DNA of 64,000 nt from Halorussus rarus (GCF_003369835.1 NZ_QPMJ01000002.1:1054001-1118000); one strand, 5' to 3'; shown: positions 1 to 64,000, counted from the stretch's first letter. The notes: generated by a model from the sequence alone, not told the origin. A program made the numbers and translations.

Positions 1-675
1 GTCGACCGAGAGCGAGACCGTCTGGGTCCCTCCGGCGTCGCCGGCGTTGTCGACCGTCGCGGTGACGTCGACCGAGTCGCCCTGGGTCGCCGGCGAGGCG
101 ACGGCCAGATTCGAGAGCTGGAAGTCGGCCGGCGCCTCGGCCGCCTGGACGGTCACCGTTGCGGTGCCGAGCTCGCCGAGTTCGTAGGTGCCGCCCTGCT
201 CGTCGGCGAAGTCCAGGATCTGGTCGACCCCGCCTGCCTCGGCCGGCGAGACGATCGAGAGGTCGGTCGACCCGGCCGACTGGCCCTGGAGGGTGACGGT
301 CAGCACGGTGACCGCGCCGGTGTCGGCGGTGTCGTCGAACGCGTAGAGCGCGCTCGCCGCCGAGCCGTCGTCGGCTATCGACGGACTCGCGCTGCCGGGG
401 TCGTTCCCGGCGCTGACGTCGACGACGGTCGCGACGCTCGAGTCGCCGACCTCGACGCCGATCTGTCCGGCGCCGACGCCGCCGTCGGCGTCGTCGAGGA
501 CGACCTCGACCGTGGTCGTCTCTCCGGGCGCGATCTGTGATTCGGCGGGCGATACGCTGAGGCTCGTGGCGCCGGCCGCGCTGGCGACGCCGCCGACCGT
601 CGAGAGGACGGTCAGCGCCGCGAGCACGACCGCGAGGGTCCTGGTGGACCGCTGGGGTGTGGTGTCTGAGTTCAT
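1..675 (-). CDS. Secreted cohesin-domain protein (partial, runs off the left edge)
   Basis: 225 codons are visible from the ATG at 675; the C-terminus lies outside the window. Residues 1-35 form a signal peptide: a short basic start, then an alanine/leucine/valine-rich core ending in GVASAAGA. Residues about 36-155 have the cohesin pattern: a PGETTTVEV strand, a segment VATVVDVSAGND, a SALYAFDD strand and a V-LTVTLQG strand followed by a glycine/serine turn. From about residue 160 the text (DFQLSNLAV, then a GDSVDVTATVDNAG strand) looks like the start of a CARDB-type adhesion repeat. The gene follows, on the same strand and 141 nt downstream, a gene ending in a dockerin, so the two products are plausible binding partners. 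The cohesin call rests on pattern recognition; a generic Ig-like envelope domain is the alternative. Confidence 0.72.
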   Translation of the reverse strand, partial: MNSDTTPQRSTRTLAVVLAALTVLSTVGGVASAAGATSLSVSPAESQIAPGETTTVEVVLDDADGGVGAGQIGVEVGDSSVATVVDVSAGNDPGSASPSIADDGSAASALYAFDDTADTGAVTVLTVTLQGQSAGSTDLSIVSPAEAGGVDQILDFADEQGGTYELGELGTATVTVQAAEAPADFQLSNLAVASPATQGDSVDVTATVDNAGDAGGTQTVSLSVD

Positions 676-816
676 CTGTCGGTTCCGTGGTCGGTTTCGT
701 GCGGTTCGTCTCGCGAGGTGCGTGCGGTCGCGGCGCCCGAGCGGGGGAGGCTAACCTCTGGAGTGGCCCCGGGACGTCGCCGCGCGGTCCGCGCTGGAGT
801 CCGTGACACGGAGTGA

Positions 817-3800
817 TCAGCTCCCGGCCACGAGGTCGGCGAACAGCGCCTGGGCGTCGCCCGCCGTGACCGCGCCGTCGCCGTTGACGTCGAAGGCGTC
901 GACGTCGCCCTGGACGACGGGGTCGTTCAGGTTCGCGAACAGCGCCTGGGCGTCGGAGACGGTGACCGTCCCGTCGCCGTTGACGTCCTCGTAGACGCCG
1001 TCGCCGTCGGGGTCGGTCGGCGCGTTCTCGAAGTCGCCGACCGGTCCGGGTCCGGCGTCGGCGCTCTGATCGTACTTCAGTATCGCGACGTTCGACGTCA
1101 GGCCGGTCTCGCCCTCGCCGTCGTCGGCGGTCGCGACGAAGTAGTTCAGCCCGCCCGCGGCCGAGCTGTTCGTCAGCGCGACGGGGATCTCGGCGGTCCC
1201 GTCGGCGCCGACGGTCGCGGCGTACTCCTCGACCTGGATGACCGTGTTCGCCTCGTAGGCTTCGACGTCGTAGCCCGGCGTACCGTCGTACGTCGGCACG
1301 CCGTCGAGGTTCAGTTCGCCCTCGACGCGGAGCAGCGTGACCGTCGACCCGGGTTCGGCCTCGACCGTGATCGTCTGGTTCGCGGACGCCACGGTGGCGG
1401 CCGAGTGGGCGGGCGACAGCGTGGTCTCGCCGAGCGAGACGTTCGCCACGTCCACGGTCGGGGCGGCCGCGACGTCGGCGTCGGCGGTCGCCTGCGAGCC
1501 GCCGGCGCTGCCGTCGCTGAAGAGGCTGGTCACGGCCGTCGCGCCGTCGGCGAACTCGACCGTCATCTCCGACCCGGACAGCTCCAGTCCGGAGATGGGA
1601 CCGGCCTCGCCGCTCTGGACGCTCGACCCGCCCTTGATGCTGGTCGGGTCGTTGTCCATCTCGAAGGTGATCGACTCGCCCGGCTCGAACGCGCCGAACT
1701 CGATCTGGAGCGCGTCGTAGCCGTCGGAGCCGTCGACGCCGTTGTGCGGGTCCAGCACGGTCGCGTCGACCGTGCCGCTCGTCCCGTTGTCGTCGAGGAT
1801 GAAGCCTTTCGCGCCCTGGTCGCCGGCGGTGCCGTCGGGGTCGAACACCGCGTCGGGCAGCACCGCCGAGCTCAGGTTCAGCGTGACCGTCTCGATGGGC
1901 TCGTCGCCGGTGTTCTCGATCTCGAACGACTCGGCGTCCCACGTCGTGGCGTCGATGCCCTCGCCGTCGTCGATCTCGATGGTCGCCTCGCCGTCGGTCG
2001 GACCGTCCGCCGACCCGTCGACCTCGGCGACCTCGATGGCCGAGACCTTCGGGTTCTCGACCGAGGACGTGAAGTTGACGTCGAGGTCGCCGTCGGTCAC
2101 CTCGACGGTGTACGTCTTCGTCGTCGCGTTGAGCGCGCCGACGTCGGCGTGGATGTCGTAGTCGTCGAGTTCGGGTTCGCCGCCCTCGACGTTCGCGCTC
2201 ATGACGCGCGAGCCGTCGCCGCCGGCGTCGCCGTGGTCGGTGCCGAACCAGATCTCGGCGAGGTGGACGGTCACCTCGTAGGTGCCGTCCTCGACCGGGA
2301 ACGAGTAGTTCACCGGCGCGCCGCTCTGGCCGTACCGCTCGGTCAGGTACAGCGCGTCGTCGTCGGTACCGCCGATGTCGGTGACGCCGTAGTTCGCCGA
2401 GACGTTCGTCGTCTCGCCGCCGGCGAAGTAGTCGTCGGCCTGGTACGTCGTCCCGTCGGCCGCGGTGTACGTCGAGCCGCCGGCGTTGACCGCGAAGACG
2501 ACCTCGCCGGCCTGCTGGTCGTCGTCGATCACGGTGACGTTCACCGCGTCGGTGTCGGTCGCGCCCTCGGCGTCGCTCACCGCGACCTCGAAGGTCAGCG
2601 TCGTGTTACCGTCGACGTCCGGCGCGGTGAACGACGGGACCGCGTCGTCCTGGGCGCTGAGCTGGACGTCCGGTCCGGCGGTCTGGGTCCACGAGTAGCC
2701 GAGTTCGTCGCCGTCGGCGTCGGTCGACCCAGAGGCGTCGAGGCTGACCGATTCGTTCTCGTCGACCGTCTGGTCGGCGCCGGCGTCCGCGGTCGGCGCG
2801 GCGTTCGCGCCGATCTCCGTCACGGTCAGCCGGTCCCAGGAGGCCGAGAACGTCGAGCTGGCGCCGTTGGCCGTGCTGATGAGGCCCACCGCGAGCCCCC
2901 GGGTGTCGTCGGCGTACCAGCTCTCGGGCATCGCGAACGTCTGGTCGAAGAACGTCCGGTTCCCGTCGTCGATGGCGTAGCTCGCCACGACGGTGTCGTT
3001 CGACGGGTAGACGTCGAGGTAGAGATCGATGGTCTGGCCGCTGCCGAACACGTCGGGTTCGGAGACCACGACCGAGTCGGCGTTACCGACCTGTCCGTCG
3101 ACCTCCTTCAGGAACTGGACGCCGCCGTTCGGGTCGCCGTCGGCGTCCTGCGCTCCGGCGACCAGCTTGACGTAGTTGTCCTGGTCGCCGAGGCCGAACT
3201 GCACGCCGGCGGCCTGCCAGTTCTCGGGCGTCATGTCGTCCGAGAACGGGGATTCGACCGTCGTGTGGACGGTGAACGGCGCGTCGCCCGTCGCGTTCAC
3301 GCCGTACTGGAACCCGTACGTCTGGGAGTTCTTGCCCTCGTAGGCGTCGCCGAACGGCACCTCGTCGACCGAGAGCCGCTCGGTCGCGCCGCCCGCCCGC
3401 ACCTGCGAGGCGTTGTAGAGGTCGGCGTAGTCGGTGCCGTTGGTCATCAGGCCGGTGAACCCGAGGCCGAACAGCGACCGGGGGTGCTGGCCGGCCTCGA
3501 ACTGCCGGTCGACCGGCAGGTCGTTGTCGAGCCCGTTCTGGGGGTCGAGCGCGAACGGGTCCTGGCCGTCGGTCAGCCCGTCGTCGTCGTCGTCGTCGTC
3601 GACAGAGTCCGGGACGCCGTCCTGGTCCCAGTCCTCGGGCTGGGAGGCCTGCGAACAGGGGTCGGTGCCCGCCGCGTTCTCGTCGGCGTTGGTGTAGCCG
3701 TCGCCGTCGGCGTCACCGTCCGGGTCGTACTCCGGGGAGTCCGGGTCGGCCCCGACGCACTGGCCGCCCGTCGAGTCGCCGTAGTCGTTGGGCTCGAAGA

Positions 3801-6081
3801 CGGTGATCTTGTTGCTGCCGTACGTGGCCGCCCACACGGTGCCCGGGAACGCGTCGTCGTCGCCCTGCGCGTGGACGTCGAGCGGGTTGCTCCCGATGTT
3901 CTGGAAGAGGGGTTCGGAGGCCGTCGCCTCGGTGCCCTGGGCGTTCAGTTCGACGCGCTGGACGTCGCCGGAGTTCCACATCGCCAGCAGCAGGTCGCCC
4001 TGCAGCGCGCCGCCGAAGTTCGACGCCGGGTAGACGTCCATCCCCTGGGGCGTCGCGCCGAAGGTCTCGAGCGCCTCGCTCGGCGTCGAGGAGTTCGTGG
4101 GCGAGATGTAGTCGCAGTTCACCGGGTCGTGGAGGCCGTCGTCGACCGCGGCGGCGAACTCGCTGGTGTCGTTGCCGCGGGTCGGGTTCGGGTGGCCCCC
4201 GTAGTAGTCCTCGCCCTCGACGTGGTAGACGCCCGTCGCCGAGTACTCGTCCTGCTCGTTCTGGGCGTTGGTGCACTGGCCCTGGGGCCCCTCGTCGACG
4301 ACGATGCCGCCCCAGCCGGGGTTGGCGCTGTTGTCGGTCGCGTACAGCTCGCCGTCCTCGCTGAGCGCGATGTCGTAGGGGTTCCGGAAGCCCGGCGAGT
4401 AGACGTCGACCGGACTGTCGGCGGTCCAGTTGGCCATGTTCGCGCCGTCCTGTCCGCCGAAGGGCGTCTCGGTGCCCTGGAGCGTCGGCAGGTCGTACAG
4501 GTACGTCGAGTCGGTGTGGGCGGCGTCCTTCTCGGCCATCGCGTCGACCTGCGACAAGTCGACCGAGAGGATGGCCGCCGAGAGCGCGTACTCGGGCGTC
4601 AGCGCGAAGTTGTCCGAGGGGGCGCCCTTGTTGGTGTGGCCGCCCTGCGCGACATAGAGGACGTCCTCGGCCTCGTCGTACTGGATGCCGTTCGTGGCGT
4701 GGTTCTCCTCGGAGCGGGGCAGCCCGCGCACGAGCATGTCGTGGTCCCACCCGGAGTCGGTCTGGGTGAGCCGCGAGACGACGCCGGAGTTGGTGTCGAG
4801 CCCGCTGTCGGTGTGGCCGCCGCCCGCGCCGATCCGCGGGTCGCTCGACGTGACGTACAGCACCGGCGTCTCGGCGGTACCCTCGACCGTGAGCCCTGTC
4901 ACCTGGCGATTGCCGACGCTCGGGTTGTACGCGCCGTCGTCGTCGTGGTTCGGGATGTCCTGGACCGCCGTGATGACCTCGGTGCCGACGACCTCGTAGT
5001 CGTTCTCGCCGTTGCGGGCGATCTCGAACGCCTTGATCTCGCCGCTCTGCTGGGCGACGTAGAGCCGGCCGTCCGGACCGAAGTCGAGCGACGTCGGATT
5101 GCCGAGGTCGGCGCCGAGCCCGCTGACGCCGAAGCCGACGGGCACGTCGCTCGCGCCCTCGCCCGAGAGGTCGACCGTCACCGGCGAGTTGCTCCCGCTG
5201 TGACTGACCTCGAGGGACGCCGACTTGGGCTGGGCGTCAGACGGCGCGAACGTCACCGGGACCGACGCCGTCTCGCCGGGCGCGAGCGTCGTCGCGCTCG
5301 CCGCGCCGGTCGAGAACTCGTCGGCGTCCGCGCCCGCGACCGACACGTCCGTGATGGAGATGTCGGCGTCGCCGGCTCCGCCGAGATTGGTGAGCGTGAT
5401 CTGCTCGGTCGCGCTACTGCCCGCGACGACCGTGCCGATATCGAGCGTCGAGGGGGCGCCGAGCGTGTTCGGCTGTGGCTCGGCGCTCACGATTTCGATG
5501 GCGTTGAGCTGGGGGTTCTCCGTCACGTGGGCGAAGTCGACGTCGATCGTCCCGTCGCTGACGACGGTGAACGACTCCATACCCCCAATCTGGTCGCCGT
5601 ACTCGGCGATGGGGTCGAAGTTCTCGACGGTCTGGTCCTCGACGCTCACGTCGAAGACGCGGTCGCCGGGCTCGCTGGTCCCGGAGTAGCCGTCGTAGAA
5701 GTAGAGCCGGACCTCGACCTGCCGGCCCGACTGGACGTCGAACTCGTACCCCATCTCCCCGTCGCTGGGCGGGTCGTACCGTTCGTTCGTCCAGATTCCC
5801 GCGGGCGCGCCGTCCGGCACCGACGCGTCGAGCGAGTCCGGCGCCGGACTACTCGACGTGTCGGAGTCTCCCGAGACGAGGTATCCGGAGTCATCTTCCC
5901 AGTCCGGCCCGTCGGCGGCGGCGACGCCTCCGCCCGCGTTGACTCGATACAACACGTCGCTCGCTTGTTGGGCGTGCGCTACCCCGACACTCGACAGCGC
6001 GCCGGCTCCCGCCGCCGACGCTACCAACAGTACCGAAAAGACGACCGCCAGTACTCGCGTCGTTCGATGCGTCCCGTTCAT
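817..6081 (-). CDS. Giant secreted multidomain protein with C-terminal dockerin
   Basis: 1754 residues from the ATG at 6081; the open frame extends to a GTG at 6255 but the signal peptide begins at 6081 (core LAVVFSVLLVASAAGAGAL, cleavage near AHAQQA). Order of domains by rough residue: malectin-like 40-200 (VLYRVNAGG); choice-of-anchor/ASPM-SPD-2-Hydin-like 205-305; six-bladed glucose/sorbosone-dehydrogenase-type propeller 310-770; Asp-rich thrombospondin type 3 repeats 775-840; a beta-sandwich 845-1090; PKD 1090-1183 (DADGDELGYSWTQ); second malectin 1187-1355; two unassigned beta domains to 1670; duplicated dockerin about 1695-1750 with two Ca-binding loops, DVNGDGTVTVSDAQALF and DVNGDGAVTAGDAQALF. 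It probably binds or oxidises carbohydrate at the cell surface and docks onto a cohesin partner, perhaps the next gene. Substrate is unknown. The opposite strand is open for about 4.7 kb, a GC codon-bias shadow. Confidence 0.88.
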   Translation of the reverse strand: MNGTHRTTRVLAVVFSVLLVASAAGAGALSSVGVAHAQQASDVLYRVNAGGGVAAADGPDWEDDSGYLVSGDSDTSSSPAPDSLDASVPDGAPAGIWTNERYDPPSDGEMGYEFDVQSGRQVEVRLYFYDGYSGTSEPGDRVFDVSVEDQTVENFDPIAEYGDQIGGMESFTVVSDGTIDVDFAHVTENPQLNAIEIVSAEPQPNTLGAPSTLDIGTVVAGSSATEQITLTNLGGAGDADISITDVSVAGADADEFSTGAASATTLAPGETASVPVTFAPSDAQPKSASLEVSHSGSNSPVTVDLSGEGASDVPVGFGVSGLGADLGNPTSLDFGPDGRLYVAQQSGEIKAFEIARNGENDYEVVGTEVITAVQDIPNHDDDGAYNPSVGNRQVTGLTVEGTAETPVLYVTSSDPRIGAGGGHTDSGLDTNSGVVSRLTQTDSGWDHDMLVRGLPRSEENHATNGIQYDEAEDVLYVAQGGHTNKGAPSDNFALTPEYALSAAILSVDLSQVDAMAEKDAAHTDSTYLYDLPTLQGTETPFGGQDGANMANWTADSPVDVYSPGFRNPYDIALSEDGELYATDNSANPGWGGIVVDEGPQGQCTNAQNEQDEYSATGVYHVEGEDYYGGHPNPTRGNDTSEFAAAVDDGLHDPVNCDYISPTNSSTPSEALETFGATPQGMDVYPASNFGGALQGDLLLAMWNSGDVQRVELNAQGTEATASEPLFQNIGSNPLDVHAQGDDDAFPGTVWAATYGSNKITVFEPNDYGDSTGGQCVGADPDSPEYDPDGDADGDGYTNADENAAGTDPCSQASQPEDWDQDGVPDSVDDDDDDDGLTDGQDPFALDPQNGLDNDLPVDRQFEAGQHPRSLFGLGFTGLMTNGTDYADLYNASQVRAGGATERLSVDEVPFGDAYEGKNSQTYGFQYGVNATGDAPFTVHTTVESPFSDDMTPENWQAAGVQFGLGDQDNYVKLVAGAQDADGDPNGGVQFLKEVDGQVGNADSVVVSEPDVFGSGQTIDLYLDVYPSNDTVVASYAIDDGNRTFFDQTFAMPESWYADDTRGLAVGLISTANGASSTFSASWDRLTVTEIGANAAPTADAGADQTVDENESVSLDASGSTDADGDELGYSWTQTAGPDVQLSAQDDAVPSFTAPDVDGNTTLTFEVAVSDAEGATDTDAVNVTVIDDDQQAGEVVFAVNAGGSTYTAADGTTYQADDYFAGGETTNVSANYGVTDIGGTDDDALYLTERYGQSGAPVNYSFPVEDGTYEVTVHLAEIWFGTDHGDAGGDGSRVMSANVEGGEPELDDYDIHADVGALNATTKTYTVEVTDGDLDVNFTSSVENPKVSAIEVAEVDGSADGPTDGEATIEIDDGEGIDATTWDAESFEIENTGDEPIETVTLNLSSAVLPDAVFDPDGTAGDQGAKGFILDDNGTSGTVDATVLDPHNGVDGSDGYDALQIEFGAFEPGESITFEMDNDPTSIKGGSSVQSGEAGPISGLELSGSEMTVEFADGATAVTSLFSDGSAGGSQATADADVAAAPTVDVANVSLGETTLSPAHSAATVASANQTITVEAEPGSTVTLLRVEGELNLDGVPTYDGTPGYDVEAYEANTVIQVEEYAATVGADGTAEIPVALTNSSAAGGLNYFVATADDGEGETGLTSNVAILKYDQSADAGPGPVGDFENAPTDPDGDGVYEDVNGDGTVTVSDAQALFANLNDPVVQGDVDAFDVNGDGAVTAGDAQALFADLVAGS

Positions 6082-6462
6082 CCTGTCCCTTCCTGCCGCA
6101 TCCTCTGTCTGATCATGTGCTGTGCTGGCGTCGGTGTCTGGCGGAGCCGCCGTCCAGGAACAACGTAACCCTCGGTTCGGGGAGCGTAACGCGTTCAAGC
6201 GCCGATTTCGGCGCGTTTCGCGGTGCGTACCGTCCAGCGCGACGCCATCAGCCACCCAGAGGATAGATAACGATATTGTTATGAATTACATGTGATACGT
6301 AAACGAGTCCGAGACGTCGGCTCAGGGCGGGCCTACGGAACCGCAGGCGTGTCATACGGGAGCGACGAACTCCGGATTCGGCGGCAGTACGCGACGCCCG
6401 CGAGGGTACTCGTCCGGGAGAGGCCGAGGCGTTGATACGGACCGAACCCATATCCACCGGCG
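6082..6462. other. Divergent intergenic region between dockerin gene and nuclease gene
   Basis: No gene is visible. The part near 6255-6310 is locally AT-rich (an ATAACGATATTGTTAT-like stretch around 6266-6281) and stands out from the GC-rich surroundings, so it is the best candidate for promoter elements of either flanking gene. Which gene it serves cannot be decided from sequence alone. Confidence 0.4.
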
Positions 6463-7203
6463 ATGACGCTCTCGGTCGCGGTCGACGACAGGGAACCCGC
6501 GGCGGTCCGCCGGGCAGTCGAGGCCCACGGCGACGTGGTCGCGGTCGACGTGCGGCGGCTCCCGGCGGCCGACTTCGCGGTTCTGGACGGGTCCGGAGCG
6601 GGTAGTGAGTCTTCGACGAGCGACGCTGTAGGCGTGGACGACGCCGCGGAGGGTCGGGTGGTCGGCTCGGTCGGCATCGAGCGCAAGACCGTCGACGACT
6701 ACGTGAACTCCGCGCTCGGGACGACCGGGACAGACCTCCGCGAGCAGGTCGAGAAGATGGCCCGGGCGTACGACCGCGCCTACGTCCTGCTGGAGGGCGA
6801 CCTCGCGGAGGTGGGCGCCGACCGGCCCGGTCTGGACAGCGCCGCGGTCCACGGCACGATGGCGTCGTTCGCGGCCCGCCACGACACGCCGGTCGTCCCC
6901 TGCTCGGACCGCGAGCGACTGGTCGACGTGGCCACCCGCCTGCTCCGCAAACACGGCGAAGCGCCTTCGGCCCGGCCGGTGCCCGGCGGCACCGTGACGG
7001 GGTACTCCATCCCCGTAACCAAACGGCTGTTCGGCTGCATCGAGGGGGTCGGCCCCGCGACCGCCGACGCGCTCTACGAGGCGTTCCCCTCGGTCGAGGC
7101 GCTGCTGGCGGCGACGCCCGCCGAGCTGCGGGAGGTGGAGGGCGTCGGCGAGAAGCGCGCCGCGGCCATCGTCGAGACGCTCCGGGGCGAGCGCGACGGC
7201 TGA
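6463..7203 (+). CDS. ERCC4/XPF-type nuclease with C-terminal helix-hairpin-helix
   Basis: 246 aa. Residues 1-150 form an ERCC4 nuclease domain: DDREP near the N-terminus and IERKTVDDY supply the D and ERK-D catalytic residues of the XPF/Mus81 family. Residues about 185-245 contain two helix-hairpin-helix motifs (GCIEGVGPATADALYEAFP and REVEGVGEKRAAAIVE). This resembles the nuclease half of archaeal Hef or XPF but lacks the helicase, as in the short archaeal XPF form. Expected role: cutting branched or flap DNA during repair or fork restart, probably as a dimer and with PCNA. A low-complexity serine/threonine insert lies at residues 45-65. Confidence 0.9.
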   Translation: MTLSVAVDDREPAAVRRAVEAHGDVVAVDVRRLPAADFAVLDGSGAGSESSTSDAVGVDDAAEGRVVGSVGIERKTVDDYVNSALGTTGTDLREQVEKMARAYDRAYVLLEGDLAEVGADRPGLDSAAVHGTMASFAARHDTPVVPCSDRERLVDVATRLLRKHGEAPSARPVPGGTVTGYSIPVTKRLFGCIEGVGPATADALYEAFPSVEALLAATPAELREVEGVGEKRAAAIVETLRGERDG

Positions 7204-7241
7204 CGCCGCTCGCTTTCCGGGGTATCCGGGACGCGGCCGAC

Positions 7242-7631
7242 CTACTCCACGGGCTCGCGCCAGTGGACGGTGACGTTGTTCACCGCGAAGCTGTCGTCGC
7301 CCGACTCGTCGCGGTGGACGCGGAGCGTGTTCGTGCCCTCGTCGAGTTCGGCGGCGGTGATGGCGTCCTCCCAGTACTGCCAGCCGTCGGCCGGCGGGAC
7401 GTCGAACCCGCCGAGCGACTCGCCGTTGAGCCGGAGCTCGTGACCGTACTCGTCGACCCTGAACGCCTGGAGGCCGACGTACGGGTCGCTGGCCCGGTCG
7501 GTCGGGACCGAGAACTCGAACCCGGGGGTGGCGTCGCCGACGTACTCCGCCCACGGGACGTCCAGCGCGTCCTTTGAAGGTCCGAGGTGGGCGCTCACGT
7601 TCACCAGCGCGTAGTTGGCGCGGTAGGCCAT
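7242..7631 (-). CDS. Conserved haloarchaeal protein with lectin-like beta fold
   Basis: 129 aa from the ATG at 7631 (MAYRANYALVNVSAHLG); an alternative start lies 27 nt upstream. No signal peptide or membrane segment. It is rich in beta-strand patterns: a strand YVGLQAFRVDEYGHEL, then NGESLGG, a turn DELDEGTNTLRV and a closing strand FAVNNVTVHW. This pattern resembles carbohydrate-binding jelly-roll proteins of the malectin or galactose-binding type. The family is widespread in haloarchaea (I think DUF7383) with no known function. It is convergent with the nuclease gene and its start faces the toxin-antitoxin pair. Confidence 0.8.
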   Translation of the reverse strand: MAYRANYALVNVSAHLGPSKDALDVPWAEYVGDATPGFEFSVPTDRASDPYVGLQAFRVDEYGHELRLNGESLGGFDVPPADGWQYWEDAITAAELDEGTNTLRVHRDESGDDSFAVNNVTVHWREPVE

Positions 7632-7725
7632 ACGCGGGTCCACGCGCGGCGGCCCCAAATTCGTGGGGGTCGCGGCGATTCCGGAGTAGTCAGCGCACCA
7701 TTCCGTCTAGGCCGTCGCAACATTT

Positions 7726-7749
7726 GTATGCATTGCATGCATTGCATAC
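7726..7749. promoter_or_regulatory. 24-bp near-perfect palindrome, probable operator of the TA pair
   Basis: The site starts GTATGCATTGC and ends GCATTGCATAC; only one symmetric base pair (positions 8 and 17 of 24) breaks the symmetry. It ends 3 nt before the antitoxin ATG at 7753. Autoregulation through such a site is typical of toxin-antitoxin operons; that it works so here is inference. Confidence 0.7.
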
Positions 7750-7752
7750 GTC

Positions 7753-8043
7753 ATGGGCACCCTCTCGGCTCGAATCCCCGACGACCTCGAGGCGGAACTG
7801 GAGTCATACATCGAAGAGGAGAATCTCGACAGGAGTACCGCGGTACGAAAGCTCCTTACTGAGGGGCTCGGCGACTGGCGGAAGGAAAGAGCGCTGGAGA
7901 AACTCGAAGGGGGTGAAACTACGCTCTCGGGCGCCGCGTCGATGGCCGAGATGAACGTCTGGGAGTTCGCGGCGCTGGCGAAGGACCGGAACGTGACGTG
8001 GGTTTCCGACGAGCACCTCGAATCTGACCTCGACGACCTATGA
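7753..8043 (+). CDS. UPF0175-family antitoxin
   Basis: 96 aa. The N-terminal 45 residues have a ribbon-helix-helix-like arrangement: a strand GTLSARIPDDLEAEL followed by helices with DRSTAVRKLLTEGL. The C-terminal half (LSGAASMAEMNVWEFAALAKDRNVTW) is the UPF0175 signature. It should bind DNA at its own promoter, where a palindrome abuts the start codon, and neutralise the PIN protein encoded next. The stop overlaps the toxin start by 4 nt (ATGA at 8040-8043), giving translational coupling. Confidence 0.88.
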   Translation: MGTLSARIPDDLEAELESYIEEENLDRSTAVRKLLTEGLGDWRKERALEKLEGGETTLSGAASMAEMNVWEFAALAKDRNVTWVSDEHLESDLDDL

Positions 8044-8558
8044 CGTTCGTCTTCGACGCGACTCCACTCATCTACCTCGCGAAGACCGACAGTCTCGGCA
8101 TATTGACCAAGATCGAACGGGAGTTCGTTGTGCCGGAGCGAGTTTACGACGAGGTCGTCACCGATGGGATGAAACAAGGGTACACTGACGCGAAGCGAAT
8201 CGACAATTGCGTTCAAGAAGGGCCGTTCCAGAAGCGGACTTTAGAGGAAGACGAACGGTTCGAGCGCCTCGTTGGGGAAACCGCACTCAGTCAAGCGGAC
8301 GCGGCAGTACTGTTACTCGCTGACGAGGTCGATGGAACCGCCGTCGTGGACGAGAAGCACGGCCGTGACATTGCAGACGTGGAGAATATCGAGACCCGCG
8401 GAACGGCCTATCTCCTCCTGTCGTTGGTCAGACGAGGCGACCTCTCGGCCGAGGAAGCCCGCGATACCATCGACGCGATGCTTGACGCCGGGTGGCACTG
8501 CTCGCCGAACCTCTACGCGAAGCTACTCCGGAAACTCAACGAACTCGCGACCGAATGA
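8040..8558 (+). CDS. DUF3368-type PIN-domain toxin
   Basis: 172 aa PIN-fold ribonuclease-like protein. Conserved acidic residues are seen in FVFDATPLIYLAK (Asp6), in the central SQADAAVLLLAD and in TAVVDEKHGRDIA, the usual metal-binding positions of PIN nucleases. The C-terminal part (GTAYLLLSLVRRG, DAGWHCSPNLYAKLL) matches the DUF3368 family that pairs with UPF0175. It overlaps the antitoxin gene by 4 nt and shares its promoter and operator. Expected activity is RNA cleavage kept silent by the antitoxin; the target is unknown. Confidence 0.88.
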   Translation: MTFVFDATPLIYLAKTDSLGILTKIEREFVVPERVYDEVVTDGMKQGYTDAKRIDNCVQEGPFQKRTLEEDERFERLVGETALSQADAAVLLLADEVDGTAVVDEKHGRDIADVENIETRGTAYLLLSLVRRGDLSAEEARDTIDAMLDAGWHCSPNLYAKLLRKLNELATE

Positions 8559-8594
8559 GAAACCCGTAAACCGCCCGGACGCCACGGTCCGAAC

Positions 8595-9935
8595 ATGACC
8601 ATCCTCGACGACGCCCGCCGAGTGGCCGAGAACGGCCCCGTCTGCGATTCCTGCCTGGGCCGGTGCTTCGCCGACCGGAGCTTCGGGCTGACGAACGACG
8701 AGCGCGGCCGGTCGCTCCGCGTCGCGGCCGCCATCGAGGACGACGAGCCCTACGAGCCCGAAGACGAGGAGTGCTGGGTCTGCGAGGGCGAGAGCCGGCG
8801 GTTCGACGAGTGGGCCGAGACGGTCGCCGAGGCCCTGGAGGGCTGGGAGTTCGACACCTATCAGGTCGGGACCCGGACCCCGCCGCTGATCGAGGAGAAC
8901 GAGGCGCTGCTCCGGGAGTCGGCGGGGCTGGCCGAGGACGCGGGCGAGTCGTTCAAGTCCGAGCTCAACCGCGAGGTCGGCAAACGAGTCGGACAGTTGA
9001 CGGGCGCGGAGGTCGACTTCGACCGCCCCGACGTGCTGGCGCTGCTCAACGTCGAGGCCGCGCCCCGCGTCGGCGAGGGCGCCATCTCCGACCACGCGGT
9101 CGAAGTCCAGATCAACTCGGCGTTCGTCTACGGCCGGTACCGCAAGCTCGAACGGGACATCCCCCAGACCGAGTGGCCCTGCCGGGAGTGCGGCGGCTCG
9201 GGCAAGCAGCTCGCGGAGGGCGGCGGCGAGGAGCCCTGCGACCACTGCGGCGGGTCGGGCTACCTCTACGAGGAGAGCGTCGAGGAGCTGACGACCCCGC
9301 CGGTGCTGACGGCGTTGGACGGCGACGAGGCGCTGTTCCACGGCGCGGGCCGCGAGGACGTCGACGCCCTGATGCTGGGTACCGGCCGCCCCTTCGTCAT
9401 CGAAATCAAGCGGCCCCGCGAGCGGCACGTCGACGCCGACGCGCTCGAAGCCGAGATCAACGAGTTCGCCGGCGGGAAGGTCGAGGTCACCGACCTCGCG
9501 CCGGCGACCCACGCGATGGTCGAGCGCGTGAAGGAGCTCGACGCCAGCAAGACCTACCGGATGGACGTCAAGTTCGACGCCGACGTGACCGAGGACGCCC
9601 TGGAGGAGGCCGTCGAGGAGCTCCGGGGCACGACCGTCGAGCAGGACACGCCCCAGCGCGTCGACCACCGCCGGGCCAGCATGACCCGGACCCGGACCGT
9701 CTACGACGCCGAGGGGAACCTCGACGACTCGCGTCACGCCGAACTCGAGGTCCACGGCGAGGGCGGGCTCTACGTCAAGGAACTGGTCTCGAGCGACGAG
9801 GGGCGGACCACGCCGAGCCTCGCGGGCCTGCTCGGCGTCGGCGCGACGGTCACCGCGCTCGACGTGGTCGCCGTGGAGGGCGAGGACGAGCCGTTCGCCG
9901 ACCCCGAGTTCCTGAAAACTGAGACGGAGACGTGA
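8595..9935 (+). CDS. pus10: tRNA pseudouridine(54/55) synthase Pus10
   Basis: 446 aa, full length for archaeal Pus10. It makes pseudouridine at positions 54 and 55 of the tRNA T-arm. The N-terminus has Zn-binding CDSC (residues 17-20) and a second CWVC near 60, followed by a THUMP-type RNA-binding domain. The catalytic domain contains HGAGREDVDALMLGTGRPF with the expected catalytic Asp in GREDVDA, and EIKRPRERH. A glycine-rich CxxC pair (CRECGGSGK and CDHCGGSGY, about residues 196-220) forms an extra zinc-ribbon-like insert. It starts 36 nt after the TA pair but on chromosome-like sequence. Confidence 0.95.
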   Translation: MTILDDARRVAENGPVCDSCLGRCFADRSFGLTNDERGRSLRVAAAIEDDEPYEPEDEECWVCEGESRRFDEWAETVAEALEGWEFDTYQVGTRTPPLIEENEALLRESAGLAEDAGESFKSELNREVGKRVGQLTGAEVDFDRPDVLALLNVEAAPRVGEGAISDHAVEVQINSAFVYGRYRKLERDIPQTEWPCRECGGSGKQLAEGGGEEPCDHCGGSGYLYEESVEELTTPPVLTALDGDEALFHGAGREDVDALMLGTGRPFVIEIKRPRERHVDADALEAEINEFAGGKVEVTDLAPATHAMVERVKELDASKTYRMDVKFDADVTEDALEEAVEELRGTTVEQDTPQRVDHRRASMTRTRTVYDAEGNLDDSRHAELEVHGEGGLYVKELVSSDEGRTTPSLAGLLGVGATVTALDVVAVEGEDEPFADPEFLKTETET

Positions 9936-9991
9936 GGCCGCCTCGGCCCCCGCGCCACAAACCGTAGATAGAGCCGCGTCGTACCGGCTCT

Positions 9992-10759
9992 ATGACGGAT
10001 TCGAGCGACCGGTCGACCGGCGACGACGAGACCGACCGCACCGACCGCGACCGCGACGACGTCCCGGACGAGGACCCGGGCGAGGAGTTCGGCCAGGACG
10101 TCGGCGAGGTGCTCGCCAGCGACCCGTCGTCGATGACCGGGATGCTCGGTCACTTCTATCGGGGACAGCTCCACCGCACGACGACCTGGCGGGGCCGGCT
10201 CGACCAGACCTCCTACTGGGCGGTCACCATCATGGCCGCGCTGCTGACCTGGGTGTTCTCGAGTCCGGGCAATCCCCACTACCTGCTGCTCATCGGGATG
10301 GGCGCGATGATAGTGTTTCTCGTGGTCGAGACCCGGCGGTACCGTGCCTACGACGTGTGGCGCGAACGGGTCCGGCTGCTCGAACAGGACCTGTTCGCGG
10401 GGATGTTCGACCCCGACTCCGAACCCACTCACCCCGACTGGCGCCGGCGTCTCGCAGCCGACCTCCGAGACCCCGCGGTCAAGACCCCGCTCTCGGTCGC
10501 GCTGGCCCGGCGCCTCCGGCGGATCTACTTCCCGCTGCTGCTCGTGCTGCTCGCGTCGTGGCTGGTCCGCATCACCGTGTTCCAGCCGAAGGAGACGTGG
10601 CGACAGACCGCGACTATCTTCGGGGTCCCGGGCGCGGTCGTGGTCGCCGGCGTCGGCCTGTTCTACCTGGTGGTGACCGCCGTGGTGGTGTACGGACTCG
10701 TGAGCCAGGGCCAGCGGGAGTTCCACGAGCGCGCGAGCACCGACCCGTGGCGGGAGTGA
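9992..10759 (+). CDS. DUF2270 integral membrane protein
   Basis: 255 aa. A charged Asp/Arg-rich N-terminal tail (about 40 residues) precedes GHFYRGQLHRTTTWRGRLD, then two adjacent membrane segments (residues about 70-110), a cytoplasmic stretch with RRYRAYDVWRERVRLLEQD, and two C-terminal membrane segments starting at RRIYFPLLLVLLASWLV. This layout matches the haloarchaeal DUF2270 family, whose function is unknown. A decayed copy of the C-terminal part of a relative lies in the genomic island at about 56500-56780. Confidence 0.88.
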   Translation: MTDSSDRSTGDDETDRTDRDRDDVPDEDPGEEFGQDVGEVLASDPSSMTGMLGHFYRGQLHRTTTWRGRLDQTSYWAVTIMAALLTWVFSSPGNPHYLLLIGMGAMIVFLVVETRRYRAYDVWRERVRLLEQDLFAGMFDPDSEPTHPDWRRRLAADLRDPAVKTPLSVALARRLRRIYFPLLLVLLASWLVRITVFQPKETWRQTATIFGVPGAVVVAGVGLFYLVVTAVVVYGLVSQGQREFHERASTDPWRE

Positions 10760-10813
10760 GGCGGCGCCGCGGCGCGTCAAGTCCGGGGCGCGCCCGGGGA
10801 CAGCGGTCCCGAA

Positions 10814-12256
10814 TCAGTCGTCGGCGGGCGCGCCCGGCCGGAACTCCCGACTGATGGCCTTCCACTTGCCGGTCGAGAACCGGTAGTAGTTGATGGCCGC
10901 GGGCACGGTCGTCTCGGCGACGAACGAGAGGTACAGCCCCATCATTCCCAGCGACGTCGTCGCGCCGAGGTACGCCACTGGGATGGCGACCCCGAACATG
11001 CCGACCAGCTGGCTGTAGAACGGCCACCGGGTGTCGCCGCTGGCGTCGAGCGGGCCGGCGGTCGCGGCCTTGACGCCGCCGGCGACCACCGCCACGCAGG
11101 CCGCGTACACCAGCGCCACCGCGACCGGCACCGTGGCCTCGCCCGACTCGCCGACGAACAGGCCGACGATGGGCTCGGCGAACGCCGCGACCAGCACCGC
11201 CGCGACCACGTAGGTCGCGACCGAGAAGACGACGATGTCGCGGGCGTACGCCTCGGCGACGAGTTCGTCACCGGCGCCGAGCTCCTGGCCGACCAGGCTG
11301 CTGGAGGCGAGGCCGAAGCCCCAGCCGGGCGTGTTCATCAGCCCCCAGATGCGCCGGGCGATGACGTAGGCCGCCACGACGCTCGGCCCGAACAGCCCCA
11401 CGATGGCCAGCATCGGGAACTTCGCGACCGTCCAGACGCCGTTGCGTCCGACCACCGGCAGGCCGATTCGGACGAGGTCGACGACGGTCTCGCGGTGGAC
11501 GTAGGTTCCGACCGGGTTCACCCGGACCGGGAGCGTGCCGACGCCGGGGAGCCGGCCGGCGACCAGGCCGACCGCGAAGGCGCCGGTCGCCAGGACGTTG
11601 GACAGCACGGTCCCGACCGCCGCCCCGGTGACGCCCATGCCGAGGCCGAAGATGAGGACGCCGCTGAGCGCGATGTTGGCGAGCGCGCCGCCGCCCCGAA
11701 CCACCATCGGGGTCCACGAGTCGTCGGCGCCGATGTAGATGCGACTCCCCACGAGGTTGAGGCCGGCGAACGGGACGCCGAGCGCGAGTATCCGGAGGTA
11801 CGCCGCGCCGAGTTCGACCGCGCGGGCGTCGTCGGTCATCAGCGAGATGAGGTCGGCGGGGAACAGCCAGAACGCCGCCGTGACGGGCAGCGAGACCGCG
11901 ACGACCAGCGCCGCGCTGGCCCGGACCGCCGTGCCGAGTTCGTCGCGGGCGTCGGCGCCGAACCGCTGGGAGACCAGCGCGATGGTCCCGCCGGCGATGC
12001 CCCCGCCGAGCGAGAACGCCACGCCCCAGTAGGGGCTGGCGAAGCCGATGCCGGCGATGGCGACCGGGCCGACCGCCAGGCCGACCATCGCCACGTCGAC
12101 GGCGTTCTTCGACATGCGCGCGAGCCCCGTCACGATGCGGGGCCACGCGAGGTCCGCGGTCCGGCGCGCCCGGTCGGGCGAGATCAGGCCGGCGCGCGCC
12201 AGGGCCCACCCGACGCCGAGGATGAGCAGCCGGACCGGATTCGGGAAGCGTACCAC
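10814..12256 (-). CDS. MATE-family multidrug/solute exporter
   Basis: 480 aa from a GTG at 12256, about 12 membrane segments, cation-coupled MATE fold. The conserved first half contains LAWPRIVTGLARMSKNAVDVAMVG, a glycine-rich segment FSLGGGIAGGTIALVSQRFGA, and a central SRIYIGADDSWTPM loop. An upstream GTG at 12337 would add 27 residues, but the AT-rich promoter-like box at 12280-12289 lies inside that extension at the right distance for a leaderless transcript from 12256, and relatives as I remember them start near the MVRFPNPVR segment. Substrate cannot be predicted. Confidence 0.88.
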   Translation of the reverse strand: MVRFPNPVRLLILGVGWALARAGLISPDRARRTADLAWPRIVTGLARMSKNAVDVAMVGLAVGPVAIAGIGFASPYWGVAFSLGGGIAGGTIALVSQRFGADARDELGTAVRASAALVVAVSLPVTAAFWLFPADLISLMTDDARAVELGAAYLRILALGVPFAGLNLVGSRIYIGADDSWTPMVVRGGGALANIALSGVLIFGLGMGVTGAAVGTVLSNVLATGAFAVGLVAGRLPGVGTLPVRVNPVGTYVHRETVVDLVRIGLPVVGRNGVWTVAKFPMLAIVGLFGPSVVAAYVIARRIWGLMNTPGWGFGLASSSLVGQELGAGDELVAEAYARDIVVFSVATYVVAAVLVAAFAEPIVGLFVGESGEATVPVAVALVYAACVAVVAGGVKAATAGPLDASGDTRWPFYSQLVGMFGVAIPVAYLGATTSLGMMGLYLSFVAETTVPAAINYYRFSTGKWKAISREFRPGAPADD

Positions 12257-12279
12257 GTTGACTAGCCTATTTCGAATCG

Positions 12280-12289
12280 AAACTAAATC
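12280..12289 (-). promoter_or_regulatory. TATA-like box for MATE gene
   Basis: Minus-strand GATTTAGTTT, 24-33 nt before the GTG at 12256, in a locally AT-rich patch. It supports the shorter start of the MATE protein. Confidence 0.5.
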
Positions 12290-12408
12290 GTTTTCTATAC
12301 GTCTCGACAGGAGGAGCGTGGAACGACCCTCCAGCACCGGGACTCTCGGTCGACTCCGGTACGGGCGGAATCCGCAAACGAAGAGGGACGAGGATGTCGC
12401 GCGGCAGG

Positions 12409-13647
12409 TCAGTAGGCGTAGCTCGGGAGGCCGCCCTCGGTCACGATGGCGGTGTCGTCGTCCTCGGCGTCCATCTTGTCGAGCGCCTCGGTGAAGTCCG
12501 ACTGGCGGACCTCGGTCCGACCGTCGCGGATGGCGAACATCCCCGCCTCGGTGGTGAGGCTCTCGATGTCCGCGCCGCTCTTGCCCTCCGTCTTCTTGGC
12601 GAGCGTCTCGAAGTCGACGTCGTCGGCGACGCTCATGTCGCGGGTGTGGATGTCGAGGATCTTCCGGCGTGCCTCCTCGTCGGGGTGGGGCACCTCGATG
12701 AGTCGGTCGAACCGGCCGGGCCGGAGGATGGCGCGGTCGAGCATGTCGAACCGGTTGGTGGCGGCCATGATGCGGATCTCGCCGCGGTCCTCGAAGCCGT
12801 CCATCTCCGAGAGCAACTGCATCATCGTGCGCTGGACCTCGGCGTCGCCCGAGGTCTTCGAGTCGGTCCGCTTGGAGGCCACCGCGTCGATCTCGTCGAT
12901 GAAGACGATGGCGGGCTCGCGCTGGCTCGCCAGCTCGAAGAGGTCCCGGACGAGCTTGGCGCCCTCGCCGATGAACTTCTGGACGAGCTCGGAGCCGGCC
13001 ATCTTGATGAAGGTGGCGTCGGTCTCGTTGGCGACCGCCTTCGCCAGCATCGTCTTGCCGGTGCCCGGCGGGCCGTGGAGGAGGACGCCGCTCGGGGGCT
13101 CGATGCCGACCGTCTCGAACTGCTCGGGGTTCTCGAGGGGCTGCTCGACCGCCTCGCGGACCTCGCGGGTCTGCTCCTCGAGGCCGCCGATCTGGTCGTA
13201 GGTCACCTCGGGCGACTCGTCGACCTCCATCGCCTGGGCCCGGGCGTCCTTCTCGGCCTCGAGGACGGTCTGGACCGTAAAGGAGTCGTTGACCGCCACG
13301 CGGTCGCCCGACTCGATCTCGTCGCGGAGCTTCGGCGAGACCTCGGTCAGCACCTCCTGGTTGTTGCCGTGCTGCTTGATGATGATGCCGTCGTCGGTCA
13401 GCTCCTCGGCGGTGGCGACGTACAGCGACGTGGTCTTGAGCGTCTCGTTCTCGCGTTCGAGCTGGTCGACCTCCTCGCGCAGGTCCGACCGCCGGTCGCG
13501 CGCGTCGTCGAGGCGCTCCTCGAGCGTGTCGTTGACGTCGACGATCTCGGCGAAGTGCTCGCGGAGCGCCGCGAGCCGCTCCCGGTCTGTCATTTCGGGG
13601 TCGAGTTCGAGCGTCGGTTGGTCGGGGAGAGATGGGCTACGCGACAT
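12409..13647 (-). CDS. pan: Proteasome-activating nucleotidase (PAN)
   Basis: 412 aa AAA+ ATPase, normal length, that unfolds substrates and feeds the archaeal 20S proteasome. Residues about 20-85 are coiled coil ([17 protein letters not shown] onward). An OB-fold domain follows, then the AAA module with Walker A GPPGTGKT, Walker [29 protein letters not shown] and the pore-loop region near [10 protein letters not shown]. The C-terminus reads PSYAY: the last three residues AY with a preceding hydrophobic/Tyr form the HbYX-type docking tail (here Y-A-Y). The reading frame upstream stays open through the whole next gene, but MSRSPS at 13647 is the only start consistent with family length, and a CTTTTAAG-like box precedes it. 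Confidence 0.96.
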
Positions 13648-13710
13648 CGGTGTTACCTGCACTAAGGCTACCAGCTTAAAAGTGCCTTTGGGTCTCGGTG
13701 GTTTCTCGGC

Positions 13711-13716
13711 AAAAAA
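13711..13716 (-). terminator. T6 run after the chemotaxis transducer gene
   Basis: On the minus strand GGCTTTTTTGCC, about 50 nt after the stop of the transducer gene at 13767. Poly-U tracts are the common archaeal termination signal. It lies before the promoter of pan. Confidence 0.45.
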
Positions 13717-13766
13717 GCCTTCCGCCGCGAGCGGGTCTCGTCGCGACCGGTCGGGACCGGGGTCGG

Positions 13767-15455
13767 TCAGTCGGCGCTGGCCGGCCGGTCGCCCGGCCCG
13801 GCGGCCGCCGACGCGTCGGGGAGCCGGAACTCCCCGAGCAGCGCGTCGAGCTCGTCGGCCTTCGACGACAGCGACGCCAGCTGCTCGCTGACCCCCGACA
13901 GCGACGTCGCCTGCTGGTCGGTCGCCGCGGCCGCGGTCTGCGATTCGGCGGCGGTCTCCTCGCCGATGGCGGCCACCTCCTCGACCATCGCCACCACGTC
14001 CTCGGCCGACTCGGCCTGCTGGTCGGTCGCGTCGCTGATCTCCCGGACGCTGGCGTCGACCTCGCCCACCACGTCGGCGATGTCCTCGAAGTCGCCCAGC
14101 GCGTCCTCGACGGTCTCGACGCTCCGGGAGACCTGCTCGCGGGTCTCGCGCACGTCGGCCAGCGTCCGCTCGGAGTCGGCCTGGATGGCCTCGATTCGCT
14201 CGGTGATCTCGTCGGCGGCCTCGCCGGTCTCCTCGGCGAGCGACTTGACCTCGTCGGCGACCACCGCGAACCCCTCGCCGGCCTCGTCCGCGCGGGCGGC
14301 CTCGATGGAGGCGTTCAGCGCGAGCAGGTTGGTCTCGGAGGCCACCTCGTCGATGAACGAGACCACCTCGTCGATCTCGGCGATGTCCTCGACCAGCTCC
14401 GCGACCGCGTCGGCGGTCCGGTCGATGCCGTCCTCGACCCGGTCGAGTTCGGCCGCGGCCTCGCGGGCGGCGTCCCGGCCCGACCGGGCGCGCTCGGTCG
14501 CGGTCCCGGCGGTGGCGGCCACCTCGTCGGCCGACGCCGCGATCTCCTCGACGGTCGCCGACAGGGTGTTCATCTCGGCGGCCGCCTCGTTGAGCTGCTC
14601 GGTCTGGCGGGCCGCGCCCTCGGATATCTCGCCGACTGCGCCGGCCACCTCGTCGCTGGCCTGGCTGACCTCCCGGAGGTCGGCGTCGGCTCGCCGGCTC
14701 GACGTCGCCACCTCGTCGGCGAAGGCGGCGAGCTCGCCCAGCGCGTCCGCGAGGGTCGACAGCAGGCCGTTGTAGTTGCGGACGACCCGCTCGTGGAGCT
14801 CCTCGTCGGCCACGTCGGGGTCGATGGTCGCGGTCAGGTCCCCGGCTTGGGCGCGCTCGGCCGCCTCCCCGAACGCCTCGACCAGTCGGCGCAGGTCGGC
14901 CGACCGGCGCTCGAGCTCGTCGGTCGTCGCCTCGAGGTCGGCGGTGTACGTCTCGAGGCTCTCGGCCATCCGGTCGAGCGACGCGCCGAACTCGCCGGGC
15001 ACGTCCTCGTCGAGCGCCGGGTCGTCGAACTCCTGGCGCGAGAGCGCGGCGGCCTGGTCGGCCACGGTGTCGAGGTACGCCCGCATGTCGGCGAACGAGC
15101 CCACCAGGCGGCCGACCTCGTCGTCGCGCTCGGCCTCGGGCACCGAGTCGTCGAGGTCCCCGCCGGCGATGGCGTCGGCCGCGTCCTCGAGCTCCCCGAT
15201 TGGCTCGGTGATGTCCCGGCGGACCACCAGCACGGTGTTGGCGAACGCGACCGCCGCCGCGGCCAGCAGGCCGACCGTCAGCGCGGTCCGGGCCGTCCCC
15301 GAGACCAGGAACGGCAGGACCGCCTGGGCGGCGGAGATGGTGAACTGGATGCCGACCGCGGCGAGCACCTTGCGTTCGACCGACTCGCTCACGCCCAGGC
15401 GGTCCATCGACCACCACAGCGCGTCCTCGTACCGGGCGAGCGGACGTCCTTGCAT
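13767..15455 (-). CDS. Methyl-accepting transducer protein (Htr type) without extracellular sensor
   Basis: 562 aa. Two hydrophobic segments at residues about 30-85 are joined by a very short loop, so there is no extracellular sensing domain. A HAMP domain follows ([21 protein letters not shown]), a second HAMP-like region near 165-240, and a long coiled-coil signalling domain with the hairpin tip motif [29 protein letters not shown] in register with MCPs (given here in pieces: [25 protein letters not shown]). The protein should control CheA. The signal may be intracellular, redox, membrane potential or a membrane partner, but there is no sensory-rhodopsin gene beside it. The promoter is a clear TATA box at 15477-15485. 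Confidence 0.93.
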
Positions 15456-15476
15456 GGGTCGGCGTACACGTTCGGG

Positions 15477-15485
15477 TTATTTAAA
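15477..15485 (-). promoter_or_regulatory. Strong TATA box for transducer gene
   Basis: Minus-strand TTTAAATAA, 22-30 nt before the ATG at 15455, in an otherwise GC-rich spacer; the spacing predicts a leaderless transcript. Confidence 0.65.
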
Positions 15486-15553
15486 CCAGCGCACGCGTTC
15501 CCACCGATTGAAAACAGGTAACCTGACCGGGGACGGAGATGAGGGAGCGGCGC

Positions 15554-17347
15554 TCAGATGAGCGCGTCCATCTCGTCGAGGTGGTCGTCGTACACGTCGA
15601 GCGCGCGCTGGATGGGTTCGGGCGAGGACATGTCCACCCCGGCGGTCCGGAGGAGTTCGAGCGGGTACTCGGTCGACCCGCTCCGGAGGAACTCGAGGTA
15701 GTCCTCGGCGACGTCGCCGTCCGACGTCAGGATCTCGTCGGCCAGCGCGACCGCCGCGCTGATGCCGGTGCTGTACTGGTAGACGTAGTAGGTGTAGTTG
15801 AAGAAGTGGGGGATGCGCGACCATTCGCGGGCGATGCGGTCGTCGAGGACCGCCGGCTCGTAGAACTCGGCCTTCAGGTCGCCGTAGATCTCGTCGGCCG
15901 CCTCGGGGGTCAGCGCCTCGCCGTCCTCGACGAGCTCGTGCGTCCGGTGCTCGAAGTCGGCGAACAGCGTCTGGCGGTAGAGCGTCGAGCGGAACCGCTC
16001 GAGGTACTCGTTGAGGACGTGGCGGCGGAACTCGGGGTCGTCGACGGCGTCGAGCAGGTGGCGGGTCAACAGCGCCTCGTTGACGGTGCTGGCGACCTCG
16101 GCCACGAAGATCTCGTAGTCGCTGTAGACGTACGGCTGGCTCTCGCTGGAGAGCTGGGAGTGGAGCGAGTGGCCCAGCTCGTGGGCCAGCGTGAACATCG
16201 AGGAGATGTCGTCCTGGTAGTTCATCAGGATGAACGGCTGGGTGTCGTAGGTGCCGCTGCTGTACGCGCCCGAGCGCTTGTTCTCGGTCTCGTACACGTC
16301 GACCCACCGGGAGTCGAGCCCCTCCCGCACCCGGTCCTGGTAGTCGTCGCCGAGCGCGCCCAGCGCCTCGACGACGTACTCGCGGGCCCGCTCGTACTCG
16401 ACGTCGGGCGTCTCGCTGTCGGTCATCGGCATGTAGAGGTCCCACATCCGGAGCTCGTCGACGTCCAGGCTCTCGCGCTTGAGCTCGGCGTGGCGGTGGA
16501 GCTTGTCGAGGTTGTCCCGGACCGTGTCGACCAGGTTGTCGTACACCTCGACCGGGACGTTGGGCCCGTCTAGCGCGGCCTCGCGGGCGGTGTCGTAGTC
16601 GTGAATCTGCGCGAGGCGGACGTCCTTCTTGACGGTCTGCTGGTAGGCGGTGCCGATGGTGTTGTGGAACTCGCCGAGTTCGTCGAAGAAGCTCTCGTAG
16701 ACCTCCTGACGGAACTCCCGGTCGGGGTTCTTCAGCAGGTTCGTGAGGTTGCTCTGGGTGATCTCGACCGCGTCGCCGTCGGGCTTCTCGACGGTCGGGA
16801 ACTCCATGTCGGAGTTCATCAGCATGTTGTAGATGTCGCCCGACGCGGAGGTGACCTCGCCGAGCTCGGCGAGCACGTTCTCGACCTCGGCCGACCGGGT
16901 GTGGTCGGCCAGCCGGAGGACGTCGTGGAGGTAGTGGTCGTAGGTCTCGAGCCCGTCGGTCTCCTCGATCATCCGGTCGAGCTCGTCGCGGTCGAGGTCC
17001 TGGATCTCGGGCTCGACGAAGCTGCTCGCGCTGTCGGCCTGCGACGCCAGCGCCATCCCGCGGGACGAGAGCGCCTGGTACTGCTGGTCGGCGGTGTTCT
17101 CGTCCCGGCGCATCCGGGCGTAGACGACGACCTGCTGGACCTGGCGGAGGATCTCGTCGCGGAGCTCGAGGACGTCGCGCAGGGTCTCGCCGTCCTCGGT
17201 GGCCCGGCCCTCGTAGGCCTCGAGGTCGTCGAGGCGACCCTCGACCTCCTCGTAGGCCGCCTCCCACTCGTCGTCGGTGGCGTAGATGCTCTCGAGGTCC
17301 CACTTGTACTCGGTGTCGATCTCGGACCGTTCGGGAACCGAACTCAT
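15554..17347 (-). CDS. pepF: Oligoendopeptidase F (M3 family)
   Basis: 597 aa cytosolic zinc metallopeptidase of the PepF/M3B clan; full length. The active site TLAHELGHSLHSQL lies near residue 380-393, with a downstream glutamate ligand in the ASTVNEALLTRHLL segment. The N-terminal helical half (residues 1-200) is the usual M3 cap. It hydrolyses short peptides, probably recycling proteasome products. It faces the M28 peptidase gene divergently with 159 nt between starts. Confidence 0.95.
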   Translation of the reverse strand: MSSVPERSEIDTEYKWDLESIYATDDEWEAAYEEVEGRLDDLEAYEGRATEDGETLRDVLELRDEILRQVQQVVVYARMRRDENTADQQYQALSSRGMALASQADSASSFVEPEIQDLDRDELDRMIEETDGLETYDHYLHDVLRLADHTRSAEVENVLAELGEVTSASGDIYNMLMNSDMEFPTVEKPDGDAVEITQSNLTNLLKNPDREFRQEVYESFFDELGEFHNTIGTAYQQTVKKDVRLAQIHDYDTAREAALDGPNVPVEVYDNLVDTVRDNLDKLHRHAELKRESLDVDELRMWDLYMPMTDSETPDVEYERAREYVVEALGALGDDYQDRVREGLDSRWVDVYETENKRSGAYSSGTYDTQPFILMNYQDDISSMFTLAHELGHSLHSQLSSESQPYVYSDYEIFVAEVASTVNEALLTRHLLDAVDDPEFRRHVLNEYLERFRSTLYRQTLFADFEHRTHELVEDGEALTPEAADEIYGDLKAEFYEPAVLDDRIAREWSRIPHFFNYTYYVYQYSTGISAAVALADEILTSDGDVAEDYLEFLRSGSTEYPLELLRTAGVDMSSPEPIQRALDVYDDHLDEMDALI

Positions 17348-17476
17348 ACCACCCCGTAAGGAAAGCCCGACCGTAAGCTTTTGTCATTCGGAAATCGGGT
17401 TCCGGAACCCGGATTCGGGACGGTTCCGACCGCGCGGCGGGGATCTCCGTCGCCCCGCGACCCGCCGGCCGCGTAC

Positions 17477-17484
17477 CTTTTTGG
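17477..17484 (+). promoter_or_regulatory. TATA-like box for M28 peptidase gene
   Basis: CTTTTTGG, 23-30 nt before the ATG at 17507, within a GC-rich spacer. It argues against the longer open frame that begins at 17381. Confidence 0.5.
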
Positions 17485-17506
17485 CGCGCTCGCCACATCG
17501 GGACGT

Positions 17507-18823
17507 ATGAGCCGACTCGACCGCGTCCTGGGCGCGGCGTGGACCGACGACTACCCCTGGGAGTTCATCACCGAACTGACCGAGATCGACAACCGGATGG
17601 GCGGGTCGCCCGGCGAGCGCCGGGCCGCCGAACTGGTCGCCGAGGGGTTCGAGCGCGCGGGCGCACGCGAGGTGGAAATCGACGAGTTCGAGATGAACAG
17701 GTGGTCGCGGGGCGACGCCGACCTCGCGGTCACCGAGCCGGCCGAGCGGTCGTTCGAGACCATCGCGCTCCCGTACTCGCCGGCCGGCGAGGTCCGGGGC
17801 GAACTCGTCGACGCGGGCCACGCCACCCCCGACGAACTCGACGCGGTGGACGTCGAGGGGAAGATAGTGGTCGCCTCCACTACCACGCCGCCGGGGTCGC
17901 GGTTCGTCCACCGGATGGAGAAGTTCGGCCACGCCGCGGCCGCGGGGGCGGCGGGGTTCGTCTTCCGGAACCACAAGGCCGGACAACTGCCGCCGACTGG
18001 CTCGCTCCGGTTCGACAGCGAGGCCGCGATTCCCGGCGTCGGCGTGAGCAAGGAGACCGGCGACTGGCTGACCGACTACGCCGACCGGGGCGCGACCGCC
18101 GCGCTCCGGGTCGACGCCGGCACCGAACCCGGCACGAGCCACAACGCCCACGCGCAGTTAGGACCGGATACGGAGGAGGAGATACTGGTCGTCGGCCACC
18201 ACGACGCCCACGACATCGCCGAGGGGGCCCTCGACAACGGCTGCGGCATCACCGTGGTCGTGGCGGCGGCCCACCTGCTCGCCGAGCTGGACCTCGACGC
18301 GCGGGTCCGGGTCGCCGGCGTCGGCTGCGAGGAGGTCGGCCTGCTCGGCGCCGACGCGCTGGCCGACCGGCTCGACCTCGACTCGGTCCGGGCGGTCGTG
18401 AACGTCGACGGCGCGGGCCGGTTCCGCGACCTGCGGGCCCACACCCACGGCTCGGAGACGATGGAGGGGCTGGTGGAGTCGGTCGCCGACGAGGCCAACC
18501 AGCCGGTCGCGGTCCGCGAGCAGGTCCACCCGTTCAGCGACCACTGGCCGTTCCTCAAGCGCGGCGTCCCGGCGCTCCAGCTCCACAGCGAGAGCGGCGA
18601 GCGCGGCCGGGGGTGGGGCCACACCCACGCCGACACCCGAGACAAGGTCGACGACCGCAACCTCCGGGAGCACGCCATGCTGACCGCGCTGCTGGTCCGG
18701 GAGCTGACCCGGACCGAAGACGTTCCCCGGCAGAGCGCGGCGTCGGTCGCCGGGGGTCTGCGGGCCGGCGACTACGAGGAGGGGATGAAGGCGGCGGGCA
18801 TCTGGCCCGAGGGCTGGGAGTAG
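17507..18823 (+). CDS. M28-family zinc aminopeptidase
   Basis: 438 aa. A PA-type insert (residues about 95-210: LVDAGHATPDEL, KIVVASTTTPPG) interrupts the M28 peptidase domain. Zinc ligands and catalytic residues are visible: HHDAHD, the pair in VGCEEVGLLGAD, VNVDGAGR, and HTHADTRDK near the C-terminus. No signal peptide or Tat motif, so it is probably cytoplasmic. It likely trims N-terminal residues from peptides. The downstream gene starts 227 nt later and may have its own promoter. Confidence 0.93.
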   Translation: MSRLDRVLGAAWTDDYPWEFITELTEIDNRMGGSPGERRAAELVAEGFERAGAREVEIDEFEMNRWSRGDADLAVTEPAERSFETIALPYSPAGEVRGELVDAGHATPDELDAVDVEGKIVVASTTTPPGSRFVHRMEKFGHAAAAGAAGFVFRNHKAGQLPPTGSLRFDSEAAIPGVGVSKETGDWLTDYADRGATAALRVDAGTEPGTSHNAHAQLGPDTEEEILVVGHHDAHDIAEGALDNGCGITVVVAAAHLLAELDLDARVRVAGVGCEEVGLLGADALADRLDLDSVRAVVNVDGAGRFRDLRAHTHGSETMEGLVESVADEANQPVAVREQVHPFSDHWPFLKRGVPALQLHSESGERGRGWGHTHADTRDKVDDRNLREHAMLTALLVRELTRTEDVPRQSAASVAGGLRAGDYEEGMKAAGIWPEGWE

Positions 18824-19050
18824 CGCGGAACCCGGCGTCGTCCGGGCGTCCGAACTCGGCGGGCGGGGTGTCTTGGAGTAGCACACCGACATTTATCATC
18901 TGGTGGAAACGACTCTCCACTCGAAACCTCGGAGGGTCCTCCAATGCGCCACCACACCGCTTCCGTCCGAATCGCATCGCCCGCGCGCCACCGACCGGCT
19001 TCCGCCGGGCTCCGCGGCCCGTCCGACCGCGCCGCGGGGAGGCGGGCGCG

Positions 19051-20682
19051 ATGACCTCTCGGCGCGGGGCGGCGCTCGCGCTCGCCGTGCTCGCGGCGAT
19101 GTTCGTCGTCGCGTGGCTGGTCCGGCCGTGGCTCCACGGCCCGCTCGCGGCCGCCTACACCTACCCCGCGATAATCGAAGCGCTGGCGATACTCGCCGTC
19201 GGGGGCTACCTGTCGCTGCGGCTGCTCGCACCCGACCGGAGCGCGCTGGAGGCGTTCGTCGCCGCGATGAGCGAGTCGGGGCAGGCCGAACTCACCTTCT
19301 CTGGCGTGCCGGCGCGGCGCCAGCTGCTCGGCGTGGCGGTCGGGGTGCTGACCGTCCTGCTCGCGGTCGGCGTCGGCGTGCTCGGCGGCGCGTACGCCCA
19401 GGAGCACGTCTCCCAGACGCTCTCGGTCGAGGAAACCCAGGGGCTGCCGGGCGTCGACGCGACCCGACCGCGGGTCCTGCCGCGGAGCGTGGCCCGCCAG
19501 TACGCCGAGAACTCGCTGCAGTACCCCAGGTACCGGCTCGCCGAGGGCGACATCGCCATCCGGAACGGGACGCCGGTCTGGTCGTTCGGGCTCGCGCCCG
19601 ACGGCGGCGTCAACTCGCTGCTGTTGACCGGTCAGGGCGCCTCGTTCGTCGACATGACCACCCAGCGCAAGCGGGTCGACGTCGTCGAGGAGACGCCCAC
19701 CGTCGGCTTCGGCTACGGGCTGGGTCGGGGCGGCGGCGTGGTCTCGCAGTACCGGTGGAAGCTGCTCAAGGGACAGTTCTGGGTGCAGTACGGCGACCCC
19801 ATGATGGTCGAGCACGACGGCGACGTCTACATCGCGGTCCCGTACAAGGAGTACGACCACCACGTCCGGCTGACGCCGCTGCCGGTCGTCTACGCCACGC
19901 CCGAGTGGGGAGGCGTCGCGCTGGTCGCGCCCGACGGCGAGATCTCGCACCTCTCGCCCGACGAGGCCCGGAACGACCCGGTGCTGGCCGACCAGCGGCT
20001 CTACCCCTTCGACCTCGCCAGGTACTACGTCGAGTCGATGCGGTACCGGAACGGCATCGTCAACAAGTGGTTCGTCCACGAGGACGAGCTCGAAGTGGCG
20101 CCGGTCCCCGGCGAGGGCAACGACCAGCCGTTCCTCGTGCTCACCGAGGACCGGGGCATCCAGTACTTCGTCGCGGCAGAGCCGTACGGCGACGCCCAGG
20201 GCATCTTCCAGCTCTGGACGTTCGACGGCCGGACCGGCGAGGCCGGCCGCTACCGGCTCCCGTCGGACTCGTCGCTGATGGGGCCGCGCAAGGCGGCCAA
20301 CTACGTCCGGAAGGCCAACGACCGCACCGACTGGGACCGGTTCACCCCCTCCGAGCCCGTGCCGGCGGTCATCGACGAGACGCTGTACTGGCAGGTGCGG
20401 GTCGTCCCCTCGGACTCGAGCGGCATCGCCTACACCGCGTTCGTCGACGCCGACTCCGGCGACGTCTACACGTTCGACACCGACGAGGACGTCCGGGCGT
20501 TCCTCGGCGGCGATCTCGCGTCCGACCGCCAGGACCGCGAGCCGACCGACGACGGCAGCGTCGTCGTCATCACAATCAGGGACGCGAACGGCGACGTGGT
20601 CAACACGGTCGAGGTGACCGAGGGCCAGAGCATCGAGATCGCGTACGGGAACGAGACGGCCGCGAACGACTCCGGCGGGTGA
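19051..20682 (+). CDS. Membrane-anchored protein of unknown function with PepSY-like end
   Basis: 543 aa. The start at 19051 (MTSRRGAALALAVLAAM) is chosen because an N-terminal membrane segment begins there; the frame is open much further upstream only as a shadow of the M28 gene. Three membrane segments lie at residues about 7-24, 33-52 and 88-110, then a soluble, Asp- and Tyr-rich domain of about 420 residues. Within it, FVDADSGDVYTFDTDEDV (near 490) looks like a PepSY-type propeptide repeat, as does SVARQYAENSLQYPRYRLA earlier. The soluble part is probably outside the cell. I recognise a haloarchaeal conserved family but no function. Confidence 0.82.
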   Translation: MTSRRGAALALAVLAAMFVVAWLVRPWLHGPLAAAYTYPAIIEALAILAVGGYLSLRLLAPDRSALEAFVAAMSESGQAELTFSGVPARRQLLGVAVGVLTVLLAVGVGVLGGAYAQEHVSQTLSVEETQGLPGVDATRPRVLPRSVARQYAENSLQYPRYRLAEGDIAIRNGTPVWSFGLAPDGGVNSLLLTGQGASFVDMTTQRKRVDVVEETPTVGFGYGLGRGGGVVSQYRWKLLKGQFWVQYGDPMMVEHDGDVYIAVPYKEYDHHVRLTPLPVVYATPEWGGVALVAPDGEISHLSPDEARNDPVLADQRLYPFDLARYYVESMRYRNGIVNKWFVHEDELEVAPVPGEGNDQPFLVLTEDRGIQYFVAAEPYGDAQGIFQLWTFDGRTGEAGRYRLPSDSSLMGPRKAANYVRKANDRTDWDRFTPSEPVPAVIDETLYWQVRVVPSDSSGIAYTAFVDADSGDVYTFDTDEDVRAFLGGDLASDRQDREPTDDGSVVVITIRDANGDVVNTVEVTEGQSIEIAYGNETAANDSGG

Positions 20683-20733
20683 GCGCCGCCCGCTGCCCGT
20701 CGGCCGCCCCGTGACGGCGTCCCCGGACGCAGT

Positions 20734-21534
20734 TCACCGCGGCTCCATCCGGGTCGCGACTTCGCCAGCCACCCGCGCGCCGGTCGCCCGCTCCGCGCGG
20801 AGGGCCTCGAAGGTCGCCCGGGCGCTCGCCGCGGCGTCGGCGTCCGGCGCGAACTCGAGGTCCGGATACCCCACGTCGGCCAGCACGAGCGGGTACGCCG
20901 GCGCGGGCGCGACGCCCGCCGGCCCCTCGACCGGCTCGGGGCCCAGCACGCGCTCGACCTTCGCCGGCGCCGCGTCACCGGTCGCGACCGCCCGGACCAG
21001 CGAGACGACGCGCCGGACCATCTCGCGGACGAATCCGCCCGCTCGCAGGGTGAACACCAGGTACTCCGCCTCCCGGCGGACCTCGCCGCGAAGGTTCCGC
21101 ACCGTGTTCTCGTCGTCGGGGGTGAGGTTGTGGAAGTCGTTCTCGCCGCAGAGCTCGACGAGCGCCGCCTCGGCCCGCGCGAGGTCGGCCCCGGGCGCGT
21201 AGCAGTGGTAGACGTACTCCCGGTACGCGGCGTCGTGGGTCGCGTGGAAGTCGGCGGGCGCGTCGGCGCTCGCCCACGCCCGGACGCTCGCGGGGAGTTC
21301 GCTGTTCAGCGCCGCGGGACTCAGCCAGTCGGGACACTCGAAGGCGACGGTCTGGGCCGCCGCCGAGACCCCGGCGTCGGTCCGGCCCGCCGCGGCGTAG
21401 CCCGCCGGCTTGCCCTCGGCGACGCCGAGGTCGGCCAGCGCGTCGAAGATCGCCCCCTCGACGGTCGGCACGTCGGGTTGGCGCTGGAAGCCGTGGAACG
21501 GTCGGCCGTCGTACGCGACTCGGAAGGCCCGCAT
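20734..21534 (-). CDS. truA: tRNA pseudouridine(38-40) synthase TruA
   Basis: 266 aa from the ATG at 21534 (MRAFRVAYDG); a GTG directly before it gives one extra residue. Catalytic Asp lies in AAGRTDAGVSA (about residue 50). GFQRQPDVPTVEGAIFDAL near the start and FHNLTP plus RAGGFVREMVRR in the second half are TruA landmarks. It modifies U38-U40 of the anticodon arm in many tRNAs. A GATTTAAC box sits upstream near 21558-21565. Together with pus10 it makes two tRNA pseudouridine synthases in this segment. Confidence 0.95.
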   Translation of the reverse strand: MRAFRVAYDGRPFHGFQRQPDVPTVEGAIFDALADLGVAEGKPAGYAAAGRTDAGVSAAAQTVAFECPDWLSPAALNSELPASVRAWASADAPADFHATHDAAYREYVYHCYAPGADLARAEAALVELCGENDFHNLTPDDENTVRNLRGEVRREAEYLVFTLRAGGFVREMVRRVVSLVRAVATGDAAPAKVERVLGPEPVEGPAGVAPAPAYPLVLADVGYPDLEFAPDADAAASARATFEALRAERATGARVAGEVATRMEPR

Positions 21535-21790
21535 CACCTCCTCGTCGGCGGCGCGGGAAGTTAAATCGGCGGCACCGAGGTCGCGAACTGGGGAGCGTCC
21601 TCGGACGAAGGTTTACGTGCGAAGCCGCGGCCAACCCCGGCCGTGACCTGAGCGTCGCCGCGGGGAGGGCGGCGGGAGCGCGGCACGTCTCCTCGCGCGC
21701 AGCGGTGCCGGTGCCGCCTGTTCGCCAACTCCGCGCCGATAGTCGCTACTGTCGTCCGTTCGTCGGCCGGACACCGCCTCGGCTACCGAC

Positions 21791-22174
21791 TCACTCGCGG
21801 TCGAACGCGACCTCGCGCGACCGGGTCCCGGCCACCTCGGCGTCCTCGGTCTCCAGCAGTCGTTCGAGCCGGCGCTCGAACTCCTCGTCGGTGAGTTCGC
21901 CCCTGGCGTAGCGCGCCCGGAGTTCGTCGATCGGGCCGTCGCCGGCGTCGACCGACCGTTCGACTTCCACGCCGTCGACCTCGCTCTCGACCCAGGGCAG
22001 CGAGTCGCCGAGTATCGCGACCAGCGGGACGAGGATGAAGAACCCGAGGACGAATATCGTCGGGACCAGAAACTCCAGGCCGACCACCGCGAAGAACGCT
22101 GTCAGCCCGAAGGTCAGCACCGACAGCGTCGCGATGAGCCTCTTCTTCTCGAACTGGACGGAACGCTCGCGCAT
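21791..22174 (-). CDS. SHOCT-domain small membrane protein
   Basis: 127 aa from the ATG at 22174 (MRERSVQFEKKR). Two hydrophobic segments (residues about 14-55: LIATLSVLTFGLTAFF and LVPTIFVLGFFILVPLVAIL) are followed by an acidic linker and a C-terminal SHOCT motif, IDELRARYARGELTDEEFERRLERLL. A GTG upstream at 22201 is less likely because a CTTTTTGG box lies at the proper distance for 22174. SHOCT proteins are often membrane-associated and oligomeric; the role here is unknown. It is next to hisS on the same strand but downstream of it by 42 nt. Confidence 0.85.
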   Translation of the reverse strand: MRERSVQFEKKRLIATLSVLTFGLTAFFAVVGLEFLVPTIFVLGFFILVPLVAILGDSLPWVESEVDGVEVERSVDAGDGPIDELRARYARGELTDEEFERRLERLLETEDAEVAGTRSREVAFDRE

Positions 22175-22215
22175 GTCCGGGGATAGGAGCGAGGGTACCA
22201 AAAAGGTTGAACGAC

Positions 22216-23523
22216 CTACTCGAAGTCCTCGTAGGTCGGGCGCGCCACGTCGCTCGGCGGGAAGTCGTCGACGGGCACCTGGGTCTGGTCGCCCGACGCC
22301 ATGTCCTTGACCGTCACGTTCCCGTCGGCCAGGTCCTGTTCACCGACGATGACGACCGTCTCGGCGCCGATGGAGTCGGCGTAGTCGAGCTGGGCGCCGA
22401 AGCTCCGGCCCGAGACGTCGGTCTCGACGACGTGACCCTCGGCCCGGAGGTCGCTGGTGACCTCGGCCGCCACGTCGCGGGTGTCCCCGACCTGCAGGAC
22501 GTAGTAGTCGGTCGAGAGCTCCTCGTCGGGCCAGACGCCGGCGCGCTGGAGCAGCAGCGTCAGGGTCGCGTCGCCGACCGCGAACCCGACCGCGGGCGTG
22601 GGCTGGCCGCCGAACCCCTCGATGAGGTCGTCGTAGCGCCCGCCGCCGAAGATCGAGCGGTTCACGTCGCCGGTCGAGTCGAAGCACTCGAAGACGACGC
22701 CGGTGTAGTAGTCGAGCCCCCGGGCCGTGTCGAGCGAGAGCGCGCAGTACTCGCGGGCGCCGAAGTCCGCGGCGGCGTCGAGCACGTCGGTCAGGTTGTC
22801 GACCGCCGCCTCGACGCGGTCGGTGCCGGCGAACGCCACGAGGTCGTCGAGGTCGTCCTCGGGCGTGTCGAGCAGGTCGCCGAACTCCCGGGCCTGGTCG
22901 TACGAGAGGCCGGCGTCGTTGAGCAGGCCGTAGAACTCGTCGTCGCCGACCTTCTCGCTCTTGTCCACCGCGCGAATCGCGGCCTCGGCGTCGACGTCGG
23001 CGTCGAACGCTTCGAGCAGGCCGCCGAGGATGTCGCGGTGGCTGACCCGGAACTCGAAGTCATCGGCGGTGAGCCCGAGGCCGGTGAGCGCGTCTGCCGC
23101 GCACGCGAGGAGTTCGGCGTCCGACTCGGGGGCCGACGAGCCGAAGATGTCGACGTTGGTCTGGTAGAACTCCCGGCGGCGCCCGCTCTGGGGCTCCTCG
23201 TACCGCCAGAACGGCCGGGTCGAGAACCACTTGATGGGCTTGGAAAGCTCCTGCTGCTTGGCCACGACCATCCGGGCGACGGTCGGGGTGAGCTCCGGCG
23301 CGAGGGCGACGTCGCGGCCGCCCTGGTCCTCGAAGCTGTAGAGCTCGTCGACGATCTCCTCGCCGCTCTTGTCGACGTACATCTGGGTGCGCTCGAGGGC
23401 GGGCGTGCCGATCTCCCGGAAGCCGTACCGGCGCGCGGTCGATTCGACGACGTCGAACGTCTCCCGGCGCGCGCCCATCTCGCCGGGGTAGAAGTCCCGA
23501 AAGCCCTTGATTCGGTCGTACAT
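22216..23523 (-). CDS. hisS: Histidyl-tRNA synthetase
   Basis: 435 aa class II aminoacyl-tRNA synthetase. MYDRIKGFRDFYPGE marks the start. Motif 2 appears as RPFWRYEEPQSGRRREFYQ, the histidine-binding loops as ARGLDYYTG and IFGGGRYDDLI, motif 3 as the GFAVGDATLTLLL region, and the C-terminal anticodon-binding domain spans about residues 335-435. It attaches histidine to tRNA-His. The frame is open upstream to 23646, but the AT-rich box AAGTAAAAGTTTC lies between and fits the ATG at 23523. Confidence 0.97.
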   Translation of the reverse strand: MYDRIKGFRDFYPGEMGARRETFDVVESTARRYGFREIGTPALERTQMYVDKSGEEIVDELYSFEDQGGRDVALAPELTPTVARMVVAKQQELSKPIKWFSTRPFWRYEEPQSGRRREFYQTNVDIFGSSAPESDAELLACAADALTGLGLTADDFEFRVSHRDILGGLLEAFDADVDAEAAIRAVDKSEKVGDDEFYGLLNDAGLSYDQAREFGDLLDTPEDDLDDLVAFAGTDRVEAAVDNLTDVLDAAADFGAREYCALSLDTARGLDYYTGVVFECFDSTGDVNRSIFGGGRYDDLIEGFGGQPTPAVGFAVGDATLTLLLQRAGVWPDEELSTDYYVLQVGDTRDVAAEVTSDLRAEGHVVETDVSGRSFGAQLDYADSIGAETVVIVGEQDLADGNVTVKDMASGDQTQVPVDDFPPSDVARPTYEDFE

Positions 23524-23686
23524 GACCAGGGGTTGGGCGAGCGCGCGCTTGAAACTTTTACTTCGCGTCCGTCTTGCCGGTCGGTGGCCGGGTCGGGCGA
23601 CTCCGGGACCGGGGTCGCTCTGAAATCGGCCGACTAGCGACCCCACACGCAGTAGTTCGACCGGAAGCGGAGAGAAGTAGCCGGAC

Positions 23687-24277
23687 TCAGCTCAGTCCGT
23701 TCACGTAGGTCTGGGTGTGGTCCGGGAACACCTCGACGACGGCGTCGTCGCCGTGTTCCCGGGCCAGCACCGCCCGGAGTTCGGCCTCGTAGTCGGCCTT
23801 CGCAATCTCCTCGCTCGGGCCGACCGTCACGTCGAGGGTCTCGTCGACCAGCGAGTCGACCGCGCCGCGCCCGAACCCGGACAGCGGGACGATGTAGTCG
23901 ATGCCGTGGCGGTCCTCGAGGCTCTGGGCCTGGGCCCGCGACACCGAGGGGACGCGGTCGTCGCGCCGGCTGCCGTCGGCGACCGCGTCGAACTCCATCG
24001 ACGCGACGACCTCGAGCGCGTGGAGGTGGACCTGCTGGATGCCGTTCCGGGGGTAGCCGTCCTCGACCATCTGCCCGACCGCCTGGACGGCCACGTCGGG
24101 GTCGAGGTCGACCGTCTCGAACGCGAATCCCAGCCGGTCGGCGGTCCTGCGCGCGTGCTCCCAGGCGTCGTCGACGCCGAACGTGGCGGTGACGAGCGTC
24201 ACGTCGTAGAAGTCCTCGAGCAAGAGCGCGGCCAGCGTCGAGTCCTTCCCGCCGCTGTAGAGGAGTCCGAGCTCCAT
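23687..24277 (-). CDS. PP-loop ATP-pyrophosphatase family protein
   Basis: 196 aa. It begins MELGLLYSGGKDSTLAALLL, a PP-loop (SGGKDS) that binds ATP and adenylates a substrate, as in QueC/ExsB, NadE and tRNA thiolation enzymes. Other conserved pieces: TATFGVDDAWEHARRTAD, GYPRNGIQQVHLHAL and VADGSRRDDRVPSVSRAQ, the last with an RDDR active-site-like segment. The gene starts only 2 nt after the stop of the PDCD5-family gene, after rps19e, a haloarchaeal arrangement that hints at a translation-related role such as RNA modification. The exact reaction is unknown; it is too short for known tRNA thiolases. Confidence 0.85.
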   Translation of the reverse strand: MELGLLYSGGKDSTLAALLLEDFYDVTLVTATFGVDDAWEHARRTADRLGFAFETVDLDPDVAVQAVGQMVEDGYPRNGIQQVHLHALEVVASMEFDAVADGSRRDDRVPSVSRAQAQSLEDRHGIDYIVPLSGFGRGAVDSLVDETLDVTVGPSEEIAKADYEAELRAVLAREHGDDAVVEVFPDHTQTYVNGLS

Positions 24278-24279
24278 CC

Positions 24280-24621
24280 TCACCGGCGGCGGATGTTGAA
24301 GCTCTTGGAGTCGGGCTTGAGTTCGCGGAGGAGCTCTTTCATCTTGTCCTCGTCTATCTTGCCGCTCACGCGGCCGCTCTGGGCCAGCGCGAGGATCTGG
24401 CGCTCGACCTTGTCGGCGAAGTCGGGCTTGCTCATCCGGACGGAGTTGAGCCGCTTGCGCGCCCCGTCGGTGAGGTGCTTGCGGAGCATGGCCTGCTTCT
24501 GGGCGTCGGCCTGCTGCTGGGCCTGCTCCTGGGCCTCGCCCTGGTCGGCCTGCTCCTGCATCTCTTCCATCTTCTGCTTGCGGAGTTCCTCGAGTCGCTC
24601 GTCGTCGGGCTGGTCGCTCAT
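24280..24621 (-). CDS. PDCD5-family DNA-binding protein
   Basis: 113 aa, standard length. The N-terminal third is a Gln/Glu-rich helix ([18 protein letters not shown]), followed by a compact helical bundle ([31 protein letters not shown] in relatives; here split as [17 protein letters not shown] and [18 protein letters not shown]) and the C-terminal [19 protein letters not shown]. Family members bind nucleic acid and sit near ribosomal protein genes; precise function is unsettled. Lies between rps19e and the PP-loop gene in one likely operon. Confidence 0.95.
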
Positions 24622-24721
24622 GCGTTATCACGTAGTTGCAGCCCGCGGCCAAAAATGATTACGGAGCGGCGGTGCTACTCGACGAGTTCGAGACGGACGC
24701 GGAGAAGTGCCGGCGGCGTCG

Positions 24722-25177
24722 TTACGCGTAGCGTTCGAGCTCCGGCCGGTCGAGGTCCTCCATGACCTCGCCCGCGGTGTCGTCGAGCAGGCTGCGACCG
24801 TCGCCGGTCACGATGCGGCCCGCGCTGCCCTCGGTGTCCACGAGGTCCTCGTCCTCGAGCTGCTGGAGCATGGTCCGGATGAGCTTCCGGCTGCCGTCCG
24901 AGCGGTGCTCGGGGGCGACCTGGTAGCGGTTCGAGCCGTCCTTCTTGTCGCCGTACTGGGTCGAGAGCCGCTCGACGCCGATGGGACCGTCGGTGGCGAC
25001 CTTCCGGAGCACGCTGGCGGCCCGGCGGTGCCAGAAGTCCTCCTGCTCTGGCGGGAGCTCGCGGCCCTCGCCGGTCTTGACGTACGTCGCCCAGTCGGGT
25101 TCGTCGAATCGGTCCTCCAGTTTTGCGGCGACCGCGTCGATGAGGTCGTCCGCGGGAACGTCGTAGAGCGTCGTCAT
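24722..25177 (-). CDS. rps19e: Small ribosomal subunit protein S19e
   Basis: 151 aa; the ATG at 25177 (MTTLYDVPADDLIDAVA) is preferred over the GTG two codons earlier. Landmarks of eS19: DWATYVKTGEGRELPPEQ, DFWHRRAASVLRKVATDGPIGVERLSTQYG and IRTMLQQLEDEDLV near the C-terminus. It is needed for 30S maturation. A CCTTTAAACG box upstream gives a promoter, and pdcd5 and the PP-loop gene follow in the same direction 100 nt later. Confidence 0.97.
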   Translation of the reverse strand: MTTLYDVPADDLIDAVAAKLEDRFDEPDWATYVKTGEGRELPPEQEDFWHRRAASVLRKVATDGPIGVERLSTQYGDKKDGSNRYQVAPEHRSDGSRKLIRTMLQQLEDEDLVDTEGSAGRIVTGDGRSLLDDTAGEVMEDLDRPELERYA

Positions 25178-25200
25178 ACCCACGAATTCCGTTCCGCGGC

Positions 25201-25210
25201 GTTTAAAGGC
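25201..25210 (-). promoter_or_regulatory. TATA-like box for rps19e
   Basis: Minus-strand GCCTTTAAAC, 24-33 nt before the ATG at 25177. Confidence 0.6.
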
Positions 25211-25327
25211 ATCGTTACGGAGCGTGGGCGGGCCGGGGTTACGGGGAGTTAGGGGCTACCAGGGAGCAAGTGGAAGTAGCGAGAGCACGGAGTCGGTCAC
25301 TGCCGGCGTCTGTCGTCGACGGGCGTC

Positions 25328-26371
25328 TCAATCGCTCGCGGAGCCGTGGACGTTGTCGGCCTCGAGCATCGCGGTGGCGCTCCCGCCGAGCAGGACCGGG
25401 AGGAGGTAGGTCGCCCCGCGGTGGAGGACCGCCGCGGCCGCCGCGGTCCCGGCGTCGACGCCCGTGATGGGGACGATGAGCAGGATGAGCGCGGCCTCGA
25501 CCCCGCCGAGCCCGCCCGGCAGCGGCGTGACGCTCGCGACGCTGCCGAGCGGGACGATGAACAGCGCGGCGGCGAACGGGACGGCGTGGCCGAGCGCGAG
25601 CAGCGAGAGCCACAGCGACACCGACAGCAGGAGCCACCCGACCGCCGAGAACGACAGCGCGAGCGCGAGCTGGTGGTGGTCGCCCGCGACCCGCTCCAGC
25701 GCCTCGAAGAACCCGCCGATGCGGTGGCGGACCCCCGCCTCGTCCGGCGCGTCGACGCCCGGGACGGCTCGGCCGACGACCCGGCCGACCGGCACGGCGA
25801 CCCCGACGACGGCGTCCGAGACGCGGTGGCGGTTCCGCCAGACGAGATACGCGACCAGCGGGACCGCGAGCGCCAGCGCGACCAGCGCGAGCGCCGCCAG
25901 CTCCACCCGGTCGCCGACGGTGAACCGGGTCGCGTAGTAGCCCACGCCGAGCAGTGCGAACGAGATGGAGGGGATGAAGTTGAGCGTGTCGACGCTGGCG
26001 ACCGCCGCCAGCCCGTTCTCGTACTCGGTGCCGGTCGTGCGCGAGACCAGCAGCGCACTGAACGGCTCGCCGCCGGCCTGGCCGAACGGGGTGATGTTGT
26101 TGGCGAAGGTGGCGCCCGCGAACAGCAGGAACGCCCGCGGGACCGACACTTCGACGGCGATGACCGCGAGGACGGTGCGGAGCGCCATGCTCCACATGAA
26201 CAGCCAGCAGACCGCCACGACGCCCACCGCCGCGACCAGCCACGGGTCGGCCCGCGAGAGCGCGGACGCGACGTCCTCCAGCCCGACGACCGAGTACAGC
26301 GCCAGCAGGACGACGGCGCCGGCCCCGAACCCGACGAGTATCGAGCGCGCGTCCCCGAAGTCTACGTCCAT
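25328..26371 (-). CDS. UPF0104/AglD-type flippase-like membrane protein
   Basis: 347 aa with about eight membrane segments. Family signatures are present: NNITPFGQAGGEPFSALL (near residue 95) and the C-terminal PLGSVASVTPLPGGLGGVEAALILL. This lysylphosphatidylglycerol synthase TM family includes AglD-associated and flippase-like proteins in haloarchaea, often linked to glycolipid or dolichol-sugar handling. The start at 26371 (MDVDFGDARSILVGFG) begins just before the first membrane segment. It has no glycosyltransferase domain, so it is only the membrane half of an AglD-like protein. Substrate unknown. Confidence 0.88.
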   Translation of the reverse strand: MDVDFGDARSILVGFGAGAVVLLALYSVVGLEDVASALSRADPWLVAAVGVVAVCWLFMWSMALRTVLAVIAVEVSVPRAFLLFAGATFANNITPFGQAGGEPFSALLVSRTTGTEYENGLAAVASVDTLNFIPSISFALLGVGYYATRFTVGDRVELAALALVALALAVPLVAYLVWRNRHRVSDAVVGVAVPVGRVVGRAVPGVDAPDEAGVRHRIGGFFEALERVAGDHHQLALALSFSAVGWLLLSVSLWLSLLALGHAVPFAAALFIVPLGSVASVTPLPGGLGGVEAALILLIVPITGVDAGTAAAAAVLHRGATYLLPVLLGGSATAMLEADNVHGSASD

Positions 26372-26593
26372 TGCGTTCCACAGATGGCGGGTCGGGGCTT
26401 CAAGGCACCGAAGCCGGGTCACGTCAGCGGCCGGACCGGTTCCGGCGGTTCGTGAGCGGACCACGTACCGGCCCGCCGTCGACCCCACGGTATCGGCGGG
26501 CCGTGGGCGGTTCGATCCCGACGGCCGCGTGGGGACAGACCCGGCACCGACCGACAGAAACCGATTTCAATCAGAGAGAATAGAGCCCCCAAC

Positions 26594-27076
26594 ATGGACG
26601 CCTACGAACTGGACGACGTCGACAAGAGTATCCTCTACTATCTCCAGCAGGACGCCCGCAACAGCACCAGCACGGACATGGCCGAGGAGCTGGACATCGC
26701 GGCCAGCACCGTGCGAAACCGGCTCGCCCGAATGGAGGACGAGGGCGTCATCGAGCAGTACGTCCCGCAGCTCGACTACGAGAAGGCGGGGTTCCAGCTC
26801 CGGGTGCTGTTCACCTGCACCGCGCCCGACGAGCCCGAGAACTTCGGTCGCGACGTGCTCGAACAGGAGGGCGTCGTCGCGGTCCGCGAGCTGCTGGCCG
26901 GCACCGAGAACCTCCACGTCGAGGCGGTCGGCACCGACACGGACCACCTGACCGACATCGCCGACTCGCTCCGGGAGCTGGGGCTCGACATCGTCCGGTC
27001 GGACGTGCTGAAGGCCCAGCTCCACCAGCCGTTCGCCCACTTCGGGACGGCCGTCGACGCCGAGGAGGGCAACTGA
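26594..27076 (+). CDS. Lrp/AsnC-family transcriptional regulator
   Basis: 160 aa. Residues 1-60 hold the winged helix-turn-helix (LDDVDKSILYYLQQDARNS, AASTVRNRLARMEDEGVI), residues 65-150 the RAM/ligand-binding domain with the strand FTCTAPDEPENF and the block GTENLHVEAVG. Such proteins form octamers and respond to amino acids. It is divergent from the UPF0104 gene and alone in its unit, so its targets cannot be inferred. Confidence 0.93.
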   Translation: MDAYELDDVDKSILYYLQQDARNSTSTDMAEELDIAASTVRNRLARMEDEGVIEQYVPQLDYEKAGFQLRVLFTCTAPDEPENFGRDVLEQEGVVAVRELLAGTENLHVEAVGTDTDHLTDIADSLRELGLDIVRSDVLKAQLHQPFAHFGTAVDAEEGN

Positions 27077-27207
27077 CCGCTTCCCGTCGGCCCCGCCGCT
27101 GGAACCGCTTCTAGTTGTCAATTTGCCAATCTCGAACCGGTTTCGGAGACGAGTCGTTTCGTATCCCCCAATTTTATGCGGCTCTGTCCGAATCCTCCGA
27201 ACGATTG

Positions 27208-27729
27208 ATGGTCGGGAACGAGACATGCCCGGTCAGCGAACGACTCGTCTCGAAGCTGGCTGACCGGAAGAACACGACCCCCGTGGACCTCCGCCCGCCG
27301 CTCTACGACGCCATCGACCTCGAGGCGCTCGACGCGCTGTTCGCCGCCCGGAGCGACGGCGTCGACCGCGTCGAGTTCGACTACGACGGCTACCGGGTGC
27401 GAGTCGCGGGCGACGGGGGCGTCACCGTCTCCCGACCCGGCGAGACGGCGTTCGAGTTCGACTGCGCGTTCTGCGACGCGGTGATCGAGGCGGCCGCCGT
27501 CGAGACCATAAAGGACAGCGCGCGGAGCCACCTCGAGGACAACCACGGCGACGCGCTGACCGACGTGTTCGCGGTCGCGTTCAGCGGACGGCAGTGCCGG
27601 AACGACTGCGGCTACACGTTCCCCGACCGCCTCGACGAGGTGACCGACTTCGACTGCCCGGCCTGCGGCCACGACAACTTCCCGGCGTTCGTCCGGCAGT
27701 ACGTCTACTGGCGGATCGAGAAGGCGTAA
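27208..27729 (+). CDS. HalOD1 output-domain protein with zinc-binding C-terminus
   Basis: 173 aa from the ATG at 27208. Residues 5-80 form a HalOD1-type domain (LRPPLYDAIDLEALDALF followed by a strand VDRVEFDYDGYRVRVAGDGG). Residues about 88-120 have a CAFCD...H...H zinc-finger-like arrangement, and 130-165 a second Cys cluster, CRNDCGY ... CPACGHDNF. HalOD1 is found as an output module in haloarchaeal signalling; here it is joined to two metal sites, suggesting nucleic-acid or protein binding. Function unknown. The 75-nt spacer precedes thiL on the same strand. Confidence 0.82.
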   Translation: MVGNETCPVSERLVSKLADRKNTTPVDLRPPLYDAIDLEALDALFAARSDGVDRVEFDYDGYRVRVAGDGGVTVSRPGETAFEFDCAFCDAVIEAAAVETIKDSARSHLEDNHGDALTDVFAVAFSGRQCRNDCGYTFPDRLDEVTDFDCPACGHDNFPAFVRQYVYWRIEKA

Positions 27730-27803
27730 CGCTCCCGCTCGAAGGGACTGTCGCTCCGAACCGATACCGCAGTTCTTTCACCCCGGCCCCGCAACCACCG
27801 GGC

Positions 27804-28733
27804 ATGGACGAGCGGGCCGCACTGACGCTTCTCGCCGACAGCCTCCCCCACGCGGGCGACGACGCGGCGGTCGTGGACGGGCAGGTCCTGACGACCGACA
27901 TGCTCCACGAGACGACCGACTTCCCCGCGGGGACCACCAGGTACACCGCCGGCTGGCGGTCGGTCGGCGCGTCGCTGTCGGACGTGGCCGCGATGGGCGC
28001 CGCGGCCACCGCCGCTGTCGCGGTCTACGCCGCGCCGGCGTTCGACGAGGCGGACCTCGGAGCGTTCGTCGCGGGCGCCGGCGACGTCTGCGAGGCGGTC
28101 GGCGCGGAGTACGTCGGCGGCGACCTCGACGAGAGCCGGGAGTTCACCGCGGCGACCACCGCGCTCGGCCGGACCGACGACCCCGTGCGCCGGTCGGGCG
28201 CGAGCCCGGGCGAGCGGGTCTGCGTGACCGGAACGCTCGGGCGGACCGCCGCGGCGCTCGCGCTGTTCGAGCGCGGCGGGAGGGAGTCGGGGAGCGGCGA
28301 CGCAGAACGAGACGACGCCGGACGCGACGACGTCGAGCGCGCCAACGACCTGTTCCGGTTCGAGCCCAGGGTCGCGGCGGGCCGGGCGATAGCGCCCAGC
28401 GCCACCGCGATGATGGACTCCAGCGACGGGCTCGCGCGGTCGCTCCACCAGCTCGCCGAGGCCGGCGACTGCGGGTTCTCGGTGGCGTGGGACGCGCTCC
28501 CCGTCGACGACGCGGTCCGCGAGCTGGCAGCGGACGAGTCGGAGCTACGGGAGTACGCGCTGTTCTTCGGCGAGGACTTCGAGCTCGTGTTCACGGTTCC
28601 GGAGAGCGAGTTGACCGCGGTCCGGGAGGCGTCGCCGACGCCCATCTCCGAAATCGGCGAGGTCACCGAGTCCGGCGTCGAGATGGACGGCGAGCCGCTG
28701 CCCGACCAGGGGTACACGCACGGCGGGGCGTAG
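27804..28733 (+). CDS. thiL: Thiamine-monophosphate kinase
   Basis: 309 aa. ThiL phosphorylates TMP to TPP, the cofactor. Metal/ATP sites are visible: HAGDDAAVV, TTDMLHETTDF, SVGASLSDVAAMGA, VGGDLDES and MMDSSDGLARSL. The C-terminal FFGEDFELVFTV is the ThiL lid motif. The start MDERAALTLLADSL at 27804 matches homolog length; the open frame upstream is a shadow of the HalOD1 gene. An acidic low-complexity insert (DAERDDAGRDDVERAND) near residue 180 is a halophilic expansion. Confidence 0.95.
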   Translation: MDERAALTLLADSLPHAGDDAAVVDGQVLTTDMLHETTDFPAGTTRYTAGWRSVGASLSDVAAMGAAATAAVAVYAAPAFDEADLGAFVAGAGDVCEAVGAEYVGGDLDESREFTAATTALGRTDDPVRRSGASPGERVCVTGTLGRTAAALALFERGGRESGSGDAERDDAGRDDVERANDLFRFEPRVAAGRAIAPSATAMMDSSDGLARSLHQLAEAGDCGFSVAWDALPVDDAVRELAADESELREYALFFGEDFELVFTVPESELTAVREASPTPISEIGEVTESGVEMDGEPLPDQGYTHGGA

Positions 28734-28760
28734 CGCAGAGAGCCCCGAGAGAAAGAGCGA

Positions 28761-29876
28761 TCACGCGATTATCTCGATGGGGACCGGCGTGAAGCAGAGC
28801 ACGCCCAGCACGAAGGTCAGGATGCCGACCGCCTTCCGGGCCGGGTCGAGCCCCTCGTCGTCGATGGGGTTGGCCGGGCCGACGTAGGCGACGTACGTCG
28901 CCAGCAGGCCCCAGAACACCCACAGCACCGAGGCGTTGCTCACGTTCTCGACGTAGAAGACGTAGGCCGCCAGGCCGAACAGCGCGACCGGGACCAGCGC
29001 GGCGACCCGCTCCTGCTGCTCGCCCAGGATGGCCCGGACGATGTGGCCGCCGTCGAGTTGGCCGACCGGGATGAGGTTGAGGAACGTGATGAACATCCCG
29101 ACCCAGCCGCCGATGACGACCGGGTTGATTGCCTTCCCCGGGCCGTAGCTGGTCGGCTCGCCGACGGCCCACGCGATGAGCTGCAGCAGGGGCGGGTAGC
29201 CGAACTCGACCTGTATCGTGTTCGGGCTGTTCATCATCCGCATCGGGACCTGTTCGGGCTGGAGCGACAGGCCGATGGCGGTGACGACGATCGTCGCCAC
29301 AAGCCCCGCCAGCGGGCCCGCGACGCCGATGTCGAACAGCGCCTCCCGGTCGGGCATCTGGCCCTTCATCCGGATGACCGCACCCATGGTCCCGATGAGC
29401 GACGGCATCGGGATGAAGTACGGCAGCGTGGCGTCGACGCCGTGGTACCGGGTCATCACGTAGTGGCCGAGCTCGTGGGTGAGCAGCACGCCCAGGACCG
29501 CCGCGGTGAACGGCCACGCCTGGAGGACCGCCAGCGGGTCGGCCATGGCGTCGATGTGGTACCACGCGGCGCCGGCGTACAGCGTCGAGATCACCGTCAG
29601 GACGAAGAGGACGACGTTGGTCCACGGGATGCCGTCGAGGCTGTTGTCGGCGGGTTCGGCCACGAGGACGTACTCGCCGGTTTCGGTCGTCAGCTGCACC
29701 TCGTAGCCGTGCTCGCGGAACAGCGGCCACGCGGCCTCGAGCAGTCGTTCGCGGGGCACCCGGGGTTCGCCGTAGTAGACGAGCCGGTCGCCGTCGCGGC
29801 GGGCCTCGTACACCCGGAAGACGCCGTTTAAGCGTTCGAGCGATGGACCGTCGGCGGGCGGGTCGGTCGAACCCAT
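28761..29876 (-). CDS. Site-2 protease-type M50 intramembrane metalloprotease
   Basis: 371 aa. The N-terminal 80 residues form a soluble domain (FRVYEARRDGDRLVYYGEP). Membrane core: zinc motif LLTHELGHYV near residue 135 and the second ligand segment IPVGQLDGGHIVRA near 265, giving H-E-x-x-H and the Asp. About six to seven membrane segments. Such proteases release membrane-tethered regulators or clear signal peptides; the substrate is unknown here. Convergent with thiL (27 nt between stops). A GGTTTATC box lies upstream near 29904. Confidence 0.93.
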   Translation of the reverse strand: MGSTDPPADGPSLERLNGVFRVYEARRDGDRLVYYGEPRVPRERLLEAAWPLFREHGYEVQLTTETGEYVLVAEPADNSLDGIPWTNVVLFVLTVISTLYAGAAWYHIDAMADPLAVLQAWPFTAAVLGVLLTHELGHYVMTRYHGVDATLPYFIPMPSLIGTMGAVIRMKGQMPDREALFDIGVAGPLAGLVATIVVTAIGLSLQPEQVPMRMMNSPNTIQVEFGYPPLLQLIAWAVGEPTSYGPGKAINPVVIGGWVGMFITFLNLIPVGQLDGGHIVRAILGEQQERVAALVPVALFGLAAYVFYVENVSNASVLWVFWGLLATYVAYVGPANPIDDEGLDPARKAVGILTFVLGVLCFTPVPIEIIA

Positions 29877-30025
29877 TCACGTCGCGATACGGTGCGGGTG
29901 CTGATAAACCCCCGGACGGAGCGGTGGCGGCGACCCCGGTTCGGCGCGCCGAACGGTCGGTTCAGCGCAAAGACTGAAAGGTTCGGGCGCGTAGCCGTCT
30001 GGTATGAGTACGGGTGAGCGCGCGC

Positions 30026-30631
30026 ATGGCGGAGTGTGACTACTGCGGCGCCTCGTTCGACGACGAGGACGCGTACGTGAGACACCTCGGCGACGAGCAC
30101 GCCGACGACCTCGGCCCGATAGAGAGCCGCCGGGTCGCCGAGCTGGAGTCCGACGGCGGCGGCCGCGACGCCGTGGTGTACGGCGTCGGCCTGGGCGCGC
30201 TCGCGCTCGGCGGACTGCTGGCGTACCTGCTGTTCTTCTCGGGCGGCGCCGGCACCACCGGCTCGAACGGAGGCGGCGGCCCCACCGACGTGGGGTCGGT
30301 CCACTACCACGGGACCATCGACGCGACCGTCGGCGGCCAGCGGCTCGACTTCAGCCAGCAGCGGTTCCAGCTCCAGGACCGGGCCTTCCACTTCGAGAAC
30401 GGGAACGGCGAGCGGTGGCACGTCCACGCCAAGGGGGTGACGCTGGCCTACGCGATGCAGACGCTCGGCGTCGACGTGACGAACGACACCGTCGCCTACG
30501 ACGGAACGACCTACGGCGACGACCCCGGCGAGTCGGTGACGGTGACGGTGAACGGCGAATCTGTGACGCCCGCGGAGTACGTCCTCCAGCAGGGCGACAG
30601 CGTCCGCATCGCGGCGAACGCCTCGGGCTGA
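30026..30631 (+). CDS. C2H2 zinc finger/membrane protein of unknown function
   Basis: 201 aa from the ATG at 30026. The first 30 residues are a C2H2 finger (CDYCGASFDDEDAYVRHLGDEH in family terms: CDYCGASF, then H and H 12 and 5 residues later), followed by a membrane segment at about 60-80 (VVYGVGLGALALGGLLAYLL) and a Gly/Thr linker. The outer domain has a histidine-rich pattern, HYHGTIDATVGG ... FHFENGNGERWHVHAKG. This suggests metal binding, probably outside the membrane. Two other possible starts exist: a GTG at 30014 in frame, and an ATG at 30004 that opens only an 11-codon reading frame. Confidence 0.78.
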   Translation: MAECDYCGASFDDEDAYVRHLGDEHADDLGPIESRRVAELESDGGGRDAVVYGVGLGALALGGLLAYLLFFSGGAGTTGSNGGGGPTDVGSVHYHGTIDATVGGQRLDFSQQRFQLQDRAFHFENGNGERWHVHAKGVTLAYAMQTLGVDVTNDTVAYDGTTYGDDPGESVTVTVNGESVTPAEYVLQQGDSVRIAANASG

Positions 30632-30685
30632 CCGGAACGGCGAAGCGAGTCTGACCGCGGTGCAGTCGTGCGGTGGGCGGCGGCG

Positions 30686-31480
30686 CTACTCTACCGGGGC
30701 GGGCGACGGGGGCACCCGGCGCTTGTGCCGGCTGCGCTCGTACATCTCCCGGACGCGCCGGACCTCCTCCTCGGACGCCTCGACCTCGCGAGCGGTCGCC
30801 GCGACCGAGAGCGGGCCGTCGACGTGGAGCGCGAGGACCGAATCCAGGGTGTCGTAGCCGATGCCCAGCTCCTCCTCGTCGGTCTGGCCCGCCCAGAGGC
30901 CCGCTGTCGGGGTCTTCTCGACCAGTTCGTCGGGCACGCCGACGCGGGCGGCCAGCTGGCGGACCTGCTGCTTGTAGAGGTTGCCGATGGGGTGGCAGTC
31001 GACCGCGCCGTCGCCGTACTTGGTGAAGTAGCCGACCTGCGCCTCGGTCCGGTTGCCGGTGCCCAGCACCACCGCACCCTCGTGGTTGGCCACGAGGTAG
31101 TTCAGGACGGCCCGTGTCCTGGCTCGAGCGTTGCCGACCGCGACCTGCGTGTCCTCGGCCTCGGGGAAGGCGTCGAGGAAGGTGTCGACGATGGGGTTGA
31201 TCTCGATGACGTCGTAGGGGATGCCGAGCTCCTGGGCGACCCACTCGGCGTCGCTCATGTTCTCCTCGTCGCTGACCTCGCCGGGCATGACCAGCCCGCG
31301 GAGGTTCTCCTCGCCGATCGCCTCGACCGCGAGGTAGGCGGTGAGCGTGCTGTCGATGCCGCCGGAGAGCCCCAGCACCGCCCGATCCGCGCCTGCGGCG
31401 TCGACCGTGTCGCGGATGAACTCGACGATGTGTTCCCGGCGCGCTTCGAGCTCCGACTCGGAGAATCGCAGGTCTGGCAT
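30686..31480 (-). CDS. nadE: NH3-dependent NAD+ synthetase
   Basis: 264 aa, normal for the ammonia-using form without a glutaminase domain. The ATP PP-loop LGLSGGIDSTLTA, ARARTRAVLNYLVAN, GTGNRTEAQVGYFTKYGDGA and the C-terminal KTPTAGLWAGQTDEEELG are the family signatures. It makes NAD from deamido-NAD in the cytoplasm. It is the last chromosomal gene before the tRNA-Gly and faces the preceding gene convergently. Confidence 0.97.
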   Translation of the reverse strand: MPDLRFSESELEARREHIVEFIRDTVDAAGADRAVLGLSGGIDSTLTAYLAVEAIGEENLRGLVMPGEVSDEENMSDAEWVAQELGIPYDVIEINPIVDTFLDAFPEAEDTQVAVGNARARTRAVLNYLVANHEGAVVLGTGNRTEAQVGYFTKYGDGAVDCHPIGNLYKQQVRQLAARVGVPDELVEKTPTAGLWAGQTDEEELGIGYDTLDSVLALHVDGPLSVAATAREVEASEEEVRRVREMYERSRHKRRVPPSPAPVE

Positions 31481-31632
31481 GGGCGACGATAGACCCGGCG
31501 TCGACTAAAAGACGCTGGTGAGCCGGAATTTCTGGACGATTGGCCAGGTTTCCGCGGGGAGACCGGCGGGCGGAAGCGCTACGTTCAAGTGGCGGGCGGG
31601 CGAACGGTTCGGACGTAGCGCGCCGGTGGTGA

Positions 31633-31651
31633 GCAAATCCGCAGGATTTGC
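31633..31651. repeat. Short inverted repeat upstream of tRNA-Gly
   Basis: GCAAATCC, loop GCA, GGATTTGC: an 8-bp stem just before the tRNA gene. Similar small hairpins next to AACGAGCGAAGTGAGTGAG-like text are common in haloarchaeal intergenic DNA. An 11-nt copy of the tRNA 5' end (GCGCCGGTGGT) also lies at 31620-31630. Confidence 0.5.
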
Positions 31652-31682
31652 GAGCCTCGGCACGAACGAGCGAAGTGAGTGA

Positions 31683-31753
31683 GCGCCGGTGGTCTAGTGG
31701 TAGGACATGAGCTTCCCAAGCTCATAGCCCGGGTTCAATTCCCGGCCGGCGCA
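31683..31753 (+). tRNA. tRNA-Gly (anticodon CCC)
   Basis: 71-nt cloverleaf. Acceptor GCGCCGG pairs with CCGGCGC at 31746-31752, discriminator A at 31753; D-arm GGTCTAGTGGTAGGAC; anticodon stem TGAGC/GCTCA with loop TTCCCAA giving CCC; T-arm GCCCGGGTTCAATTCCCGG region with the TTCAA loop start. No intron and no encoded CCA. The tRNA is intact after insertion of the island because the attachment sequence restores its 3' end. Confidence 0.96.
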
Positions 31754-31758
31754 CTCCA
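31733..31758. repeat. attL: tRNA-Gly 3' end plus five flanking bases
   Basis: A 26-bp sequence starting GTTCAATTCCCGGCC and ending GCACTCCA. It covers the T-arm and acceptor 3' strand of the tRNA and runs five bases past it. The same 26 bp recur at 59556-59581 with one mismatch (G to A at position 17). Confidence 0.92.
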
Positions 31759-31938
31759 CACGGCTTCTCCCGCTGGTTTTCCGGGTTCTCAGGAAATCGT
31801 CCATGATCCGAATCGAAGCTTACAATCCGGGTGGCCAAATCGGACCCCGACGCCGTCCCCGAGATTTAAAACGTTTCAGGCTTACTAGCACTAGAGACAG
31901 CCCGACCACGTTTTTCGTGACCCGGGAGGTGAAAGCTC

Positions 31939-33040
31939 ATGGTGCATAGTCGTGACCAAATCGAAGATATCGTCGTCATCCCTGAATCTACGGAACACTA
32001 CTTAAACCAGAGACAGTTGGAGGACTACCGTGATCATCGTGTCCAGCTCATCAAGTGGCTGTGCCATCTGGGAAAAGACCCGGAGAAAGCCGAGGGGTAT
32101 GCCTATGATACGGCCCGGCAACGCGCATACAAGATCGACCGGTTCCTTCGCTGGCTCTGGGACCACGTACACATTACACGCGACCATCGACCACGCAGAC
32201 ACCTACACCAAAGAGCTGGTCTACGAGGATCACTCGGAGACCTACAAAGCAGGCATCCAGAAGGCCATCAAAACCCTGTTCAAGTATTTGAACCACGAAA
32301 AGGGTCGAAAGATCGACTGGGAACCCGAGATTAAGTTCACCAACGGCGGTTCACAGACACACCAAGTCAGAGACTTCCTTACCGAAGATGAACGCCGGCA
32401 AATCAAATAGGCCGTCCTCGAACACGGCTCGATACCTCACTATAACAGCGTCGAACCCCGTGAACGCGACCAGTGGAAGGCCTACCTCGCACAACGCTTC
32501 GAGAAACCCAAGGACAAGGTGACCAAGGATGATTGGAAGAAGGCGAACGGCTGGAAGTACACCTCGATTGTCTACGCCTCGATGGATGCTGGATTCCGAC
32601 CGAAGGAAGTAGGACGCGCGAAGGTGAGCTGGCTTGACCTCGAAAACAATCTCTTCCGCATCCCGAAGGAGGAGTCCACCAAGAACCATGAGAACTGGCA
32701 CGTCGCGATGAGCGAACGAACCGCCAATATACTACGGAAATGGCTGTCCGAACGCGAAAACCACCAGAAATACCGAGATACGGACGCTCTCTGGCTCACA
32801 CGGTATAGTAATCCCTACGGCTCCGAAGCACTCAACCGCCTACTCCAGAAGCTCTGCGAAAAAGCCGGTATCCCAACCAAAAACGGGGATATCTCGTGGT
32901 ACAGTATTCGGCACAGCGTCGGGACACAAATGAGCCGGGACCAAGGACCCGCCGCAGTCCAACAACAACTACGCCAACGCTCGAAAGAGATGGCGGTCAG
33001 ATATGACCAGGCACCGATCGAAGACCGGCAAGAAACGTAA
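31939..33040 (+). pseudogene. Tyrosine recombinase/integrase, broken by frameshift and stop
   Basis: A Shine-Dalgarno sequence (GGGAGGTG) precedes ATG 31939. The first 75 or so residues (MVHSRDQIEDIVVIPES ... RAYKIDRFLRWLWD) run in one frame; the core-binding domain continues in another frame (IDHADTYTKELVYEDHSETY), so one frameshift lies at about 32160-32190. An in-frame TAG at 32408-32410 then interrupts before AVLEHGSIPHYNSVEPRERD. The catalytic part is otherwise intact: MDAGFRPKEVGRAKV (first Arg), WYSIRHSVGT (second Arg; Tyr replaces the usual His in HxxR) and MAVRYDQAP with the Tyr nucleophile. It matches haloarchaeal tRNA-site integrases. Two lesions imply loss of activity, so the island may be fixed. 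Confidence 0.85.
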
Positions 33041-33376
33041 ACAAGTGGGATTAAAACTCTTCTCTGCGTCAATGTCTAGTTTTCCTTCTCGGCTGGTGCG
33101 TCCATCGAGCACCTAATGCGTTTGTTGGAAATATAATAATGGAAGAATAACGCAAGACACTGGCAGACGCTGTGTCACCTACCCATCCTGTAACGAACGA
33201 GATTATATCCGGATTTCAAGTGTAGATGGCTTTTTGCTGTAGTTTTAGGATGAAAATTGGAACTATACCCCCATTCTATAAATCAACCTGCCCATGCAGT
33301 AGTGCTTTAGCTAAGCAATATAATATTCGATTTTATTTAAGGTAACCCTTATACTATCGCTACCTCACTATCCTCT
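33041..33376. other. AT-rich spacer after integrase
   Basis: 336 nt with no convincing gene. It is among the AT-richest stretches of the window. Near 33330-33350 a GATTTTATTTAAGG-type stretch could serve as a promoter for the ORF at 33377. Confidence 0.4.
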
Positions 33377-33604
33377 ATGGACGTAGAGAGTCAGGGGGTC
33401 TCTCTCCACGCCGAGAACGTGGGCGGCATCGACGAGACCGACGTGGAGCTGTCACCAGGGGTCACCGTCCTCGCGGGGCGGAACGCAACGAACCGGACCT
33501 CGTTCCTGCAGGCGGTCATGACCGCGATGGGTAGCGACGAGACGACCCTGAAGGGCGACGCCGAGGCGCTCGACGACGAGTACGACCGCGTCACCGAGAT
33601 CTGA
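33377..33604 (+). pseudogene. N-terminal fragment of archaeal SMC-like ATPase (ArcSMC type)
   Basis: 75 aa ORF. VSLHAENVGGIDETDVELSPGVTVLAGRNA followed by NRTSFLQAVMTAMGS (both within one N-terminal domain; pieces AENVGGIDETDVEL and TVLAGRNATNRTSFLQAV) matches the start of the archaea-specific SMC-related proteins of haloarchaea, with a modified Walker A GRNATNRTS. Such proteins are about 600 residues; here the frame ends after DDEYDRVTEI. It is high GC in an AT-rich context. It probably represents the leftover end of a deleted gene pair (the usual partner, RdfA, is not seen). Confidence 0.72.
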
Positions 33605-33707
33605 CGTCGGGCTCGCGGAATCCTACCGTCACGGCTCGCAACCGAAGCCGCCGGACACCCTCATATAGGTGATAGTAAATCAGAGATAAAATCCCTACTG
33701 TTCCTAA

Positions 33708-34655
33708 TCAATCTAGTCGATTAATGTCGGTAAAGATGGCCGTGGCAGTTTCTGAACCTCCGGTACCACGCCCAGAAATGTTCAGGCTACCCGCATGTTC
33801 GGTTTCTAGTTGAACAATATTGCGTGTTCCTGGGACTGCAAGTGCCGAACTCTCTGGCACAAGTCGTGGCCCGATACGAATACTGTCACCAGTGAACTCT
33901 CCTATGAGTCGGACGGTGTTACCATCCTCACGGGCGAGTCCAAGTACACTGCTCGGTATATCTTCAATACCCTCAACCTCTACATCATTACGTGAAAACT
34001 GGCGTTCTCCTTGTGCGAGAACATTGGCGATAATGACGAGTTTTAGTGCAGTATCATTCCCGCTTACCTCAAAAGTTGGATCGGCCTTTGCAACACCGAG
34101 GTCCTGTGCTTCTGCCAGAACGTGTTCGTATCCTAACCCCTCTGCAGCCATCCGTGAGAGGATGAAATTAGTCGTACCATTGAGGACTCCTTGAACGGCA
34201 TTGATGTTTTCTGGACCAAGGTTGTTAATGGTCGAAAGAACGGGTATCGCACCGCCGACGGTCGCCTCAAATAGCACGTTTCCTGTGCTTTCGCGTTCTA
34301 GAGCCCGAAGGTCTCCATATCGTTCAGCAACAGGACCCTTGTTTGCCAACACGACGTGTCGCCCGCGCTCAAGCGCTGTTCGAGTATGCGTAAATCCAGG
34401 TTCAGCGTCACCAAGTGTGGTCGGAGTTGCCTCAATGAGGACATCGTATGATGCTGTCAAGGCATCATCCGGATTAGCAGTACCAACACTCCCCTCACTC
34501 TCTTTTTTGTCAAGAACCGCTTTAGTATCAATTCCGTCAGGGTCAATAGCCGCACTGGTGGAGTCAGCTACAGCTGTAATAGTATGCCCACGTTCGCCAG
34601 CAAGCTCAACGACAGAGCGTCCTACCGCTCCCATACCAAAGACTGCTAAACGCAT
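33708..34655 (-). CDS. hom: Homoserine dehydrogenase
   Basis: 315 aa, a normal archaeal length without aspartokinase. NAD(P) site FGMGAVGRSVVELAGE at the N-terminus, conserved ANKGPVAERYGDL, catalytic-region pieces GVLNGTTNFILSRMA and KADPTFEVSGNDTALKL (Asp and Lys). It reduces aspartate semialdehyde to homoserine on the route to threonine and methionine. It overlaps the ACT-domain gene by 1 nt (TAATG), so the two are one operon. GC and codon use are lower than in the flanking chromosome, suggesting transfer. A second, chromosomal copy is likely elsewhere. Confidence 0.93.
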   Translation of the reverse strand: MRLAVFGMGAVGRSVVELAGERGHTITAVADSTSAAIDPDGIDTKAVLDKKESEGSVGTANPDDALTASYDVLIEATPTTLGDAEPGFTHTRTALERGRHVVLANKGPVAERYGDLRALERESTGNVLFEATVGGAIPVLSTINNLGPENINAVQGVLNGTTNFILSRMAAEGLGYEHVLAEAQDLGVAKADPTFEVSGNDTALKLVIIANVLAQGERQFSRNDVEVEGIEDIPSSVLGLAREDGNTVRLIGEFTGDSIRIGPRLVPESSALAVPGTRNIVQLETEHAGSLNISGRGTGGSETATAIFTDINRLD

Positions 34656-35188
34656 TATGGCTCTCCCTCCATTGTTAGTGGTTCGAAAATGCGGAGATCC
34701 TTATCGGATGCAATGCTTCGGATGGATTCCATGGCAGCGTCCTTCTGACCGGCCGCAATCGCCAATTGCAGACGTGCACTTGATATGTCACCTGTTCCCT
34801 CCGGTGCCGATAATGTGAGATCGGTCACTGTTGCGTTGGTTTCAGTTTGGATACGATTGATGGTATCAGATAGATTGGTGTCAATCAAGTGGCCGGAAAG
34901 GATGACAGTCAGATTCTTACTGTAACGCTCTGCGCCTGCTTGGACGATATTGATATCCGCATCATGTAACGAATCAATAATAGCTTCAAAACGCTCGGGT
35001 GTTGCCTCTATGTCTACCTCAATGGGGATATAGCCACGGGGAGTAACATTACCACGCTCATGAAAGACAGAGAGTAGATTCCCACCGTTGTCGGCGATCG
35101 GTTTAAGCGCTCTCAAGAGCTCTCCTGGTTCATCAACGAGTTCGAGTCGAACAGTATGTGTCTGCACGCCTTCTTTTGAGTCCTTCAT
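34655..35188 (-). CDS. ACT-domain amino-acid-binding protein
   Basis: 177 aa. Two ACT-like halves: LELVDEPGELLRALKPIADNGGNLLSV at residues about 15-41 (split LELVDEPGELLRALKPIA, DNGGNLLSVFHERG), and a second module from LTVILSGHLIDTNLS. ACT domains bind amino acids and usually regulate amino-acid enzymes. It precedes hom with a 1-nt overlap, the arrangement common in haloarchaea, so it probably gives threonine or related feedback control to the dehydrogenase, which lacks its own ACT domain. A GGAGG Shine-Dalgarno lies 14 nt before the start. Confidence 0.9.
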   Translation of the reverse strand: MKDSKEGVQTHTVRLELVDEPGELLRALKPIADNGGNLLSVFHERGNVTPRGYIPIEVDIEATPERFEAIIDSLHDADINIVQAGAERYSKNLTVILSGHLIDTNLSDTINRIQTETNATVTDLTLSAPEGTGDISSARLQLAIAAGQKDAAMESIRSIASDKDLRIFEPLTMEGEP

Positions 35189-35804
35189 TCCTTACTTGCC
35201 TCCTTCAGAATGGATACGATCCTTGATCGAGTTACGAACTACGGTCTATAAGAAACTGTCCTTCGCACAGTTCTTACGATCCAGCAAAGGTCTTGACAAT
35301 GAACTACGAAAAGATGTGGCGGAAATATTAACTGACTTGGCTAATAAATAACTATATAAATAATATAATAAAAATGGTCTGACGATGGATAGATAATATA
35401 TGGGTTGAGTGTACAGATGAATCTCTTCAGGACGATTATAGGGAGAGGGATATAAATCCCCAGTATTGCTTCCGACAAAGGTGAGTACCGCATACCGAAT
35501 CCCTATGGTAAAATAGTTGTCGCAAAATTAATAAGTTAGCGATTGGTAGTGAAAGGATCACTCGCCAGCCTGGAATTTCGGGTTGTCTTTTAGCTTATCA
35601 TGGAGTTCAATTTCGGTATCTTCGTAGCGAGCCTTCTCAATTAGCAGGTTTAGTTCTTCTAAAGGAAATTCACCTGTGGAAGAGTCATCACTATCCGTCT
35701 CATTGGCAGAGAATTAATATTTAATACAGTGGAATCTAGAATTTGGTATTCTAATAAGCTCGGGGGAACAATTATATACCAGAACCATCAATTCTGCTCC
35801 AACG
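35189..35804. other. Eroded AT-rich intergenic stretch with two coding-like scraps
   Basis: 616 nt. On the plus strand about 35220-35351 an open stretch ends SKGLDNELRKDVAEILTDL and a stop; no good start is present. On the minus strand about 35560-35715, a 50-codon fragment has the acidic haloarchaeal style (FPLEELNLLIEKARYEDTE ... HDKLKDNPKFQAGE) directly after an in-frame TAA, with no ATG or GTG. Both look like ends of lost genes. Families not recognised. Confidence 0.45.
35771..35780 (+). promoter_or_regulatory. TATA box for epimerase/dehydrogenase gene
   Basis: ATTATATACC, 25-34 nt before the ATG at 35805. Confidence 0.6.
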
Positions 35805-36701
35805 ATGGCAGCCCAAAATGTCCTAGTGACGGGTCCGTTCGGCGAGGCTGGAGAATCAATTTTCAACTATTTAGCTGATGAGGTAGCGTACAACTTCACC
35901 TACCTCGACCGGAACGACCACCCGGAATACGAAACGCACGTCGCAGACATTACAGACTATGAAGCAATCCGGCCTGCCTTCGACGGCCAAGATGCTGTAA
36001 TCCACCTAGCTGCGCAATCAGATGCCGGCGCGGACTTTGAGGACGTCATCGATCCCAATATCTTCGGGACGTATAATGTTCTCAAGGCGATGAAGGACGC
36101 CAACGTCCCGAAGCTAATATTCGCGTCATCCCAGCGCGTGATGGGGATGTACGAGGACGACCATGCGCCTGAACTATACGAGGAGGACTATCCGAGCGAG
36201 TATGACCACTTCCGGCTAACCCACGAGTCGCTGCCGAAGCCCGATGGCTACTACGGTGCCACGAAGATGTTTGGTGAGCATATCTGCCGAATTCATGCGC
36301 GCCGTGACGCAGACCCACAACAAGTCTACGCCCTCCGTATTTCGAGTGTCCGGACTGCTGAGTACGATCACCCATACGGCGATGCGGAACGTGGCGTCAA
36401 CCGTGGCGAAGAATTTCGCGTTGACGACGACGAGGTCTGGGATCAATCGCAGAAGGGTTCTTGGGAGCGCGGCAGCGAGGAGTACGAGGGGATGGTGAAG
36501 CGACTCAAAGCGACGTGGACCTCCCAGCGCGACTTCGCGCATCTGTTAGAATGTTGCTTGGAGGACGAGGACGTTACCTATGACACCTTCTACGCCGTCA
36601 GCGACAACGACGCACGTTGGTTCGACACCGAGCACGCGAAGGCTGTCCTCGGATACGACCCACAAGACAATGGCGCAGACTGGGACAGTCCGCCCGAGTA
36701 A
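35805..36701 (+). CDS. NAD-dependent epimerase/dehydratase (uronate-dehydrogenase-like)
   Basis: 298 aa extended short-chain dehydrogenase. Rossmann motif TGPFGEAGE (GxxGxxG), Asp at the end of strand 2 in YLDRND (NAD-preferring), HLAAQSDA, active-site ASSQRVMGM and YYGATKMFGE (Y-x3-K). The layout resembles haloarchaeal sugar-acid or uronate dehydrogenases rather than UDP-glucose epimerases. It is divergent from nothing close and convergent with an IclR regulator; RraA-like aldolase and TRAP transporter genes follow, suggesting a role in sugar-acid catabolism. Substrate unproven. Confidence 0.88.
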   Translation: MAAQNVLVTGPFGEAGESIFNYLADEVAYNFTYLDRNDHPEYETHVADITDYEAIRPAFDGQDAVIHLAAQSDAGADFEDVIDPNIFGTYNVLKAMKDANVPKLIFASSQRVMGMYEDDHAPELYEEDYPSEYDHFRLTHESLPKPDGYYGATKMFGEHICRIHARRDADPQQVYALRISSVRTAEYDHPYGDAERGVNRGEEFRVDDDEVWDQSQKGSWERGSEEYEGMVKRLKATWTSQRDFAHLLECCLEDEDVTYDTFYAVSDNDARWFDTEHAKAVLGYDPQDNGADWDSPPE

Positions 36702-36786
36702 ACGCGAGAGATGTGAAAGTGGAGTCGGCGACAAACGGACGACTGCAAATCCGAATTGGTAACGTTCGAGACCGAGCGAAATGGTC

Positions 36787-37563
36787 CTATTTGTACTTTT
36801 GTACCTTCAGCTCTATGATATTTTGTTTATTTAGCAGCGCTGGAGCAAGTTCTTCCTCGATATGGTTGTCCGTAAATCGGCTTTGGGGGCCGCTGATGCT
36901 GATTGCGCCGAGCATTCCGTCTGGCTCAGAGGTTATGGCCGTCCCGATGGCACAGACACCGGGGAAATGTTCGCCACGGTTAATGGAATAGCCGCGCTCG
37001 CGAATCGTCTCTAACTCCTCATAGAGAACATCTTCGTCAGTAATCGTATCATCGGTTAGCGCCGGCATCCCCTGCTTGTCGAGTAACTCTGCAACGCGTT
37101 CATTCGACAGCGTCGCAAGCATCGCCTTCCCGGTCGCTGTGAGGTGGAGATAAAAATGGTCCCCGAGAGACGCGTCATCGTCGATAGACCCGGGACTTTC
37201 AGACTTGTACAGTTGCACCGCATACCCACGCTCCATCACTGTGACGTTGGTGTGCTCGCCTGTGTCTTCCTGTAGTTCGTCAAGCTCAGGTTTCGCAGCC
37301 CGGTACAACGCCATCGAGTCACGGCGTTGCCCACCCGTTCGCAGGAACTCGAAGCTGCAACGGTACTCACCCTCTTCTTTGACCACGTACCCTGATTCGA
37401 CAAGCGTCTTGAGGTGGATGTGGGTCGTACTCACTGCTAGCCCGAGGTCCTCAGCCGTCTCTGAGAGCGTCACGCCGTTCTTCCCTTCCAGATATTCAAC
37501 GATATCGAACGATCTCTCGACGCTCTTTAGCCCGCGTGCGCCCGATTCGTCCGAATTCTCCAT
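36787..37563 (-). CDS. IclR-family transcriptional regulator
   Basis: 258 aa. Winged HTH at residues 13-75 (LKSVERSFDIVEYL, LGLAVSTTHIHLKTLVESGYV) and the C-terminal IclR effector domain from about 80 (LHLTATGKAMLATL, INRGEHFPGVCAIGTAI). IclR proteins in haloarchaea usually control neighbouring catabolic genes. A GGAGG Shine-Dalgarno 8 nt before the ATG indicates a leadered transcript, unlike most genes here. It is flanked by the epimerase and RraA-like genes, its probable targets with the TRAP genes. Confidence 0.93.
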   Translation of the reverse strand: MENSDESGARGLKSVERSFDIVEYLEGKNGVTLSETAEDLGLAVSTTHIHLKTLVESGYVVKEEGEYRCSFEFLRTGGQRRDSMALYRAAKPELDELQEDTGEHTNVTVMERGYAVQLYKSESPGSIDDDASLGDHFYLHLTATGKAMLATLSNERVAELLDKQGMPALTDDTITDEDVLYEELETIRERGYSINRGEHFPGVCAIGTAITSEPDGMLGAISISGPQSRFTDNHIEEELAPALLNKQNIIELKVQKYK

Positions 37564-37726
37564 ACGAACTCCTCCTTCTACATCCTCTTAAGCCCTCCGA
37601 GGTGTTTCAATAGTATTGAATTAGACTAACCGGTGAATCTCTCCGTACTATCTCGCTACGTCCAACTCGAATTCCCCGCCGAGTTCGAGAGTGTTTGATA
37701 CCTACCCTACTAGACCGACGTCCCTC

Positions 37727-38416
37727 CTATTGGATTGAATCCTCAGGTCCAACGACCTCCAGATTTTCGTACAGTTGGTCGTAGCCATTAATCTCGAAGA
37801 GGTACGCGCCCTCCTCCACTTCCTTGCGGGTAGTACTCTCGGCATCCAGTTTTTCGCGGGCAAGTTCCAGCACCTTCTCAGCACCGTCACCGGGGATGAC
37901 CGCCAGGCCGTCGTCGTCGCCAACAACAATGTCGCCAGGGTCGACGCTTACACCGCCACATGAGATTGTGACGTTGATCGATCCCGGATCCTGCTTAAGC
38001 GGTCCTTGAGGGTTCACACCACGGCCGTAAACGGGGAATCCCATTTCTGTAATTTCTCGGCTATCGCGGTAAGCCCCGTCAATCACAAGCCCCGCGAGTC
38101 CGTTCGCGGCGCAAGAACGGCACATTAGTTCCCCAATATGTCCGGTGTCGGTGTAGCCGTCGCAGTCGATGACCAGGACGTCACCTGGCTCGGCCATCAT
38201 GATAGCCTTGTGGATAATCAGGTTATCGCCGGGCGCAGCCTTGACTGTGATCGCCGTACCTGCCATCTCGATCTCGTCATAAGCGGGCCTGATTCCAGCG
38301 TCCATCGTCAGGCCGACGTTGCCGGTAACGTCCGAGACGATTGTGCTCGGAATCTCTTCGAATGCCTCAACGATCTCCGGATCCGGTCGCTGCACATCGT
38401 TCTTGACAGTGTGCAT
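37727..38416 (-). CDS. RraA/HMG-aldolase-like protein
   Basis: 229 aa from the ATG at 38416 (MHTVKNDVQRPDPEIVEAF). Family signatures: IPSTIVSDVTGNVG near the N-terminus, PGDVLVIDCDGYTDTGHIGELM in the middle and GLVIDGAYRDSREITEMGFPVYGRG, the last with the conserved Arg-Asp (YRDS) that binds metal and substrate in 4-hydroxy-4-methyl-2-oxoglutarate/4-carboxy-4-hydroxy-2-oxoadipate aldolases. Plausible reaction: retro-aldol cleavage or decarboxylation of a C5-C7 oxo-acid yielding pyruvate. The upstream open frame to 38536 is not expected coding. RraA-type RNase E regulation does not apply in archaea. Confidence 0.88.
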   Translation of the reverse strand: MHTVKNDVQRPDPEIVEAFEEIPSTIVSDVTGNVGLTMDAGIRPAYDEIEMAGTAITVKAAPGDNLIIHKAIMMAEPGDVLVIDCDGYTDTGHIGELMCRSCAANGLAGLVIDGAYRDSREITEMGFPVYGRGVNPQGPLKQDPGSINVTISCGGVSVDPGDIVVGDDDGLAVIPGDGAEKVLELAREKLDAESTTRKEVEEGAYLFEINGYDQLYENLEVVGPEDSIQ

Positions 38417-39262
38417 ACTCCCGGCGACGGTGACCGCATTCTTCAACCTGTCGGTGACGGATGATATGGCGCTGGCGCTCGCCCTCGACCGAGACGGAGA
38501 ACCGGCTCTAAAAGCGTTGTTCGACACCGCGCACACAAGGTGACGACCACCTAGTCCGGCCTATTGCCAAGGGATGTATTTGCTCGTAGCGAATGACCTG
38601 CCTCTACAACCTGCGTCCGAGTAGCTCACCGTGACACCGCACACCGGCACCACGGGAGAACCGAAGTCTGAGGGAAGTTCGCTTGGAAGTAGAGAACGAT
38701 GTCAGGCGAATCATTGGCATCCCAGTACTTCACTCGGTACTGAGCGACGCGGTTCTCTAGTCAGAAGCGAGCAGGCTACGGAGCCAGTGATCACCGCCTG
38801 TTCGTGGCCACTCACAGGATGAGTGGGTAGAGGCCGTTGACGGTCCGTCTGTTCAGTTAACAAGACTTTCGTCGCAACTTTGGAGTGCCGTAAATATGTA
38901 CGACGCCAGAGGCGCTTTTCGGACATCGTCAGTGGCCGGATATTATTCTGAGAAACTGCTCACTATACTTTAGTTACATGTTTTACTATGGATGATACGA
39001 GTCCCTTCTTCACTGTCTTCGTTAAGATCTCCGACCACGGTCGCCGCACAGCGCGAACAGTTAGTTCGTTGTAGTCACCTCGCCGGTTCCGGACGAATTC
39101 TAATGCCAAATTGTCTCCGACCTCTAAACAGGATACATGAATACAGAAAATATATTGTATCGACTATTTAACTGCCGTTCGAGAGACGTAGAGTAGCTAA
39201 GATGTAGTTACTCATGAAATATTGCACAATCCTTATTAGCCATTAGGTAATTTCGTTTGGGT
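38417..39262. other. Long gene-poor stretch before dctP
   Basis: 846 nt. On the minus strand about 38625-38760, a 44-codon piece NRVAQYRVKYWDANDSPDIV...YFQANFPQTS reads like protein but starts right after a stop and ends without a family I recognise. The last 300 nt are AT-rich and should contain the dctP promoter. No transposase was recognised. Confidence 0.4.
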
Positions 39263-40396
39263 ATGGCTCGCAAGCCAAAGCCAACGTCACGGCGGAGTGT
39301 GTTAAAAAGCGGCGGGGTTGCCCTTGTCGGTACGATGGGACTCGCCGGGTGTGCCGGTAGCAACAACCAAGACAACGATAGTACCACGACACAGAACACC
39401 ACGACCCAGACCACTACGTCTGGAGGAGGCGGTGGCGGCGGTGGCGAAGAAATGGAGATCACGTTCGCGTTTACCCAACCACCCGAGAACATCTCGGTCC
39501 AAGCGGCCCAGGAGCACTTCACAAGTGTAATCGAAGAACAGACCAATGGCCGCATCTCCTTCAACATAGAGGCCGCCACCCTAGGTGGTACTGAAGACAA
39601 CCTTTCCGCCCTTGAAGCGGGGACGGTTGATATTCTTCATGAGAGTCCGACGGCGCTCTCACAGCGGTTCGCCTCCGAATACTCATTCGCAGGCGACCCG
39701 TTCGTCATCGAGGATATGGAACACTATCGGGCGGTCACCGAGGAGTTCCTGAAGCCCGAGGACGGACTAAACGGAGTCCTCCTCGAGAACGGAATCAGAC
39801 TCGGTGACGCCTTCTACGTCGGCAACCGATGCTTTACGAGCAACTCCGCTGTCACGAGTCCCGAGGACGTGCAGGGCCTCAAGCTGCGTCTTCCGCAGTA
39901 CGAGACGTGGACGACGGTCTGGGATGAAATCGGTGCCAACGTCACCCCAGTCGCTTACGACGAGCTGTACTCGGCACTACAGACGGGCGTTGTCGATGCC
40001 TCCGAGGGTCCGATTTCGCAGTTCCTGGCTGTCAGTCTCTACGAGGTCCAGTCGCACTTCAGCGTCACGAACCACCTGTTGGACACGAAGCACTTCCTCT
40101 ACAATGAGGAGTTCTTCCAGGGCCTGAGCGACGCGGACCGGGAGCTCATCACGTCGACCGCTGCCGACGCGGTTGATAAGATGACGAACGACATCAAATC
40201 GCGAGAGGAAGAACTGTACAACCAAGCAGAGGAGCAGGGAACCACGGTTGTTCCGGCGGAAGAGGTCAACCGCGACGCATTCGTTGAGGCCGCAATGCCT
40301 GCGCTGGAGCAGTTGTCTCAGAACACGTGGGCGGTCAACATCAGCGAGATACAGGATCTCGCCAGTTCCACGACCCAGAGTACCACGACGACGTAG
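39263..40396 (+). CDS. dctP: TRAP transporter substrate-binding lipoprotein DctP
   Basis: 377 aa from the ATG at 39263. Twin-arginine signal RRSVLKSGGVALVGTMGLAGC with lipobox LAGC (shown here in pieces: RRSVLKSGG, MGLAGC), then a Thr/Gly linker TTTSGGGGGGGGEE common to haloarchaeal lipoproteins. The DctP fold follows: ITFAFTQPPENISVQAAQEH, GRISFNIEAATLGGTEDNLSA, the ligand Arg segment VQGLKLRLPQYETW. It captures an organic acid outside the membrane for the DctQM permease encoded about 1.9 kb away on the other strand. The cluster encodes no second binding protein. Confidence 0.95.
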   Translation: MARKPKPTSRRSVLKSGGVALVGTMGLAGCAGSNNQDNDSTTTQNTTTQTTTSGGGGGGGGEEMEITFAFTQPPENISVQAAQEHFTSVIEEQTNGRISFNIEAATLGGTEDNLSALEAGTVDILHESPTALSQRFASEYSFAGDPFVIEDMEHYRAVTEEFLKPEDGLNGVLLENGIRLGDAFYVGNRCFTSNSAVTSPEDVQGLKLRLPQYETWTTVWDEIGANVTPVAYDELYSALQTGVVDASEGPISQFLAVSLYEVQSHFSVTNHLLDTKHFLYNEEFFQGLSDADRELITSTAADAVDKMTNDIKSREEELYNQAEEQGTTVVPAEEVNRDAFVEAAMPALEQLSQNTWAVNISEIQDLASSTTQSTTTT

Positions 40397-40436
40397 TTGG
40401 TCGACCCGCTCAACCGAACAATTTTAATCGTCCCAC

Positions 40437-40874
40437 TCAGTCGAACAATTCTGCCCGTAGCGAGACGACCGGACAACTTGCATTCAGAAGTACCGACTGT
40501 GCGACGCTCCCGAAGAGGAGCTTTCCAGTCTGACTCCGCCGCTGTGGACTGACAACGATGTATCGCGCGTCCTGCTCGTCCGCATACGCGACGATTTCTG
40601 CTGCCGGATCGCCGATGCGGCCAACCGCTTCTGCCTTGGCGGTTGTCGAGTGCGACTCCAGTAATTCGGAGGCTATTTTCGCCGCCTGGCCCCGAAGTTC
40701 GTCAACGGAGACAGCATCGTCTCCGCCGCTGTCGTCCTCAGCCTGAATGGCCTCCGACCGCTTCATCACGTGGAGGACATGGACAGTATCGTCGAACTTC
40801 TTGGCAAGGGTGTCCGCCTCGCTGATGACGCCTCGCGCTTGATCCGAACGGTCGACCGCTGCAACGATAACCAT
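40437..40874 (-). CDS. Universal stress protein (TRAP-associated UspA type)
   Basis: 145 aa. MVIVAAVDRSDQARGVISEA at the start, VHVLHVMKRSE in strand 2 and the ATP-binding end VGRIGDPAAEIVAYADEQDA ... IVVSPQRRSQTGKLLFGSVAQSVLLNASCPVV (pieces: GRIGDPAAEI, QTGKLLFGSVAQSVL). The G-2x-G-9x-G(S/T) ATP motif is present in a modified form. UspA genes sit in many TRAP operons (TeaD in Halomonas), where they modulate transport. It is convergent with dctP (40 nt between stops). Confidence 0.93.
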   Translation of the reverse strand: MVIVAAVDRSDQARGVISEADTLAKKFDDTVHVLHVMKRSEAIQAEDDSGGDDAVSVDELRGQAAKIASELLESHSTTAKAEAVGRIGDPAAEIVAYADEQDARYIVVSPQRRSQTGKLLFGSVAQSVLLNASCPVVSLRAELFD

Positions 40875-40896
40875 ACTTCAATATATTTCCTCGTCT

Positions 40897-40906
40897 GTAT
40901 TATAAC
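40897..40906 (-). promoter_or_regulatory. TATA-like box for usp gene
   Basis: Minus-strand GTTATAATAC, 23-32 nt before the ATG at 40874. Confidence 0.55.
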
Positions 40907-41056
40907 TTAGCCGGGTTCGTCCACGGCATTAGCCAGTTCCGTTTCTATTGCGCCTTCCAATCTGAAGGCAGGTTATACGTATTCCGTCAAAAACGATTGA
41001 GTCGGCCGGACTAACCCCAAAGAAAATTTTTTCTGCACCCTGGTCGATTTCTCAAC

Positions 41057-42019
41057 ATGGTACAATCTGCACTGGAGGTTATCGTATCCTCCATCCTTCC
41101 AATACTCCTGATTTTGGGGGCAGGATTCCTATTGAACAAGTTCCAAGACATCGACCCCGGTCCCCTTAACACGCTATCGCTCTACGTATTGACACCAGCC
41201 CTAGCTGTTCATAGTATCGCACTCACAGAACTCAGTGCGGACGCTCTCCTCAAGGTATCCGTTGGTGTGTGTGTATTTTTAGCTGCTCTCGTCGCGGTGA
41301 GTTGGATGTATGCGAAACTCACCGCCAAGGATGGGCCGGTGTTGAGTACATTCCTCTTGGTCACCGTCTTCGGCAACACGGGCGCACTCGGCATTCCACT
41401 TGCTGACTTCGCCTACGGTGACATCGGACGCCAGACGGCGGTCCTGTTCGCGGCCGTCCACGGTACAATTGTGTTCACATTAGGATTATTCATCGCCCTC
41501 TCGTCAGGAGATCAGTCCGAATACGCTAATCTCAAGCGAGTTTTCCGATACCCGCTCGTCTATGCTGTTGCGCTCGCCGTGCTCATCCGTGCTGTTGGTA
41601 TCGTCCCCGACCCCGAGTCGGCAGTAATGGAGACGCTGGGACTCGTCGGCGAAGCGTCGATTCCAGTGATGCTCATAATCCTCGGGATTCAGCTCTCAGA
41701 GACGCAATACGGCGGCGCGCTGTCCATGACAGTCACGCCAACGGCGTTCCGGTTCCTCGTTTCGCCACTCGTTGGGTTTGTTGTCACGATGGCACTGGGG
41801 TTCCAGAATAACGCGGTTGCGCAGGTATTCGTACTCCTCACTTGGATGCCGGTCGCGGTAGCTCCGGTAATCTTTGTCGTTGAGTTCGCAAGTGACCGGA
41901 CTGTCGGAGGAGTGACTCTCCCGGAGTTCATCTCCGCAAATGTGTTTGTTACGACGCTGGCGTCGGTTCCGGTCCTTACGGTGGTAGTTACACTGCTGAA
42001 GTCGGGGGTTCTCATTTGA
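41057..42019 (+). CDS. AEC-family (auxin efflux carrier-like) transporter
   Basis: 320 aa, about ten membrane segments. N-terminal SILPILLILGAGFLLNKF and the repeated half with SIPVMLIILGIQLSETQYG are AEC signatures; the glycine/proline breaks near FGNTGALGIPLADFAYG mark the transport core. In bacteria, members export or import organic acids such as malate. Inside a TRAP/IclR cluster it could move a product or a related acid. An AAAATTTTTTC box lies at the promoter distance before the ATG. Confidence 0.92.
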   Translation: MVQSALEVIVSSILPILLILGAGFLLNKFQDIDPGPLNTLSLYVLTPALAVHSIALTELSADALLKVSVGVCVFLAALVAVSWMYAKLTAKDGPVLSTFLLVTVFGNTGALGIPLADFAYGDIGRQTAVLFAAVHGTIVFTLGLFIALSSGDQSEYANLKRVFRYPLVYAVALAVLIRAVGIVPDPESAVMETLGLVGEASIPVMLIILGIQLSETQYGGALSMTVTPTAFRFLVSPLVGFVVTMALGFQNNAVAQVFVLLTWMPVAVAPVIFVVEFASDRTVGGVTLPEFISANVFVTTLASVPVLTVVVTLLKSGVLI

Positions 42020-42126
42020 ATTGAAAATACTCATTGAAAGATGGAAACGGAGTTTATCGAAAGAAAACCCAATCGAAATAAATCAATTCTATCCAAGAAA
42101 GAAGATAGCCGGAAAAAGAGCGGTTT

Positions 42127-43425
42127 CTAGATCAAGCCAAATGCCCTGGGGAGTGCCAGCGCCAACTCTGGCATCGTAATAATCGCAAGCAGCACTAGCG
42201 CGAGCGGGAGATAATACGGTATCATTGACCGCATGACCTGATCAAGCGATTCGTTAGTCACTCGCTCAAGCACGAACAGAATCAGCCCGAACGGCGGCGT
42301 GATCAGACCGTACATTAGCGTCACGACCATCACAATCCCGAAGTGGATCGGATCAATACCTAATTCAGGATACAGCGGAACCAGCATTGGGACCATAATC
42401 AGAAGCACCGCCATCCCCTCCATAAACGTCCCAAGCATCAGTAGCACGGCAGCCAGCGCTAGCATCGTGATTACGGGTCCTGCGCCGAGACCAGTAATGA
42501 TATCGCCGATGAAATCGGGAATCCCAGCGAGTGTTAGCCAGTAAGCGTACAGGTTCGCAAAGCCGAAGATGACCACGATGCTGGCGGTATCTTCGAACGT
42601 CTTCTTGCTCACCTCATAGAGATCGTTCAGAGTAATGGACCGGTAGTAGACGAATCCGACGAAGATCGAATACAGTACTGCCACGAGCGCCGCTTCCGTG
42701 GCGGTGAACACACCGGCGAGAATCCCGCCAATGATGATTACCGGAGCGATTAGACCTGGGATGGCCTTTACAAACGATTCCAGCAGCTGCCGGAGGTCGT
42801 ACGATCCCTCGTTCGGCCAGTCTTCCTTTCGTGCCAAGTAGTAGGCCGTGACCGCCATTGCGAGGGCCATGAGCAGCCCTGGGACGACGCCAGCAATGAA
42901 CAACGTCCCGATGGATTCCTCGGCTAACACGGCATACACGACGATTGGAATGCTTGGCGGGATAATCGGGCCGATAATCGCAGAGGCACCAGTGATTCCA
43001 ACAGCCGATTCTCCGTCGTATCCATTCGACGTCATTGCCTCGTATTCAACGCTACCGATACCTGCAGCGTCGGCGACGGCAGAACCGCTCATTCCGGAGA
43101 ATATCAGGCTTACGACGACATTCACGAGGGCGAGTCCCCCTCGAATCGGGCCGACCAGTTCGGTAGCGAAATTGAACATATCGTCGGTGATCCCGGTGAT
43201 ATTCATGATTCGCCCCGCCATGAGGAAAAACGGCACTGCTAGCAGCACCCAGGAGGTCATCCCCGCCCAGAAGCGCTGGGTGATTACGATGAAGTTTAAT
43301 TCTGGTCCAATAGGAAGCACCATAATGGTCAGAACAGTCAGTGCAAGCGAGTAGGCAGCCGGTACGCCGATCGCGTACAGGAGTATCAGCAATCCAATGA
43401 ACGCGGCAAGGAGTATCTCAGACAT
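42127..43425 (-). CDS. dctM: TRAP transporter large permease DctM
   Basis: 432 aa; ATG at 43425 (MSEILLAAFIGLLILLY), a TTG precedes it. About twelve membrane segments of the DctM/ion-transporter fold. Landmarks: MSGSAVADAAGIGSVEYEAM, IIGPIIPPSIPIVVYAVLA, GTFMEGMAVLLIMVPMLVPL and HFGIVMVVTLMYGLITPPFG. It moves substrate with Na+ or H+ after hand-off from DctP. The start overlaps the DctQ stop by 1 nt (TGATG), giving coupled synthesis in 1:1 ratio. Confidence 0.96.
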   Translation of the reverse strand: MSEILLAAFIGLLILLYAIGVPAAYSLALTVLTIMVLPIGPELNFIVITQRFWAGMTSWVLLAVPFFLMAGRIMNITGITDDMFNFATELVGPIRGGLALVNVVVSLIFSGMSGSAVADAAGIGSVEYEAMTSNGYDGESAVGITGASAIIGPIIPPSIPIVVYAVLAEESIGTLFIAGVVPGLLMALAMAVTAYYLARKEDWPNEGSYDLRQLLESFVKAIPGLIAPVIIIGGILAGVFTATEAALVAVLYSIFVGFVYYRSITLNDLYEVSKKTFEDTASIVVIFGFANLYAYWLTLAGIPDFIGDIITGLGAGPVITMLALAAVLLMLGTFMEGMAVLLIMVPMLVPLYPELGIDPIHFGIVMVVTLMYGLITPPFGLILFVLERVTNESLDQVMRSMIPYYLPLALVLLAIITMPELALALPRAFGLI

Positions 43426-43898
43426 CAAGCCCCTCCAAACATCTCACTAATCCGCCGCTTCGTATCGCTGAGGACCATCACAAAGAGCAGACCGGAGGCT
43501 ACACCGAAGAGAAGATACCCCCAACCGACCTTGAACCAGTCAATCATCGCCAGACTAGTGTCCCCTGCGGTCCCGTATGCGACGTACGCCGACCAAACCA
43601 GTACAACTGCCAGGATGCCCATTAGCGCATTTCTAACGAGTAGCAGCTGATCGGTGCGCGAGGTCACTCTCTCGAGAACGGGCAGGAAGGAGATGTCTGC
43701 GTTGTTCTTAAACAGGTACGGAATCGCGATAATTGACATCATCGCAAGAATGGTTCTAGCTACTTCATAGGTCCAATAGAGCGCGATTGGGAATTCTACG
43801 TACCGACTCATCACCTGGACGGTACCTACAACCAACATAATGTTCAACATAATCACACCGATTGCCACGGTGATTCTGTCGAACCAATCCGATTCCAT
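43425..43898 (-). CDS. dctQ: TRAP transporter small permease DctQ
   Basis: 157 aa with four membrane segments, from the ATG at 43898 (MESDWFDRITVAIGVIMLN). Longer frames to 44051 are rejected because a clear TATA-like box sits at 43921-43930, just in the right place for this start, and because the extra N-terminal text is rich in Cys/His/Trp, unlike a DctQ. VEFPIALYWTYEVAR in the second segment region is characteristic. It bridges DctP and DctM and is encoded directly upstream of DctM. Confidence 0.93.
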   Translation of the reverse strand: MESDWFDRITVAIGVIMLNIMLVVGTVQVMSRYVEFPIALYWTYEVARTILAMMSIIAIPYLFKNNADISFLPVLERVTSRTDQLLLVRNALMGILAVVLVWSAYVAYGTAGDTSLAMIDWFKVGWGYLLFGVASGLLFVMVLSDTKRRISEMFGGA

Positions 43899-43920
43899 AC
43901 TGGTGCATTTCCAGCAAGAA

Positions 43921-43930
43921 TCATAAAAGC
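43921..43930 (-). promoter_or_regulatory. TATA-like box for dctQM
   Basis: Minus-strand GCTTTTATGA, 23-32 nt before the ATG at 43898. It fixes the DctQ start. Confidence 0.55.
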
Positions 43931-44049
43931 TTTGCATAGTATAATGGCCTTGTTGCTCGGTATACGCCCTAAAATGCTGTAATCCCGGAAACTGACTGAT
44001 TCTCCATGTTCGGGTCACCCTTTTTACCAAGTATGTAGAATAGAGCGTC

Positions 44050-44363
44050 ATGGATTCTAACCAGTATCCGCGAAGTCTCGCTCATGTCGGCCTAACAGTT
44101 CCTGACATTGAGGATGCAATACGATGGTACACTGAGGTCCTCGGTTGGAGGCGACTCAAAGGCCCCTGGACGTCGAAGCACTTGCCGACAGAATCGCTCA
44201 GTCTGGAGGTGATCACTATGCAGTGGTGTGGCGACTCTACGGGGACTCCGAAAAATACCTGCTCACTTATTGTAAGGACCCATTCGGTAACATGATCGAA
44301 ATATACTCCCACAGCCACCAACAGATGCACGCTTCGGGGTGTGGGTTAGAGGACGACGACTAA
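44050..44363 (+). pseudogene. VOC/glyoxalase-family protein, frameshifted
   Basis: The first frame reads LAHVGLTVPDIEDAIRWYTEVLGW (start of a VOC domain), then loses homology after RRLKGP. A second frame continues PLDVEALADRIAQSGGD and ends EKYLLTYCKDPFGNMIEIYSH, the usual VOC end with the DPxGNxIE metal-ligand motif. The shift lies at the CCCC run 44163-44166. Joined, they give about 104 residues, shorter than the normal 130-150, so an internal deletion is also likely. A one-base homopolymer sequencing error is the alternative. Confidence 0.75.
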
Positions 44364-44413
44364 TCCGCTCTGCGCCTCGAAAGATAAAAATACGAGAACC
44401 CCTACCTTTTCGT

Positions 44414-45454
44414 ATGCGCGGGCTAGCTAAGACTCGTTCCGAGTCCGGAAGTATGGAAATTATCGACATAGAGCGACCAAAACCAGCGGCAGACGAGGTA
44501 CTGATCGAGGTAGATTACGCCGGACTCTGCGGAAGCGACGCCGGAATCTACGAATTCAAATCGGCATTCGAGCGGATGAATCCGCCTACAATCATCGGAC
44601 ACGAATATACCGGGCGAGTCGTTAAAATCGGCACCGACGTTGCTCGCTTTACTCCGGGTGACCGCGTTGTCGAGCGGCCAATCCGGGGCTGCGGGGAGTG
44701 CTATCAGTGTCAGATCGGAATGGAGAACATCTGCGATAACATCGAGCTCACCGGCATCGATCGTGACGGCGCCTACGCAGGCTACATCGTCGCACCCGAG
44801 GCGTCCCTCCAGTCGGTTCCCGACGGTCTCGACTCGCGGCACGCCGCGCTGGCGGAACCGACCGCGGTCTGTACCCGTGCAGTCATCGAGAACTCCCGCG
44901 TCGGCGCAGGCGATCACGTCCTCGTTGCTGGTCCTGGTCCAATCGGCCTTCTTACCGCGCAGGTCGCACGTGCCCAGGGCGCAGAAGTCACTGTCGCCGG
45001 CGTCGGTCCAGATACGAGCTATCGGCTGCCCCTTGCAGAGAAGTTGGGTTTTCGGACGATCAATATCGAAAAGACCGACCTCGAGGTGTACCGCGAGGAG
45101 TTTACCAACGGCGTCGGCTACGACGTCGTCTTCGATACGACTGGGCACCCCTCGGGGCTCCCGATGGCAGTTGAAGAGGTCCGGAAAGGCGGACAGATCG
45201 TCCTAATTGGACAAGCAGGAGACACGACGCTCCCTTCGACGCCATTTGTCCGCGCAGAGATCGACCTCCAATGCTCCTACAGTGCCCTGTTCCAGGATTT
45301 CGACCGCGCATTTAGGCTGATGGCCTCTGGCGACATCGACCACGAAACGTTCCTTGACGATCGATTCAGTCTCCTTGACGCCGAGGAAGCATTCGAGGCG
45401 TTTCTTTCCGGCGAAACCTGCAAGCCCGTTTTCGACGTGTCCGTCCTTCGATAG
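44414..45454 (+). CDS. Zinc-dependent medium-chain alcohol dehydrogenase
   Basis: 346 aa from the ATG at 44414. Catalytic Zn ligands: CGSD (residue about 39) and GHEYTGRVV; structural Zn lobe CGECYQCQIGMENIC (four Cys). Rossmann AGPGPIGLLTAQVARAQGAE binds NAD(P). It belongs to the sorbitol/threonine/polyol dehydrogenase group. It lies 50 nt after the broken VOC gene in the same direction and belongs by context to the TRAP catabolic cluster, where it may oxidise a polyol or hydroxy-acid. Substrate unknown. Confidence 0.93.
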   Translation: MRGLAKTRSESGSMEIIDIERPKPAADEVLIEVDYAGLCGSDAGIYEFKSAFERMNPPTIIGHEYTGRVVKIGTDVARFTPGDRVVERPIRGCGECYQCQIGMENICDNIELTGIDRDGAYAGYIVAPEASLQSVPDGLDSRHAALAEPTAVCTRAVIENSRVGAGDHVLVAGPGPIGLLTAQVARAQGAEVTVAGVGPDTSYRLPLAEKLGFRTINIEKTDLEVYREEFTNGVGYDVVFDTTGHPSGLPMAVEEVRKGGQIVLIGQAGDTTLPSTPFVRAEIDLQCSYSALFQDFDRAFRLMASGDIDHETFLDDRFSLLDAEEAFEAFLSGETCKPVFDVSVLR

Positions 45455-45636
45455 CCTCCGATTCGCTAATCGATTGAACTCGCAGCGTAACGCAACCCTA
45501 GCCTTCGTCCGCCCAGCAACTGGTAGCGGGAAATATAAGTTGAGGGGGACAAATGCAGTAACAAGTGTTTCTTCCCTCAATTTGCCGCACTATTCGGCAA
45601 GTCTTGGCTCGTCAGCAGAGATTACAGAGAACTTGA

Positions 45637-46311
45637 TCAATTATTCCGCGGATCCCAATCGTTCCACTCACGCTCGACGAGGAAGTCGTCAAGTTTCGCC
45701 TTTGGGTCCTCGAATACGTGTGACCCGTGGAAGACAAGTAGGGTATCGAAGTCATACTCCAGCAGGTTGTAGAGGTTGAGTTCAGCGTCTTCATGACTCT
45801 GGTTGAACAGTGCCGGGGGCGGAAGTAGATAACCTGGTGGCAGACCGGCACGGTCAGAACCATCTAGTACGTCACCGGAGATAAGGATTCCCCGGTTCTC
45901 AAGAAGAAGAGCTGACGTTGCCTCCGTGTGTCCTGGGACCTGAATTACCCTGATGTTCCCGTCGAGCAGGTCGCCATCCTCGTAAGCGACGTCGGGTTCG
46001 ATGTCAATCCCTTCTTCTTCGAGGTGAGTATAAAGCTTCGTTTCGTCTGCTGGCATCACAAGCTCGGGGGAGAATGCCTCCACTACGTGGGATAGCCCTC
46101 CGTGGTGTCCATGATCACCGTGGGTGAGGATTACGCGATCTACGTTTCCGTACTCCGATCGAAGAGTCTCAACCAACTCTGGACCGTTCTCGTCGAACGC
46201 AGTGTCGATGAGGGTAATTTGCCCGCTCTCGGGCATGTCCTCCAGTACGAACACACGCACATGCTCAAATTGAATCTGGTCGATTCCTTCGACCACATTT
46301 TCGGCGCCCAT
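45637..46311 (-). CDS. MBL-fold metallo-hydrolase (glyoxalase II-like)
   Basis: 224 aa from the ATG at 46311 (MGAENVVEGIDQIQFEH); the GTG two codons earlier is less likely. Metal motif ILTHGDHGHHGGL is an HxHxDH variant (H-G-D-H-G-H), with further ligands in VPGHTEATSA, ISGDVLDG and VFHGSHVFEDP. A close relative of haloarchaeal MBL proteins often linked to thioester or lactone hydrolysis. A lactonase would fit the uronate-dehydrogenase-like gene at 35805, whose product would be an aldonolactone. It is convergent with the alcohol dehydrogenase. Confidence 0.9.
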   Translation of the reverse strand: MGAENVVEGIDQIQFEHVRVFVLEDMPESGQITLIDTAFDENGPELVETLRSEYGNVDRVILTHGDHGHHGGLSHVVEAFSPELVMPADETKLYTHLEEEGIDIEPDVAYEDGDLLDGNIRVIQVPGHTEATSALLLENRGILISGDVLDGSDRAGLPPGYLLPPPALFNQSHEDAELNLYNLLEYDFDTLLVFHGSHVFEDPKAKLDDFLVEREWNDWDPRNN

Positions 46312-47230
46312 ACACACCTTTTGGAGATTATCCTAATTAAGACTAGCGATGAGGTGAGCAGGCAGATAGGTAACTCGAGTAATACAGGATATTTCACCGG
46401 GTTATCAATACTGCAAAGTACCAAGATTGGGCCTCCATTGGGGGAATTCTAATTCTGAGTTATAGGTGAATAAATGGAAGGCGGTTCACTCGCACCGGCC
46501 ACGGCACTCTTTCAATAATATTGCAATCCAAGGTGTGCGGTTTTCTTCGTCTTGATTCCTTTATAAACTGACTCTTTCTATTAAGAGATTCGCGCCACTC
46601 ACAGCATGAATTTCTCACTTGATGCCATACGTCATTCTCAATCATTATCAACCAAGCTCGTCAGTCACTATTTCCTCCCCTCCGAGGTAAGAGAGATCAC
46701 CAAATCTCTTCCAATATAATTGAATCCACTATGCTTCCCCACCACCGACCAAAATCTGAATAACAAGACTAATGTTGTTATTCAGGGCCCCGAATCCCAA
46801 TTGGATTTCAAAATTATCGAAACTATACCTTGCACATGATGAGCGTCGTTGTTTCCGCAATTAGTGCAGGGAACTGTAGAGCAAATTAACGAGCGCTGGT
46901 AATAATCTGTTAAGGTATCGTCCCAGCAATTGGTCAGATTCACCTACTCAGGGTCTTCAAGCAGTTGTAGATCAGCGACGACGTTCAGGAACCAGTTCAT
47001 GCTGTCTTTTTCCTTTAGACGATTCGAGAAGTCGGAAGTACGAGGTTCTCTGCGCACTCTACAGGGATTTCCGATGTAAATCGTGAACTTTATACCCATC
47101 GTTCCCGTTGTGAGCATACAGATTCATCTTTGCGCTCTATTTTCAAAGAAAAACACTACTTGATTTTAATATAATCAAGTTAAAATATTTAGGCCCCATC
47201 CAGATATAGAACTCGTTTACGCAGGATTTC
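46312..47230. other. Long AT-rich gene-poor stretch
   Basis: 919 nt. It holds a clear inverted repeat at 46756-46785 and, on the minus strand about 46940-47110, a coding-like scrap that ends FSNRLKEKDSMNWFLNVV ... LEDPE before a TAG. The scrap has no start I trust and no recognised family. The rest carries no gene. The promoter of the MBL gene lies at the low end (TTAATTAG about 30 nt before 46311). Confidence 0.45.
46756..46785. repeat. Perfect 11-bp inverted repeat with 8-nt loop
   Basis: Left arm CTGAATAACAA, loop GACTAATG, right arm TTGTTATTCAG. It stands alone in a gene-poor region. It could be an operator, a hairpin of a lost insertion sequence, or a terminator. Confidence 0.6.
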
Positions 47231-47971
47231 TTAGTCAGTCTGACTAAACTGTGGAATAGCAGAATTCCCTTCTAATTCAGTTATTGCATTAACATCTTTT
47301 CCACCTTCTTCTACCTTTTCGATTAGAGATTTGAGCTCATGGAGAGATATCTGGCCCGGTGCGTACTCACTTGTGTCTGATTTCAATGGCGCGTATCCAA
47401 GTTTGGAGCCGTAAAGTGGACCGATCACTCGAGTGTGACTTCCGATTTCTCCCATTGAAATACCTGCGACGTTGATTCCTTTTCTTGTCGCTTGGTTAAT
47501 TGCTCCTAACATTTGAAGAGTATCAGTCTGATTCTCAGCAAATGCGGCAACTTTAGCTATATCACCGTATTTCGCGCAATCCTCAATAATAGCATTAAGA
47601 ACCGTTTGTTTAGGAGTCTCTTCAAATTCGTGAAACGATATTATCAATTCCACATTATTTTCTCGAAATTCATTGATGATCCACTTTTTTCCTCGCGCTG
47701 TTTCTAGCTCGATATCCACCATCTCAACTGCCTCAAACCGTGTTGCATCGAATAAGTGATCAAGTCGCCCAGAATCGTCTGCTTTACCACCGAACCACTT
47801 ACCTCGGTTAGTAGCAATAATCGGAAGCTCACCATCGTATGCAGAAAGTTGCGATAGCGGATTTTCTGCGCAATCCATCCGGAATTCAAGAATGTCCGCT
47901 ACCCCCCGTGCTTTTGGCTCTCGTGTAAGATCGTTCGTTGTTGCTGCAAGGGAGAACTCGTTAACATCCAT
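47231..47971 (-). CDS. aroD: Type I 3-dehydroquinate dehydratase
   Basis: 246 aa from the ATG at 47971 (MDVNEFSLAATTND). Type I fold with ILEFRMDCAENPL, the IISFHEFEETPKQTVL segment holding the catalytic His, and the Schiff-base Lys in GDIAKVAAFAEN. It converts 3-dehydroquinate to 3-dehydroshikimate, either in the shikimate pathway or, in a catabolic setting, in quinate degradation. It is low GC and isolated in eroded DNA; no other aromatic pathway gene is adjacent. Haloarchaea normally carry a chromosomal aroD, so this may be a second copy. Confidence 0.92.
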   Translation of the reverse strand: MDVNEFSLAATTNDLTREPKARGVADILEFRMDCAENPLSQLSAYDGELPIIATNRGKWFGGKADDSGRLDHLFDATRFEAVEMVDIELETARGKKWIINEFRENNVELIISFHEFEETPKQTVLNAIIEDCAKYGDIAKVAAFAENQTDTLQMLGAINQATRKGINVAGISMGEIGSHTRVIGPLYGSKLGYAPLKSDTSEYAPGQISLHELKSLIEKVEEGGKDVNAITELEGNSAIPQFSQTD

Positions 47972-48129
47972 GTGAAGCCTTAACAACCCGCTGCATAAAA
48001 AAGTTCCAGTTCGAATCTTTAATCGCCCCAGCAAGATATAATCACCTTATATCTTTTACCCTAGTTGTTGACGGGCGTGCCGGTCAGAGATTCACTGACA
48101 CATGCAAAAACACGCGGCAAGAGAGCTGA

Positions 48130-48408
48130 ATACGCCAACCAAATCCCCATTTAGAGGGTGACACCACCAAAATAAACGAATACGTCAAGGTACTTACCTC
48201 TGTGTTGGACGTGAAGATGGCGCAGAACGCCTTAGCTGGGGTCTCACAAGGACAGGGAGACGTTGAGAATCTAATAGTCCTCAATTTGCTTTTTAAGCTC
48301 GGGGACCCGGAGCTCGGCAAAGCGGTGCACCGGATGGACAGCAATCTTTCGACAGTTCCGGCTAGCCTGACAGACGTAGAAAGGCCTTGGAGGAGACATC
48401 ACGAGTGA
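48130..48408 (+). pseudogene. Unrecognised coding remnant
   Basis: 93 codons between a TGA and a TGA with protein-like composition: NPHLEGDTTKINEYVKVLT, VLDVKMAQNALAGVSQ, VENLIVLNLLFKLGDPELGK. No ATG opens it before residue 25 or so and the end (WRRHHE) looks out of frame. It reads like the middle of a lost helical protein. Family not recognised. Confidence 0.4.
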
Positions 48409-48852
48409 AACCCCAGCTCATGGCATCGACCACCAGAATGTAGGCGACTTCGTGCTGGTCGCTAAACGGCACTTTGAGTCTAGTACTGATAGTGGATACC
48501 GACTAAGCGGCCCTTTCGGACGGCACTGATATGGACAGCTACGGCAAGCCTAGTTTCGACCTATCTGATCTCTTCGTCAGTGATACCTAATTGACATCGC
48601 TCGACCTGACCCAGATCGGGGCCTTCCACGGGCGGGTGGACGAGGAGAACGCTGGGTGTCTATGAGATCCTCGGACCCATCACTCCGAACCGGCTGGCAC
48701 TTAACAGGCCGGTTGACGCGAGGGCTGTAGAGTTGACGATAGTCGAGTTCACCGGAGAGAGGAGCGACTCGATATGGATCTCGAGGTGGCCTTGCTCCTG
48801 TCGGGGTCGCAGCCGGCTTTCGACTGACGATTGCCCATCCCCCAACGGCCGG
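48409..48852. other. Eroded non-coding stretch
   Basis: 444 nt with stops in all frames and no recognisable gene. It lies between the remnant at 48130 and the YHS gene. Confidence 0.4.
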
Positions 48853-49002
48853 TCAGAGAAACCGCTCGGGGGCCCGGCCGAACTCTTCCTTGTGCTCGTC
48901 AGAACAGAAGCGGTACGTATTGTTGTGGTGGACAGTCCGTATTTCCTCGTACTCGTGAACCCGTCCCCCGCAGACCGGACACTTAGTTGTTCGAGAGCTC
49001 AT
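48853..49002 (-). CDS. Small YHS/TRASH-type zinc-binding protein
   Basis: 49 aa, too short for most gene finders. It starts MSSRTTKCPVCGGRVHEYEE, with CPVC, and continues HHNNTYRFCSDEHKEEFGRAP before ERFL and a stop (pieces: NTYRFCSDEHKEEF). Cys-x2-Cys plus a Phe-Cys-Ser-x2-His is the YHS/TRASH metal-binding pattern, often found beside copper- or mercury-handling genes in haloarchaea. A TATA-like box lies at 49031-49040 (minus-strand CATAAATCTT). No copper ATPase is nearby, so its partner may have been lost. Confidence 0.78.
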   Translation of the reverse strand: MSSRTTKCPVCGGRVHEYEEIRTVHHNNTYRFCSDEHKEEFGRAPERFL

Positions 49003-49143
49003 GTGTTTTAAGCAGTGCTGTGAGAAGGATAAGATTTATGCTAGCGAACAGAACGCTGGGAAGGCCCCGTACCCGTCCCTGAGCTACGCCGTCGTGGGCC
49101 GCTTCAAGTTCGCGGATGATGTATACGGGGCTACAGCCCTGGA

Positions 49144-49641
49144 TTACTTATCGCCGTCGAAGAGGTTCTTTGCCCGTCGATAGATTGGTGCTCCAAGCCA
49201 GTCCCGCGTTTCAGCTATCGAATCCAGTCGGGTTTCTGCTTCACGATGGGTGAGGACGTCGCGTTTCACGAGCGCCTTCGAGACAATCGGTGATATCGCT
49301 ACGCGGGCATCGGTCAAGGCCTGAATTTCGGGAAGTGCACGGAGGTCATCCGTAATGAGGAACTCAGCCTCCAACTCCTGCACTAAAACGGTACAGGTGG
49401 CTTCGCCATCGTCGATCCGTGACGATTCGATTTCGGGATCTTCGGTCGAGTGAACAGTCAGCTGTTCTCGTTGGTCGAGCACATTCTCTGCCGCGTTTCC
49501 ATGGCTATCGTCGTACTCTGCGGTGTTCTCCAGCTCTTCAAGAACGGTTTCAGTAGTGTGGACGTCGAACTCTTCGAGAACGAGTTGAAGTGTGTCGGCT
49601 GTAGCAAGCGAGATGAGCGCGCTGGTATCGGCGACAATCAT
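49144..49641 (-). CDS. PIN-domain toxin
   Basis: 165 aa. MIVADTSALISLATADT carries the first Asp; IDDGEATCTVLVQEL and FLITDDLRALPEIQ supply the other acidic residues of a PIN ribonuclease. It follows, with 12 nt between, a ribbon-helix-helix antitoxin gene. Likely a VapC-like RNase. It is a stabilising TA pair on the island. Confidence 0.85.
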   Translation of the reverse strand: MIVADTSALISLATADTLQLVLEEFDVHTTETVLEELENTAEYDDSHGNAAENVLDQREQLTVHSTEDPEIESSRIDDGEATCTVLVQELEAEFLITDDLRALPEIQALTDARVAISPIVSKALVKRDVLTHREAETRLDSIAETRDWLGAPIYRRAKNLFDGDK

Positions 49642-49653
49642 TCAAATAGGGGC

Positions 49654-49956
49654 CTATAGTTCGGCGAGTTCGTCGGCAAGTTCGTCACCTTGATCGAGCA
49701 GGGTTTTAGATGCCCGGACGGACTCGGCATCTTGCCGTCCGATGAACTCTTTTAGTACGTCGAAGCCGATCTGGTCGTCAAGATAGAGCTCTATAACCGC
49801 TTCTTTGAATTTCTCGTCGTCTTCGACCTCTTCCAGGTAGTCTTGGAGCGCCTCGACGATGATGTCGGTCCGGTTTTTGTGCGTGACTTCTGCGGCGACG
49901 TCTGCTTTCTCCACGAGTTCGTCGGGCAGTCGGAAGTTGACTCTGGTTGTTCCCAT
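49654..49956 (-). CDS. Ribbon-helix-helix antitoxin
   Basis: 100 aa from the ATG at 49956 (MGTTRVNFRLPDELVEKAD). Strand TRVNFRLPDEL, then helices with NRTDIIVEALQDYLEEV form the RHH DNA-binding unit; the acidic C-terminal half (EFIGRQDAESVRASKTLL) should bind the toxin. An inverted repeat 17-31 nt upstream is the likely operator. Confidence 0.88.
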   Translation of the reverse strand: MGTTRVNFRLPDELVEKADVAAEVTHKNRTDIIVEALQDYLEEVEDDEKFKEAVIELYLDDQIGFDVLKEFIGRQDAESVRASKTLLDQGDELADELAEL

Positions 49957-49972
49957 ATACAAAACCCTCTTT

Positions 49973-49987
49973 GTACACACATTGTAC
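49973..49987. promoter_or_regulatory. Inverted repeat, probable operator of the PIN/RHH pair
   Basis: GTACA-CACAT-TGTAC, 17-31 nt before the antitoxin ATG, over the expected promoter. Confidence 0.55.
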
Positions 49988-50004
49988 TTACAGAGTTATA
50001 AGCG

Positions 50005-50427
50005 TTAGCCCGAGCCGTCAACTCTAGATCCTCTGATGAAGTCATCGAGTTCCTTCGCAAGTAGTTCCCAGTCGTCATGCTCGTCAAGCCCGTCAATTAA
50101 CTCCTCAGCTTGAGTCTGGTACGTAAGAGCATGTTCACCATCACCGTAGGCATCCGCAACAAGCGAAACCGCCAACAAGTACGGACCGTGATCCGAGTAA
50201 CCCCATTCAAAGCTTGCCTGCGGAGCCGAATTACTTAGCTCCCTCCGCGGAAGCAACGGAAACTCCAAGTGAGTACCCGGCTCAGAAACATACACATCCG
50301 GAACATACCTTCTACCGATATCTCTCCCGGAATCGTAGCACCCTACAAGCCGTCCCTCCCGTCCACCACGATACGGGGTTTCAGACGGACGTTCCAACTC
50401 CGGCAACTCAACATCATTTCCCCACAT
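50005..50427 (-). CDS. DUF6166-like haloarchaeal protein
   Basis: 140 aa; start placed at the ATG 50427 (MWGNDVELPELERPSE), with another ATG at 50439 equally open. Signature TPYRGGREGRLVGCYD ... EFPLLPRRELSNSAP, FEWGYSDHGPYLLAVSLVADAYGD and a C-terminal ELLAKELDDFIRGS. The FEWGYxGxGPxxLALAxLAD pattern is that of the DUF6166 family common on haloarchaeal plasmids and islands. No function is known. It lies just upstream of the TA pair on the same strand. Confidence 0.8.
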   Translation of the reverse strand: MWGNDVELPELERPSETPYRGGREGRLVGCYDSGRDIGRRYVPDVYVSEPGTHLEFPLLPRRELSNSAPQASFEWGYSDHGPYLLAVSLVADAYGDGEHALTYQTQAEELIDGLDEHDDWELLAKELDDFIRGSRVDGSG

Positions 50428-50766
50428 AATATCACACATATTATCACTGAGTATTCAAATACCAAACTGGGGAAAAGAAGCCATCACTCTACCCCTCTTA
50501 CATGGCGATTATCGACTCCTGCGAAGATTGCCCCGTGTTCACTCCCGAGGATGACAATTCCGGAGGCGTCCGAAAGCGAGAAAACCCGAGAACAAACGAG
50601 TCCGGAAAGACGAGGAGAGAGCACGCCCTTCGATGCGGAGAGGCGTCGACGAGCGATGTCGAGTGGTGCTGTCCGTGAATCGACCACTCGCGAGACGACG
50701 GGCTTCTCCTCCCACGCTCGTGCTTCCGTAACAACCCTTTTTGGCGTGCACGCACTCCACTCGCGA
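50428..50766. other. Transition spacer between AT-rich and GC-rich parts of the island
   Basis: 339 nt without a supported gene. GC rises abruptly from here on. A CCCTTTTTGG box near 50735 is the probable promoter of the CBS gene at 50767. Confidence 0.45.
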
Positions 50767-51168
50767 ATGGACGATGTTTTCGTCGGAAGCCTCATGTCGT
50801 CGCCTGTCCACACCGTGGGTACCGACACGTCACTCCAGAACGCCGGGCAGACGATGCTCGACAACGGTATCGGCTCGGTCGTCGTCGTCGACGACACCGA
50901 ACGGCTCGAAGGAATACTCACTGCGACTGACTTCATCCGACGGGTCGCAGAAGGGAACCCCGACCCGAACGCGACCGTCGACACGTCCATGAGTACGGAG
51001 GTCACCACGACCACTGCGGACGAACCTATTCAGCGCGTCGCGGATCTAATGATCGAACACGGCTTCCAACACGTCCCGGTCGTCGACGAGGGAGAGGTCA
51101 TCGGTGTCGTCACGACGACGGACCTGGCGGCGTATCTCTCGAGCCGGGGGGAGCCGAGTCCGTCGTAG
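50767..51168 (+). CDS. Two-CBS-domain protein
   Basis: 133 aa made of one CBS pair: VGSLMSSPVHTVGTDTSLQNAGQTMLDNGIGSVVVVDD (pieces SSPVHTVGTDTSL, NGIGSVVVVDD) and the second copy VDTSMSTEVTTTTADEPIQRV ... HGFQHVPVVDEGEVIGVVTTTDL (QHVPVVDEGEVIG). CBS pairs bind adenosyl nucleotides and sense energy charge. It stands 148 nt before the SLC13-type permease gene. Confidence 0.9.
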   Translation: MDDVFVGSLMSSPVHTVGTDTSLQNAGQTMLDNGIGSVVVVDDTERLEGILTATDFIRRVAEGNPDPNATVDTSMSTEVTTTTADEPIQRVADLMIEHGFQHVPVVDEGEVIGVVTTTDLAAYLSSRGEPSPS

Positions 51169-51316
51169 TCGGCCGCGGCCACCGGCAGTCACCAGGGGTG
51201 TACTGCCGTCTCTCGGCCGGTTCGAACACGCCGTCACGTTCCTGCTGGGAGACGCGCCCGGTTGAGCGGGCGGTGTAGATACCAGTCCTTTTCCCTCGGT
51301 AGCGTCTCGTTTCGAT

Positions 51317-53188
51317 ATGTCTTCCTCCGTAGCGTCGCCGGCTTTCCAAGGCCCAGCCTCGGCCTCGGTGACGGGCGATATGCTCGTCGTTTTCGCCCTC
51401 ATTCTCCTCGCGCTCGTGCTCTTCGCGACCGAGCGGTTCCCGATCGACGTCACCGCCATCCTGATAATGGTGCTGTTGATGGTGCTCGAGCCGTGGACGC
51501 AGATCTCCCCCCGAGAGGGCATCTCGGGCTTCGCTAACCCCGCGACCATCACCGTACTGGCCATGCTCATTCTGAGTACCGGAATCAATCGAACCGGCAT
51601 CGTCCAGTTTCTCGGCCGGAAGATGGCCACGTTCGCCGGGACCGACCGGCGCAAGCAACTCGCCGCGACCATCGGCGTCACCGGCCCGGTCTCGGGGGTC
51701 ATCAACAACACGCCGGTCGTCGCCATTCTGGTTCCGGTCATCGCCGATCTCGCACACGAGGGCAAGACCTCACCGTCGAAGTTGCTCATGCCGTTATCGT
51801 TCGCCTCGATGCTCGGGGGGACGCTGACGCTCATCGGCACCTCGACGAACATCCTCGCGAGCGACATCGCGGCCCAGCTCGGGGCAGAGTCACCCGCCCT
51901 CGACTTATCCGCGTTCGGGATGTTCGAGTTCACCAAACTCGGCGTCGTCGTCTTCGCAGTCGGCGCCCTCTATCTCATGACGGTCGGCGTCTGGTTGCTC
52001 CCCGAACGCATCCCGGCCGACGAGGACCTCGTCGAAGAGTACGCCCTCCAGGAGTACCTCGCAGACGTCGTCGTTCCTCCGAACTCGTCGTTGATCGGGC
52101 AGACTATCGACGAGGCGTTGGGAGACGACGACCTCGACATCGACGTGTTACAACTGCTTCGGGACGGGGACCGCTTCGGCGACCCGCTGGCGCGCAAGGA
52201 GGTTCGGGCGAACGACACGCTCCGACTCAGGACGAACCGAGAGACGCTCGAACGCATCATCGACGCGGAAGGACTCGCCCTCTCGGGCGGTCCCCAGACC
52301 GAAGACGACCTCCACCCCGACGAGGAGGAGCCCGTCCTCGTCGAGGTCGTCATTCCGTCCGGTTCGTTCCTCGTCGGCGAAACCCTGGCGAGTTCGACCT
52401 TCCGACAGCGCTACGACGCGAACGTCCTCGCGTTCCGGACCCGTGGTGACGTCGTCCGCGACCGATTCGAGGACATCCACATCCGCGTCGGCGACACCCT
52501 CTTGGTGCAGGCCCCGCCAGATAGTCTCACGCGACTCGTTCAGAACGAGGACTTCATCGTCGCCCACGAGTTCGACGAGGCGACCTATCGGAGCGAGAAG
52601 ATCCCGTTCGCGGTCGCCATCATCGCCGGCGTCGTCGCGCTGCCGGCGCTGAACATCCTCCCGATCGTCGTCTCGGCGTTGGCAGGCGTGGTGGCGATGA
52701 TCTTTACCGGCGTCCTCGAGCCGACCGAACTCTACTCCTCCGTCGAGTGGAACGTGATCTTCCTGCTCGCCGGTGTGATTCCGCTCGGCATCGCCCTGCA
52801 GCAGACGGGGGCAGCCGCACTTCTCGGGGACGCCGTCGCCTCGACGGCGACGTTCCTGCCGGCTATCGGCGTCCTCTGGGTGTTCTATCTGGCGACCGGC
52901 CTGTTGACGAGCGTCATCAGCAACAACGCGAGCGTCGTGTTGATGATCCCGGTGGCTGCCAACGCTGCGCAGGCAATCGGGGCGAACCCGTTTGCGTTCG
53001 TGTTGGCCGTGACGTTCGCGGCGTCGACGGCGTTCATGACGCCCGTGGGCTACCAGACGAATCTCTTCGTCTACGGGCCCGGTGGCTACACGTTCTCGGA
53101 CTTCCTCCGCGTCGGTGCACCGTTGCAGTTCATGCTCTCGATCGTCACCGTCCTCGGAATCGCGTTCTTCTGGGGCGTCCAGGCGTGA
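51317..53188 (+). CDS. SLC13-type permease with two TrkA-C domains
   Basis: 623 aa. About five membrane segments at the N-terminus with NTPVVAILVPVIADL, then an inserted cytoplasmic region (about 235-410) with two TrkA-C (RCK_C) domains, VVVPPNSSLIGQTIDEA ... and VVIPSGSFLVGETLASS, then the second membrane half with SNNASVVLMIPVA and TPVGYQTNLFVYGPGGY. The two NTP/NNA motifs are the SLC13 cation-substrate sites. Related bacterial proteins are transporters of sulfate, dicarboxylate or phosphate. The RCK_C domains imply control by a nucleotide ligand. The preceding CBS protein may regulate it. Confidence 0.92.
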   Translation: MSSSVASPAFQGPASASVTGDMLVVFALILLALVLFATERFPIDVTAILIMVLLMVLEPWTQISPREGISGFANPATITVLAMLILSTGINRTGIVQFLGRKMATFAGTDRRKQLAATIGVTGPVSGVINNTPVVAILVPVIADLAHEGKTSPSKLLMPLSFASMLGGTLTLIGTSTNILASDIAAQLGAESPALDLSAFGMFEFTKLGVVVFAVGALYLMTVGVWLLPERIPADEDLVEEYALQEYLADVVVPPNSSLIGQTIDEALGDDDLDIDVLQLLRDGDRFGDPLARKEVRANDTLRLRTNRETLERIIDAEGLALSGGPQTEDDLHPDEEEPVLVEVVIPSGSFLVGETLASSTFRQRYDANVLAFRTRGDVVRDRFEDIHIRVGDTLLVQAPPDSLTRLVQNEDFIVAHEFDEATYRSEKIPFAVAIIAGVVALPALNILPIVVSALAGVVAMIFTGVLEPTELYSSVEWNVIFLLAGVIPLGIALQQTGAAALLGDAVASTATFLPAIGVLWVFYLATGLLTSVISNNASVVLMIPVAANAAQAIGANPFAFVLAVTFAASTAFMTPVGYQTNLFVYGPGGYTFSDFLRVGAPLQFMLSIVTVLGIAFFWGVQA

Positions 53189-53287
53189 TTCGCACGGTCT
53201 GGCTCGCTATCCCGTGCCGCGGTCACACGTCCACCGTTCGTCGGAGGTGTCCGAACGTTGATTGACCTGGCAGTCGTCCCTCGGAGC

Positions 53288-53716
53288 ATGGTCGAGTTTC
53301 CAGACGAACGCCAACTCGTCGTGCGGGCCCGTTCCCAGTTGGACGAGTGGACGAAGAGCGCCCGGAGAGAAGCGTACACCGAACTGTTCGAAGGTGACGA
53401 TCCGATCCTCTCGCCCGAGGAGGTGCGACTTCTCGATGCACTCGACTCCGAACTGGAGCGACAGGGTGGCGATGGTGTCTGGGGGACGGACCAGTACGGC
53501 ATCCACACCGCCGGGACCACAGGTGCAGACACGTCACTCGGAGTCGTCTGCGTGTATCACCCACAGATTACCAAGGATTCCGTACTTCGAGGGGTCGACG
53601 ATCTCGATGACGAGACCGAGGAGCGACTCAATGCGGCACTCTGGCAGTACAGCGAGCGCGTCGCGACACTCGTCGAGGCGAAACTCGACGAGTTCGCCCG
53701 CCGGACGCAGGGGTAG
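53288..53716 (+). CDS. Conserved haloarchaeal protein of unknown function
   Basis: 142 aa from the ATG at 53288 (MVEFPDERQLVVRARSQLD); a TTG 30 nt upstream is open. Helical N-terminus, EEVRLLDALDSELERQGGDG in the middle, then a strand segment YGIHTAGTTGADTSLGVVCVYHP and a C-terminal helix. I think it belongs to a haloarchaeal DUF family (possibly DUF7539). It follows the SLC13 gene by about 100 nt and could be in its operon. No function is known. Confidence 0.75.
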   Translation: MVEFPDERQLVVRARSQLDEWTKSARREAYTELFEGDDPILSPEEVRLLDALDSELERQGGDGVWGTDQYGIHTAGTTGADTSLGVVCVYHPQITKDSVLRGVDDLDDETEERLNAALWQYSERVATLVEAKLDEFARRTQG

Positions 53717-53864
53717 CCGCGCAGTCTCGTGGTTCGTCGACCGCGGACTGGACCGGGTAATCGGCGGCGAAGTCGCCGAACCCCGGTCTCGATGTCCGCC
53801 CGTCGCATTCGGAACACCTGTCCTCGACCACAGAACTATCCGAATAGAGCACCAATGTTACGAG

Positions 53865-54464
53865 ATGGCAGACAACAAATCGGGGCGAGACGAGCAAGCG
53901 GACGACGCCGACAGACGCCAGCGAGAGCGTAGCATCGCCGAGGAACTGGAGCGAGGGGACGAAGCGGAGCCACCGGTCGACGCGGGAGCGCTCGCCGACC
54001 TGGGGTCGGACCTCGAATCGCTAGAGTTCCCGGTGACGGGAACCGAGGTCGTCGATGCGGTCGGCGACCGCGAGGTCGAATCGGTCGACGGGACCTACGC
54101 CATCGAGGAACTGATTCCGGACACGGACGCAGAGACGTTCGATTCTCCTGCTGCCGTCCGAATGCGGGTCCAGCGGCCGACAGTCGCCGCCGCCATGAAA
54201 CGGGTCGTGGAAGCCAGTCGGACGCTTCCGAACACCGATTTCCGGGGGTCACAGCGCGAGGCCTACGAGAAGACGTTCCAGGAACTCAAAACGATCGACG
54301 CCGATGACGACGACGAAGGGGTGCGGGCTATCAGCGACTGGATCGTCGAGCAGGTCCGTGCCAAAGAGAAGCTTCCGGGGTCCCGGGCGGTCCGCCGGCA
54401 AGCAGCGAAGTTCTGCCGGTCGAACGGGTACCAGGTCCGGAACGACGAGTGGCTCGGCATATAG
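53865..54464 (+). CDS. DUF5789-like protein with extra C-terminal domain
   Basis: 199 aa. The first 35 residues are charged and disordered, then a DUF5789-like core: LESLEFPVTGTEVVDAVGDR, VESVDGTYAIEELI. The last 85 residues (DFRGSQREAYEKTFQELK, LPGSRAVRRQAAKFCRSNGY) form a separate helical domain with a basic run that could bind nucleic acid. DUF5789 proteins are small haloarchaeal proteins of unknown role. The extension is unusual. The start at 53865 is chosen because the upstream text is a shadow of the preceding gene. Confidence 0.75.
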   Translation: MADNKSGRDEQADDADRRQRERSIAEELERGDEAEPPVDAGALADLGSDLESLEFPVTGTEVVDAVGDREVESVDGTYAIEELIPDTDAETFDSPAAVRMRVQRPTVAAAMKRVVEASRTLPNTDFRGSQREAYEKTFQELKTIDADDDDEGVRAISDWIVEQVRAKEKLPGSRAVRRQAAKFCRSNGYQVRNDEWLGI

Positions 54465-54750
54465 ACGAATTATCACCAGCAGGCCGTGAGCGCCGATAGT
54501 CAACCGTGCGCAATACGCGCGTTATACCATAGCCCAAGAGGAGTCCAGGAAGACAACCGGTAGGGCACCGACGAAGAGGAGACGAAGACGTCCGAAGCGG
54601 ATGAGATAGTCCCCGAAGACAGGGACTCCCGCTGCTGCTGTCGAGGTGTTTAACCCACTCTCTGTCCGCAGTACGGCCAGAAGTGGTGGGCAGAGTAGCG
54701 ATACGCGAAATCCGGCGCGAAAGTCATAGAGGATAGCGTCAGCCGACAGT
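54465..54750. other. Spacer with a possible membrane-protein remnant
   Basis: 286 nt. On the minus strand 54522-54660 a hydrophobic piece (FGDYLIRFGRLRLLFVGALP) ends in a stop; it has no clear start or family, so it is not called. Confidence 0.35.
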
Positions 54751-54954
54751 TCAGTCGGTCGAGACGGTTCGTTCGGCAATCACCAGCGCCTGTAACGCCG
54801 ACCGGATGTGATAATCTTTCTCCGAGCGTACATCCGCGTCCAGCGCTCCTTCGAGATGACCGCTTGCCAGCTCCCGAACTCGACTGTCGGTCGGTAGTGT
54901 GTGGTCCTCCTCGTCGGCCCGCGGTGTGATCTCCACGGATGCCTGCTGTTGCAT
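54751..54954 (-). CDS. Small conserved haloarchaeal protein
   Basis: 67 aa from the ATG at 54954 (MQQQASVEITPRADEEDHTL); the longer frame upstream reads as non-coding. Acidic, with a helical end VRSEKDYHIRSALQALVIAE. The KDYHIRSALQAL pattern is one I associate with haloarchaeal small proteins. No membrane segment or metal motif. Function unknown. Confidence 0.6.
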   Translation of the reverse strand: MQQQASVEITPRADEEDHTLPTDSRVRELASGHLEGALDADVRSEKDYHIRSALQALVIAERTVSTD

Positions 54955-55167
54955 GCGGTAACATAACGCACGCGAACCCCATTTTTCTATGGCCTGGTGG
55001 ACGAGGGTATATTTGTGTCCACCGGTCACCGAGCAGCGAGGATGGAACGACCGATTGACACCGATACTCGACTCGCAGATCACATTCGGACAGAAACTAC
55101 TGATCCTTGGACGATGCCATGAATTGTCCTGCGAAACCAGATTCGCAATCGAGGGACGCCGTCCGTC

Positions 55168-56370
55168 TTATCCGCCGAGCCACCAGCCGTAGAGTTGTTC
55201 CTGCTCGCGAGTGTCCGGCCGTTTCTTCGATTGGCCGTAGGTCTTCCCTTTGAGCAGTTGGCGCTCGACCGTGTTCGCGGCGAGACGGAGCGCGTGGGTG
55301 GCGCCGTAGCCCTCACCGTCGGCGGTGAAGTAGCCGCGGTCGGTGACCAGTCGAATTCGCGCCAGTACCAGCGGCACGCCCCGAGATCGCTCCTTGTGTT
55401 CTTTCAGTTCGATACTGGCCTTGATGACGTTCATGTCCCCGTACTTCGAGGTCACGCTCTCGATGAGCGCCGAAACGTCGTCGTAGTCCATCTCATCGAG
55501 TAGGTCGAGTCCGAACACCTGCACCGCGCGCTGGTCGTCCTGCTCCCAGGTGAGCGCCTCGATGACGTCCGTCTTCGTGATGATGCCGACCGGTTCGTCG
55601 CTCCCGTCGGCCGTGACGACGAGCGAGGAGATCTCCCGCTCGAACATCGTTGCGACCACCTCGTCGAGTGGTGCGTTTAGCCGGACCGTCGCGACCGCAT
55701 CGGACATCAGGTTCCGCACCGGCAGGTCGAGCATCCGGTCGGAGTCGCCCTCGCGCGCGCCGGCGCCGCCGTGGCTCCGACCGCCGCGGCCGCCGGAACT
55801 CCCCGACGATCCACCCTGACTCTTCGTCCCGCCCCGCGTCGTGAACTCGACGACGTCGTACAGGCTCAACATCCCCACGAGGTCGCCCTCGTCGACGACC
55901 GGCAGGTGTGCGATGTGGGCCTCGCGTAGCGTGTTGAGGGCTTTTCCGATCGTCGTTTCCGGGGTCGCGCTGATCAACTCCTCCGTGTACGCGTCCTCGA
56001 CGGTCGCGGCATCGAGAAACTCACGGACGGCTTCGAGGACGGCGTCGGCCGTGACGACACCGGCGACCTCGCCGTCGTCGAGCACGGGGAGCGTTTTGGC
56101 GTCGCTGCCGATCATGAGGCGCGCGACCTCGCGAACGTCCTCGGTGCGGTCGACGGTCGGAACGTGTTGTACCTGTGAACCGACCTTCGCCGAGGGTTGG
56201 TTGGACGAGGAGGCCAGCTGTCGGCGGCTGACGACGCCGCGGTACTCGTCACCGTCCGTCACGACGACCGCATCGAGTTCCTGGTTCTCGAACGCGCCGG
56301 CGACCTTCGAGAGCGGTGTCCCGACGTCGAACTCGGTGAACTTCGGCGAAAGGATCTCTGAGATGTTCAT
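55168..56370 (-). CDS. Four-CBS protein with C-terminal ribosome-hibernation-factor-like domain
   Basis: 400 aa from the ATG at 56370 (MNISEILSPKFTEFDVG). Two CBS pairs: 1-130 (LSPKFTEFDVGTPLSKVAG; GSDAKTLPVLDDGEVAGV) and 130-285 with a Gly/Ser-rich linker between (GGSSGSSGGRGGRSHGG). Residues about 300-395 read DMNVIKASIELKEHKERSRG, RIRLVTDRGYFTADGEGYG and AANTVERQLLKGKTYGQSKK, the shape of an HPF/RaiA-like beta-alpha domain. CBS proteins of this kind in Thermococcales act as ribosome-dimerising factors. It may silence ribosomes under low energy. The HPF assignment is by pattern only. Confidence 0.85.
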   Translation of the reverse strand: MNISEILSPKFTEFDVGTPLSKVAGAFENQELDAVVVTDGDEYRGVVSRRQLASSSNQPSAKVGSQVQHVPTVDRTEDVREVARLMIGSDAKTLPVLDDGEVAGVVTADAVLEAVREFLDAATVEDAYTEELISATPETTIGKALNTLREAHIAHLPVVDEGDLVGMLSLYDVVEFTTRGGTKSQGGSSGSSGGRGGRSHGGAGAREGDSDRMLDLPVRNLMSDAVATVRLNAPLDEVVATMFEREISSLVVTADGSDEPVGIITKTDVIEALTWEQDDQRAVQVFGLDLLDEMDYDDVSALIESVTSKYGDMNVIKASIELKEHKERSRGVPLVLARIRLVTDRGYFTADGEGYGATHALRLAANTVERQLLKGKTYGQSKKRPDTREQEQLYGWWLGG

Positions 56371-56499
56371 GGTCACTCTCTAGTGAGTGGGCTGCTGGAC
56401 GGTTATGCCTGTCTCCCTTCGGTGAGATGCGAGACGGGGAGTCGAGCATCCCAACTGGCGAGCCGAGCTCAGCGAGGATTGCCGGACGCCGACGCTGAA

Positions 56500-56780
56500 G
56501 TCACGTGCGGCGAGGCACTCGCAAACCGATTTCGACGCATCTACCCCGCCTCGCTCGGGGTGCTCCTCGTCGCGTGGGCCTTCCGATCACCGCATTTACG
56601 CCTCGACGGGATTGGCTCGAGGCTGCCGGAATCGCTGCCGTTCCCGGTCTCGTCGTCGGGGACCGTCGCGACGTTCGCCGCGGCGGCGCTCGCAGTCGCG
56701 TTCTGGCCCGGGAGCGGCACGCGAAGGAGAGTTTCGTGAAGGTGGACCCAGAAGTGTGGAGGGACTTCGACGGCGAGTAG
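56500..56780 (+). pseudogene. Decayed C-terminal piece of a DUF2270 membrane protein
   Basis: One frame gives ALANRFRRIYPASLGVLLVAWAFR, matching LARRLRRIYFPLLLVLLASW of the intact DUF2270 gene at 9992. A second frame carries ITAFTPRRDWLEAAGIAAVPG and then the expected tail RHAKESFVKVDPEVWRDF. Two shifts are needed to join them. So this is a frame-broken remnant and not a gene. The N-terminal half is missing. Confidence 0.7.
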
Positions 56781-56813
56781 ACCCGTCCAATCGGGGGACG
56801 GGGACGAGTACGT

Positions 56814-56999
56814 TTACTCTGGTTCCTCGTTCTTCTCCACTTCGGTGACGATTACGTCCCAGTCCGGATGTTCGGTACCGTTCCGGCACTCCCAGCCCCC
56901 TTCGACGTCGATACCGTTGGCGTACGCCTGCCGGAGAAGTGCTCTCAGTTCCGCGTTCAGCGCGTCAGCAGACGTGAGCGGGGTCTCTTCGGTAGTCAT
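56814..56999 (-). CDS. Small conserved protein coupled to HalOD1 gene
   Basis: 61 aa. LNAELRALLRQAYANGIDVEGGWECRNGTEHPDWDVIV: pieces LRALLRQAYANGIDVEGG and WECRNGTEHPDWDV. The pattern ANGIDVEGGWxCRNG-HPDWDV is conserved in haloarchaea next to HalOD1 proteins. One Cys and one His could hold a metal only with a partner. The start overlaps the HalOD1 stop by 4 nt (ATGA). Confidence 0.82.
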   Translation of the reverse strand: MTTEETPLTSADALNAELRALLRQAYANGIDVEGGWECRNGTEHPDWDVIVTEVEKNEEPE

Positions 57000-57349
57000 T
57001 GGCGAGCTCCATCCTCGTTCGAGGTGTCGGATCGGTCGTGTCGTAGTGGAGCGATCGAGACGGTACCGTAGCTGTGGACGGTGATCGCGTACTCCTCTCT
57101 GGCTACCGTGACCGAGATATCTCCGTCCGTCGTGGCCCGAACGCGGACGAGTTCGTCGAGCGCGTCAGCATCGAGGTAATCGTGGAGCGGTTCCAGTTCC
57201 ATCGGGTCTCGGTCTACCACCTCCGATAGCGCCGCCACGACGGCCATGCTGGGGAGAATCGTCTCCTGGTCGTACTCGAATCGATGCGTCTCCGACGCCT
57301 GATCATACGTTTCCGAGTCCAACTCGACACCGATCGGCGTAGCAATCAT
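56996..57349 (-). CDS. HalOD1 output-domain protein
   Basis: 117 aa. IGVELDSETYDQASETHRFEY at the start, ILPSMAVVAALSEVVDRDPMELEPLHDYLDADALDEL in the core (pieces VAALSEVVDRDPMELEPLHD), and a short beta end VAREEYAITVHSYGTVSI. HalOD1 is a haloarchaeal signalling output module. It overlaps the small 61-aa gene by 4 nt, so the pair is one translation unit and probably one functional complex. Confidence 0.88.
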   Translation of the reverse strand: MIATPIGVELDSETYDQASETHRFEYDQETILPSMAVVAALSEVVDRDPMELEPLHDYLDADALDELVRVRATTDGDISVTVAREEYAITVHSYGTVSIAPLRHDRSDTSNEDGARQ

Positions 57350-57434
57350 TACGCGTATCCTAGCGGCCTCGGTCGGGTTATCTTGGCCACTGATTATACA
57401 GAGAGTATATAAGTGCGCTACGCTGCGGTCGGAC

Positions 57435-58076
57435 CTACTGCCTGATAAGCGTCGCGGCGATGAGCCGTCGATGTCCGCGTCGCAGTCGGGAGGAAAGCGA
57501 CTGCTGGGTGATGCCGAGTTCCTCGGCGACGTCTTCGAGCGACGCCTCGCGCGGTGAATCGAAGTACCCGCGTTCGTAGGCCAGCACCAGCGCTTCTCGC
57601 TGGGTGTCCGTCAACTCGTATCCCTCGCCCTGTATCGGGAGCAGCGCGTGTACGGCGGTGATGTCGATCGGAATGTCGTTCTCTTGGCAGTAGGATCGAA
57701 ATTCACTGATATCCTCCTGACTCTCGCCGCGCACCTCGAACTTCCACCCATCGCTCGTCCCGACTCCCGAGAGCGTGACCAGATGCGTTTCGGCAAGGGC
57801 GCTCAGGACGCCGACGTACTCCTGGTCCCACTCGGCGCGCATGAGATACTCGTTGTCGACGCTATCGATGAGGTTGATGTTGGTCACGCCAGCGTGGGCT
57901 TCGAACGCGGCTTCGATGTCCTCGGCATCCGCGCCGCGAACCCAGAAGTACGGGATGATCAGAGTCTCGTGCGGGATGAGTCGCTCCAGTTCGACTGTCA
58001 CCGACGGCAGATTCTCGAAGATCGTCCCCAGTGGAAACTCGTCTGCCGGACTCGTGAATTCCATCACGGTCGCCAT
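57435..58076 (-). CDS. Bat-like transcriptional regulator (BAT domain + HTH_10)
   Basis: 213 aa. Residues 1-150 form the GAF/HTH_10-associated (BAT) domain (EFTSPADEFPLGTIFENLP, VELERLIPHETLIIPYFWV). The C-terminal HTH_10 is complete: LTDTQREALVLAYERGYFDSPREASLEDVAEELGI followed by SLSSRLRRGHRRLI (pieces GYFDSPREASLEDVAEELGI). This is the bacterio-opsin-activator family. It faces a second member of the family with 196 nt between starts. Confidence 0.93.
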   Translation of the reverse strand: MATVMEFTSPADEFPLGTIFENLPSVTVELERLIPHETLIIPYFWVRGADAEDIEAAFEAHAGVTNINLIDSVDNEYLMRAEWDQEYVGVLSALAETHLVTLSGVGTSDGWKFEVRGESQEDISEFRSYCQENDIPIDITAVHALLPIQGEGYELTDTQREALVLAYERGYFDSPREASLEDVAEELGITQQSLSSRLRRGHRRLIAATLIRQ

Positions 58077-58272
58077 ACCGAACGGTACGACACGAAGGCA
58101 GATAACCCGCGCGGGTAATGTTCAAGCCGGATTGCGCTGGCCGCACACGCGACGGGGGACGACGTGGTGAGCGAGACTGGGGGATGGTTCACTACTGGTT
58201 TCGAGAGGACTTGGTGTACCATGCCGCCCCGTTTTGTACGGGCATGACCAACCAAGGTACCAAGAGCGAGTA

Positions 58273-58929
58273 ATGAGTGTCATTGTCGAATTTCGGATTC
58301 CATCTGCTGATTTCGAACTCGGACGGATTCTCCGCGTCGAAGGCGTCACGTCGATCGAACTCGAAACCCTCGTCCCGATCGGGGAGGCCACCGTTCCACT
58401 GTTCTGGATCCACAACTCGACGCGGCAGTCGTTTCTCGAAACCGTCCAACGCCATCCGGCAGTCAACAACGCGACGGAGGTGGACGTGTTCGAGGACCGG
58501 ACGCTCTTCACGCTCGATTGGGATGCCAACCACGACCACGTCTTCCGAGGAATCAACGAGAGCGACGGACAGCTCTTGAGCGCCATCGGAACTCCCGAAG
58601 CGTGGGACTTCGAGCTCCGGTTTCCCGACCACGACGCCCTCAGCGAGTTCACGGCACACTGTGAGGACGCGCAGGTCTCCGTAGAGGCGACTCGGGTGTA
58701 CAACCCGACGAAACCCGACGCGGGCCCGTGGTACGGCTTGACCGAGCCCCAGCGCGAAGCGATCACGCTCGCCGTGGAGATGGGATACTACGACATCCCG
58801 AGGGGGTGTACCACGAAGGAGCTCGCGGACGAACTCGGAATCTCCGATCAGGCCGTGACGGAACGACTCCGTCGCGCTATCGTAGCGCTGGTCACGTACA
58901 CGCTCGCTCCATCCGAACCGGCGGAGTGA
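58273..58929 (+). CDS. Second Bat-like transcriptional regulator (BAT domain + HTH_10)
   Basis: 218 aa from the ATG at 58273 (MSVIVEFRIPSADFELGRIL). Same two-domain layout as the divergent neighbour: BAT-type domain with FELGRILRVEGVTSIELETL, and C-terminal HTH_10 TEPQREAITLAVEMGYYDIPRG followed by TKELADELGISDQAVTERLRR. The two proteins differ along most of their length, so they are not a fresh duplication. They may control each other through the shared 196-bp spacer. Confidence 0.93.
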   Translation: MSVIVEFRIPSADFELGRILRVEGVTSIELETLVPIGEATVPLFWIHNSTRQSFLETVQRHPAVNNATEVDVFEDRTLFTLDWDANHDHVFRGINESDGQLLSAIGTPEAWDFELRFPDHDALSEFTAHCEDAQVSVEATRVYNPTKPDAGPWYGLTEPQREAITLAVEMGYYDIPRGCTTKELADELGISDQAVTERLRRAIVALVTYTLAPSEPAE

Positions 58930-59039
58930 AACGCCGATCTCCCTTGTGCACCATGGCGAAGACCCACGGAGCTTGCAGGTCATTTAATGCGTATGCACCG
59001 CCCGCTGAACACAGCGCGCTCCCCGTTCGGAGTAACTAA

Positions 59040-59393
59040 ATGACGAACAGTTCCGCGGAGACGAGAAACACCATCTCCCCCGATGCGGTTCTCTCGGCCG
59101 TCGCCAACGACCACCGACGGGCCGTCCTTCAGGCCCTGAACCGCACTGACGGGGACGTAATGGAGGTGAGTACGGTCACAGATCATGTTGCCGAACGCGT
59201 GCGAGATGGAGAACCATCGGACGGCGACCAGCGACAACGCGTCCGCGCTGCACTCCATCATACCCACCTCCCAAAACTGGAAGCGTGCGGGATGATCGCC
59301 TACGATGCCGAAACCGAGCAGGTCCGAAACGTCGCTGACGAACTGGGCCAGGAACTGCTGGCGCTGATTGCCCCGTACGAAACTCGCCGGTGA
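59040..59393 (+). CDS. DUF7344-type winged-HTH regulator
   Basis: 117 aa. NTISPDAVLSAVANDHRRAVLQALN at the start, a middle segment VTDHVAERVRDGE, then VRAALHHTHLPKLEACGMIAYD. This is the haloarchaeal ArsR-like domain DUF7344 (LSNxRRRxVLxxL ... ALHHxHLPKLxxxGxxxYD). The HLPKLE-GxxxYD end is the wing and dimer region. It is the last island gene, 162 nt before attR. Target unknown. Confidence 0.9.
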   Translation: MTNSSAETRNTISPDAVLSAVANDHRRAVLQALNRTDGDVMEVSTVTDHVAERVRDGEPSDGDQRQRVRAALHHTHLPKLEACGMIAYDAETEQVRNVADELGQELLALIAPYETRR

Positions 59394-59555
59394 CTCCGCC
59401 CGTCACGTCGACGACCAAGCAGGAACGGTCCGGATTATCGTGAGCGGTTCAGGGCCGACCCGTTCGAGTCCGGGGCGGTTCGCGAGCGGAGCTGGCGACC
59501 AATCCGTGATGCAGCACACCGCTTCGGTCGGCGTTTGAGTTGGTCGAAGTCCGCC

Positions 59556-59581
59556 GTTCAATTCCCGGCCGACGCACTCCA
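59556..59581. repeat. attR: partial copy of tRNA-Gly 3' end
   Basis: 26 bp identical to 31733-31758 except one base (position 17, A instead of G). It contains the T-arm 3' part and acceptor strand of tRNA-Gly but no upstream tRNA sequence, as expected for the far end of a tRNA-integrated element. Confidence 0.92.
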
Positions 59582-59625
59582 AGCACTTCTATCCTCGACC
59601 CCAGACACGTGGAGGGCCAACTCCA

Positions 59626-60327
59626 TCAAATAGCCACGAATCCCAGATACACCTCGCCCGACTCCGAGACGTGGACCGACAGCGCCTCGTCGGGGTTCCG
59701 TTCGGCTACCTCCCACCGCCGGGTCTCGGTCTCGCCACCGACCGACACCTCCGTCTCGAATGCGCCCGGATAGGGGAAGACCACGTCGAACGTCACCGAC
59801 TCGTTCGGTCCGAGCGGAATCGACTCGGCGAACGCCACGGCGGAGTCGTTCGCGGCGACGATGCGGACCGTGACGTTCCGCGGGGTCGAGCCGGCGTTCG
59901 ACACCCGGACCTCGTAGCCGACGTCCCTGTCGAACGTCGCCCGAGTCGCGGTCTCGGTCCCGTTCGTCCGCCCGGTGGTCGTCAGTTCGGCCGGTTCGGC
60001 GGTCGTGGGGCCGGACAGCGCGGCACCAGTGGTACTTCCGGCCGTGTTGCTCGTCGCGCTTCCGGTCGACCCACTCGTCGCGGTTGCCGTCGACCCCGCC
60101 GTCGACGTCCCGCCGCCTTCCGTCCCTCCGGTCCCCGTCTCGGCTCCGTCGCTCGCGTTGTCGGCGGAGTCGGGCGGCGCGGCCAGCACGCGCTCGCCGT
60201 TCGCGGTCGCGTCGCGGGTCGTCCCGTCGGTCGGTTCCTCGGTTCGCTCCCCGTCGGCGAACAGTCCGCCGCATCCCGCGACGAGCACGCAGACCGCCAG
60301 TGCCGCGACCGCCATCCCCCTTGACAT
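59626..60327 (-). CDS. Haloarchaeal lipoprotein of unknown function
   Basis: 233 aa. Signal peptide with lipobox LAVCVLVAGCGG (Cys19), then a long Thr/Gly/Ser/Ala linker (residues about 25-130, likely O-glycosylated), then a single beta-sandwich domain (VGYEVRVSNAGSTPRNVTVRIV, FPYPGAFETEVSVGGE) that looks like a CARDB/Ig-type fold. It is anchored outside the membrane. High GC marks it as back in the chromosome. Confidence 0.82.
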   Translation of the reverse strand: MSRGMAVAALAVCVLVAGCGGLFADGERTEEPTDGTTRDATANGERVLAAPPDSADNASDGAETGTGGTEGGGTSTAGSTATATSGSTGSATSNTAGSTTGAALSGPTTAEPAELTTTGRTNGTETATRATFDRDVGYEVRVSNAGSTPRNVTVRIVAANDSAVAFAESIPLGPNESVTFDVVFPYPGAFETEVSVGGETETRRWEVAERNPDEALSVHVSESGEVYLGFVAI

Positions 60328-60378
60328 CGACGGTCCGTACGGGCAATCCCGGCAAGTGCCTTGTGGAGCGCGACCGGA

Positions 60379-61086
60379 TTATGTCCGGATGTCGCCGACC
60401 AGCTCGAGCAGTTCGGCGGTCGCGGACTCGTCGAACCGCATCGGACGGCGCCACCACGGGCCCTTCCCCGAATCGCTGGAGAGGTCGGTCACGACGCGGT
60501 TCGCCTCGGACCCCCGCTCGGGCGAACTCAGCGGGACCGCGGTGTCGTAGAGACCCGACTCGGCCGGGTCGCCCGCGAGCAGGACCGCGGCGTCGAACTC
60601 CTCGCGCTTGACGTGGGCGTTGTTCCGGAAGCGCTCGCGCTCGTCGGCGGGGAGGTCGGGGTACTCGTCGCCGGCCACGGGGTCGCGCGCGAGCCGGAAC
60701 TGGCCGACGAGGTAGGCGCCCCACTCGGGCGGAATCCACTCTCGCTCCGGCGTCCCGCGGGTCGTCAGGGTGGCGTAGAACAGGGCGTAGTCGCCCTCCT
60801 GCAGGTCGAGCAGCGGTCGGGCCTTCACGCCGTGGGGGTCGCCGTAGGTGTAGCGCTCGCACTCGGGGTACTCGGCGAACTCCGGGTCGAGGTGGACCGG
60901 CGCGTCGGCGCGCCCGGCGGGCAGGTCGGTGTCGAGCGGGAGGTCGGCATAGGTCGGCACAGGGTCGCCGGTCGGCGCCTCCTCGGGAATCGGGACGAAC
61001 TCGAAGCTCCCGTCGGGGAAGACGGGACCGCGAACGCCGGGCGCGTTGGTGTTGGCTCCGACGTTGATGGCGACGGCGCGGGGCAT
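60379..61086 (-). CDS. Nmad3-like conserved protein
   Basis: 235 aa from the ATG at 61086 (MPRAVAINVGANTNAPG). The N-terminal AINVGANTNAPGVRGPVF and DGSFEFVPIPEEAPT are like the start of putative nucleotide-modification-associated domain 3 proteins; DYALFYATLTTRG and GAYLVGQFRLARD continue the fold, and HVKREEFDAAVLLAGDP follows. Proteins of this group are predicted to act near DNA-base modification, but no modification enzyme is adjacent, so the real role is unclear. Confidence 0.7.
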   Translation of the reverse strand: MPRAVAINVGANTNAPGVRGPVFPDGSFEFVPIPEEAPTGDPVPTYADLPLDTDLPAGRADAPVHLDPEFAEYPECERYTYGDPHGVKARPLLDLQEGDYALFYATLTTRGTPEREWIPPEWGAYLVGQFRLARDPVAGDEYPDLPADERERFRNNAHVKREEFDAAVLLAGDPAESGLYDTAVPLSSPERGSEANRVVTDLSSDSGKGPWWRRPMRFDESATAELLELVGDIRT

Positions 61087-61138
61087 ACGCACGACTCGGC
61101 GTCCCGGCGGGAAAAGCCCGTCTCTCGGCCGCGGCCGC

Positions 61139-61411
61139 TCACCGGGCCGACATCGGATTCACGCAGTTTCGGCAGTAGGTGTACCCGGTGTCGTTCTCCG
61201 CCCCGCACCGCGGACACACCACCACGGCGGGGTCGTCGCTCCGCGTGCGGTCGTCGAGCTCTCGGATCTCCTCGACGGGCGCCCGCTCCCGGTTCGGCGG
61301 CGTCGAGCGGAACAGCGGCGCGTCCTCGTCGCTCCTGAGGTACCGATATATCAGCAACTGGAGCAGGGAGAACAGGAGCACGTAGAGGACGATCCAGCCC
61401 CAGACGCCCAT
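61139..61411 (-). CDS. Membrane-anchored zinc-ribbon protein
   Basis: 90 aa from the ATG at 61411 (MGVWGWIVLYVLLFSLLQLL). A single N-terminal membrane segment is followed by an acidic linker and a C-terminal zinc ribbon, CPRCGAENDTGYTYCRNCV (CxxC ... CxxC). This matches haloarchaeal DUF7577-type zinc ribbon proteins. The zinc end should face the cytoplasm. Function unknown. Confidence 0.85.
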   Translation of the reverse strand: MGVWGWIVLYVLLFSLLQLLIYRYLRSDEDAPLFRSTPPNRERAPVEEIRELDDRTRSDDPAVVVCPRCGAENDTGYTYCRNCVNPMSAR

Positions 61412-61547
61412 ATCGTGGTATACGGTGTCATGGTACTTTGCTCTTCTGTCGTCCGGAGGGTACGCGGAAGGGAATCGCGTGCCCGGGACGGTCGACCCGT
61501 CAAGTCGGACCGCCAAGGCTTAGCCGACGGAGGCGACAGCGGTACCC

Positions 61548-62813
61548 ATGGAGCGACGACGGCGGATGCGGTACCTCGCGTGGGTCGTGCTGCTGCTGGG
61601 TGCGGTCCTGGGCGCGCAGTGGGCGGTCGCGAGCCAGGGCGTCTCGGCCGCGTCGTCCGACGGCGCGTACGAGGGCCACACCCTCATCAGCGCCCAGAGC
61701 TACGGGCTCGACGGGAAGCTGCTCGAGGTCGACGGGGACGGCGAGGTCGTCTGGGAGTTCGACCCGCCGAACTCCCGGGTGTTCGACGCCGAGCAGCTGG
61801 CGAACGGCAACGTCCTCGTGGCGGTCACGACCAAGCACTCGCCCGCCGAGTGTCCGGCCGACCAGCTGCGGGTCGACCCCGACCAGTGCATCGAGTCGCG
61901 GGTCCTCGAGCTCGACGCCGAGACCAGGGAGGTCGTCTGGAAGTACACGTGGTACGACGAGTACATCACCCACCACGAGGTCCACGACGTCGACCGGCTC
62001 GAGAACGGGAACACCGCCATCGTCGACATGGGCAACGACCGGGCGTTCGTCGTCAACGAGTCCGGAGAGATCACGTGGGAGTGGCAGGCCGAGAACCACC
62101 TCGGCCGGGGGACCGAGTTCCGCGAGACGTACGGCGGACCGCCGGACCCCGGCGGCGAGGCCGACTGGACCCACATGAACGACATCGACAAACTGGACAA
62201 CGGCAACTTCCAGCTCTCGGTCCGGAATTTCGACGTCGTCGTGGAGGTCGACCCCGAGACCAAGGACATCGTGAACGTCGTGGGCGAGCCGGGCAACACC
62301 TCGGTCCTCAACCACCAGCACAACCCCTACGAGCTGCGGAACGGGACGGTGTTGGTCGCCGACAGCGAGAACGACCGGGTGGTCGAGCTCAACGCCTCGA
62401 CCGACGAGGTCGTCTGGCAGTACGGCGGCCGGGGGCTGCTCCACTGGCCGCGGGACGCCGACCGGCTGCCCAACGGCAACACCCTCATCGTGGACACGTT
62501 CAACAACCGGGTCGTCGAGGTCAACGAGCGGGGCGAGGTGGTCTGGCGCTACTCGGGCGTCCGGATGCCCTACACCACCGACCGGCTCTCGGTGCCCGAG
62601 GAGGACCACGAGACGGTGCCCGGCACCGAGCTTCGGAGCCGGTACGTCGGCACCGGCACCCTCCGGAGCGCGCTCAAGCAGGCCGAGGCGTACGCCGCGT
62701 TCGTGTTCCCGGCGTGGGTGAAGCTGCCGGAGCTCCTGACGCTGGCCGGGATGGCGCTCGGCGCGCTGTGGCTGCTGGCGGAGGGCGGAGTCGCGGTCCT
62801 GTTCGGCGAGTAG
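61548..62813 (+). CDS. Arylsulfotransferase (ASST)-like propeller membrane protein
   Basis: 421 aa. An N-terminal membrane/signal segment (YLAWVVLLLGAVLGAQWAV), then a repeated beta-propeller with NGNTAIVDMGNDRAF, RNGTVLVADSENDRVVELN and NGNTLIVDTFNNRVVEVNE blades, and a final membrane segment near 385-415. HxH-type residues ITHHEVHDVD and LNHQHNPYELRNG match the ASST family catalytic/metal region. The propeller is probably outside the cell. Reaction and acceptor are unknown; many archaeal members have no tested activity. Confidence 0.88.
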   Translation: MERRRRMRYLAWVVLLLGAVLGAQWAVASQGVSAASSDGAYEGHTLISAQSYGLDGKLLEVDGDGEVVWEFDPPNSRVFDAEQLANGNVLVAVTTKHSPAECPADQLRVDPDQCIESRVLELDAETREVVWKYTWYDEYITHHEVHDVDRLENGNTAIVDMGNDRAFVVNESGEITWEWQAENHLGRGTEFRETYGGPPDPGGEADWTHMNDIDKLDNGNFQLSVRNFDVVVEVDPETKDIVNVVGEPGNTSVLNHQHNPYELRNGTVLVADSENDRVVELNASTDEVVWQYGGRGLLHWPRDADRLPNGNTLIVDTFNNRVVEVNERGEVVWRYSGVRMPYTTDRLSVPEEDHETVPGTELRSRYVGTGTLRSALKQAEAYAAFVFPAWVKLPELLTLAGMALGALWLLAEGGVAVLFGE

Positions 62814-62844
62814 GGCCAGACCAGTCGACTCGCGAGAAATCAGT

Positions 62845-63957
62845 TCAGACGGGCTGGATCCGGAGCACGCGGTCGTCCTGGGGCGCGGGCGTCCCCCTGC
62901 CGTCCCGGTTGCTGGTCGTGACGTAGAGGTGGTCGTCGGGGCCGGTGAAGACGGTCCGGAGCCGGCCGTACTTCCCGTCGAGCAGTCGCTGCTGCTCGAC
63001 CACCTCGTTGTCGTCGTCGATCCGGACCCGGTGGAGGTGCGTGCCGGCGAGCGTCCCGAAGAAGAAGTCCCCCTGCCAGGCCCGGATGGGGCCGTGGTAG
63101 AACGCCGCGCTCCCGGGCGCGATGGTGGGCGTGTACGCCGCGACGGGGTCGGTGAACCGGTCCCCGTCGGACGGGCCGGTCACCGCCGGCCAGCCGTAGT
63201 TGTTCCCGGCCCGGAGGACGTTGATCTCGTCGCCGGTGTCGGGGCCGTGCTCGGTGCTGAACAGCGTCCCGTCGCGCCACGCGAGCCCCTGCGGGTTCCG
63301 GTGGCCGTAGGTGAACACGGCGTCGCCGAAGGGATTGTCCGGGTGGGGCTCACCCTCGGGGGTCAGCCGGAGGACCTTCCCGGCCGGCGACGAGCGGTCC
63401 TGGGCCAGCGACCCCTGGCTCGCGTCGCCGGTCGTCACGTAGAGCGCCCGGTCGGACGCCGAGGAGCCGGCCGGCCCGAAGGCGATGCGGCCGCCGTCGT
63501 GGATGGGTGAGGCGGGAATCCCGTCGACGAGGACCGACTCCCGGGCGAAGTCCTCGGAGACGCGGTGGCGCACCACGCGGTTGGCGAGCCCGTCCTCGCC
63601 CTCGTAGGTCTGGTAGGTGTACGCGAGGTCGGGGTCCGCGGGGTGGAGGGCCAGCCCGAGCAGGCCGCCCTCGCCGCGGGCCGCCACGACGTCGGTGAGG
63701 TCGGCCACCTCCTCCTTGCGGCCGTTCTTCGCGGCGACCCGCTGGACCCGGCCCGGCCGCTCGGTGAGGTAGAGGTCCCCGTCGGGCGCGAACGCCGCAC
63801 CCCACGGCACCTCCAGCTCCATCGTCACCGTCTCGGTGCGGAACCGGGTCCGGTCGGTGGTCGTGGTCGGCAGGTCGCCGGCGGTCCGCAGGCAGCCGGC
63901 CGCGCCGACCGCGCCGACAGCCGCCGTCACCGACCGGAGGTACGCGCGCCGCTCCAT
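62845..63957 (-). CDS. PQQ-type glucose/sorbosone dehydrogenase, Tat lipoprotein
   Basis: 370 aa. Signal with RRAYLRSVTAAVGAVGAAGC (twin Arg and lipobox AAGC), then a six-bladed propeller: LEVPWGAAFAPDGDLYLTER, EGGLLGLALHPADP, IHDGGRIAFGPAG, GHRNPQGLAWRDGTLFSTEH and NNYGWPAVTGPSDG. The H-G-P and GHRNPQG motifs bind PQQ/Ca and sugar. It oxidises aldose sugars outside the membrane. The propeller in the giant dockerin protein (817) is related. The ASST-like gene is convergent with it. Confidence 0.92.
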   Translation of the reverse strand: MERRAYLRSVTAAVGAVGAAGCLRTAGDLPTTTTDRTRFRTETVTMELEVPWGAAFAPDGDLYLTERPGRVQRVAAKNGRKEEVADLTDVVAARGEGGLLGLALHPADPDLAYTYQTYEGEDGLANRVVRHRVSEDFARESVLVDGIPASPIHDGGRIAFGPAGSSASDRALYVTTGDASQGSLAQDRSSPAGKVLRLTPEGEPHPDNPFGDAVFTYGHRNPQGLAWRDGTLFSTEHGPDTGDEINVLRAGNNYGWPAVTGPSDGDRFTDPVAAYTPTIAPGSAAFYHGPIRAWQGDFFFGTLAGTHLHRVRIDDDNEVVEQQRLLDGKYGRLRTVFTGPDDHLYVTTSNRDGRGTPAPQDDRVLRIQPV

Positions 63958-64000
63958 GAGTCGAGCAACGGGACCGCGGGAGAAAAGTAGCGTGGTTCCG

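Follow-up and report, generated by a model that had tools for sequence, protein, structure and literature searches.

A three-gene cluster in Halorussus rarus encodes a candidate minimal cohesin-dockerin scaffold of the haloarchaeal cell surface

Here, we describe a three-gene cluster, C-B-A, in Halorussus rarus, the products of which probably assemble on the cell surface into a minimal, hierarchical scaffold of cohesins and dockerins, with the dockerin of A bound to the first cohesin of B (B1) and the dockerin of B bound to the cohesin of C. Gene A and the 5' part of gene B lie inside the window, i.e., the 64,000-nucleotide stretch of DNA that was analyzed, and gene C lies outside it (Table 1). 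The genome total, obtained with custom profiles, is exactly three cohesins plus two dockerins, and each of them lies in the C-B-A cluster; one more dockerin match, with an E value of 0.72, is noise. The original prediction was of an adjacent pair of a cohesin and a dockerin protein. Both are indeed present; however, the unit comprises three genes, which together encode all five of these domains. A genome search for further dockerins, as suggested with this prediction, yielded one more, on B, and none outside the cluster.

Table 1. Features of the C-B-A cluster and its borders (positions are those of the window; the prefix L003 marks positions that extend or lie beyond it)
Feature	Position	Strand	Description
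Gene A	817-6081	minus	1754 aa; signal peptide; secreted multidomain protein with C-terminal dockerin (cargo)
N-terminal malectin-like domain of A	5479-5961	minus	~residues 41-201; Malectin_like 113-198, E 0.0099
HYDIN/ASH-type Ig domain of A	5161-5454	minus	residues 210-307; PF22544, E 1.2e-10
Putative beta-propeller of A, glucose/sorbosone-dehydrogenase-like	3772-5151	minus	~residues 311-770; GSDH, E 2.6e-5
PKD domain of A	2530-2784	minus	residues 1100-1184; PF22352, E 5.7e-18
Second malectin domain of A	2035-2502	minus	residues 1194-1349; PF11721, E 1.5e-34
Dockerin of A	829-1026	minus	residues 1686-1751; Pfam Dockerin_1, E 9.8e-10
Gene B	1-675 in the window (5' part); full L003:7534-9675	minus	713 aa; cut by the edge
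Cohesin 1 of B (B1)	139-576	minus	residues 34-179; AlphaFold2 and PDB fold matches
Cohesin 2 of B (B2)			residues 508-640
Dockerin of B			residues 659-710; Pfam Dockerin_1, E 3.5e-8
Gene C	L003:6648-7511, beyond the window		287 aa; 22 nt past B
ERCC4-type nuclease gene	6463-7203	plus	named from its own sequence; borders the inserted cluster on the right
rnhB	L003:5886-6623, beyond the window		left border of the inserted cluster

A was predicted to be a secreted protein that ends in a duplicated dockerin, and this description was borne out by its signal peptide and by a C-terminus that scores 38.9 bits against Dockerin_1 (PF00404; cut-off 22.9), as expected of a type I dockerin. The A dockerin consists of a D-x-D-x-D-G motif immediately ahead of two Ca-loop/helix repeats, in which the Ca loops are DVNGDGTVTVSDAQALF and DVNGDGAVTAGDAQALF and the helix pairs are VS and AG. 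In a search of the own genome, it matched profile A7 with an E value of 8.7e-28, and the CelS dockerin was among the PDB matches (E 5.8e-7). With respect to the remainder of A, the original prediction of a malectin/sugar-dehydrogenase-type protein holds firmly for malectin, for which Pfam Malectin reported two stretches; the GSDH match, however, has 24.1 bits and stays 0.9 bit below the cut-off of 25, and a phmmer search of the PDB with the propeller region gave no match. The Ig domain scores 44.5 bits against NCBIfam choice_anch_D (cut-off 45). The Pfam scan also reported TSP3, and no glycoside hydrolase family was recognized in A in that scan. Judging from its sequence, A is likely a carbohydrate-binding surface protein and perhaps sugar-oxidizing, the latter being a putative activity.

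B starts 141 nt after A and is composed of a signal peptide, the first cohesin, CARDB, a NEW3-like stretch (below cut-off), PKD, the second cohesin and a type I dockerin (34.0 bits; Dockerin_1 cut-off 22.9). The edge-cut neighbour of A on the same strand had been predicted to carry a cohesin-like fold, and it does; as a plain cohesin partner, however, B was described incompletely because it also has a second cohesin and a dockerin of its own. B1 does not reach the cut-off of Pfam Cohesin (PF00963; E 0.014, 16.0 bits, cut-off 24.1), and a scan of the own genome with this model gave no match at an E value of 1. This blank scan is a false negative of the Pfam model, and the haloarchaeal cohesin subfamily is mostly below the Pfam cut-off. 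Using profile A5, which was built from 65 relatives, we found that nine of the 10 distinct PDB sequences listed up to an E value of 1 belong to cohesins or scaffoldin proteins, with a best E value of 0.0014 and with the Archaeoglobus cohesin 2xdh at 0.058. An AlphaFold2 model of B1 based on the A5 alignment has a pLDDT of 94.3, and in a comparison of this model with the PDB (VIA-align), the 50 best entries were all cohesins (Z 10.5-15.0). The top match was 1g1k (rmsd 2.1 A, 129 residues aligned), and the archaeal 2xdh had a Z of 13.6. Residues 36-155, the fold of which had been set beforehand as the point on which the original prediction could fail, are cohesin-like with a Z of 15.0 to 1g1k. 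As modeled, B1 has a cohesin fold. Among relatives, the cohesin of L064 gave a Z of 14.8 against the PDB. The AlphaFold2 model of the cohesin-dockerin tail from Halobellus captivus has a pLDDT of 95.9 and a pTM of 0.84; the dockerin part of the relative's tail model contains helices at 163-171, 176-180, 182-185 and 195-206, and the VIA search rows for the tail model cover mainly residues 1-134, i.e., the cohesin.

In C, a signal peptide precedes the third cohesin-like domain of the cluster, which is followed by an acidic linker and a PGF-CTERM-like tail (TPGFGAATAVAALAAALVALRRLQ); the tail matches TIGR04126 below the threshold (E 7.4e-4, 19.1 bits, cut-off 24.5). A PDB sequence search with C alone gave no match. 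The genome encodes archaeosortase A (ArtA; E 2.8e-96), the presence of which fits anchoring of C. Arguing against an anchor, the C-like proteins of Halorubrum 48-1-W, Haloarcula pellucida and Halomicroarcula rubra have no C-terminal membrane stretch. We suggest that C would function as an anchoring scaffoldin on the haloarchaeal cell surface and would probably be processed by ArtA; that B would be an adaptor, with its dockerin inserted into the C cohesin; and that A would be the cargo, with its dockerin inserted into the first cohesin of B. These interactions would yield a calcium-dependent complex at the surface, by which a carbohydrate-binding or -oxidizing protein is kept at the cell. This is the simplest wiring suggested by the sequences, and B2 would stand outside it. 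At the gene level, the cluster has a cargo with a dockerin (A), a protein with cohesins and a dockerin (B) and an anchored cohesin (C, given the sub-threshold PGF-CTERM match); what separates it from a cellulosome is that plant-polysaccharide-degrading enzymes are not its dockerin cargo. Because the two dockerins of the genome are on A and B and none is on a glycoside hydrolase, we refer to a cellulosome-like scaffold and not to a cellulosome.

The cluster is an accessory insertion at a site common to congeners. rnhB directly adjoins the ERCC4-type nuclease gene, without the cluster, in four congeners (G176, G097, G136 and G171), and in a fifth (G017), an A-B-C cluster adjoins the same rnhB. 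Synteny of A-B-C is conserved in eight loci from three families, and the A orthologues that adjoin B-C in other genomes have 44-75% identity. These loci differ in a manner that bears on which dockerin goes with which cohesin. A has a dockerin in the window genome, Halobellus rarus, Haloarcula pellucida and Halomicroarcula rubra, and it has none in Halobellus captivus, Halorubrum sp. 48-1-W, G017 and G124. Using lax thresholds and with filters off, we found the first cohesin of B in all loci with an A dockerin and in no others (4/4 with versus 0/4 without; Fisher p 0.029, a value that overstates independence because the eight loci are related); in the four loci in which A lacks a dockerin, B carries the second cohesin only. 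The same contrast recurs within two genera, Halobellus and the genus of the window. Moreover, the B1 cohesins of the four loci with an A dockerin group together in the tree (SH-aLRT 97, bootstrap 81), and the window A dockerin shares 77-78% identity with the A dockerins of the other three loci versus 50-63% with B dockerins. The helix pairs are VG in the A dockerins elsewhere and IN, EL, IL and similar in most B dockerins; as an exception, the VG pair is also present in Haloarcula and Halomicroarcula, in their first B gene. The four syntenic loci in which A is without a dockerin imply that recruitment of A by a dockerin need not hold everywhere. On the cohesin tree, the labels are much more clustered than in shuffled sets (12 changes versus 31 for the anchors). 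A clean two-clade split into anchor and adaptor cohesins was considered and rejected, as the labels never form one clade.

A Pfam dockerin is present in 121 and a cohesin-like match in 117 of 293 genomes from the order, part of the weak matches in the latter count possibly being other folds. Per genome, 89 have both, 32 a dockerin only, 28 a cohesin only and 144 neither (odds ratio 14). This co-occurrence takes no account of kinship and counts weak cohesin matches in open frames of ~900 aa, and we therefore dropped it as the main evidence; in its place, we rely on adjacency within loci and on the A-B contrast described above. In 28 of 29 loci that were chosen by a cohesin alone, a dockerin lies within 1.5 kb, where 0.1 would be expected. 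Related loci, gathered with an alignment of cohesin-dockerin tails (A4), have a recurrent layout in which a gene ending in a cohesin and a dockerin is followed by a gene for a signal peptide, a cohesin, a linker and a membrane tail. In Natrinema salsiterrestre, an anchored cohesin is followed by dockerin-tagged GH5 enzymes. Larger inventories are found in two genomes. The same cohesin profile gives 18 cohesin matches in G003, next to 64 dockerin matches; a sample of its dockerin-bearing proteins contained GH5, GH10, GH16, GH43 and other members, and the genome also encodes several multi-cohesin proteins, among them ones with a dockerin or a membrane tail. In G263, a protein of 2089 aa combines a PGF-type tail with 14 Pfam cohesins, distant relatives that pass the Pfam cut-off (E 1.5e-83, 14 stretches), and this protein sits amid dockerin-tagged proteins, with subtilases accounting for seven of the eight scanned in the cluster. 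We consider it reasonably likely that A-B-C represents the smallest form of a haloarchaeal cohesin-dockerin machinery that is widespread, has gone unrecognized, functions in near-saturated salt and includes true archaeal cellulosomes (G003) and a protease version (G263).

The main rival to the proposed wiring is self-assembly of B through B2, in which the dockerin of B would bind B2 of the next B protein to generate a fibre that is rooted on C and decorated with A where A has a dockerin. Such a chain would account for the co-occurrence of B2 and the B dockerin in all eight loci and for the observation that the sole dockerin found in the G017 genome sits on B, despite two cohesins; it also gains from B2-like and C cohesins not being cleanly separated in the tree. 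To our knowledge, however, adaptor scaffoldins of known cellulosomes do not, as a rule, bind themselves, and we regard the chain as unlikely. It is more improbable still that no complex is formed, with the dockerin-like repeats limited to binding calcium or a substrate and each cohesin-like domain serving as a structural Ig-type spacer. The specific cohesin fold of B1, the adjacency of cohesins and dockerins across loci, the joint presence of the A dockerin and B1, and the occurrence in relatives of 14-cohesin proteins beside tandem dockerin enzymes all argue against this explanation, whereas it is favored by the dockerin-bearing genomes with no cohesin match (32/121), including that of Halobacterium salinarum (L098), and by a previous interpretation of haloarchaeal dockerins as substrate-binding (PMC10963439). 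Finally, the many adhesion-type domains in A and B (PKD, CARDB, Ig and malectin) would suit cell-to-cell adhesion, in which the dockerins of one cell bind the cohesins of another; with every partner encoded in one cluster of one genome and no sign of display in trans, we find this very hard to credit. Compared with these explanations, a scaffold of A on B on C remains the reading that we prefer.

Cellulosome-type assembly is associated mostly with anaerobic bacteria. For haloarchaea, a single subtilase-dockerin protein was noted in Halobacterium (PMC2605481), and the breakdown of insoluble polymers has been called almost unknown (PMC10267330); in that work, the cellulosome appears solely as a bacterial model, and cohesin and dockerin are unmentioned. 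We found no description of haloarchaeal scaffoldins or of this cohesin subfamily in haloarchaea in the literature searched, subscription papers being outside its scope. The cohesin profile makes the question of polymer degradation by haloarchaea directly testable, and the A-B-C cluster provides a three-protein test case. Moreover, cohesin-dockerin pairs that withstand salt would make useful components.

The system resembles the clostridial cellulosome with its CipA/ScaA, adaptor and anchoring scaffoldins in that it has a cargo with a dockerin, an adaptor with cohesins and a dockerin, and a putative anchor with a cohesin, as well as the same cohesin fold (Z about 11-15) and dockerins with Ca loops. 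It differs in that the host is a haloarchaeon, a PGF-CTERM-like tail would replace the SLH or sortase anchor, there are only three cohesins and two dockerins, and the cargo is of the malectin/propeller type with no recognized glycoside hydrolase. The secreted haloarchaeal proteins with type I dockerins reported from Natronoglomus and other haloarchaea (PMC10963439) are alike in their dockerins; that report, however, takes the dockerin as substrate-binding and names neither a cohesin nor a scaffoldin. The original prediction held that cohesins and dockerins were reported singly in archaea; they are less rare than this, as dockerin binding has been verified for archaeal cohesin-dockerin systems and ANME archaea have multi-cohesin proteins (PMC9012536). 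The ANME scaffoldin-like proteins described there are likewise archaeal with several cohesins and a dockerin; they belong, however, to anaerobic methanotrophs in which ABC-transporter binding proteins are the common dockerin cargo, and the passages on them describe no A-B-C cluster. Lastly, the non-cellulosomal cohesin and dockerin of Archaeoglobus fulgidus include the archaeal cohesin (2xdh) to which B1 was matched above, and the dockerin of an Archaeoglobales relative (L089) starts with the same DPDGDGLYED; in contrast to A. fulgidus, the haloarchaeal adaptor and separate anchor described here would constitute a graded system.

The haloarchaeal genome G003 (2.72 Mb), presumably from the cellulose degrader Halococcoides cellulosivorans HArcel1, contains 64 dockerin and 18 cohesin matches based on profile searches (loci L158-L168), and the dockerin proteins sampled there include GH5, GH10, GH16 and GH43 proteins. 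In Natrinema ejinorense (L113), GH5 enzymes with dockerin tags are encoded in tandem, together with a rhamnogalacturonan lyase.

Cohesin and dockerin loci in other genomes (coordinates local to each locus; Coh, cohesin; Doc, dockerin)
Feature	Locus	Source
Extra gene between A (dockerin-bearing cargo) and B (adaptor)	L146:6425-8980; L147:6223-8514	two congeners
Coh-Doc-Coh-Doc in a single chain	L093:5464-6948; L114:9854-11296	bacterial MAG
Anchored cohesin gene, then genes for dockerin-tagged GH5 and ricin-lectin proteins	L095:3225-13617; L113	Natrinema salsiterrestre; Natrinema ejinorense
Protein bearing 14 cohesins and a PGF tail, next to tandem subtilases that end in dockerins	L140:7164-13430; L141	G263
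Scaffoldin-like protein, Coh-Coh-Doc	L162:3317-7423	G003
Scaffoldin-like protein, Coh x3-Doc	L168:1575-3884	G003

The product of the A-B intervening gene ends in a helix pair, IDTQTIQTLIDLWVE, that is dockerin-like but without calcium ligands; this pair is a possible partner of B2, the second cohesin of B.

The genome of Halobacterium salinarum DSM 3754 has no cohesin match and encodes a well-conserved dockerin protein (L098); similar dockerins are present at L018, L019, L023, L030 and L107. Separately, the cohesin profile weakly matched open frames of ~890-930 aa in G059, G091, G200, G217 and others, and such frames are common across haloarchaea.

Tandem subtilases with C-terminal dockerins account for 7 of the 8 cluster proteins scanned in G263 and for 5 of 6 in G087 (L144/L145). 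Together with the 14-cohesin PGF-tailed protein, the dockerin-tagged subtilases represent a candidate protease cellulosome.
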